Part shown: positions 1 through 34,769 of the stretch, one piece after another
How the letters are laid out: every line of letters begins with the position of its first letter
How positions within the stretch are numbered: the first letter of the stretch is position 1
Assembly: GCA_020247545.1 (NCBI GenBank)
Contig: JADCIX010000074.1
Location: 1 to 34,769, forward strand
Source: Rhodocyclaceae bacterium
GTDB lineage: Bacteria; Pseudomonadota; Gammaproteobacteria; Burkholderiales; Usitatibacteraceae
Reading direction: 5' to 3'
Length of the DNA: 34,769 nucleotides
Program-made: the position numbers and the translations under genes
Notes under the pieces: generated by a model
Databases searched by the model: none
The model's input: only the letters and a program-made list of their open reading frames with translations
Told to the model about the DNA's origin: nothing

Positions 1-189
1 CAGGTGCACGTGGTTGGTCATCAGCACGTAGGCGAGGATGGCGCAGCCGAATTTGTCGGCACACTCGTTGAGGTAGTGCAGGTAGAACTGGTAGTCCTCC
101 TCGGCATGGAAGCAGACCGCGCGATTGTTGCCGCGTTGGATGATGTGCCAAGGAATGCCGGGGAGAGCAAGACGCGCGCGGCGGGGCAT
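1..189 (-). CDS. RAYT (REP-associated tyrosine transposase), N-terminal part, cut by window edge
   Basis: Sixty-three residues can be read from an ATG at 189 to the left edge. The start MPRRARLALPGIPWHIIQRG is the usual opening of Y1-type transposases of the RAYT/IS200-like group (PF01797). Residues 57-63 read MTNHVHL, which holds the HxH metal-binding pair of the HUH nuclease fold. The catalytic tyrosine would lie further on, outside the window. Proteins of this family are single-copy domesticated transposases thought to move or maintain REP palindromes. Upstream, at 233-253, is a sequence I recognise as a common terminal motif of such elements. The next gene on the same strand, an LRR gene, runs into this element out of frame, so the element probably inserted there. 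Whether it is intact cannot be seen. The family call is secure. Confidence 0.9.
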   Translation of the reverse strand, partial: MPRRARLALPGIPWHIIQRGNNRAVCFHAEEDYQFYLHYLNECADKFGCAILAYVLMTNHVHL

Positions 190-232
190 GGGACGTTCCA
201 AAGGTGTGAGAAACGACAGGATAGCAGAAAAT

Positions 233-253
233 AATCGTGGTCTGTCCCCAATT
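233..253. repeat. RAYT-element terminal motif (GTGGTCTGTCCCC type)
   Basis: About 44 bp upstream of the RAYT start codon, the plus strand carries GTGGTCTGTCCCCAATT. Motifs of this kind (GTGGTCTGwCCCC) commonly flank RAYT genes in Beta- and Gammaproteobacteria; this rests on memory of the family, not on a search. The reading frame of the LRR gene crosses it without a stop, but LRR-like sequence ends at this point. I take it as the likely element boundary. Confidence 0.5.
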
Positions 254-922
254 ATTCGGGTTTGGTAGCTCCGCGAGTAAATCGAGATCACTCTCTTGGA
301 TTGACGTGTTAGCCCAAAGATCGAGAGAACGCAGTTGTCTCATGTTGCAAAGGTGTTTCAGCCCGGCTCGTGTGATGCGAGTTGCGCCGACGTCTAGGGA
401 TGTTAGCAACGTAGAAGCACTGATCTCTTCGGCCATTGCGTCGGTGAACGCAGAACCTTCCAGATCGAGCGACTCCAATTTTGGTAGTTCAAGAATTGCC
501 CTGATGGCTCGCGATGACAGGCCCGCACCTTGAGCACCAAGCTCACGAAGTGACTTGCAAGCGACAACTTGTAGGAGGTCTTCTTCCGTAAGGTGGTTAT
601 TGCCTCGAAAGATCTCTAGATTGGATGCCGCTGAGAATGGTTCCAGCCGACCTGGCTTTACTATGTTGAGGATGTCCAAGATTCGCAGACCTGGGAGCGC
701 AATGATGCGCCGCATGGCGGTTCGCGTGACATCGCACCACAACCAAAGATGATCGACCGAATGCAGAGAAGAAAGACCCTGCGCCACCTTAGCCGTGAGC
801 GTTGGCATCTTGGTCAGTGACAGCTTCTCGATGGCGCCCTTGTTTCTAAGGCTTCTGATATCCGCGGCAGAAACTCTTCCTTCGAGCTTCGTCCAGTCCA
901 ACCTCGGAGGGACCTTATTCAC
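254..922 (-). pseudogene. Leucine-rich-repeat protein gene, 3' end lost at a RAYT insertion
   Basis: A continuous minus-strand frame codes for about 223 residues with leucine-rich repeats. Visible units include LESLDLEGSAFTDAM, LTSLDVGATRITRAGLKHL and LRSLDLWANTS, spaced about 23-25 residues apart. No ATG opens the frame. An in-frame TGA lies at 947-949, and GTG codons at 925 and 922 are the likely starts (922 would give MNKVPPRLDW). Downstream the frame has no stop before the window edge, but from about 250 it reads through the RAYT element in a different frame from the transposase and loses all LRR character. The native C-terminus is therefore probably missing. The start overlaps the end of the short ORF at 915-1064. 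LRR proteins of this kind usually bind other proteins; no specific function can be given. Confidence 0.65.
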
Positions 923-1064
923 CACCAGCAACACCAAGCGTAGGAGTCAAATTATTTTTCATTTGATTCGGTGGATCAATGTATGAAATCAGAGCATCGT
1001 TGGGAAGCGCCGCTAGTGGCCGAAAAAACCATTGCCAATCTACCAGCAATTTCTTGAACTGCAC
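915..1064 (-). CDS. Short ORF overlapping the LRR gene start (copy A of a repeated coding element)
   Basis: A GTG-started frame of 49 codons ends in TAA at 915-917, a few bases past the likely GTG start of the LRR gene. Its middle part reads ISYIDPPNQMKNNLT, matching the short ORF at 1533-1697 almost residue for residue. Between the two copies most base changes are at third codon positions, which argues that this frame is or was translated. An internal ATG at 962 could also serve as start, giving a 15-residue leader. An in-frame TGA just before 1064 limits the 5' end. No clear Shine-Dalgarno is seen. Possible roles are a translationally coupled leader peptide or a remnant of a duplicated gene. 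I know no family name. Confidence 0.4.
   Translation of the reverse strand: MQFKKLLVDWQWFFRPLAALPNDALISYIDPPNQMKNNLTPTLGVAGGE
943..993. repeat. Direct repeat copy A, upstream of LRR gene
   Basis: This 51-bp stretch matches 1567-1617 at 42 of 51 positions without gaps. Seven of the nine differences are at third positions of the minus-strand frame that contains ATG at 962. One of the other two is a silent Leu first-position change. Both copies lie immediately 5' of a minus-strand gene. Confidence 0.8.
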
Positions 1065-1191
1065 TCATTCGATTGGATGACCCGTTGCCGACATCGCGGT
1101 TGCCCAAAAGCGGTCGCTTAACGACTTAGCATAAGAGCACCGCGCACTCCTGGCGTCTGGCGGGACGTCCATGAGCGACGAGTTGTACGTT

Positions 1192-1536
1192 CTACTCACG
1201 CACAACCATCTGTACCCCAAATCTTCTAAGAATGACTTCAAACGCGGAAAACACAGCGACTACACCGAAACCGATAACCATAAGCCCGTGCCCAGTTCCC
1301 ACAAACTGACCAAGTAGAGTGTCGGCCGCCAAGTATTGCAGTGAAAAGCCGGCCATCAAAGCGAAAACCATAAGGCCGAAGTATACGAACCCGGCCCGTG
1401 TGATTCGCAGCCTCGCGGCGCTCTTGGTGGGACTGTGACGAAGAAGCCTTTTGGCGAGGAAATGCCCCGGAATATAAAGAATGAGGCCGACAACCAAGGC
1501 CAATCCAGCGACGATTGCAATTAGGCCGAGACTCAT
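1192..1536 (-). CDS. Small membrane protein with three predicted helices, unknown function
   Basis: The 114-residue product has hydrophobic segments at about residues 3-24, 47-67 and 80-102, with a basic stretch (KRLLRHSPTKSAARLR) between the first two. It looks like a small inner-membrane protein. I do not recognise the family. The ATG at 1536 overlaps the stop of the short ORF 1533-1697 by four bases (ATGA), which suggests translational coupling. No good Shine-Dalgarno precedes the ATG, consistent with coupling. It lies in the accessory stretch between the RAYT/LRR remnants and the comEA terminator, so it was probably acquired together with that segment. Confidence 0.6.
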   Translation of the reverse strand: MSLGLIAIVAGLALVVGLILYIPGHFLAKRLLRHSPTKSAARLRITRAGFVYFGLMVFALMAGFSLQYLAADTLLGQFVGTGHGLMVIGFGVVAVFSAFEVILRRFGVQMVVRE

Positions 1537-1697
1537 ATGTGCGTGAAGCTACAAACACTTTGGGTCGGAGTGAGATTGTTTTTCATCTGATTAGCTGGCT
1601 CAATATATGAGATCAGAAAGCAATCGCGAAGGTCGGCTATTGCCCGATTGCGTCTAACGTACTTGGATCCCGATAGTCTGCCTATCTTTCTCGCCAA
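1533..1697 (-). CDS. Short ORF overlapping the membrane protein start (copy B of a repeated coding element)
   Basis: An open frame ends in TGA at 1533-1535, overlapping the ATG of the next gene by four bases. A TTG at 1697 is a possible start, giving about 54 residues with a basic N-terminal half (SKYVRRNRAIADLRD). The part ISYIEPANQMKNNLTPT matches copy A at 915-1064. An ATG at 1586 offers a shorter 17-residue version. Conservation at the protein level, with mostly silent changes, supports translation. Start and function are uncertain. It could be a coupled leader peptide, or the end of a gene whose rest has been lost. Confidence 0.4.
   Translation of the reverse strand: MARKIGRLSGSKYVRRNRAIADLRDCFLISYIEPANQMKNNLTPTQSVCSFTHI
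1567..1617. repeat. Direct repeat copy B, upstream of small membrane protein gene
   Basis: This stretch matches 943-993 at 42 of 51 positions, in the same orientation and the same position relative to its downstream gene. Weaker protein-level similarity extends a few codons further on both sides. Confidence 0.8.
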
Positions 1698-1714
1698 AGT
1701 ATATTCCGCCCAAT

Positions 1715-1741
1715 AAAAAAGCCCCGCAACTGCGGGGCTTT
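1715..1741 (-). terminator. Rho-independent terminator after comEA
   Basis: On the minus strand an 8-bp GC-rich stem (GCCCCGCA/TGCGGGGC) with a 2-nt loop is followed by six T residues. It lies about 20 bp past the comEA stop. It closes the long conserved minus-strand block and separates it from the accessory genes to the left. Confidence 0.9.
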
Positions 1742-1759
1742 GTCCTCTACGTGAGCGCC

Positions 1760-2380
1760 CTACTTCTTTGGCGCTTCGTCTTTCTTGGCATCAGCCTTTT
1801 TGTCATCTTTCTTGGCGTCTGCTTTCTTCTCTTCCTTTACCGGCTTGTCGGATTTTTCTTTCTTTTCCGATTTTGCTTCGGCCTTCGGTGCGTCTTTTGC
1901 CGCAGCTTTGGCATCCGCTTTCTTTTCATCTTTCTTGGCGTCAGCCTTCTTTTCTTCCTTCACCGGCTTATCGGCTTTTTTCTCTTCTTTAGCCGGTGCC
2001 TTCTTCTCTTCTTTCACTTCCTTTTTGTCGGCTTTTTTGGCTTCAGCTGGCGCGGCCTTCTCTTCTTTCTTAGGCGCCGCAGCAGGCTTGGTATCGGCCT
2101 TGGCAGGTGTCGCAGCGACAGTTGTTTTGCCCGAAAAACTCACATCCTTTTCAAGTTTCTTAATCGTGCCTTCGCCAATACCGGGCACCTTGTCGAGATC
2201 CGCCGTTGACTTGAACTGCCCATTCTTGGTGCGAAAGTCGATGATCGCTTGGGCTTTGGATTCACCGATGCCATTCAACGTCATCAGTTCTTCTTTAGTG
2301 GCGGTATTCACATTGACCGCCGCAAACGCCATGTTCACGACTGCGAAAAATGCAACGAGCAAACTTATCAGTTTTTTCAT
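1760..2380 (-). CDS. comEA: ComEA-like secreted helix-hairpin-helix DNA-binding protein with Lys/Ala/Glu-rich tail
   Basis: The product has 206 residues from the ATG at 2380, which follows GGAGTAGAA. A longer frame to 2416 would lack that ribosome site and the signal-peptide start. Residues 1-20 form a signal peptide (MKKLIS...MAFA). Residues 23-80 are a double helix-hairpin-helix domain (VNVNTATKEELMTLNGIGES; VPGIGEGTIKKLEK), as in ComEA, the periplasmic DNA receptor of competence. From residue 88 to the end comes a low-complexity tail of KKAD, EEKK, AKKDEKK and PVKEEKKAD repeats, resembling histone-H1-like or AlgP tails. Plain proteobacterial ComEA proteins are usually about 90-110 residues, so the tail doubles the length. 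The tail mixes Lys with Glu and Asp, so its net charge is modest. It lies 188 bp downstream of hldD and could have its own promoter. Confidence 0.85.
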   Translation of the reverse strand: MKKLISLLVAFFAVVNMAFAAVNVNTATKEELMTLNGIGESKAQAIIDFRTKNGQFKSTADLDKVPGIGEGTIKKLEKDVSFSGKTTVAATPAKADTKPAAAPKKEEKAAPAEAKKADKKEVKEEKKAPAKEEKKADKPVKEEKKADAKKDEKKADAKAAAKDAPKAEAKSEKKEKSDKPVKEEKKADAKKDDKKADAKKDEAPKK

Positions 2381-2568
2381 TTCTACTCCCGAATTCCGGT
2401 TATGTGGATGTTGCAAGGTTTTAAAGCGGCAAGGCTGATTTGCGATTCACCCCAGGATAACCAAGTTGCCGCGGGCTGAATCACATACCGAAAAACGTTT
2501 GCCACGTTTCACGGTTGACACCATTATTGACCGTCTGGCCGTTCCTTGCTTGCGGGCGGACTAGGAGA

Positions 2569-3573
2569 TCACTGCGCTGCAAGCCAGGGAATGTAGTTCG
2601 CGACACCCTGCTCTACGGTCAAAAATTCATCGGCGTAGCCAGCAGCCCGCAAATTCGCCAAATCCGCCTGCGTAAAGCTTTGATACTTTCCCTTCAGCGC
2701 ATCGGGGAAGGGAATGTATTCCAGCGTTCCAGCCGATAGCAGCTCCGCGAGTGACTTGGGCGGCTTGCCTTCCAACGCGAGGCACGCATTTATAGTGGCC
2801 ACTGCCGCGTCGTTAAACGTCTGGCTGCGGCCCGTGCCGAGGTTGAAGATACCCGAGACGCCAGGATTGTCAAGGAAGAACAAGTTCACGCGCACCACGT
2901 CTTCGACTGAAACGAAATCGCGCCGCTGTTCGCCGTCTGCATACCCATCGTTTCCGGCAAATAGTTTCACCTTGCCGGTTGCACGATATTGGTGGAAAAA
3001 GTGGTATGCCACCGATGCCATTTTTCCCTTATGCGATTCGCGGGTACCGTACACGTTGAAATAACGAAACCCGGCGATTTGTGACGGTGCCTGCTCAAAG
3101 TCGTTGCCGACGCGAGCGCGCACCGCTTGATCAAACAAAAACTTGGAGTAGCCGTATACGTTCAGCGGCGATTCAAACTGACGTTCTTCCCGAAAGGTGT
3201 CGCCGCCGCCATACACTGATGCCGACGAGGCGTAAAGAAACGGCACACTTTCTTCCAACGCCCATTCAAACAATGAAAGGGAGTACCGGTAGTTATTCTC
3301 CATCATGTACCGGCCATCGGTTTCCATCGTGTCAGAGCACGCACCTTCATGAAACACAGCGTCGATATCGCCGGAGAGTTCGCCTGACTCAACGACCGAC
3401 AGGAAATCCTGTTTATCGACGTATTCGGCAATCTCACAATCAACAAGATTCTTGAACTTGTCGGCGCGGGAAAGATTATCCACGGCAACGATGTCACGAA
3501 TACCCCGGGCGTTTAGCGCCTTCACAATATTGCTGCCGATGAATCCGGCTGCGCCGGTGACGATGTATGTCAT
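2569..3573 (-). CDS. hldD: ADP-L-glycero-D-manno-heptose 6-epimerase
   Basis: The enzyme converts ADP-D-glycero- to ADP-L-glycero-D-manno-heptose, the donor for the inner core of lipopolysaccharide. It is an extended SDR protein of 334 residues from the ATG at 3573. The upstream frame to 3609 adds residues not found in the family. The NADP-binding loop GAAGFIGSN lies at residues 6-14, with a catalytic S-S-A-S-V-Y-G stretch and the YGYSK tyrosine/lysine pair further on. Other family marks are the [11 protein letters not shown] segment and the [12 protein letters not shown] segment. It follows the heptose kinase gene by 60 bp. The kinase and this epimerase carry out two steps of the same pathway. 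Confidence 0.95.
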
Positions 3574-3633
3574 GATTTTTTGCTCGTTTAATTGATGCGT
3601 CTTATGCAAAAGTCGGGTAGCGTGTTGCCCGAC

Positions 3634-4569
3634 TCAAATTGCCGCTTCCAACTCGGTGCGGGTCAATGTCGCGGTCCCCAACTTGCCAACCACAACACCG
3701 GCCGCACGATTGGCAATACGTACTGCAGCGGCGATGTCTGAACCCGCTGCGAGCATGAGTGCAATGGTGGCAATGACAGTATCCCCGGCACCGGAGACAT
3801 CGAACACCTCGCGCGCCTGGGTGGGTTCGTGGAGAATTTCCGACGCGGTAAAGAGCGACATCCCCTCCTCGGACCGCGTAACCAACAAGGCTTCCAGCGA
3901 AAGGTCGTCACGCAGTTTCTCCGCGCGTTGTGCGAGATCGGTATCGTCGCGCCATTTCCCCATGATTTCGCGAAACTCGCTGCGGTTGGGCGTCAACAAT
4001 GTCGCTCCTCTGTACTTGGAGTAATCGTCACCCTTCGGATCAATCAAGATGCGTTTGCCGTGGCGCTTCGCCGCGTCGATCATTTTGGTGACATGCGTCA
4101 GGCCGCCTTTACCATAGTCCGAAAGGATCACGACATCGTGTGCATCCACCATCGACTCAAAATCATCCAGCTTATCTTCAAGCACTTCACGCGACGGTGG
4201 GGTTTCGAAATCGATTCGCATGAGTTGCTGCTGACGTCCAATCACGCGTAATTTCACCGTGGTCGGTAGGGAGGAGTCTTTATGAAAATGTGTGCTTACC
4301 CGTTCTTGTTCGAGCAGCGTTGTCAGGGTGCGCCCAGGCTCGTCGTCGCCAACAACAGACAAAAGTGTTGCTTGGCCACCGAGCGAGGCAATGTTACGGG
4401 CAACGTTGGCAGCCCCACCCGGGCGCTCTTCGGTCTTTTTCACATGCACAATCGGCACCGGCGCTTCGGGCGAAATGCGCGAGACCTCACCAAACCAATA
4501 GCGGTCGAGCATCACGTCACCAACCACAAGGACTCGCGCGTGTTGGCAATCGGGGATATTCAGTTTCAC
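3634..4569 (-). CDS. hldA: D-glycero-beta-D-manno-heptose-7-phosphate kinase
   Basis: This PfkB/ribokinase-family kinase adds the 1-phosphate to heptose 7-phosphate in ADP-heptose synthesis. It has 311 residues. [18 protein letters not shown] near residue 50 and [14 protein letters not shown] near residue 260 are the two PfkB signatures; the Asp of GAGD is the catalytic base. The adenylyltransferase half found in E. coli HldE is absent, as in other betaproteobacteria where hldC is a separate gene. The start codon is GTG at 4569, overlapping the ugd stop by four bases (GTGA). Confidence 0.93.
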
Positions 4570-5903
4570 GGTGTGCCCGCTTGTTTACGTCCGATTGGAT
4601 AATACTGAAAGCCCTGCTCCGCCATCGTTGAAGGCTCGTACAGGTTGCGACCATCAAACACGATTGGCGACTTAAGCGCGGCTTTCATCACTGCAAAATC
4701 TGGCGCGCGGAAAGTTTTCCATTCCGTCACGATGGCCAGCGCGTCCGCCCCAGTAAGTGCATCTAGCGCGTTGCTGGCAAAGGTGACGCCGCTGTTCCCC
4801 GCGAGCAAGTGTTTTGCTTCGGCCGTTGCGACCGGGTCAAAGGCGACTACTTTTGCGCCGCGCTTGGTCAGGTCATCAATCAACACCAGCGAAGGTGCCT
4901 CGCGCATATCGTCGGTGTTGGGCTTAAACGCCAATCCCCACAGGGCAATGGTCCTACCCACAAGATTTTCGCCAAACCGCTTCACGATCTTTTGCGTCAG
5001 CACATGTTTTTGAGCGTAGTTGACACGCTCTACTGCGTCGAGCAGCTTCAAATCAAGCCCTGCTTGTGTTGCCGTGCGTTGCAATGCTTGAACGTCTTTT
5101 GGAAAACACGAACCGCCGTAACCAATGCCCGGATACAAGAATTGATAACCGATGCGCGGGTCGGAGCCGATGCCTTTACGCACCGATTCGATATCCGCAC
5201 CAAGCAGCTCTGCAAGTAGTGCCAACTCGTTCATAAACGAGATGCGCGTCGCCAGCATGGCGTTGGCCGCGTATTTGGTGAGCTCGGCAGAACGAACATC
5301 CATCACCATCAGACGATCATGGTTGCGCTGAAACGGCGCGTACAGCTTACGCATCGCCTCAACCGCTTCATCGCTGTCCGCGCCTATGACGATACGATCA
5401 GGCCGCATGAAATCTTCAACCGCCGCGCCTTCTTTCAGGAATTCAGGATTCGACACCACCGAGAACTTGGTCTGCTGCTTACGGTCGGCTAACTCTTCGG
5501 CAATCGCTTCACGCACGCGATCGGCAGTCCCAACCGGAACGGTCGATTTGTCCATCACGATCTTTGGTGACGTCATAAAGCGGCCAATGTTGCGGGCAGC
5601 CGCAACCACATACTGCAAATCTGCTGAACCATCTTCGCCGGGAGGTGTGCCAACGGCGATCATCTGGATGTCACCAAACGCCACGCTCTCTTCAATGTTG
5701 GTGGTGAACCGTAACCGGCCGGCGGCGATGTTATTCGCGACAATTTCTTTCAAGCCCGGCTCGTAAATCGGGATGCCCCCGGATTTGAGCAGATCGATTT
5801 TTTTGGCGTCCAGATCCAGACACAACACCTGATTACCAACATCAGCCAGACACGCGCCCGAGACCAGACCAACATAACCTGTACCAATAACCGTCAGTTT
5901 CAT
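4566..5903 (-). CDS. ugd: UDP-glucose 6-dehydrogenase
   Basis: The enzyme oxidises UDP-glucose to UDP-glucuronate with two NAD, supplying uronic acids for capsule, exopolysaccharide or modified lipid A. The 445 residues include the N-terminal Rossmann motif [10 protein letters not shown], the [14 protein letters not shown] segment and the catalytic cysteine in [14 protein letters not shown]. The C-terminal domain has [17 protein letters not shown]. The length is normal for the family. The ATG at 5903 overlaps the pyrF stop by four bases, so it is translated with pyrF upstream and hldA downstream. Confidence 0.95.
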
Positions 5904-6616
5904 GGGTGTGCAACCCTCAGGGAATCACTAATCATCGTCAGCACGGCGCGTGGATCGGCGGCGGCAGTAATTGAGCGGCCGATCACCAAATAATCGCTGC
6001 CCATTTTAATCGCGTCCACCGGCGTTACCACTCGCGATTGATCGCCTTTTGCGTCTGTGGCCAGCCGAATCCCTGGCGTAACCAAGACAAATGACTGACC
6101 AAATGTTTGTTTCATCAGCAGCGCTTCTTGTGCGGAACAAACCACACCATCGAGCCCACTCTCCTTTGCCAACGACGCAAATCGTGTGACGGCTGCATCA
6201 ACATCTGCGGCAAGGCCGATTTCTGGCAGTTCGGCGGCACTAAGGCTGGTGAGGACGGTAACAGCGATGAGTATTGGCTTGGTACTTCCGGCCGACGTGT
6301 TGCGGTTTACTGCCTCGGCCGCCGCCTCGAGCATCCGCCGCCCCCCGGATGCGTGGACGTTGAGCATCCACACGCCCATCTTGGTGGCCACACTGCACGC
6401 GCCGGCGACGGTGTTCGGAATATCGTGGTACTTGAGGTCCAGAAACACGCGAAAGCCTTGCCGCATCAGACTCTCGACCATGCTTGGTCCGGCTGCCGTG
6501 AAAAGCTCTTTGCCAACTTTGACCTGACATAAACTCGGATCAAGCTGCTCGGCACAAGCGAGAGCCGCTCGGGCATTCGGAAAGTCCAGGGAAACAATTA
6601 TCGGTCTGTCATTCAT
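5900..6616 (-). CDS. pyrF: Orotidine 5'-phosphate decarboxylase
   Basis: The enzyme performs the last step of UMP synthesis. It has 238 residues and belongs to the short class also found in E. coli, not the longer class of about 270 residues seen in many Burkholderiales. The catalytic Asp/Lys array is visible in [12 protein letters not shown] (residues about 58-69), and [13 protein letters not shown] binds substrate. The C-terminal TPGIRL and VIGRSIT segments bind the phosphate. It overlaps lapB by four bases (ATGA). The order lapA-lapB-pyrF also occurs in E. coli. Confidence 0.95.
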
Positions 6617-7878
6617 GCATTAACCTGTTTGTTTTCGATGTGTTCGGCCTGTAGCTTAGCGAGATGGCGTTCGGCAGTGTCATATTCGGCCGTCCGACGG
6701 GGCGGGAACGTATCCCAACCAGCACACGCCGGGCAATGCCAATAAAACTGTTTGGCCTTAAAGCCACAGTTCTTGCAAAGGTAGACTGCGAGGCGGCTAG
6801 CATGGCTGTGGACCAACGCGCGCTGCATTTCTAAATCCGCCCTCGTTTCATCTGTCGCTGCCAACACCTGTGCCTCAAGCAGCCGATCAAGCCCGACGAG
6901 CGTCGGGTTTACGTACAAGTCACTCCGCACCAGCGCAGACGCGGCTAGCGGCCCGGCACTTTTCAGCGTTGCTTTGAAGAGCGCATTTAACAGATCCAAA
7001 GACGGGTATTGCCGTTGCAGCCGCGTGAGCAACACCACCCCTTCAGGCATCTTGCCCAACGCTTCAAAGGCGGCGAGTAGCTGTTCTGCCGCCAAGCCGA
7101 GGTAGGCAGGATCTTGTTGTTCGATCCGACACCAAACGGTGATCGCCTCGGCGTATTCACCTTCACCAGCAAGCCACTCTCCACAGAGAAGATTTGCACG
7201 CACACATTGTGGGTACCCTGCCAAAGCCCGATCTATGTAACGACGCGCACCGGCAACCCCCTCTGCAACCCGTAGCTCGGTGGCCAGCTCACAGTGGAAG
7301 TTTGCGATAGCCGAAGAAAAACGACGTTTTTCAATTGGCAGGTCGGCGTCAAGCGTCCGGGCAACGTCAATCGCCCGGCGCCAGTTACGCTCCTGCTGAT
7401 ACAAATTTAACAGGAGCTCAAGGATCGCACGGCGCTGATTGTCGTTCGCGGCGCTATCGTCAAGCGCTCCTAGCAGGATTTTCTCCGCATGGTCGAGTAA
7501 ACCCGACTTGTGATAATCGAGCGCAGTTTCATAAAGTGCGTCCGCTCGCTGCTCGACCGAGAGTCCACTGCGTTCGGACAGGTCTTTATGCACGCGTAAA
7601 GCGCGGTCAATCTCACCGCGCCGACGGAATAGACTACCCAATGCAAACTGAAGTTCAGCGGCCTCGGGATGCTGTTTGGAAGCCTCAATCAGCGCTTCAA
7701 TCGCCTTATCTGGCTGCTCTCTGAGCAAAAAATTTAGGCCGCGAAAATACGATAGCGGAAGCTCTCTAGACTCCGAAATCAATCGTTTCACATCGAACCT
7801 AGCCCCTAACCAGCCCAGCGCGAAGAAACCCATCGCTGCGACAAAGGCCCACGGTAACCAGCCCAGTAGTGCATCCAT
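6613..7878 (-). CDS. lapB: LapB, TPR adaptor controlling LPS synthesis
   Basis: LapB (YciM) links LPS synthesis to FtsH-dependent turnover of LpxC in the inner membrane. The 421 residues start with one membrane helix (about 5-23). A cytoplasmic series of TPR repeats follows (for example YFRGLNFLLREQPDKAIEAL and AALYETALDYHKSGLLDHAE-like units). The C-terminal rubredoxin-like domain has CKNC at 368-371 and CPAC at 382-385, both needed for metal binding in E. coli. All four cysteines are present. The stop overlaps the pyrF start by four bases, and the ATG overlaps the lapA stop by one base. Confidence 0.95.
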   Translation of the reverse strand: MDALLGWLPWAFVAAMGFFALGWLGARFDVKRLISESRELPLSYFRGLNFLLREQPDKAIEALIEASKQHPEAAELQFALGSLFRRRGEIDRALRVHKDLSERSGLSVEQRADALYETALDYHKSGLLDHAEKILLGALDDSAANDNQRRAILELLLNLYQQERNWRRAIDVARTLDADLPIEKRRFSSAIANFHCELATELRVAEGVAGARRYIDRALAGYPQCVRANLLCGEWLAGEGEYAEAITVWCRIEQQDPAYLGLAAEQLLAAFEALGKMPEGVVLLTRLQRQYPSLDLLNALFKATLKSAGPLAASALVRSDLYVNPTLVGLDRLLEAQVLAATDETRADLEMQRALVHSHASRLAVYLCKNCGFKAKQFYWHCPACAGWDTFPPRRTAEYDTAERHLAKLQAEHIENKQVNA

Positions 7879-8189
7879 TAAGGCGATGGTCCGGGTGTTG
7901 CTTTCAATGCAGGAGCCGCCCCTGAGGGATCAAGCGTCGCCACACGGGGTCGATTTTGCAGCGCCCGGTTGAGTTGCTTAATCTCCCGCTTTAAATGAAA
8001 GATAGCGACCAGCGACGTCAACAGGCCGACCAACAGGCCTGCGCCAAAGAAGGTGAGCAGGACCAACGCCAACGGTGCACGCAGAGTGGCACCGATGCCG
8101 TTGATGCTGACAGGATCCGCGTTTTTGGCGGCAAACCAAACCAGCATGAGGACCACGATGACTCGGACGATCCAAAGCAGGATATTCAT
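7878..8189 (-). CDS. lapA: LapA domain small membrane protein
   Basis: The product has 103 residues from the ATG at 8189 (MNILLWIVRV). The longer frame upstream adds an unrelated hydrophilic stretch. Two membrane helices lie at about residues 4-21 and 40-63, and the basic HLKREIKQLNRAL segment after the second is typical of LapA (YciS, DUF1049). The protein works with LapB in regulating LPS assembly. The TAATG arrangement (stop overlapping the lapB start by one base) implies translational coupling. It is followed by a Pro/Ala-rich tail. Confidence 0.88.
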   Translation of the reverse strand: MNILLWIVRVIVVLMLVWFAAKNADPVSINGIGATLRAPLALVLLTFFGAGLLVGLLTSLVAIFHLKREIKQLNRALQNRPRVATLDPSGAAPALKATPGPSP

Positions 8190-8316
8190 GTTTTGTATTT
8201 TAGGTGTTGTAGCCGTCCTTGGCAGACGGCGGCACGCATTTATTGTCTTCTGTCGAATCCGGTGCAAAAAAAAAACCGGATATCGTTCGATACCCGGCGT
8301 GTCTCAAAATGTGTTG

Positions 8317-8709
8317 TCAACCGTTTGTGGCACCAGTTCGCGCCGCCAAAATCCCTTGGCCTGCAGGAGGCGAACTTTCACTATTCGTCTGTTCGCGCGC
8401 CGCCGCTGCGGCAGTTTCTGCAGCCTCCAGCGCCTCGTCAACCCGCTCGCGCAATTCCTTGCCGGCCTTAAAGTGCGGAACATACTTTTTCGGTACCAAA
8501 ACCTTTTCGCCCGTTTTTGGATTTCGACCGGTGCGCGGAGGACGGAAATTCAGTCCGAAGCTACCAAATCCCCTTATTTCGACTCGGTCACCATGCGACA
8601 ACGTTGATGACATCGCATCTAACATTGTCTTCACCGCCAGCTCGGCGTCTTTGGGAGCGAGTTGGTTGTGGCGAGACGCCAAGATTTCAATCAACTCTGA
8701 CTTGGTCAT
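8317..8709 (-). CDS. ihfB: Integration host factor subunit beta, with C-terminal extension
   Basis: This is a DNA-bending nucleoid protein that pairs with IHF-alpha. The ATG at 8709 gives MTKSELIE, the family's standard start; a TTG three codons upstream is less likely. The core of about 94 residues is complete, with [23 protein letters not shown] containing the intercalating proline at residue 64. After the core comes a tail of about 36 residues, rich in Ala, Gly and Ser, giving 130 residues where E. coli has 94. Longer tails occur in some betaproteobacterial IhfB proteins. It lies between rpsA and lapA as in many relatives. Confidence 0.93.
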
Positions 8710-8833
8710 GGATTTCAAGAGGTAGATCCACTTCAGTTTTGTTTATGTGACTGCCAATGTATTGACTGGCAGGAAATCGTTTGACGCGGTTAGACGCTGG
8801 CCCCACCCACAGGGCGGAGCCAATCGTGCAACC

Positions 8834-10564
8834 TTAGTCTTGCTTCAGCTTCGCCTTGAGTAATGCCCCAAGGTTGGTCGTGCCAGCATTGGAAGGCGCT
8901 TCGTCGGTCATGCGCTTCATTGCGTCTTTCTCATCGAGCGAATCCTTCTGCTTGATGGACAGATTGATGTTGCGCGTCTTGCGGTCGACGTTGATGATGA
9001 TGGCTTCGATTTCGTCGCCTTCTTTCATATGGCTGCGCATGTCTTCGACCCGCTCCCGCGAAACTTCTGAAGCACGGAGATAGCCTTCGACTTCGTCCGA
9101 CAGCGCAATGGTCGCGCCTTTTGCGTCGATCGACTTGACGGTGCCCTTAACGATGGCCCCCTTGTCGAAGAGGGTCGTATAGCTGGTGAACGGATCGGAA
9201 TCGAGCTGCTTGACACCCAACGAAATACGCTCACGCTCCATGTCGATTGCCAAGACCACGGCTTCGAGTTCATCACCCTTCTTGTACGCCTTAACGGCTT
9301 CTTCGCCCGGGACATTCCAAGAAATGTCCGAGAGGTGGACCAAGCCATCGATATTGCCTGGCAGGCCGATGAACACGCCGAAGTCGGTGATCGACTTGAT
9401 GATGCCCTTAACTTTCTCGCCCTTCTTGTGGGACATCGAAAACTCTTCCCACGGGTTCTGCATGCATTGCTTCATGCCGAGCGAAATACGACGACGGTCT
9501 TCATCGATTTCCAGGATCATGACTTCGACTTCGTCACCGAGCGATACCACTTTGGCCGGGTGAACGTTCTTGTTGGTCCAGTCCATTTCTGAGACGTGTA
9601 CCAAACCTTCGATGCCCGCTTCGATTTCGATGAAGGCACCGTAGTCGGTCAGGTTGGTGACTTTGCCGAACAAGCGGGTCGACTGTGGGTAACGACGCGA
9701 CAGCCCTGTCCAAGGATCATCGCCCAATTGCTTCATGCCTAAGGAGACGCGGTTTTTCTCCTGGTCAAACTTGAGAATTTTTGCCGTCACTTCATCACCA
9801 ACCGCCAAGACTTCGGATGGGTGCTTCACACGTCGCCATGCAAGATCGGTGATGTGCAGCAAGCCATCGATACCACCCAGATCCACAAACGCGCCGTAGT
9901 CAGTGATATTTTTGACGACACCCTTGACCACCGAACCTTCTTTCAAGGTATCGAGCAACGCTGCACGATCGGCACCTTGGGAAGCTTCCATGACGGCACG
10001 ACGCGACACGACAACGTTGTTGCGTTTCTTATCGAGCTTGATAACCTTGAATTCAAGTTCTTTGCCTTCGAATGGCGTTGTATCTTTGACTGGGCGAGTA
10101 TCAACCAACGAACCCGGCAAGAAGGCACGGATGCCGTTGATCATGACGGTCAGACCGCCCTTGACCTTTCCTGAGACCATACCGGTGATGATCGAGCCCT
10201 TGTCTAGCGCGACGTCGAGGTCGTGCCATGCAGACAGTTTCTTTGCGCGATCACGCGAGAGTTTGGTCGCACCAAAACCATCTTCAAATTTTTCAATTGC
10301 AACGGTGACAAAGTCGCCGACTTTCACCTCGAGCTCACCTTTGTCGTTCTTGAATTCTTCAATCGGGATCACGCTTTCGGATTTCAATCCGGCGTTGACC
10401 ACCACGAAGTTTTGATCGACCAGCACAACTTCTGCGGTAATCATTTCTCCTTCGCGCATTTCTTGGCGCGTCAGGCTTTCCTCGAATAACGCGGCAAAAC
10501 TGTCCGGCGCGTAAACGGGTTTGGGGGCTTTGACTTTTGCTACGGGTTGGGTTGATGCTGACAT
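8834..10564 (-). CDS. rpsA: 30S ribosomal protein S1
   Basis: S1 binds mRNA and brings structured or weakly initiated messages to the 30S subunit. The 576 residues carry six S1 (OB-fold) repeats. The clearest are those containing [39 protein letters not shown] and [21 protein letters not shown]. The N-terminus has about 20 additional residues ([20 protein letters not shown]) before the [11 protein letters not shown] start of domain 1, and the protein ends [12 protein letters not shown]. No strong Shine-Dalgarno precedes the ATG at 10564, in line with the known self-regulated initiation of rpsA. Confidence 0.97.
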
Positions 10565-10737
10565 GAATGGGTTAACTTTCGGTTAAGCGGGTTAGCTCTT
10601 CGTCTGGCGACGTAGAGGGTTCATCATCGTCCGGATATTTTGGGGATCTCGGACACCTAGGCAAAACTACTTGCTGCTGGGGAAAAACCATCTAGAACAA
10701 GCACATGACGCAAATTACATCCATCGATTTCTGGTTA
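10565..10737 (-). promoter_or_regulatory. rpsA leader between cmk and rpsA
   Basis: A 173-base gap follows the cmk stop, unusually long in a block where genes otherwise touch. The bases before the ATG (GTTAACCCATTC) contain no purine-rich ribosome site. In enterobacteria rpsA has its own promoters and a structured leader through which S1 represses its own translation. The spacing and weak ribosome site fit the same scheme here, but I did not identify a specific structure or promoter. Confidence 0.4.
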
Positions 10738-11421
10738 CTACAGAGACTGAATTGTGTCTTTGGCCCAGTCCAGCACCTGCTCAACCGCCGAATCGGCAGA
10801 AATCTCTGTTGTATCAAGTAGATACGCGTCGTCTAATTTTCTAAGTGGCGCGACTTGGCGGTTCGAATCGCGTTCGTCACGGGTGCGTAATTCTTTCACA
10901 ACGTCAGCTAGTATCGCAGAGTTTCCTTTTTGTTTCAACTGGTTAGTGCGTCTTTCGGCGCGCGCCTCAACACTGGCCGTCAGGAAAATTTTCAGTTGCG
11001 CGTCTGGAAAAATCACCGACGCCATATCTCGACCGTCACAAACGAGCCCGGGGGCAACCCGAAACGCACGTTGTCGCTCGGTCAGCGCACTACGAACGGT
11101 GGGAAAAGCAGCCACTCGGGACGCATTTTGGCTGGCACTCTCGGTGCGGATCTGCTCCGACACGTCTTCACCATCCAGAATCACCTTATCGGCGAAAAAT
11201 TGCAGATTTAGGCTTCTTGCGACTTCGGCAACCCTATTTTCATCATTTAAATCAACACCTTGCTTGAGGGCCGCAAGTGCTGTGAGCCGGTACAAGGCAC
11301 CCGAATCCAGATAGTGAAACCCCAACGCCGTGGCTACTCGCTGCGCGACCGTGCCCTTGCCGGAAGCGGTTGGACCATCAATGGCGATCACTGGAATGGT
11401 GGCTGTGGGCAGCGTGGTCAC
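10738..11421 (-). CDS. cmk: Cytidylate (CMP/dCMP) kinase
   Basis: The enzyme phosphorylates CMP and dCMP for nucleotide supply. I place the start at the GTG at 11421, which overlaps the aroA stop as GTGA. The open frame continues upstream but there it only shadows aroA. The resulting 227 residues match the family length. The P-loop GPTASGKGT lies at residues 16-24, LDSGALYR at about 40 and [14 protein letters not shown] near the middle. The lid-region arginines lie in [12 protein letters not shown]. The order aroA-cmk-rpsA is widely conserved. Confidence 0.93.
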
Positions 11422-12731
11422 GACAACAGCCTCCGGAACGCGTCGAAATAGCCGGGGAATGTCTTGCCGACGCAGGCGGGGTCGTTGATAACGACTTCCA
11501 CACCTGCCAGGGAGATCAAGGAAAAACACATCGCCATACGATGGTCGTCATAGGTATCAATTGACACCCCGGACGCCAGCCTACCACTGCTAGGCGGCGT
11601 CACGGCAATGAAGTCCGGGCCTTCGACCACCCCCGCCCCGAGTTTTCGCAGCTCCATGGCCATCGCCGCAATTCGATCAGTCTCCTTTACGCGCCAACTC
11701 GCGATGTTTCGAATCGTTGTTTTGCCATCGGCGAACAATGCCAGTATTGCAATCGTCATCGCGGCATCCGGGATGTGATTGAAATCGGCATCGATCGCTT
11801 TCAGACGTTCACGGGCGGGCCGCGACGCCTCGATCCAATCGTCGCCCATGCTAACCACCGCCCCCATTGCGGAAAGCGCGTCGGCGAATTTGATATCGCC
11901 TTGAATGCTGCTACGACCGACACCCTTCACCCGCACCGGTCCGCCGCCAATCGCACCTGCCGCCAGAAAATATGACGCGCTCGACGCATCCCCTTCGACA
12001 TTAACTTCCCGAGGGGAACGATATGCGGCATCCGGCGCCAGCGTAAATTCGCGCCATCCATTTCGCTCCACTACAACGCCGAAACGCGCCATCAAATTCA
12101 GCGTGATCTCAACATACGGTTTGGAAATGAGTTCGCCAACCACTTCTACCGTCACCTTCGACTTGATAAGCGGCAACGCCATCAATAACGCCGATAGAAA
12201 CTGACTCGATACATCTCCGCGCACGGCGATTCGATCAACCGCTGTTGGTGTTCGTCCGGACACAACCAAGGGTGGAAATCCGCGCTGGCCGGTGTACTCG
12301 ATCCTGGTGCCGAGGAGCGCGAGTCCATCGACAAGATCGCCAATCGGTCGCTCACGCATGCGTGGCACGCCGTCAAGCTGGTAACAGCGCTGACCGGATT
12401 GCAGTGCCAGCGCGGCGGTCAATGGCCGGAAAGCAGTGCCCGCGTTGCCGAGAAAAAGCGCTGCCTCGGCAGCGGGAAAATTACCGCCGCAACCAAAGAC
12501 TCGATAGTCATCACCACCGAGTGCTTCAACGTTGACGCCGAGTTTGCCAAGTGCGGCGAGCATGACGGCGGTATCGTCGGACTGTAGTAACCCGCGTACT
12601 ACCGTCTCACCCGAACTTAGCGCGGCTAGGAGTAAGGTCCTGTTTGAAATCGACTTGGACCCGGGCAACGCAACAGAACCACTCGCGCGTGACGCGGCAG
12701 CCAAGCGTAATTCAGATCCAAGCTGACTCAT
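11418..12731 (-). CDS. aroA: 3-phosphoshikimate 1-carboxyvinyltransferase (EPSP synthase)
   Basis: The enzyme joins shikimate 3-phosphate and phosphoenolpyruvate on the way to chorismate. The 437 residues begin with the substrate-binding segment [31 protein letters not shown] carries the Gly and Ala of class I (glyphosate-sensitive type) enzymes. [12 protein letters not shown]-like and [12 protein letters not shown] segments are also present (written here as [16 protein letters not shown] and [15 protein letters not shown]). The ATG at 12731 overlaps the tyrA stop and the TGA overlaps the cmk start, so the three are translated in sequence. Confidence 0.96.
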
Positions 12732-13615
12732 AGGCCATCTTCCTGATTGAACTGGTCGAATTGCCCGGATAACCAGTGCTCCCTCGCACTCTGCGCACGC
12801 TGCATAAGATCATGAATGGCTTCGCCATCGCCCGCCTGAAGCATGTTCCGTAACGCTGCTACGCGAAGCAAATAGGCATCGAGCTCGGTCAGCAGCGCCT
12901 CGCGATTATTCAACGCCACGTCTCGCCACATTTCGGGACTCGAACTGGCGATCCTTGTGAAATCGCGAAACCCTGATGCGGCGTGCTCAAACAGCAACTT
13001 TGCATTTGGCCGCGCTGCAAGTTCGTCGACCAAGGCGAAGGCCAGCATATGCGGAAGATGACTCACCGACGCAAACACAGCGTCGTGGGTGGTGGCGGTC
13101 ATTTCGATGATGTTCGCACCAACCGCCTGCCAAGCGAAACGAGCGGTTTCTACAGCGGTGCTACTGTTGTCCGGTGATCGACAAAGCACGACGTTTTTAC
13201 CGTCAAAAAGTGTCGCATCCGCCGCCAGCGGGCCATGACGCTCTCGACCGGCGATCGGATGGCAGGCAACAAATTGCGCGAACCTATGGCCAAGATTTAA
13301 TCGTGCCGCCGCAATAACGTCCTGCTTGGTACTGCCGGCGTCGATCACAACAGTATGTGCCGCGAGATGCCGAACGAGAGCTGCGAGCGCCGCACCAATC
13401 TGGCGAACCGGGATGGCGAACAACACCAAGTCGGCAGCACCGGCCTGCTCGTAGGTACAGCCCGAATCAATTGCACCACGACTTGCCGCTTGCGCGACGG
13501 ATTCCTCGCTGCTATCAATGGCGCGGATGATAATGCTTGGATGTTGGCGCTTCAGCGCCAGCGCGAAAGATGTGCCGATCAGCCCCGCGCCGACGATAAC
13601 AACCTGCTTCAACAT
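12728..13615 (-). CDS. tyrA: Prephenate dehydrogenase
   Basis: The enzyme turns prephenate into 4-hydroxyphenylpyruvate, the tyrosine branch. The 295 residues from the ATG at 13615 (a TTG two codons upstream is an alternative) start with the NAD-binding motif [27 protein letters not shown] carries the catalytic histidine, and [12 protein letters not shown] is a family signature. There is no fused chorismate mutase or ACT domain; the mutase is in pheA nearby. It lies 94 bp downstream of hisC. Confidence 0.94.
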
Positions 13616-13709
13616 GACCAAACGCCGGTACCCAGTTTACGCGCAGAAATCGAAACCCACCAAAATACGGACGTTTCCAAGCAAAAATGACTGAAAAACC
13701 CCATGGGAT

Positions 13710-14828
13710 CTAGACTTTTAGTTCTGCTCGTGCGGCATCGAGTGCCGAAAGAAAACGCGCATTCTGCGCAGCGGTTCCCGTCGAGACGCGCAAGTAGTCG
13801 TTCAAACCATAGCTGGCGAGGGGTCTGACAATGACCCCCGAGCGCAACAATGCTTGGAACACTTCAGCCGCGCGGGCAATTTTGAAGGCGATGAAGTTGC
13901 CCTTGGAAGGGATGAAATCAATACAGCGCTTCGCCAATTCCGCTGACAACATTTTGAGACCCTGGGCATTGAGGTTACGACTTTCGGCAATGAACGCATC
14001 ATCCGATAGCGCGGCCTCGGCGGCCACCATCGCCAAATGATTAACATTAAATGGTTGACGGACACGGTTCAGCATCGCCACGACGTCGGGATGCGCGAAC
14101 CCAAAACCAATGCGCAGCCCCGCCAAACCGTAAGCCTTGGATAAGGTGTGGGAGATAATGAGATTCGGAAATTCCGCAAGCCAAGGCGCGGTGTGATACG
14201 CGTCGCTGGCATCTAAGTATTCGCCATACGCTTCGTCCAAGACCACCAAGACGTTACTTGGCACCTTGGCCACAAACGCTTTCAGCGCCGACCCGGGAAT
14301 GAATGTGCCGGTGGGATTGTTGGGATTGGCGACAAACACGATTTTGGTTGTGGGCTGAATCGCGGCGAGCATAGCGTCCAGGTCATTGCCAAACTCTCGC
14401 GCCGGCACGGCAATCGGCGTGGCACCCACGGCTTGCGTCGCTAACGGGTAGACCGCAAACGAGTACTGAGAATAGACGGCGGTGTCGCCCTGGCGCATAA
14501 ACGTCCTCGCCATCAATTCCAGTACGTCGTTGGAGCCGTTGCCGAGGACAATGCTGTCTGCCGCAATACCAAATTTCTTTGTGATGGCCGCTTTTAACGC
14601 GACGCCTCCACCATCCGGGTAGAGGGCTAGGTCGTTCAGCGCGGCTTGAATCGCGGCAAGCGCCTTTGGACTGGCACCGAGCGGATTTTCGTTCGAGGCA
14701 AGCTTGACGATATCTGACTCGGATATGCCAAGCTCACGCGCAACATCTGAAATCGGTTTGCCACCTTGGTACGGTGAGATGGCGCGGATGTAGTCAGGAG
14801 CAAGCTCAGCGAATTGCATACTTGGCAT
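13710..14828 (-). CDS. hisC: Histidinol-phosphate/aromatic aminotransferase
   Basis: This fold-type I PLP aminotransferase has 372 residues. KLASNENPLGASPKA lies near the N-terminus, and the PLP lysine sits in SHTLSKAYGLAGLRIGFG. The arginines RVSTGT near the C-terminus bind the acid group. Members placed between pheA and tyrA are commonly labelled HisC2. They may transaminate aromatic keto acids as well as imidazole acetol phosphate, and the neighbours favour that dual role here. Upstream a hairpin with a T run separates it from pheA. Confidence 0.92.
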   Translation of the reverse strand: MPSMQFAELAPDYIRAISPYQGGKPISDVARELGISESDIVKLASNENPLGASPKALAAIQAALNDLALYPDGGGVALKAAITKKFGIAADSIVLGNGSNDVLELMARTFMRQGDTAVYSQYSFAVYPLATQAVGATPIAVPAREFGNDLDAMLAAIQPTTKIVFVANPNNPTGTFIPGSALKAFVAKVPSNVLVVLDEAYGEYLDASDAYHTAPWLAEFPNLIISHTLSKAYGLAGLRIGFGFAHPDVVAMLNRVRQPFNVNHLAMVAAEAALSDDAFIAESRNLNAQGLKMLSAELAKRCIDFIPSKGNFIAFKIARAAEVFQALLRSGVIVRPLASYGLNDYLRVSTGTAAQNARFLSALDAARAELKV

Positions 14829-14856
14829 AATTGGGATTCAAAACGGAAGTCAGCAG

Positions 14857-14888
14857 AAAAAAATCAACCTCTCGCGAACACCACGAGG
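14857..14888 (-). terminator. Possible terminator or attenuator between pheA and hisC
   Basis: On the minus strand a short imperfect stem (CCTC...GAGG with further G-C pairs inside) is followed, after TTGA, by a run of seven T residues. It lies about 17 bp past the pheA stop and 28 bp before the hisC ATG. The stem is weak, so partial read-through would be expected. This is the only such structure I see inside the aromatic part of the block. Confidence 0.4.
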
Positions 14889-14904
14889 GGCTGGGGAAAA
14901 CAGC

Positions 14905-15972
14905 TCAAATCACTGCGGCAGGGTATGAGCCGAGTACCTTGACGTAGCCCGCAATCTTTCGGAGCTCAGCAAGCGCGTCGGCGACATTTTGGTTTTCGAC
15001 ATGTCCTTCGATATCGACGAAGAATAGGTACTCCCAGATCGCGAGTTTCGACGGACGCGATTCGAACTTTGACATCGACACACCACGTTGCGCGAATGGC
15101 GTAAGCATCTCGTACACCGCACCGGAACGGTTGGCGGCCGATAACACCAGCGAGGTTTTGTCGCGACCCGATAACTTCGGCTCATATGTTCCCAGCACTA
15201 GGAAGCGCGTGGTGTTGTTCGGCTCGTCTTCAATATTGGAAGCCAGCACACTCAAACCGTAATGCGTGGCCGCCATTTCGCCGGCCACTGCCGCCGTGAA
15301 TGGTTCAAGCGAGGCACGTCTGGCGGCCTCGGCGTTGGAAGCAACGGCAATCCGCTCGGCTTGGGGTAGGTTGCTGTTCAGCCATTCGTGGCACTGGGCT
15401 AGCGATTGGCCGTGGGAGAACACCTTAAGAATACTGTCGTAGGGTAGCGGTGCAGATGCCATCAGATGGTGATGAATGCGCACCAACACCTCACCACAGA
15501 TTTTCAGCGGCGTTTGTGGCATCAGGTCGAGCGAGCGCCCTACCGCACCTTCTGTCGAGTTCTCAACCGGGATGACACCGAAATCACAGGCATTCGATTC
15601 CACACTCCGGTACACCTCGTCGATGGAGCCTTGCGGTTTGAGTTCAGCACCTTCACCAAAATGTTTTTTTGCGGCGAGCTCGCTGAACGTGCCCTGCGGC
15701 CCCAGGTAGGACACCGTGATCGGTCTTTCGAGCGCCAAACACGCCGACATAATTTCGCGAAACAATCTCGCGGCGACTTCGTCGGGAAGCGGTCCTTGAT
15801 TGAGCTGCTTGATACGAAGCAGCACCTCGGCTTCACGTTCCGGGCGGTAAGCCTGCCCAACCTTGAGCGAGCCGACTTTGCGGGCGAATGCCGCGCGCTC
15901 GTTCAGCTTTTGCAGAATCTCAGCGTCGAGCGCGTCGATCTGTTGCCGCAGTTTTTGCAGGTCCGCTGTCAT
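14905..15972 (-). CDS. pheA: Bifunctional chorismate mutase/prephenate dehydratase
   Basis: This P-protein makes phenylpyruvate from chorismate. In its 355 residues an AroQ-type chorismate mutase (about 1-80: LRQQIDALDAEILQKLNERA) precedes the dehydratase domain, which starts at TVSYLGPQGTFSE (86-98). The Thr-Arg-Phe catalytic motif is in NNTTRFLVLG. The ACT domain starts near KTSLVLSAANRSGAVYEM and contains the ESRPSK phenylalanine-binding motif, so feedback inhibition by phenylalanine is expected. The ATG overlaps the stop of the small membrane protein gene by four bases. Confidence 0.96.
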   Translation of the reverse strand: MTADLQKLRQQIDALDAEILQKLNERAAFARKVGSLKVGQAYRPEREAEVLLRIKQLNQGPLPDEVAARLFREIMSACLALERPITVSYLGPQGTFSELAAKKHFGEGAELKPQGSIDEVYRSVESNACDFGVIPVENSTEGAVGRSLDLMPQTPLKICGEVLVRIHHHLMASAPLPYDSILKVFSHGQSLAQCHEWLNSNLPQAERIAVASNAEAARRASLEPFTAAVAGEMAATHYGLSVLASNIEDEPNNTTRFLVLGTYEPKLSGRDKTSLVLSAANRSGAVYEMLTPFAQRGVSMSKFESRPSKLAIWEYLFFVDIEGHVENQNVADALAELRKIAGYVKVLGSYPAAVI

Positions 15973-16298
15973 GCCGAAATCGACTCCGAATCGCCGAGCC
16001 CAAGGGTTTTTTCGTATTGCTGCGCGAGCGCCTGCGGATCGCCATTAATGAGTTGCGTAAGCACACAGCGCAACTCCCTACAGAGACCGAGCAAGCACGC
16101 GATGGCCCATCCACAAACATTGATAAGCACAACGGAGATCACAAGCAAGGGAAACTTGTTCGGCCAATTCCCAGACATGAACAACCAAGCGAAGAAACCG
16201 AGCAATAGCAACCCCACGGACGCAAGCGTCCACAATACACGCCTCTCAAGCGTCAGCGCCTTCTCCAAAACCTTTTGCTGCTCTAACGAAAGTTTCAT
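15969..16298 (-). CDS. Small two-helix membrane protein, unknown function
   Basis: A 109-residue product with an N-terminal helix rich in Lys, Glu and Gln (MKLSLEQQKVLEKALTLERR), two hydrophobic segments (about 22-42 and 49-71) and a charged tail. I do not recognise the family. It lies between serC and pheA, which are usually adjacent, starts ten bases past the serC stop and overlaps pheA by four bases. It must therefore be translated as part of the aromatic/serine unit. It may be lineage-specific. No catalytic motif is visible. Confidence 0.7.
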   Translation of the reverse strand: MKLSLEQQKVLEKALTLERRVLWTLASVGLLLLGFFAWLFMSGNWPNKFPLLVISVVLINVCGWAIACLLGLCRELRCVLTQLINGDPQALAQQYEKTLGLGDSESISA

Positions 16299-16307
16299 GC
16301 ACCTATT

Positions 16308-17393
16308 TTAGCCGTGGCGCGTTTGAAAGTCTCGCATATAGGCCACCAGCACCTCGACCGCCGCCAGCGGCACCGCGTTGTAAATGGAAGCCCGCATCCC
16401 GCCGATGGCCTTATGCCCCTTCAGGCCAGACATGCCAGCAGCGGCAGCACCATCGAGAAACGCCTGATTCAGCTTCTCGTCGTGCAAGAAAAATGGCACG
16501 TTCATCCGCGAACGATCGGCTATCGCAACGCCGTTCCGATAAAAGCCCTCAGAGGCATCGATGGTGGCGTACAGCAGCGAAGCCTTTTGAATATTGACCT
16601 TCTCAATACCGGCTAATCCGCCCTGTTGTTTTAGCCACTTAAAAGTCAGCCCGGCAAGATAGACCGCAAAGGTTGGCGGTGTATTCAGCATCCACTCACT
16701 TGCCGCTTGTTGCGTGTAGTCAAAAACGGACGGCGTCAGCGGATGCGCTCCGCCCAACAAATCCTCCCGCACAATCACGACGGTTAATCCAGACGGGCCA
16801 ATATTTTTCTGCGCCCCTCCGTAAATACAACCGAATTTCGATACATCCACCGGACGCGACAAAATATGCGATGACATATCCGCGACCAATGGGACACCAT
16901 CAGCGCATTCGGGCATCCAAAAGTACTCAACGCCTTGGATGGTTTCGTTCGTGCAGATATGTCGATACGCCGCGTTTGGATCCGTCTTCCATGTCGCTTC
17001 CAAGGGGACGTAGGTGTAGTTTTTGTCCGCTGCGCACGCCGCAACGTTCACGCCGCCATATTTTCTCGCCTCCTTGATCGCCTGCACCGACCAATGTCCG
17101 GTGTCCACGTAGTCGGCGCTAGTGTGCCCGCGCAGCAAATTCAGCGGGACAATCGAGAATTCGCCCTTGCCGCCGCCCTGCAAAAACAACACTTTGTAGT
17201 TTGATGGGATGCCCATCAATTCACGCAGGTCGCGCTCCACTTCTGCGGCAAGTGCAAGAAACACCTTGCCGCGATGGCTCATCTCCATGACTGAGGTGCC
17301 GGTGCCCTTGTAATCGAGCAGCTCAGCCTGCGCCCGCTCAAGGACCGGCGTCGGCAGCGCGGCGGGACCAGCGGAAAAGTTATAGGCTCGCAT
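16308..17393 (-). CDS. serC: Phosphoserine aminotransferase
   Basis: This PLP enzyme makes phosphoserine, and 4-phosphohydroxythreonine for pyridoxal phosphate synthesis. The 361 residues begin YNFSAGPAALP. MEMSHRGK and LFLQGGGKGEFSIVPLNL are typical, and the PLP-binding lysine is in YGGAQKNIGPSGLTVVIV. The length is normal. It lies 20 bp downstream of gyrA, so the two are probably co-transcribed, as in many betaproteobacteria. Confidence 0.96.
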   Translation of the reverse strand: MRAYNFSAGPAALPTPVLERAQAELLDYKGTGTSVMEMSHRGKVFLALAAEVERDLRELMGIPSNYKVLFLQGGGKGEFSIVPLNLLRGHTSADYVDTGHWSVQAIKEARKYGGVNVAACAADKNYTYVPLEATWKTDPNAAYRHICTNETIQGVEYFWMPECADGVPLVADMSSHILSRPVDVSKFGCIYGGAQKNIGPSGLTVVIVREDLLGGAHPLTPSVFDYTQQAASEWMLNTPPTFAVYLAGLTFKWLKQQGGLAGIEKVNIQKASLLYATIDASEGFYRNGVAIADRSRMNVPFFLHDEKLNQAFLDGAAAAGMSGLKGHKAIGGMRASIYNAVPLAAVEVLVAYMRDFQTRHG

Positions 17394-17413
17394 GGTCAGC
17401 GAGGTGGAAGGTG

Positions 17414-19987
17414 CTACTCAACGTCATCTTCTTCCGACTCAGCGACTTTTTGCAGACCAGTAAGTTTTGATCCTTCATCAAGATTGATCAACGTGACGCC
17501 CTGAGTTGAACGTCCCATTTCACGCACTTGTTTAACCTTCGTGCGAATCAGCACCCCCGCCGTCGTAATCATCATGATTTCATCATCGGGGCGCACCAGC
17601 ACCGCGGCAACAACCTTGCCGTTGCGGGCGGATGTTTGGATCGCAATCATGCCTTGGGTACCACGTCCGTGACGCGTGTATTCCGAGATCGCCGTGCGTT
17701 TTCCGTAACCAAACTCGGTCGCGGTCAACACGGAATCTTCTTCGTTCTCAGCCACCAACATGGAGATGACTTTGCCGCCCTTGGCCAAGTTCATACCACG
17801 TACACCACGCGTGTCGCGCCCCATCGAGCGGACATCAGACTCTTCGAAACGTACTGCTTTACCTTCGTTCGAGAACAACATCACATCATGTTTGCCATCG
17901 GTCAGCGCAACACCAATCAAGGAGTCGCCGTCATCGAGCGCGATGGCGATGATGCCGGCCTTACGCGGGTTGGCAAAATCCGACAGCGCGGTCTTCTTCA
18001 CCGTTCCTTCGGAAGTCGCAAAGAATACAAAGCGGTCGTCGCGGAATTCCTTGATTGGCAGCACGGTGGAGATTTTTTCGCCCGGCTGGAGCTGCAGCAA
18101 GTTGACGATCGGCTTGCCGCGGGATCCACGCGAACCGAGTGGAATTTCGTACACCTTCAACCAGTACACACGCCCTTTGTTGGAGAAACAAAGCACGTAG
18201 TCGTGGGTCTTGGCGATAAACAGGTTCTCGATGAAATCATCGTCTTTGGTCGCGGTCGCTTGTTTGCCGCGTCCGCCGCGCTTTTGTGCACGATAATCTG
18301 CCACCGGCTGGTACTTTACATAGCCGGTATGTGACATGGTCACCACTACGTCCTCGTTGGCGATCAAATCTTCGATGGACATTTCCTGACCATTCGCCAC
18401 GATTTCTGAACGACGTTTGTCGCCAAACTGTGTTTTGATTTCTTTCAACTCACTCAAGATGATCGCGGTGACACGGTGCGGCTTGGACAAGATGTCGAGC
18501 AAGTCGGCAATCTTTTCCATGATCTCTTTGTACTCCGCGACAATCTTGTCCTGCTCAAGACCAGTCAAGCGTTGCAACTGCATCTCAAGGATGCGCTGCG
18601 CTTGTGTCTCGGACAAACGATACCCGCTGGTGCCTAAGCCAAACTCTTTCGGCAGGCCTTCCGGGCGGAACGCCTCGGATTGGTCTCCAGCCGCTCTAGC
18701 AAGCATTTCCTCAACCAGCGCCGAGCGCCAAACGCGGCCCATTAACTTGATTTTGGCTTCCGCAGGCGTCTGCGCCGATTTAATCAACTCGACTATCTCA
18801 TCGACGTTCGATAACGCAACTGCCAAGCCTTCCAGCACATGCCCACGTTCACGCGCCTTGCGCAATTCGAAAACGGTGCGGCGTGTAACGACTTCACGAC
18901 GGTGCCGCAAGAACGCATCGAGAAACTGCTTGAGGTTCAAGAGGCGCGGCTGGCCGTCGACCAGCGCCACCATGTTCATACCGAACGACTCTTGCATCTG
19001 CGTCATTTTGTAGAGATTGTTCAACACAATCTCTGGCACCTCGCCGCGCTTCAGCTCAATGACTGCGCGCATTCCAGACTTGTCGGACTCGTCGCGCAGA
19101 TCGGATACACCTTCCAGCTTCTTGTCGCGGACCAGCTCACCAATTTTTACCAGCAGGTTCGCCTTGTTTACTTGGTACGGCAGTTCGTCGATGATAATCG
19201 CCTGACGGTTACCTTTTTCCAAGTCTTCAAAGTGGCAACGCGCGCGCATGATGCAGCGACCGCGGCCAGTGCGGTAACCATCACGCACGCCGTCGATGCC
19301 GTAGATGATGCCCGCAGTGGGGAAATCTGGCGCTTTAACAATATCAATCAGATCTTCAAGGTCAACCGCCGGATTTTCGAGTACGCGCAAACAGGCATCA
19401 ATCGTGTCAGAAAGATTATGCGGCGGGATGTTGGTTGCCATCCCGACTGCGATACCGGTCGCACCATTTACCAGCAGATTGGGGAAGCGCGCGGGTAACA
19501 CCAGCGGCTCCATTTCCTTGCCGTCATAGTTCGGGCCGAAGTCGACGGTGTCTGAATCGATGTCAGCCATCAACTCAGACGAAATTTTCTGCATACGGCA
19601 TTCGGTGTAACGCATTGCAGCCGCATTATCACCGTCAACTGAACCAAAATTTCCCTGCCCGTCAACCAGCATATAGCGCAGTGAAAACGGCTGGGCCATG
19701 CGCACCAAGGTGTCATAAATTGCCGTATCGCCATGCGGGTGGTACTTACCCATCACATCACCGACGATGCGTGCGCATTTCACAAAAGGTCGGTTATGAA
19801 CGTTGTTGACCTCTTGCATCGCATATAGCACCCGGCGGTGTACCGGCTTCAACCCGTCGCGGGCATCAGGCAGCGCGCGGCTAACAATAACGCTCATTGA
19901 GTAATCAAGAAAACTCTTGCGCATCTCTTCTTCGATGCTGATCGGCAATGTTTCTTTGGCAAAAGAGGGGATGAGTGGATCGGTCAC
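17414..19987 (-). CDS. gyrA: DNA gyrase subunit A
   Basis: Subunit A cuts and rejoins DNA during negative supercoiling. I prefer the GTG at 19987 ([22 protein letters not shown], 857 residues), since family alignment begins at [11 protein letters not shown] codons at 20083 and 20080 would add about 32 residues without family character. Neither start has a convincing ribosome site. The active-site tyrosine is in AAMRYTE. The quinolone-determining region has Thr88 (this numbering) in HGDTAIYD at the E. coli Ser83 position, while the Asp87 equivalent is kept. Thr there is wild type in many species. The GyrA box QKRGGRGK is present, which separates it from ParC, and the C-terminal beta-pinwheel is complete. 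Confidence 0.95.
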
Positions 19988-20587
19988 GACTGGGCTCTTA
20001 TTCGATTTAAAAAGTGTGGCATTGAAGACATCACTGAGGCATGCCAAGAAATTGCCAATAGCGCTATGAGTGCGCACCATCACACACGAGGTGGTAAATC
20101 AAGCCCTTGATTTATAAGGGTTTTACGCCGCTCACAGATGACAAATTTACCACATTCGCCGGCGTTTGACCACAGTTGATCCGCCAAACCACTATCGGTG
20201 GAGTCGAAACATAGTGACGCACACAATTAGTTGTGCTTTCCCGACACCGCCATAAAACTGGCACAAACTGTTGTTATTGTGCAACGATCACAGACGCATG
20301 CAGCGACTTGGGGCGTCCAAGGTTGTGCCCGTCTCCAGCTATCGTGTATGATTTCTGAGTTCTCCAAGGGCGTGTGCTGGGCGTTATGTACGAGCCGGTT
20401 TCGGCAATGTGTTTCGATAACGCATCCGCCAACGATGCCGTGGTGAGTTTTGACTTTGCACCATAAGCCAGCAGCGTCCAGTTTTGCTGCCCCGGCAGAT
20501 CCGCTTGTCGGAACGGGTAGTTTGAAGTGGATTTGCCGAAGTTTCTCGACGACAAAAAATTTTCCAATCTCTTGGGAGTAACACCAA
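19988..20587. other. Divergent intergenic region gyrA/ompA
   Basis: About 500-600 bases without a convincing gene separate the divergent gyrA and ompA-like genes. A long minus-strand frame here overlaps the ompA gene and has no family character. The region holds a short inverted repeat CACAA-TTAG-TTGTG at 20222-20235, and GCACAA/TTGTGC at 20261-20282. A candidate promoter for ompA lies at 20323-20352. An AT-rich stretch at 20100-20150 probably contains the gyrA promoter, but I cannot pick the boxes with confidence. Confidence 0.5.
20323..20352 (+). promoter_or_regulatory. Candidate sigma-70 promoter of the ompA-like gene
   Basis: TTGTGC at 20323-20328 and TATGAT at 20347-20352 are spaced 18 bases apart, a fair match to sigma-70. 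Transcription would begin near 20360, leaving a 5' untranslated region of about 225 bases. That length is unusual but common for abundant outer-membrane protein messages controlled by small RNAs. Experimental support is lacking. Confidence 0.45.
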
Positions 20588-21217
20588 ATGAAGAATTCCC
20601 TGATCGCCAAGTTGACCGCAACCGCCGCCATGTTGGGGGCGGTCGCCGCATACGCTGGCGTAACACCGAACTTGGTCGACGCTTCGGGCACGCCGGTGCG
20701 TGATGCCTCGGGCGCTTGCGTCCAAACAAGCGGCATCAACCACCCTGATTGCATGCCGAAGAAAGTGGAGCCGCCAAAGCCGCCGGCACCACCACCTGCG
20801 CCAAAACCGGTTGAAGTACCAAAACCGGTTGAAGTGCCAAAACCAGCCCCTCAGCCTGTCAAGGTGGCGGTCACTATCCAGGCCGAAGCGCTGTTCGATT
20901 TTGACAAGTCCGTCCTGAAGCCGGATGGCAAGAAATCAATCGACGAAGCGATCGCCAAGATGAAGACAGTCGATGTCGAAATGGTCATTGCAACCGGTCA
21001 TACCGACTCCATCGGCACCGATGCTTACAACCAGAAACTGTCTGAGCGTCGCGCAACGACGGTCAAGGAGTACATGGTTTCGCAAGGCATCCCCGCTGCG
21101 AAGATCACGACCCTCGGCAAAGGTGAAACCCAGCCAGTTGCTACCAACAAAACCGCTGAAGGCCGCGCAAAGAACCGCCGCGTCGACATTGAGTTCAAGG
21201 GCGTCCAAACCAAGTAA
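20588..21217 (+). CDS. OmpA-family outer-membrane/peptidoglycan-binding protein
   Basis: The product has 209 residues. A signal peptide (about 1-23, ending AAYA) is followed by a short region with two cysteines, then a proline-rich hinge with tandem PKPVEV units at about 60-92. The OmpA C-terminal domain starts near IQAEALFDFDKSVLKPDG. TGHTDSIGTDAYNQKLSERR and the NRRVDIEF end are the peptidoglycan-binding motifs. There is no eight-stranded barrel, so it is the small soluble-domain type found before ubiG in Burkholderiales, probably tethering the envelope. GGGAG seven bases upstream of the ATG is a good ribosome site, and a strong terminator follows. Confidence 0.92.
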   Translation: MKNSLIAKLTATAAMLGAVAAYAGVTPNLVDASGTPVRDASGACVQTSGINHPDCMPKKVEPPKPPAPPPAPKPVEVPKPVEVPKPAPQPVKVAVTIQAEALFDFDKSVLKPDGKKSIDEAIAKMKTVDVEMVIATGHTDSIGTDAYNQKLSERRATTVKEYMVSQGIPAAKITTLGKGETQPVATNKTAEGRAKNRRVDIEFKGVQTK

Positions 21218-21233
21218 TTGGGCAAACTGGCAG

Positions 21234-21258
21234 AAAAGCCCCGCACTGCGGGGCTTTT
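21234..21258 (+). terminator. Rho-independent terminator after the ompA-like gene
   Basis: A GCCCCGC/GCGGGGC stem with a 3-nt loop is flanked by A's and followed by six T's. The same stem sequence ends comEA at 1715-1741. It lies about 16 bp past the stop and isolates the ompA message from mtaD. Confidence 0.92.
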
Positions 21259-21291
21259 TTGTTTTTGCCGCGCTAGGTACGTCTTTCATTT

Positions 21292-22599
21292 ATGACACAA
21301 ATTCTTTCCGCACGCTGGGTGATACCGGTAGAGCCGCTAACCGTGCTTGAGCAACATTCAGTCGTTCTCGACGCAGGCACCATCACTGCGGTGCTACCGA
21401 CTCCGGAGGCACGCCAGCAGTTTCCGAACGCGACGGAAACGGTGCTTGCGAATCATGCACTCATTCCGGGACTGGTGAACTTGCACACCCACGCCGCGAT
21501 GACACTGATGCGGGGCCTTGCGGATGATACGCCGTTGATGACCTGGCTTCAGCAGCACATCTGGCCTGTCGAATCCAAGCACCTGTCTGAATCCTACGTC
21601 GGTGCGGGCACCCAGCTAGCCTGCGCCGAAATGTTGCGTAGCGGCACCACATGTTTTGCCGACATGTATTTCTACCAAGACACCGCCGCCAAGGTCGTAC
21701 GCTCGACGGGCATGCGGGCTGCATTGGGCGGTGCCGTATTGGAATTTCCGACGCCCTACGCGGCTGACGCAGACGCCTATATTGCACGCGCGTTGTCCTC
21801 GCGCGATGAATTTGCGGTCGATGCAAAACTCAAGCTGATGGTGACGCCGCACGCGCCGTACACCGTGTCGGACACCACGTTTCAGAAGTTGGTGATGATT
21901 GCCAACGAGATGGACGATCTTCTGTTGATGTGCCATATCCACGAGACGGCCAACGAGCCTACAGAGAGCGAAAAGCAATACGGTATCCGGCCCATTGAGC
22001 GCCTTGAGCGCCTCGGCGTCTTGGGCCCCAACCTAATCGCCGTGCATTGCGTCCACCTGAATTCCAGCGAGATTGCGCTCTTTAGGGAACGGGGAGTCCA
22101 CGTTGCGCACTGCCCCTCTTCGAATTTGAAACTCGCGAGTGGTATCGCACCGATCAATGCGATGGTTGAGGCTGGTGTCAACGTCGGCATCGGCACAGAC
22201 GGCTGCGCCTCCAGCAACCGCCTCGATATGTTTGCCGAAACAAGGCTCGCGACACTGCTGCAAAAGGGTGTGAGCGGAGACGCCGCCGCGTTACCGGCGC
22301 TGCACGCCTTGCAAATGGCGACGCTCAACGGCGCAAAAGCGTTACAGTGGGATCGCGTCATCGGCTCACTCAAACCGGGCAAAGCCGCAGATATCGTTGC
22401 GGTTGACTTGAACTCAATTGAGACCACGCCTTGTTACGATCCGGCATCACACCTGTGGCACGCTGCGGGTCGCGAGCATGTGACGCATGTTTGGGTAGAT
22501 GGGGAACTGCTGCTCGACAATCGTGCACTAACCACGATGGATCTGGAAGCCATTCGTGCCGAGAGCGCCACCTGGGGTGAACGCTTCCGCGTGCATTAA
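21292..22599 (+). CDS. mtaD: 5-methylthioadenosine/S-adenosylhomocysteine deaminase (TRZ/ATZ family amidohydrolase)
   Basis: This metal-dependent amidohydrolase has 435 residues. Metal ligands are visible in GLVNLHTHAAMTLMRG (HxH, about residues 66-68), in CHIHETANE, in AVHCVHLN and in GIGTDGCASSN (the Asp that activates water). The C-terminal LKPGKAADIVAVDL belongs to the composite beta domain. Family members deaminate methylthioadenosine or S-adenosylhomocysteine to inosine derivatives. That fits a place beside ubiG, an SAM-dependent methyltransferase that produces S-adenosylhomocysteine. Exact substrate cannot be told from sequence; guanine or triazine hydrolases are close relatives. Confidence 0.85.
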   Translation: MTQILSARWVIPVEPLTVLEQHSVVLDAGTITAVLPTPEARQQFPNATETVLANHALIPGLVNLHTHAAMTLMRGLADDTPLMTWLQQHIWPVESKHLSESYVGAGTQLACAEMLRSGTTCFADMYFYQDTAAKVVRSTGMRAALGGAVLEFPTPYAADADAYIARALSSRDEFAVDAKLKLMVTPHAPYTVSDTTFQKLVMIANEMDDLLLMCHIHETANEPTESEKQYGIRPIERLERLGVLGPNLIAVHCVHLNSSEIALFRERGVHVAHCPSSNLKLASGIAPINAMVEAGVNVGIGTDGCASSNRLDMFAETRLATLLQKGVSGDAAALPALHALQMATLNGAKALQWDRVIGSLKPGKAADIVAVDLNSIETTPCYDPASHLWHAAGREHVTHVWVDGELLLDNRALTTMDLEAIRAESATWGERFRVH

Positions 22600-22617
22600 A
22601 TTGAGAGGACACTGCTC

Positions 22618-23346
22618 GTGAGTAATGCTGCAAATCCAAATGTTGACCCACTCGAACTCGCCAAATTTGGTGCCCTGGCGGCGCGTTGGTGGGACCCGAC
22701 CAGCGAATTCAAACCGCTGCATGACATCAATCCTCTGCGTCTGAACCACATTGACAAACTGGTGGGTTTGGCTGGCAAACGCGTCATTGACGTCGGTTGC
22801 GGCGGAGGCATCCTTTCCGAGTCCATGGCCTTGAAGGGCGCAGATGTGGTCGGCATCGACCTCTCCGAAAAGCCCCTGAAGGTTGCAAAATTACACAAAC
22901 TTGAGACCTTGTCCAAAGGCAAAGCGCTTGCACTTGATTATCGGCTCACCTCGGCCGAAGACATGGCCGCTGAACAACCGGGGCAATTCGACTGCGTTGC
23001 ATGTCTGGAAATGTTGGAGCACGTGCCGGACCCTGCTTCGACCATCCGCGCCTGTGCGGCACTGGCCAAGCCAGGTGGATGGCTATTTTTTTCCACGCTA
23101 AATCGCAATCCGAAGTCATTTTTGTTCGCCATCGTCGGCGCAGAGTACGTACTGCAGTTATTGCCCAAAGGAACGCACGAGTACCGCCGGTTTATCACCC
23201 CAGCGGAGCTATCGGGCATGGCCAGACAAGCCGACCTGAGCGTCGCCGAATTCACCGGCATGACTTACAATCCCTTTACCAAGGTCTACCGTCTGGGCAA
23301 CGATGTGTCGGTCAACTACATGATGGCGTGTCGTAAGTTTGGCTGA
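22618..23346 (+). CDS. ubiG: Ubiquinone biosynthesis O-methyltransferase
   Basis: UbiG carries out both O-methylations of ubiquinone synthesis. The 242 residues start at GTG 22618, preceded by GAGAGG. The SAM-binding motif I VIDVGCGGGILSESMA lies at about residues 54-69. LEMLEHVPDP, KPGGWLFFSTLNRNPKS and the GTHEYRRFITP segment are typical of UbiG. It begins 18 bp after mtaD, so co-transcription is likely. Confidence 0.95.
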   Translation: MSNAANPNVDPLELAKFGALAARWWDPTSEFKPLHDINPLRLNHIDKLVGLAGKRVIDVGCGGGILSESMALKGADVVGIDLSEKPLKVAKLHKLETLSKGKALALDYRLTSAEDMAAEQPGQFDCVACLEMLEHVPDPASTIRACAALAKPGGWLFFSTLNRNPKSFLFAIVGAEYVLQLLPKGTHEYRRFITPAELSGMARQADLSVAEFTGMTYNPFTKVYRLGNDVSVNYMMACRKFG

Positions 23347-23380
23347 TGCCTCGGGCGCGCGACACAAACACGATCCAAAC

Positions 23381-24589
23381 ATGAGTCAACCAACAGCGCA
23401 TCAATTGAAATCCGGACGCCGAGCCTTTCTCAAAGGCACGTCCGCACTAGCGCTAGCAGCATTGCCCGGCATTGCGTCGCGCGCGCGCGCGCAATCTGCG
23501 CAACAAAGGCTCGTCGTAATGGTTTACCTGAAGGGTGGCAACGACGGTTACAATACGCTCGCACCAGTTACCAATTCCCGCTATCGCAGGCTACGCCCCA
23601 ACCTCGCGCAGTCCCGCGAACAGGTGCTGATGCTTAACGAAACTCACGGATTGCACCGCAGCCTCGACGCGCTGCTTCCGCTCTGGCAAGACAATCAGCT
23701 AGCCATCCTGCAAGGGATTGGCCAGCAAGACGTCACCAACCAGCACTACCGCGATGCAGAAACCCTTTTCACCGCATCGCGACCGGATGAATTTCTGGTC
23801 GAAGGCTGGATGACACGCGCGTTAAACCAAAATGTGCAGCTCAAGCACAGCAACATCGATGTCGTCGCTTTCGGCGATTTGGACATTCGGGAAGCTGATC
23901 CGATGGGCCCGTTCCGTGGTGGAAACGCGGCGGTCGGCGTGGTCAATATGCTTTATCCCAAAGAGTGGCAGGCGCGCCATCGCGTATCGGAAACTGCCCA
24001 TCTCACCACTACCAAAGCGGGGCAGGCCGCAGAGACCTTTACACTCGACTCCGCGTCAACACTCAAGACAACTTTCCCCGGTGATTCATTCGGAGCCGCG
24101 CTGCAATCCACGGTCGAATTGGCAGCAGCCGGTAAAGCGCCTCCGGTCGTTCACATCACCCTCAACGCTGAGGATGGTGACCAGCACAATGCGTTTGATA
24201 CCCATTGGACACAACTCAAGTTCCACGGCCCCGTGTTGGAACGGCTAGCCAAAGGGTTGGCGGCGTTTCGTCGAGGAATGCAAGAAATCGGTCAATGGGA
24301 CGACACGCTGGTGTTTACCTACGACGAGTTTGGCCGCAGCCCAAAAGAAAATGCTGAAGGCGGAACCCATCACGGCTGGTCGAGTGTGCATTTCGCCATG
24401 GGTGGTCGCGTAAATGGCGGACTCATCGGTGAGGCAATGCCGGTGGTTGACGTGTTCCAAATTGATGGCCCTCCGCCGGTAATCGACTACCGTGCGTTGT
24501 ACACCACCGTCATCGAAAACTGGTGGGGGGGAAGTGCGAACGGCGTGTTCGCCAAACGCTTCAAGCCCCTTCCGCTGCTGCGCGCGTAG
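23381..24589 (+). CDS. DUF1501 protein with Tat signal
   Basis: The product has 402 residues from the ATG at 23381; a TTG at 23339 overlapping ubiG is an alternative. Residues 13-19 (RRAFLKG) and the hydrophobic stretch to ARA near 37 form a twin-arginine signal peptide, so the protein is exported folded. The body shows DUF1501 features: LVVMVYLKGGNDGYNTLAP, QDVTNQHYRDAETLF-like segments, and FTYDEFGRSPKENAEGGTHH near the C-terminus. DUF1501 is related to the alkaline phosphatase/sulfatase fold, but no substrate is established. It sits between ubiG and gph, which are usually adjacent in relatives, and may have been inserted there. The run of CG dinucleotides at 23477-23493 falls inside the signal peptide. 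Confidence 0.85.
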   Translation: MSQPTAHQLKSGRRAFLKGTSALALAALPGIASRARAQSAQQRLVVMVYLKGGNDGYNTLAPVTNSRYRRLRPNLAQSREQVLMLNETHGLHRSLDALLPLWQDNQLAILQGIGQQDVTNQHYRDAETLFTASRPDEFLVEGWMTRALNQNVQLKHSNIDVVAFGDLDIREADPMGPFRGGNAAVGVVNMLYPKEWQARHRVSETAHLTTTKAGQAAETFTLDSASTLKTTFPGDSFGAALQSTVELAAAGKAPPVVHITLNAEDGDQHNAFDTHWTQLKFHGPVLERLAKGLAAFRRGMQEIGQWDDTLVFTYDEFGRSPKENAEGGTHHGWSSVHFAMGGRVNGGLIGEAMPVVDVFQIDGPPPVIDYRALYTTVIENWWGGSANGVFAKRFKPLPLLRA

Positions 24590-24591
24590 CC

Positions 24592-25272
24592 TTGGTCAAC
24601 GACCTCTTACCATCACCGCGCGCGGTGCTGTTTGATTTCGACGGCACCTTTGCCGACACCGCACCGGATATGGCGTTTGCGGCAAATTTGCTTCGAAACG
24701 CCCGTGGATTGGACAGTTTGCCACTTTCTGACTACCGACCACACGTGTCGCGTGGTGGCCGCGGCATGATCGGTGTGGCCTTCAACAAGACACCCGATGA
24801 TGGCGAATTCGCGGCCCTTCGAGATGAATTCCACGATGTCTACGAAGCGAATCTTTGTCAGGGCACAACATTTTTTGACGGCATTGAAGAGACCATTGCC
24901 GAACTGGAACGGCGCACAATTGCTTGGGGTATTGTCACCAACAAGGCGACGCGCTTCACCGATCCCTTGATGAGTCGTCTCGGCTTGGATGTCCGCGCGC
25001 ATTGTGTTGTGAGTGGCGACACAACGCCGCATACCAAACCGCACCCGGCTCCGCTGTTACACGCCGCACAATTGCTCAGTCTGCCGGCGAGCGAGTGCTG
25101 GTATGTGGGCGACGACGAGCGCGATATCGTCGCCGCCCACGCAGCAGGCATGATTGGTGTGGCAGCTGCGTATGGTTATCTTGGCGGGAGCAATCCAGAA
25201 AGTTGGGGCGCACAAATCAGCATCACGCGGCCTGCCGAGTTAGTTGCATTTCTACCGCCCGCCCTAATCTAA
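24592..25272 (+). CDS. gph: Phosphoglycolate phosphatase (HAD family)
   Basis: Gph hydrolyses 2-phosphoglycolate formed by DNA repair or RubisCO. The likely start is the TTG at 24592, three bases after the DUF1501 stop, giving 226 residues, the family's usual size. An ATG at 24523 would add residues that only shadow DUF1501. HAD motif I is DFDGTFADT, with Phe instead of the usual Leu. Motif II is GIVTNKATR, motif III is the lysine in TKPHPAPLLHA, and motif IV is YVGDDERDIVAAHAAGM. Near relatives include HAD enzymes such as MupP, so the substrate is inferred from context (ubiG-gph). Confidence 0.85.
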   Translation: MVNDLLPSPRAVLFDFDGTFADTAPDMAFAANLLRNARGLDSLPLSDYRPHVSRGGRGMIGVAFNKTPDDGEFAALRDEFHDVYEANLCQGTTFFDGIEETIAELERRTIAWGIVTNKATRFTDPLMSRLGLDVRAHCVVSGDTTPHTKPHPAPLLHAAQLLSLPASECWYVGDDERDIVAAHAAGMIGVAAAYGYLGGSNPESWGAQISITRPAELVAFLPPALI

Positions 25273-25281
25273 TGCTCGTGA

Positions 25282-25287
25282 GATAAT
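25282..25287 (+). promoter_or_regulatory. Candidate -10 box of ssrA
   Basis: GATAAT lies 16 bases before the mature tmRNA 5' end, just past the gph stop. No good -35 box is present at the right distance. The true start of transcription would be a few bases before 25303, with RNase P making the mature end. Confidence 0.3.
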
Positions 25288-25302
25288 CACGCCATCGATT
25301 TC

Positions 25303-25666
25303 GGGGCCGACCTGGTTTCGACGTGGGCATCAAAGCAGAACCGTGCATACCGAGGGGCAGAGTACCTCGTAAATACAACTGCAAACAAATAGTCGCAAAC
25401 GACGAAAACTACGCACTAGCCGCTTAATAACCGGCCGCGCTCTGCACTAGTGGGCCTCAACGCTAGGTATCGTAAGGTACAGCAGAGTCATTAACGAGGA
25501 TCGCTTCCTGCCGGGCTACTTGGTAGGGAGTTAAATTAAGGTGGCTAGCGTCGCGTCAGCCCGGCCATTGGCGTACGTGGGGCGAAATCAAATAATGGAA
25601 TCTAAGTATGTAGATCGGCCTGTAGAGGGCTTGCGGACGCGGGTTCGATTCCCGCCGGCTCCACCA
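25303..25666 (+). ncRNA. ssrA: tmRNA (ssrA)
   Basis: The 364-base gene encodes transfer-messenger RNA, which frees stalled ribosomes and tags the unfinished protein for degradation. The 5' end GGGGCCG pairs with CGGCTCC at 25656-25662 as the acceptor stem, followed by discriminator A and an encoded CCA. GGTTCGATTCCCGCC forms the T arm. The tag frame begins at GCA 25395 and reads ANDENYALAA, followed by two stops (TAATAA), ending in the LAA motif recognised by ClpXP. Both halves of the tRNA-like domain are contiguous, so this is the one-piece form. Confidence 0.98.
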
Positions 25667-25866
25667 CTAAACAACAAAGCCACCCTTGCGGTGGCTTTGT
25701 TGTTTGGGTGAGTCGGTGTGGATGAGACCCCGCCTTCGGGTTCGACTAAGGTCAGTCCGGTGGACTGGCCTTGGACGCACAAACGTAGTGAGTGCGGTCC
25801 TGAGCGTCAGCGAGGGATGCTGGGATCGCTTTAAGCGATGCCAGCACATTCCCGCCGGCTCCACCA
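25667..25866 (+). repeat. Array unit 1
   Basis: The unit contains the terminator at 25669-25705. An 11-bp stem with a 3-nt loop follows at 25748-25772 (AAGGTCAGTCC/GGACTGGCCTT). A GGAC-GCAC/GTGC-GGTCC hairpin lies at about 25773-25800. A two-part hairpin lies at 25818-25846 (TGCTGG/CCAGCA and ATCGCT/AGCGAT). The tmRNA-end copy is at 25848-25866. Confidence 0.85.
25669..25705 (+). terminator. ssrA terminator (first of three copies)
   Basis: A perfect stem AACAACAAAGCCACC/GGTGGCTTTGTTGTT closes over a short loop a few bases after the tmRNA CCA. Near-identical copies lie at 25869-25907 and 26070-26106, differing mainly in the loop (CTTGC versus CTCGC). Confidence 0.9.
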
Positions 25867-26067
25867 CTAAACAACAAAGCCACCCTCGCGGTGGCTTTGT
25901 TGTTTTTGAAGGGTCGGCGTGGATGAGAACCCGCATTCGGGTTCGACTAAGGTCAGTCCAGTGGACTGGCCTTGGACGCACAAACGCAGTGAGTGCGGTC
26001 CTGAGCGTCAGCGAGGGATGCTGGGATCGCTTTAGGCGATGCCAGCACATTCCCGCCGGCTCCACCA
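25867..26067 (+). repeat. Array unit 2
   Basis: Same plan as unit 1. Its segment after the terminator (GAAGGGTCGGCG) differs from units 1 and 3, which share GGGTGAGTCGGTG. The short hairpin at about 25929-25944 has a perfect AACCCG/CGGGTT stem here, against a mismatched one in the other units. Confidence 0.85.
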
Positions 26068-26267
26068 CAAAACAACAAAGCCACCCTTGCGGTGGCTTTG
26101 TTGTTTGGGTGAGTCGGTGTGGATGAGACCCCGCCTTCGGGTTCGACTAAGGTCAGTCCGGTGGACTGGCCTTGGACGCACAAACGCAGTGAGTGCGGTC
26201 CTGAGCGCTAGCGAAGGATGCTGGGATCGCCCAAAGCGATACCAGCACATTCCCGCCGGCTCCACCA
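26068..26267 (+). repeat. Array unit 3
   Basis: Same plan as unit 1. The lower hairpin has its changes in the loop and at the internal mismatch (CGCCCAAAGCG in place of CGCTTTAAGCG). The final tmRNA-end copy at 26249-26267 is not followed by a further terminator. Confidence 0.85.
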
Positions 26268-26279
26268 ACAGCGTCCCCC

Positions 26280-27287
26280 CTACCCCAACACCGTCTTTGC
26301 CACATACGCATACAACGGTATTCCAACCAGAATATTCAGCGGAAATGTAATCCCTAGCGACAGCCCGAAGTAGAGCGACGGGTTCGCCTCCGGGATTGCG
26401 TACCTCAGGACGGCCGGTACAACAATGTACGAAGCGCTGGCCGAGAGCACCATTAGGATGGCCACATCGGCTGCGCTCATGCCAAGCATGGCACCGAGTA
26501 GTAATGCCAGACCCGCGTGCACCAGCGGGCCGACTGCTGCATAGGCGATAAGCACCGGCGAACTCTTGCGCGCATCAGCAAAATTTCGCGCGACCATCAG
26601 GCCCATATCGAGCAGGAAAAACGCCAGCATGCCCTTAAACAAATCCCCGGAGAACGGCTGCATCATTGTGCGGCCAGCCTCTCCGCTGATATAGCCTACC
26701 GCCATCGCGCCGAGCAGGAGCAAGTGTGCGCCGTCGGTAAATGATTCCTTCAGTATTTTTCCTACAGAAGGGTCATTTCCACTACCAACGCCGCCCAGCG
26801 CCAACGTACCTCCTGCGGATACCACAACATTCGACGAACTCTGGTGGCGAAGAACATTTGCCATGAGTACAGCCATGATGATCGCTGGAGACTCCATGAC
26901 AACCATGGCGACCGCCATATAGCCGCCAGGCTGCATATTACTTGCCTCAAGAAACTGCGTGGCCGTCACAAACGTAACGGCGCTAACCGAGCCGTAAGCC
27001 GCAGCCACTGCAGCAGCATCAAATTTAGCAATCCGGTTCCTCAGAAAGGCATAGCCTAATGCTGGTACCAGGAACGCCATAAAAATTGCCGCGCCAAGTG
27101 CAATTGCCGCGGTATCTGTCATACCCGACCTGGCCATGGCAAAACCGCCTTTTAGACCGAGCGCCATCAGTAGGTACATTGATAGAAATTTTGCAATCGA
27201 CGGCGGTATTTCGAGATTAGATTTAACCGCGCCGGCGAAGATACCGACGAGGAAAAACAAAATTGCAGGATCGATTAAATTTTGCAT
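26280..27287 (-). CDS. SbtA-family sodium-dependent bicarbonate transporter
   Basis: The product has 335 residues from the ATG at 27287, preceded by AAGGGAATC. It belongs to the SbtA/DUF897 family (PF05982), inner-membrane permeases that in cyanobacteria import bicarbonate with sodium. About ten hydrophobic segments form two halves around a central hydrophilic stretch (RHQSSSNVV...GNDPSVGKILKESF). Family marks are AAAYGSVSAVTF, VVMESPAIIMAVL and SASASYIVVPAVLRYAIPEANPSLY. No SbtB (PII-like) gene is adjacent. Outside autotrophs the substrate is less certain; supply of bicarbonate to carboxylases is a reasonable guess. Confidence 0.88.
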   Translation of the reverse strand: MQNLIDPAILFFLVGIFAGAVKSNLEIPPSIAKFLSMYLLMALGLKGGFAMARSGMTDTAAIALGAAIFMAFLVPALGYAFLRNRIAKFDAAAVAAAYGSVSAVTFVTATQFLEASNMQPGGYMAVAMVVMESPAIIMAVLMANVLRHQSSSNVVVSAGGTLALGGVGSGNDPSVGKILKESFTDGAHLLLLGAMAVGYISGEAGRTMMQPFSGDLFKGMLAFFLLDMGLMVARNFADARKSSPVLIAYAAVGPLVHAGLALLLGAMLGMSAADVAILMVLSASASYIVVPAVLRYAIPEANPSLYFGLSLGITFPLNILVGIPLYAYVAKTVLG

Positions 27288-27376
27288 GGTGATTCCCTTT
27301 TCATGGAAGACCACAGCATTTTGCGGAGCGCTACCATTTTAGTAAAATAGATTGATGTTAACGATCCGTTCTATTT
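27288..27376. promoter_or_regulatory. Divergent control region with palindrome, sbtA-like/LysR
   Basis: The 89-bp gap between the divergent genes contains ATTTTA-G-TAAAAT at 27336-27348, a palindrome of the size and AT-content expected of a LysR-type operator. GTTAAC at about 27358-27363 forms a second symmetrical element. LysR regulators usually bind such sites to control the divergent target and themselves. Promoter boxes could not be assigned. Confidence 0.5.
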
Positions 27377-28264
27377 ATGCGAACTATTGACCTCAAGCGC
27401 CTAAACTTTCACCACCTGCATTACTTCTGGGTGGTGGCGAAGGACGGCAATCTGACCCGCGCCGCTGGTCAACTGCACATTTCACAATCGGCGTTGTCCT
27501 CACAAATTCGCCGTCTGGAGGATCAACTCGGCCACGCCCTGTTTGATCGGGAAGGCCGCGCGCTGCGGCTGACCGAAGTGGGCCATGTCGTGCTCGGTTA
27601 TGCCGAGGGCATATTCAATCTGGGTCGCGAATTGATCTCATCGGTGAGCGGTGGCGAAGGCCAGGCCAGCCAGCAGCTGCGCATTGGTGCGGTTGCAACC
27701 CTATCGCGCAACTTTCTTGAAAATTTCCTGCGCCCCGCGTTCGACGATACGCAACTTCTACTTGCGCTGGAGTCGGCCAGCCTTGAGGAACTCTTAGAGC
27801 GCATGCGTGTGCACAAACTGGATCTGATTCTGTCAAACCGACCAGTGGTACCAGACATGCAACATTCGTGGCGCTGCAAGCGTATCGCCCGCCAGCCGGT
27901 TTGCCTGGTAGGCCCACCGATGAAGCGGAACCGTAAATTTCGTTTTCCTGACGATTTGCCCACCGTCAAGCTGTTGTTACCGGGCCGCAGTAGTGATATT
28001 CGCACCCAGTTTGAGCTGCTGTGTGAGGATCTGTCGATCACCGCTCGTCCATATGCAGAGGTTGACGACATGGCAATGTTGCGTTTACTCGCGCGAGATT
28101 CAGGCGGGGTCGCGCTGGTGCCGGAAGTGGTCGTCCAAGACGAACTCAAGTCGGGAGTGCTGCAAAAATACTGCGAGCTACCCAAGGTGGTTGAAAACTT
28201 CTACTCGATCACAACTGAGCGACAGTTTCAGCCGTCTGCGTTAAAGCGGCTGCTTGCCGGCTGA
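27377..28264 (+). CDS. LysR-family transcriptional regulator
   Basis: The 295 residues begin with a winged helix-turn-helix of the LysR type: LNFHHLHYFWVVAKDGNLTR, then AAGQLHISQSALSSQIRRLE and LGHALFDREGRALRLTEVG. The rest is a periplasmic-binding-like effector domain. The N-terminus (LNFHHLHYFWVVAKDGNLT) resembles NhaR-type regulators. Divergence from the SbtA-like gene suggests it controls that transporter, as CcmR/CmpR do in cyanobacteria. The effector is unknown. Confidence 0.9.
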   Translation: MRTIDLKRLNFHHLHYFWVVAKDGNLTRAAGQLHISQSALSSQIRRLEDQLGHALFDREGRALRLTEVGHVVLGYAEGIFNLGRELISSVSGGEGQASQQLRIGAVATLSRNFLENFLRPAFDDTQLLLALESASLEELLERMRVHKLDLILSNRPVVPDMQHSWRCKRIARQPVCLVGPPMKRNRKFRFPDDLPTVKLLLPGRSSDIRTQFELLCEDLSITARPYAEVDDMAMLRLLARDSGGVALVPEVVVQDELKSGVLQKYCELPKVVENFYSITTERQFQPSALKRLLAG

Positions 28265-28330
28265 CTTGTTCGACGCGGCCTGCGGATATTGGACTTAGTC
28301 CCCCGCCCTTAACATCAGCCCTTCAGCTTT

Positions 28331-28585
28331 TTACCCTTTCTGGTCGTACGATTTGAATCGATTGACTTTCGCATCGCGCAACGCCACGTGTTTGGTCCGG
28401 CGTCGGGTTACTCGTTTCCGCCAAAGCTCAAACGATTGGCGCTTGAGGTTGCTGCGCATCAACCGAATCACGTCGGATTCCTTCAAGCCAAATTGCGCCT
28501 CAATAGCCTCAAACGGGGTGCGGTCCTCCCACGCCATTTGAATCACGCGATCCGTTGCTTGAGGGCTCAGCGCGGTACTCGCCAT
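28331..28585 (-). CDS. DUF2805/TIGR03643 family small protein
   Basis: The 84-residue product contains the family core RVIQMAWEDRTPFEAIEAQF, followed by GLKESDVIRLMR and SFELWRKRVTRRRTKHVALR. This helix-turn-helix-like, basic protein family is common in Proteobacteria and has no known function. The ATG at 28585 overlaps the stop of the upstream gene by one base; a GTG at 28588 would make a four-base overlap. It converges on the LysR gene with 66 bp between, where I see no clear terminator. Confidence 0.85.
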   Translation of the reverse strand: MASTALSPQATDRVIQMAWEDRTPFEAIEAQFGLKESDVIRLMRSNLKRQSFELWRKRVTRRRTKHVALRDAKVNRFKSYDQKG

Positions 28586-29772
28586 CACTTGCCGAACAAC
28601 CCGCGTAACTTGTTCACCGCTTCTTTGGCGTCTTTCACCGTATCAGCAGGGTTTGCTGCCGGTGGTGTGGTACCTGGTGACGCGGGCGGCACGGCGGGCT
28701 TGGATACCGCCACAGCCGCAGGCGCGGCGGCGTCCGGTCTGGCTACGCCGGGTGCGGAGGGCATACCGACTTTGCCGGTCTCCGTTGCTTGCCGCTTCGC
28801 AATCTGCGCCGCCTCTTCCTCGCGCCGCACATCATATTCAACCTTTTGCTCCAGCTCGAGCGCTTTGTTTGTGGCGACATTAATCGCCTCATTTTGCAGG
28901 GCAAATGCCGCCTTCGATTCTTCCACCGAGGGGATGTTTCCGGCGATCATTGCCTGTAACTTATTGCGATCAATCAGGCTCTTGACCTTGTCATACTGCT
29001 CAGCGCTGAACTTGGGATTACGCTCGAAGCTGGCCGAGATGCGCACCAACTTATCAGTCAACTGATTAGTCTTGGCTGTGGCGTTGCCGAACACCACTCG
29101 TTCAGCAAGGGTATCACTCACCGCTGGTGCCGCGTTCGCCTCCAGCGAAACGCTGATCGTCAGGTCCCGATTGAGCTCCATGTCAGGTTCATACTTCTTG
29201 TAAATCGCCCTCTCCTGCGGTGCCATTTTTATCGCGTAGTCATTTCGAATGGTGTAAGCCTGCCTGCTTAAGTTTTGCACCTCGTCGTACTTGGCTTTGG
29301 CGAGCTCACGGTTTTTTGCCCGCTCCGCCGCACGCCCCTCGGTGCGAAGCGCTTTCGCTTGTTCATCCAGCGCATCGACCTTCGACTGAACATCAGGTGG
29401 TAATACCTTCAAAGCGTCAATTTCCGCGCGTTGCGCCGCTTGCGCCCGACGATACTGGCGCAGCGCGTCCGCTGTAGGTTTGATGATGTACAAGGTCGAC
29501 GCACCAAAACTCACTGGGTTATTCTTGAAATCTACGCAAAATTTTGACCCCGGTGTACGAATATCCGGTGAACGCATTACCCAACCCTCTGGTGGCTGCA
29601 GGAAAGCTGTTCTCATCGCCCAAGCCGCTTTGGCAAATAGTTCCTGCTGCGCGGGCGTAGCGTCGGTTTCCTTCTTGGTGCACGCCCAGTCGGCAAACGC
29701 CGCACCGGAAGCAAACATGCAAAGCGCCCCAAACACAGCAGCTCTACCACGTTGAGTCGATCGGACTGACAT
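28585..29772 (-). CDS. Secreted coiled-coil protein, unknown function
   Basis: The product has 395 residues. An N-terminal signal peptide ends near AAFA (about residue 27), and the mature start DWACTKKE has a cysteine that may pair with the one in GSKFCVDFK. Residues about 105-165 are rich in Ala, Glu, Arg and Lys with heptad character (RRAQAAQRAEIDALK, AERAKNRELAKAKYDEVQ). A second helical stretch lies near 260-320. A Pro/Ala-rich linker leads to a short basic C-terminal helix (KEAVNKLRGLFGK). I do not recognise the family. GAAGGAGAG before the ATG is a strong ribosome site. It is translationally coupled to the DUF2805 gene. Confidence 0.75.
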   Translation of the reverse strand: MSVRSTQRGRAAVFGALCMFASGAAFADWACTKKETDATPAQQELFAKAAWAMRTAFLQPPEGWVMRSPDIRTPGSKFCVDFKNNPVSFGASTLYIIKPTADALRQYRRAQAAQRAEIDALKVLPPDVQSKVDALDEQAKALRTEGRAAERAKNRELAKAKYDEVQNLSRQAYTIRNDYAIKMAPQERAIYKKYEPDMELNRDLTISVSLEANAAPAVSDTLAERVVFGNATAKTNQLTDKLVRISASFERNPKFSAEQYDKVKSLIDRNKLQAMIAGNIPSVEESKAAFALQNEAINVATNKALELEQKVEYDVRREEEAAQIAKRQATETGKVGMPSAPGVARPDAAAPAAVAVSKPAVPPASPGTTPPAANPADTVKDAKEAVNKLRGLFGK

Positions 29773-29869
29773 GATGCTCTCCTTCTAAATTAGGGCAACA
29801 CCCCGGTGATGCATTAAACCCTCAGCCGCCAATCTTTTCGATCCCCTGATTCAGTGAGGGATGGAGTTC

Positions 29870-30811
29870 CTAAGGATCAACCCGCTCCCGCAAGAAGCTT
29901 GCAAATCGCGGCACGCCATTTTTGGTCAGTTCGCGGTAACGGTAGGTTACCGTCGCGCCGACGGCCGGAGGCTGCTTGCGTACCGCGTCGGAGAATCCCG
30001 TGCCAAGACGAAACACCACACCGTCCGGTGTCTTCACTTCCAGCGCTCCAAGCATGCCTGCAAACTTACCTTCTCCCGGCAAATGACGAAGCACCACGGC
30101 TTCGGCATCCTGCTCGGGCTTAACCTTGATGAGCACGTCACTACGGCCAACCGTGAATGGCGCATCAGCCTGATGCAGCATCAAGCCCTCGCCGCCGCCC
30201 TTCACCACTTCGTCGAGTTTCAACTTCAGCGCCAACCGATTGCCGACGCGAAAGTGCTCAACCGCCTTTAGCTGTGCAAAATTCGCACTTGCTACAACCC
30301 TCTGTATCCGCCCGACCCGCTCCTCAAAGGTCCCGATGCCGTTCGGCTGTTCAAAAATCATATAGCTAACCTGCCGCCACTCATCGTCAATTGGAATCGA
30401 CTTGCGGACGACCCCGGAAAGCTGGTCGAATTTACCCCTAGCAATCCATAACTCCCCGTCGAGCGGGGTGGCCGGCAGCTTGCTCAAAAACCAGCGCGGA
30501 GCATTGACCACGTTGCCACTTCTGAAGCGAAGCACGCTGCCATCCCAGACGGCGCGAACACCATCGTACTTCTCGCTGACGAGGTACTTGCTGACATCGA
30601 TGTTTGGCGCGAGCACGTTGGCCAGTGGAATTGGCGGCGGGCTGGGCTTTGGCGCAGCCTGGGGCACCACGGGTGTAATTCGCAGGGCGTTGGAACCGGG
30701 CACATCTGCGGCCAGCAAAGGCAAACGCGAAAAGCCTAGGGCCATGAACAACAGTAGAACAAAGGTAGTGCCAAAACTAAGCGGCCTGCGTCGCCGGGCA
30801 AACAAAGACAT
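29870..30811 (-). CDS. ligE: Periplasmic ATP-dependent DNA ligase (LigE type)
   Basis: The product is a minimal ATP-dependent DNA ligase of 313 residues. The N-terminal basic stretch and hydrophobic segment (about 10-35) form a signal peptide, so the enzyme is exported. Motif I is SEKYDGVRAVWDG, with the nucleotidyl lysine in EKYDG. Motif III is in PLDGELWIARGKFD, motif IV is GGEGLMLHQ and motif V is LIKVKP. A small OB domain ends GVPRFASFLRERVDP. Lig E enzymes seal nicks in imported or extracellular DNA in competent or biofilm-forming Proteobacteria. An N-terminal linker of about 40 residues rich in Pro is longer than the family core needs. Confidence 0.88.
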   Translation of the reverse strand: MSLFARRRRPLSFGTTFVLLLFMALGFSRLPLLAADVPGSNALRITPVVPQAAPKPSPPPIPLANVLAPNIDVSKYLVSEKYDGVRAVWDGSVLRFRSGNVVNAPRWFLSKLPATPLDGELWIARGKFDQLSGVVRKSIPIDDEWRQVSYMIFEQPNGIGTFEERVGRIQRVVASANFAQLKAVEHFRVGNRLALKLKLDEVVKGGGEGLMLHQADAPFTVGRSDVLIKVKPEQDAEAVVLRHLPGEGKFAGMLGALEVKTPDGVVFRLGTGFSDAVRKQPPAVGATVTYRYRELTKNGVPRFASFLRERVDP

Positions 30812-31101
30812 ACATCTTCTCCCATCGATATTAACTGTGGCCCGAGTTTAACCGCTGCGCTTGCGAGGAGGGTAACCAATACGGGCTAACCCAATGCTTG
30901 CAATACGCGGATGCCAACCGCTATCCCGCGCCGGGGTATCCATGCGACCAGGCGCACCGGTCTCACGCTGCGGTTGACGGCGGTATTGTGAATCTCATGT
31001 CAACTACGCCAAGGCCTGCAATCGTGGGAGAATGTCACGTCACAAATAAGGCATAAGGGAACGTCGGCCAGGACGTAAGATGCCAACATCAAGAGGTCTC
31101 G
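30812..31101. other. Divergent intergenic region ligE/cyclase
   Basis: These 290 bases hold no convincing gene. AGAGGTCTCG just before the cyclase ATG is a possible ribosome site. No clear sigma-70 boxes, repeats or terminators stand out. Confidence 0.5.
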
Positions 31102-33354
31102 ATGGAAAAGCTGAAAGCACTTTGGAAAAAGTACTTTTCGTCGGCAAACGCGATCATTCGCGTCGCGATTGGTTTGTTCATTGTGACGTTGTTCATCCTA
31201 AATGAGCGCGCTGACGAACCGCTAGAAGTTTTGAAACGCCTAGAGTTAATTGCGTACGACATGCGCCTCAAGGCGACGATGCCGAATACGATAGATCCGC
31301 GCATCGTCATCATCGATTTAGATGAAAAAAGTTTGCAGGCTGAGGGCCGCTGGCCATGGGGGCGCGACAAGGTCGCCGACCTTGTTAAAAAAACTTTTGA
31401 TGACTATGGCGTTAAGGTGCTAGGGTTCGATGTGTTTTTCGCCGAGCCAGACAGAAGCTCAGGCTTGCCTGTCCTTGAGCAACTTGCCAAAACATCACTG
31501 AAAGAGAACGCTGGCTTCTTGACGTCGCTTCAAGGACTAAAGTGCGAACTCGACTACGACGCCCGTTTTGCCGAAGAGATAAAGAAACATATAGTTGTAC
31601 TCTCGTTTGCTCCTTCCAACAATGCCGACAGATTGAGCGCGCTCACCATCGGTGACCTCCCAGCCCCGGTCTTCAAAGCTGAAACGTTCAAGCAACCAAT
31701 TTACTCGATTGCAATAGATGGATACAGCGCGAATCTGAAGATGTTCCAAGATGCTGCAGATAGTACCGGCCATATCATTCCGGATATTGACCTTGACGGC
31801 GTGCTACGGCGAGTTCCGATGATGGTTAGCTTTAAGGATGGTTACTACGAGGCATTTTCGATCTCCATCCTTCGTGCGTACTTTGACAACGAGCCCTTAA
31901 GCACGAGATTCGTTGATGATCCGCGCGCAAAAGCGAAGCAAATAGAGCAATTCCGCGTAAAGGACTCGGTGATTCCGGTAGATCTTCGGACTACAGCGTT
32001 GGTACCTTTTCGCGGACCAACGCCAATGTTTCGATACATTTCCGCGACCGATATTCTTCAGGGGAAGTTAACTAAGGGCGAACTGCAGGGAAAGATCGCG
32101 ATCGTGGGGACATCTGCGCAAGGCCTACTGGACCTTCGAAATGTGCCCGTTAACAGCATTTATCCCGGAGTCGAAGTCCATGCAAACATGTTGAGCGGCT
32201 TCCTAGACAATCGCATTAAGCAGAGACCAGAATCCGAGTCAGGAATTCGTATGCTGACCTTTATGGTCATCGGCATTCCGCTCGCTTTTGTTTTTGCGCG
32301 TGCGTCGTCTGTTACCTCAAGCATTTTGACGGCTGTCGTTTCTGCGACGCTAGTTGCATTCAATCTCTATTTGTGGAACGCAGGATACGTTTTACAAATT
32401 GCGATGCCATTGTTGCTCGTCTTCCTTCTCTACTTACTCAACATGGCCTACGGCTTCTTTATTGAAGCGCGTAGCAAGAAAGCCATCGCGGGTATTTTCG
32501 GTACGTACGTTCCGAAAGAACTGGTGGACGAAATGGCGAAGGATCCCGACGCCTACTCCACCAAGGGTGAAACACGCGAGATGACAGTGCTATTTTCGGA
32601 CGTTCGCAACTTCACATCGATCTCCGAAGGCTTGTCTGCGACAGAGCTAACTGCACTGATGAATGCGTACCTGACGGAGATGACCAAAACTATTCAGACC
32701 GAACGCGGCACGATCGACAAGTACATTGGTGACGCCATCATGGCATTTTGGGGTGCGCCAGTGAAAGACGCTCAACACGCAGAACACGCGCTGAAGTCCG
32801 CCATTGCTATGCAGCAACAATTAGAGGACATCGCGCCGGACTTCATCAAACGCGGTTGGCCAAAATTGGAAATTGGCATCGGCCTCAACTGTGGCCCGAT
32901 GAACGTCGGCGATATGGGCTCGGCCTTCCGGCGGGCCTACACGGTGATGGGTGATGCGGTTAACTTGGCATCGCGACTGGAAAGCCTGACCAAGGAGTAC
33001 GGCGTGGGTATCCTTGTTTCAGAAAACATCGTCGCCGCCGTTCCCGGCATGGTCTATCGCGAACTCGACCGCGTGCGGGTCAAGGGTAAGCTGGAACCGA
33101 TCACCATCTACGAGCCTGTCGGCGAGCTGGGCAAAGTGGTCGAGACCGACATCAACACGATTGATCGCTTTCATCGCGCGCTGGAACGCTACCGTCAGCA
33201 ACGTTGGGATGAGGCCGAGCAGACCATCGCCTCTCTTTCCATGGCTGACCCGGCGCGCAAAGTCTACAAAATGTATCTGGATCGTATCGCGATGCTGCGC
33301 GCGAACCCACCGGGCAAAAGCTGGGACGGCGTGTTCACGTTTACGACCAAGTAG
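31102..33354 (+). CDS. CHASE2-domain class III adenylate cyclase
   Basis: The 750-residue membrane cyclase has a first helix at about 17-34 and an extracytoplasmic CHASE2 sensor at about 40-375 (RIVIIDLDEKSLQAEGRWPW; GKIAIVGTSAQGLLDLRNVP; YPGVEVHANMLSGFLD). Three helices at about 380-450 lead to a class III cyclase domain from about 485. Metal-binding aspartates are D500 (FSDVRNF) and D544 (DKYIGD). The adenine-specifying K540 and T614 (YTVMGD), and the transition-state N621 and R625 (GDAVNLASR), are all present, so it should make cAMP. Base composition is lower in GC in the CHASE2 half than in the cyclase half. The signal sensed is unknown. Confidence 0.92.
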   Translation: MEKLKALWKKYFSSANAIIRVAIGLFIVTLFILNERADEPLEVLKRLELIAYDMRLKATMPNTIDPRIVIIDLDEKSLQAEGRWPWGRDKVADLVKKTFDDYGVKVLGFDVFFAEPDRSSGLPVLEQLAKTSLKENAGFLTSLQGLKCELDYDARFAEEIKKHIVVLSFAPSNNADRLSALTIGDLPAPVFKAETFKQPIYSIAIDGYSANLKMFQDAADSTGHIIPDIDLDGVLRRVPMMVSFKDGYYEAFSISILRAYFDNEPLSTRFVDDPRAKAKQIEQFRVKDSVIPVDLRTTALVPFRGPTPMFRYISATDILQGKLTKGELQGKIAIVGTSAQGLLDLRNVPVNSIYPGVEVHANMLSGFLDNRIKQRPESESGIRMLTFMVIGIPLAFVFARASSVTSSILTAVVSATLVAFNLYLWNAGYVLQIAMPLLLVFLLYLLNMAYGFFIEARSKKAIAGIFGTYVPKELVDEMAKDPDAYSTKGETREMTVLFSDVRNFTSISEGLSATELTALMNAYLTEMTKTIQTERGTIDKYIGDAIMAFWGAPVKDAQHAEHALKSAIAMQQQLEDIAPDFIKRGWPKLEIGIGLNCGPMNVGDMGSAFRRAYTVMGDAVNLASRLESLTKEYGVGILVSENIVAAVPGMVYRELDRVRVKGKLEPITIYEPVGELGKVVETDINTIDRFHRALERYRQQRWDEAEQTIASLSMADPARKVYKMYLDRIAMLRANPPGKSWDGVFTFTTK

Positions 33355-33490
33355 CTGTGTCTTCAAAAGATACTAAACTCATTTATTAGCGAGCACTTTC
33401 AGGCATTTTTGCTTGAAAACGCCCGTAAATATTAGAGTTTCCTGATTTGACACAAAAGCGTTTCGGCGCTGGCTCGCCCGATAATGTCGC

Positions 33491-34546
33491 ATGAACTCAT
33501 CCACCGCCGCCATCCATTACCCCCACGAAACGCCTCCAAAACCGGGTGAAGCCATCAACGTAGCCGATGGCATCTACTGGATCCGCATGCCGCTGCCCTT
33601 CGCGCTTAACCATATCAACCTGTGGTTACTCGAAGACCACGACGAAGATGGTGATGGTTGGACGATTGTTGATACCGGCTACGGCGTTGAGGCGACCCAT
33701 GCGCTTTGGGAGGCGCATTTCAGCGCCGTCATGCGCGGACGGCCCGTGAAGAAAATCGTCGTGACACACTACCACCCAGACCACGTCGGCTGTGCCGCGT
33801 GGCTACACGAGAAGACATCCGCACCGCTCTACATGACCAACGCCGAGTATTTATCCGCCCACGCCGCTGCACAGGACTTTGCGGGGTTTGATCGCGCCAA
33901 CTCTGAAGCGCTGTTTGTCGCGCACGGGCTCGCGCGCGCCCGGCCGGATTTCGCCGCTGCGCAAAAGGAGCGTAGTGACTCATACCACCGCGGCGTGCCA
34001 ACTGTACCCACACGTTATCGCCGCTTGATGGAACACGATGTGCTGAAGATCGGCAAACGTGAATGGCGCATCATCACCGCGTTCGGCCACGCGCCGGAAC
34101 ACGCTTGTTTGTTTTCTGCGGATGACAACATTTTGATTTCCGGTGATCAGGTGCTGCCGCGCATCACCACCAACGTCGGGGTATGGGGCAACCAGCCAGA
34201 CGCGAATCCACTCGCGCAATTTCTGACCAGCATGGAGAAATTTCGGCCGCTCCCGGCTGACACACTCATCCTGCCATCCCACGATCGGGTCTTCACCGGA
34301 TTGCACGCGCGGCTCGATCAACTTACCGAGCACCACGAACAGCGCCTCGCAGAATTAGAAGCTGCACTCGACACACCAAAGACCGCCGCTGAGATTCTGC
34401 CGGTACTTTTCCGCCGACCGCTCGACCAGCATCAGCTCGTCTTTGCCATCGGTGAAGCTATCGCACACTTGCACTACCTTTGGTATGCGGGGCGCGCCAT
34501 ACGGACGCGCGATGCGGACGGGATTTGGGTTTTTCAACGGGCGTAG
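33491..34546 (+). CDS. MBL-fold metallo-hydrolase
   Basis: The product has 351 residues. The metallo-beta-lactamase motif THYHPDHVG lies at about residues 94-102. A further metal-ligand histidine lies in AFGHAPEHACLFS, the bridging aspartate in LISGDQVLP, and a distal histidine in LPSHDRVF. An added C-terminal helical part follows (LDQLTEHHEQRLAELE), as in LACTB2/YflN-like and glyoxalase II-like hydrolases. It probably hydrolyses a thioester or phosphoester; the substrate cannot be named. There is no signal peptide. It stands alone, with 136 bp before it and a group II intron end after it. Confidence 0.88.
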   Translation: MNSSTAAIHYPHETPPKPGEAINVADGIYWIRMPLPFALNHINLWLLEDHDEDGDGWTIVDTGYGVEATHALWEAHFSAVMRGRPVKKIVVTHYHPDHVGCAAWLHEKTSAPLYMTNAEYLSAHAAAQDFAGFDRANSEALFVAHGLARARPDFAAAQKERSDSYHRGVPTVPTRYRRLMEHDVLKIGKREWRIITAFGHAPEHACLFSADDNILISGDQVLPRITTNVGVWGNQPDANPLAQFLTSMEKFRPLPADTLILPSHDRVFTGLHARLDQLTEHHEQRLAELEAALDTPKTAAEILPVLFRRPLDQHQLVFAIGEAIAHLHYLWYAGRAIRTRDADGIWVFQRA

Positions 34547-34594
34547 GCGGCACGCGGCCATGTCGGCTTCATATTGCTGGAAAAGTTGCACTTG

Positions 34595-34769
34595 GTAGAG
34601 TAGGGATGTGGCGCGGTAGCAGTAGGTTTTGCATAGCGGTCGCCGCCCCTTTCGTCTGGCGGTGCCTAAGTAGCCTTGCCCTAACCCCGTTTCTACACCC
34701 CCCTCATCGAACCGGACGTGCAGATTTCCCGCATCCGGCTCTCGGACAAGACAGCATGCTTTCGCCCAC
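34595..34769 (-). mobile_element. Group II intron, 3' part (domains V and VI), cut by window edge
   Basis: The minus strand carries a domain V hairpin at 34709-34741. Domain VI follows: GGGGTGT (from 34697 downward) can pair with ACATCCC at about 34603-34609, enclosing a long insertion of about 85 bases. The sequence then ends CTACTCTAC at 34595-34603, a common 3' end of bacterial group II introns. The body of the intron, with any reverse transcriptase/maturase gene, would lie beyond the right edge. The 3' boundary is 48 bp from the MBL gene stop. The exact junction is inferred. Confidence 0.8.
34709..34741 (-). ncRNA. Group II intron domain V hairpin
   Basis: Thirty-three bases fold into the catalytic hairpin. 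The lower stem is GAGCCGGA/TCCGGTTC with the AGC catalytic triad, there is a two-base internal bulge, and the upper stem is capped by a GAAA tetraloop. This matches the domain V consensus closely. Confidence 0.88.

Follow-up and report, generated by a model that had tools for sequence, protein, structure and literature searches.

The window analysed here is a stretch of 34,769 nucleotides making up contig JADCIX010000074.1 of a Rhodocyclaceae bacterium. It contains an intact tmRNA gene (ssrA) at 25303-25666 on the forward strand, found by ARAGORN and by the Rfam model RF00023 (215.9 bits), with the tag peptide ANDENYALAA. The last 19 nt of the tmRNA (25648-25666), corresponding to A58-A76, form the 19-mer ATTCCCGCCGGCTCCACCA, and exact copies of this begin at 25848, 26049 and 26249. 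With up to three mismatches allowed, the window has no match besides these and the tmRNA end; shuffled sequence yields a mean of 0.01 copies, and four were reached in 0 of 100 shuffles. The direct repeats are 219 nt long, at spacings of 201 and 200. An earlier note on this DNA had described four copies of the 19-mer, the first being the real ssrA end, and three tandem units of about 200 bp; both descriptions are accurate, and the repeats behind the tmRNA are real and not an artefact.

The three units follow the tmRNA directly on the forward strand, and each is closed by an exact copy of A58-A76. Unit 1 (25667-25866, 200 bp) has a hairpin at 25669-25705, a core at 25737-25800 and the tmRNA-end copy at 25848-25866. 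The corresponding elements lie at 25869-25905, 25938-26001 and 26049-26067 in unit 2 (25867-26067, 201 bp), and at 26070-26106, 26138-26201 and 26249-26267 in unit 3 (26068-26267, 200 bp). A protein-coding reading of the units is rejected, since lengths of 200, 201 and 200 break the frame. The right border of the array is a convergent gene of the Sbt_1 type (26280-27314, reverse strand; Pfam PF05982, Na+-dependent bicarbonate transporter superfamily), which is not part of the array and whose stop codon lies 12 bp past its end.

A hairpin of 16 bp stands at the start of each unit, and thus after each of tmRNA-end copies 1-3. By appearance these are terminators, with a GC stem followed by the T-rich TTTGTTGTTT. 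The suggestion that the array holds three copies of the ssrA terminator is therefore borne out in position and appearance, but a rule-based terminator search of 25150-26500 found none. No terminator-like hairpin is seen after the fourth copy, at the end of unit 3. The single promoter-like match falls within the tmRNA. Given this, and the terminator-like hairpin ahead of every unit, transcription of the units is an assumption.

Within a unit the order of elements is the hairpin, a 5′ arm, GGATGAGA, a small hairpin ending GGGTTCGAC, two hairpins that make up the 64-nt core, further hairpins, CAC and the copied end. The predicted fold of unit 1, from the foot of the hairpin to CCA, is a single closed multi-branched structure with a minimum free energy of -90.7 kcal/mol (z = -7.2; equally low in 0 of 200 shuffles). 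In the predicted closing stem 25707-25724 pairs with 25847-25865, so that the copied tmRNA end provides its 3′ strand; the arm duplex of a window unit has an energy of -24.7 kcal/mol, G-U pairs included. All three units share an inner stretch of 181-182 bp, a single structured sequence that has relatives at other host genes. For the unit core we built a covariance model, here called R1, from eight sequences with 19 pairs. In its alignment (seven distinct rows) six pairs change on both sides, and the covariation score is 0.326 vs 0.123 for shuffled alignments.

Comparison of the two strands points to RNA rather than DNA. Among 59 distinct units the sense strand is the more stable in 44 (Wilcoxon p 3e-7) and has the lower shuffle z in 39 (p 0.003), both p values being optimistic as the units are related; the strand and permutation tests alike use related, non-independent sequences. 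The z-scores of the antisense strand are low too, the mean shuffle z being -4.3 for sense and -3.7 for antisense. We suggest that G-U pairs are the source of the asymmetry, which favours selection acting on a transcript. The units are most likely an RNA.

The history of the array can be read in part from the differences between its units. Units 1-3, set beside the first unit from a relative (G008), have 20 variable columns between them, two of which (2 and 121) fall outside two blocks. In the left block (columns 21-94) units 1 and 3 agree against unit 2 in all 10 informative columns, as expected from the earlier view that these two are closer and unit 2 stands apart. That view fails in the right block (columns 142-175), where unit 1 agrees with unit 2 against unit 3 in seven of eight informative columns; here the G008 unit equals unit 3 in 8/8. 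The best reading of unit 1 is that of a recombinant, whose sequence is a mosaic of type 3 and type 2. Thus the proposal of a tandem expansion not readily explained by simple end-to-end slippage is supported, with recombination inside the array. The units would have multiplied by unequal recombination or conversion between repeats, a mechanism suggested by the mosaic.

How widely do such units occur? A search with unit 1 finds a related pair behind tRNA-His in the same genome, and homologous units lie there behind both tRNA-His and tRNA-Gly. The idea that the unit might be found only here is thus contradicted by homologues behind other tRNA genes, in this genome and in relatives. Model R1 gives 24 matches in six of 13 genomes of the genus, and nine of these fall on four contigs of the genome that the window comes from. 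In the order it has matches in at least 19 of 399 genomes; because filtering was stricter in the searches of order, class and phylum, with few candidates scored in each genome, the numbers from them are minimum values. The hosts with a recognisable end copy found with R1 are tmRNA and the tRNAs for His, Gly, Ser, Phe, Leu and Ala, and for a Glu host the end is copied in part only. Host genes vary between species of the genus. Some of the units found are decayed or have no full end copy. At L013/L064 (G003:C1:1809633), L090, L097 and L100 ARAGORN finds no tRNA or tmRNA upstream; these units are possibly orphans, some of whose ends and 5′ arms are still like those of Leu or Ser tRNA.

The copied end follows the host. 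A tRNA or tmRNA lies no more than 85 nt upstream of 38 of the 71 core matches (L085 and L102, both among them, are the same sequence from two collections), and in 32 of these 38 units the copy fits its own host above every unlike host end. Allowing up to two mismatches over A58-A76 gives 66 distinct tRNA-copy pairs, 49 of them exact (loci L009, L010 and L058-L180). Seven, six of them exact, are second full tRNA genes and were set aside, leaving 59 unit copies, 43 of which are exact. The boundary is sharp: in 58 of the 59 the match to the host stops at A58, the preceding base differing from host G57. That base is instead part of a motif of the unit (GAGT/GAAT or CAC) that varies rather little.

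Judged by its sequence, the 5′ arm is complementary to the 3′ end of its host and changes with the host from gene to gene. With G-U pairs allowed, the duplex energies of arms with their own ends (61 units, 26 host ends) sum to -1303, compared with a permuted mean of -982 and a minimum of -1068, so that none of 5000 permutations is as low. In 36 of the 61 units the own end gives a better duplex than any unlike end, and in 53 it lies below the unlike-end mean. Under strict Watson-Crick pairing the own host wins in 18 of 38 units, and the test fails in the other 20, unit 1 of the window included. Some arms are perfect complements, with TGG for CCA, as for tRNA-Ser in L094 and tRNA-His in L058.

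This architecture has a counterpart in E. coli. The tyrT repeats have been known for decades, and we know of no agreed function for them. They are 178 bp long (RtT in Rfam, RF00391; gene rttR) and, as in the window, stand in tandem behind a tRNA, each unit ending in the host A58-A76 with CCA and carrying a 5′ arm that is the complement of this end. In K-12 there are three units at tyrT, with ends AATCCTTCCCCCACCACCA and 5′ arm GGGGAAGGATGAGAAGC. Both arrays contain GGATGAGA and GAGCGTCAGCGAG, and also TTCGACTAAGG, which in K-12 is present in one unit of the three. The window differs in having tmRNA as host, in its betaproteobacterial lineage, in the terminator-like hairpin ahead of each unit and in the greater length of the two hairpins past GGTTCGAC.

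The Rfam model does not reach this far. RF00391 (gathering score 45 bits) has no match in 24500-27500 of the window even at E ≤5, and none in the window's genome. In an Rfam search over the array the tmRNA alone is above threshold, the 13 other matches listed being below theirs. We therefore describe the window units as RtT-like, and not as members of RF00391. Within the class, RF00391 has matches in at least 50 of 274 genomes, 18 of them above the cut-off. We inspected 30 RtT loci of the class: 23 have a copy of the upstream host end at up to four mismatches (hosts Gln, Tyr, Ser and tmRNA), three have a tRNA but no copy, and at four no tRNA was found upstream.

R1 is too narrow for E. coli tyrT, to which it gives no more than 6.3 bits. 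We therefore made a second model, R2, combining a single tyrT unit of E. coli with a manual selection of 18 of the 30 loci; the other 12 were excluded from the alignment (A5) by hand, mostly because their 5′ loops were long or odd. Run on the whole window with filters off, R2 ranks the three units first to third among 18 matches listed: unit 2 at 28.7 bits (25918-26067), unit 3 at 19.3 bits (26118-26267) and unit 1 at 19.1 bits (25717-25866), all on the forward strand, the next match scoring 12.3 bits. The E-values run from 1e-4 to 1e-2 on a rough calibration, units 1 and 3 reaching only about 0.01. The 3′ end of the tmRNA alone receives 11.5 bits, and so part of the units' score comes from the tRNA-like copied end. 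On 58 further sources (the R1 loci and three tmRNA loci) R2 gives 30 matches at E ≤0.05, in 24 of the 58.

In the phylum R2 has matches in at least 62 of 299 genomes, some outside the class, a search that failed to pick up the window's own genome. Of 20 loci from it, 17 have a host-end copy at up to four mismatches (10 of 12 outside the class and seven of eight within), the hosts being Ser, Lys, Gln, Asp, Tyr and Arg tRNAs. One RtT-like unit of the same class (G458, L154) shares its type of host gene with the window, standing behind tmRNA with GGCGGTGTGGATGAGAGCCCGCGTTCGGGTTCGAC where the window has GTCGGTGTGGATGAGACCCCGCCTTCGGGTTCGAC. It differs in having inner hairpins of the gamma type (GGCCC..AGGGTGAGG), and it scores 42.6 bits with RF00391 against the cut-off of 45, where the window has no match. 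A second kind of unit stands behind tmRNA in three genomes (L034, L028 and L027, in G003, G010 and G004, respectively). Its core differs, with a hairpin GCGTCCGG..CGGACGC, its end is the tmRNA end or a near copy, and its architecture is similar to that of the window units; these units have no R2 match at E ≤0.05.

Units of the E. coli type occur in 4655 of 5426 E. coli genomes, at 1-9 places each (median two; diverged units may be missed, and not every place was checked as tyrT). Copy number thus changes within the species. K-12 has a further RtT match upstream of tyrV (L025:1864-1995). The occurrence of RtT near several tRNAs is already in print. A passage of PMC4986893 cites release of a stable RNA from the E. 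coli tyrT transcript, and others concern an enterobacterial attenuator cluster resembling rtT (PMC2965389), a Thioalkalivibrio RtT sRNA upregulated in the cold (PMC8092127) and RtT-labelled RNAs among those detected by RNA-seq in Pectobacterium (PMC4710047). In the part of PubMed Central searched, no title describes tmRNA-hosted units, a beta branch, the A58 rule or a host-tracking arm, which does not establish their absence from print.

Taken together, the array is likely to consist of three tandem RtT-like structured RNA units of the E. coli tyrT kind, linked to tmRNA in a betaproteobacterium and amplified within the array. The units would be transcribed in the direction of the tmRNA by read-through of the preceding hairpin, and each RNA is predicted to fold into a closed multi-hairpin structure. 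Its predicted closing helix has the copy of host positions 58-76 as 3′ strand and the complementary arm as 5′ strand, as shown by the sequence, the predicted fold and the tracking of the host among relatives. In E. coli the annotated rttR RNA stops at the CCA of a unit, and by this analogy the RNA is probably released with a tRNA-like matured 3′ end.

An alternative is that the unit is selfish DNA, mobilised passively by a recombinase acting in trans, which inserts at tRNA and tmRNA 3′ ends by virtue of a T-loop/3′-end identity segment, the copied end being its attachment site. The variety of host genes, the patchy occurrence in six of 13 genomes of the genus, the ending of host matches at A58 and the units with no adjoining tRNA would all suit such an element. 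So would chimeric tRNAs, of which we find eight (His, Gly and Ser), in which the 5′ part of a tRNA is joined to a unit core directly past the T-loop GGTTCGA. They lie at L076, L069, L059:482, L086:1833, L091:1501, L111:2944, L110:2981 and, in the window's own genome, G000:C47:29357-29623. In five of the eight an intact tRNA of the same kind begins 93-140 nt past the core, the tRNA part being identical in three, over 56, 56 and 70 nt; the His chimeras of G000, G008 and G009 have a similarly altered anticodon arm. A deletion from the GGTTCGA of the tRNA to the one in the unit, spanning the palindrome that the tRNA end, the hairpin and the 5′ arm make up, would account for the chimeras.

The relationships between units argue against movement of this kind. 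We compared 56 cores, from the 71 matches after dropping 14 that were too short and one duplicate (22 of the 56 host labels were assigned by eye). Leaving aside units at the same host in the same genome, 37 cores have their nearest relative at the same host gene in a different genome, 17 at a different host in a different genome, and only two at a different host in the same genome. The units have mostly been inherited with the host gene, and the 17 show that hosts were changed in the past. Within a single genome, units at different hosts are never nearly identical, the closest pair of this sort reaching 0.55 of the maximum score, and no recent transposition is seen. The passively moving minimal element suggested in the earlier note therefore finds no recent event in its favour. 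Furthermore, integrase sites need no host-specific 5′ arm, and the strand asymmetry favours RNA. A Pfam scan of 10 ORFs around the array (21.3-33.4 kb) gives no match to an integrase family, and two of these ORFs match no family at all. We regard a mobile DNA unit as improbable.

The units could also be a decayed piece downstream of the tmRNA that was duplicated neutrally in tandem, its fold being a by-product of palindromes and GC content. The variable copy number in E. coli, and the several units that are decayed or without a full end copy, are in keeping with this. Against it stand the conservation of motifs and arms over classes, the covariation in the core, the arms that track their hosts and the z-score of the fold, and we consider neutral duplication somewhat less probable still than mobile DNA.

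Remnants of stacked genomic islands, each leaving one attachment site, had also been proposed. The 3′ ends of tmRNA and tRNA genes are known integrase sites. Attachment sites there resemble the window in their 3′-end direct repeat and T-loop boundary, and the premise that a tmRNA end can serve in this way is confirmed within the genus, where a tyrosine-integrase gene directly adjoins the intact tmRNA of G012 (L032:92-1417, no unit seen). Thus the same tmRNA end serves as an island site in the genus, a point in favour of mobile DNA as well. In G010 an ORF of 126 aa (L028:2129-2509) lies just past the tmRNA unit, and its start aligns with the G012 integrase (21/51 identical); it has no Pfam match at E 0.001, and is perhaps, from this alignment, the remnant of an integrase whose site was the end copy of the unit. 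Yet the window, unlike such sites, has a conserved RNA-like core in each of its 200-bp units, and the 10 ORFs scanned near the array include no integrase family. The inner sequence is a single structured entity with relatives at other hosts, on a plan common to several genera and classes, and stacked islands are very improbable. We also considered that the 5′ arm, TGG with the complement of the host end, might be the primer-binding site of a retroelement.

We return to the reading of the array as RtT-like RNA units. In our opinion the unit RNA is most likely a putative companion resembling a tRNA minihelix, acting on its own host RNA in maturation or turnover. More tentatively, and as a possibility we would put below even chances by some way, RtT-like units may form a class of companion RNAs, each matched to its host, that is general among proteobacteria. 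They would stand behind at least 10 kinds of tRNA gene and tmRNA, have a minihelix-like closing stem derived from a copy of the host 3′ half, and compete for or report on the 3′-end processing of that RNA, with copy number setting the dose.

The window array is apparently related to the RtT/tyrT repeats as a tmRNA-linked, betaproteobacterial variant with no sign of recent mobility. The same plan is seen downstream of tmRNA and numerous tRNA genes, in betaproteobacteria, gammaproteobacteria and one or more other classes of the phylum. It explains one kind of duplication of tRNA and tmRNA 3′ ends that might otherwise be mistaken for the scars of islands. Given that the copy of host A58-A76 and the matching 5′ arm recur across hosts, the function of the units can be tested by comparing host identity, by swapping arms and by varying copy number.
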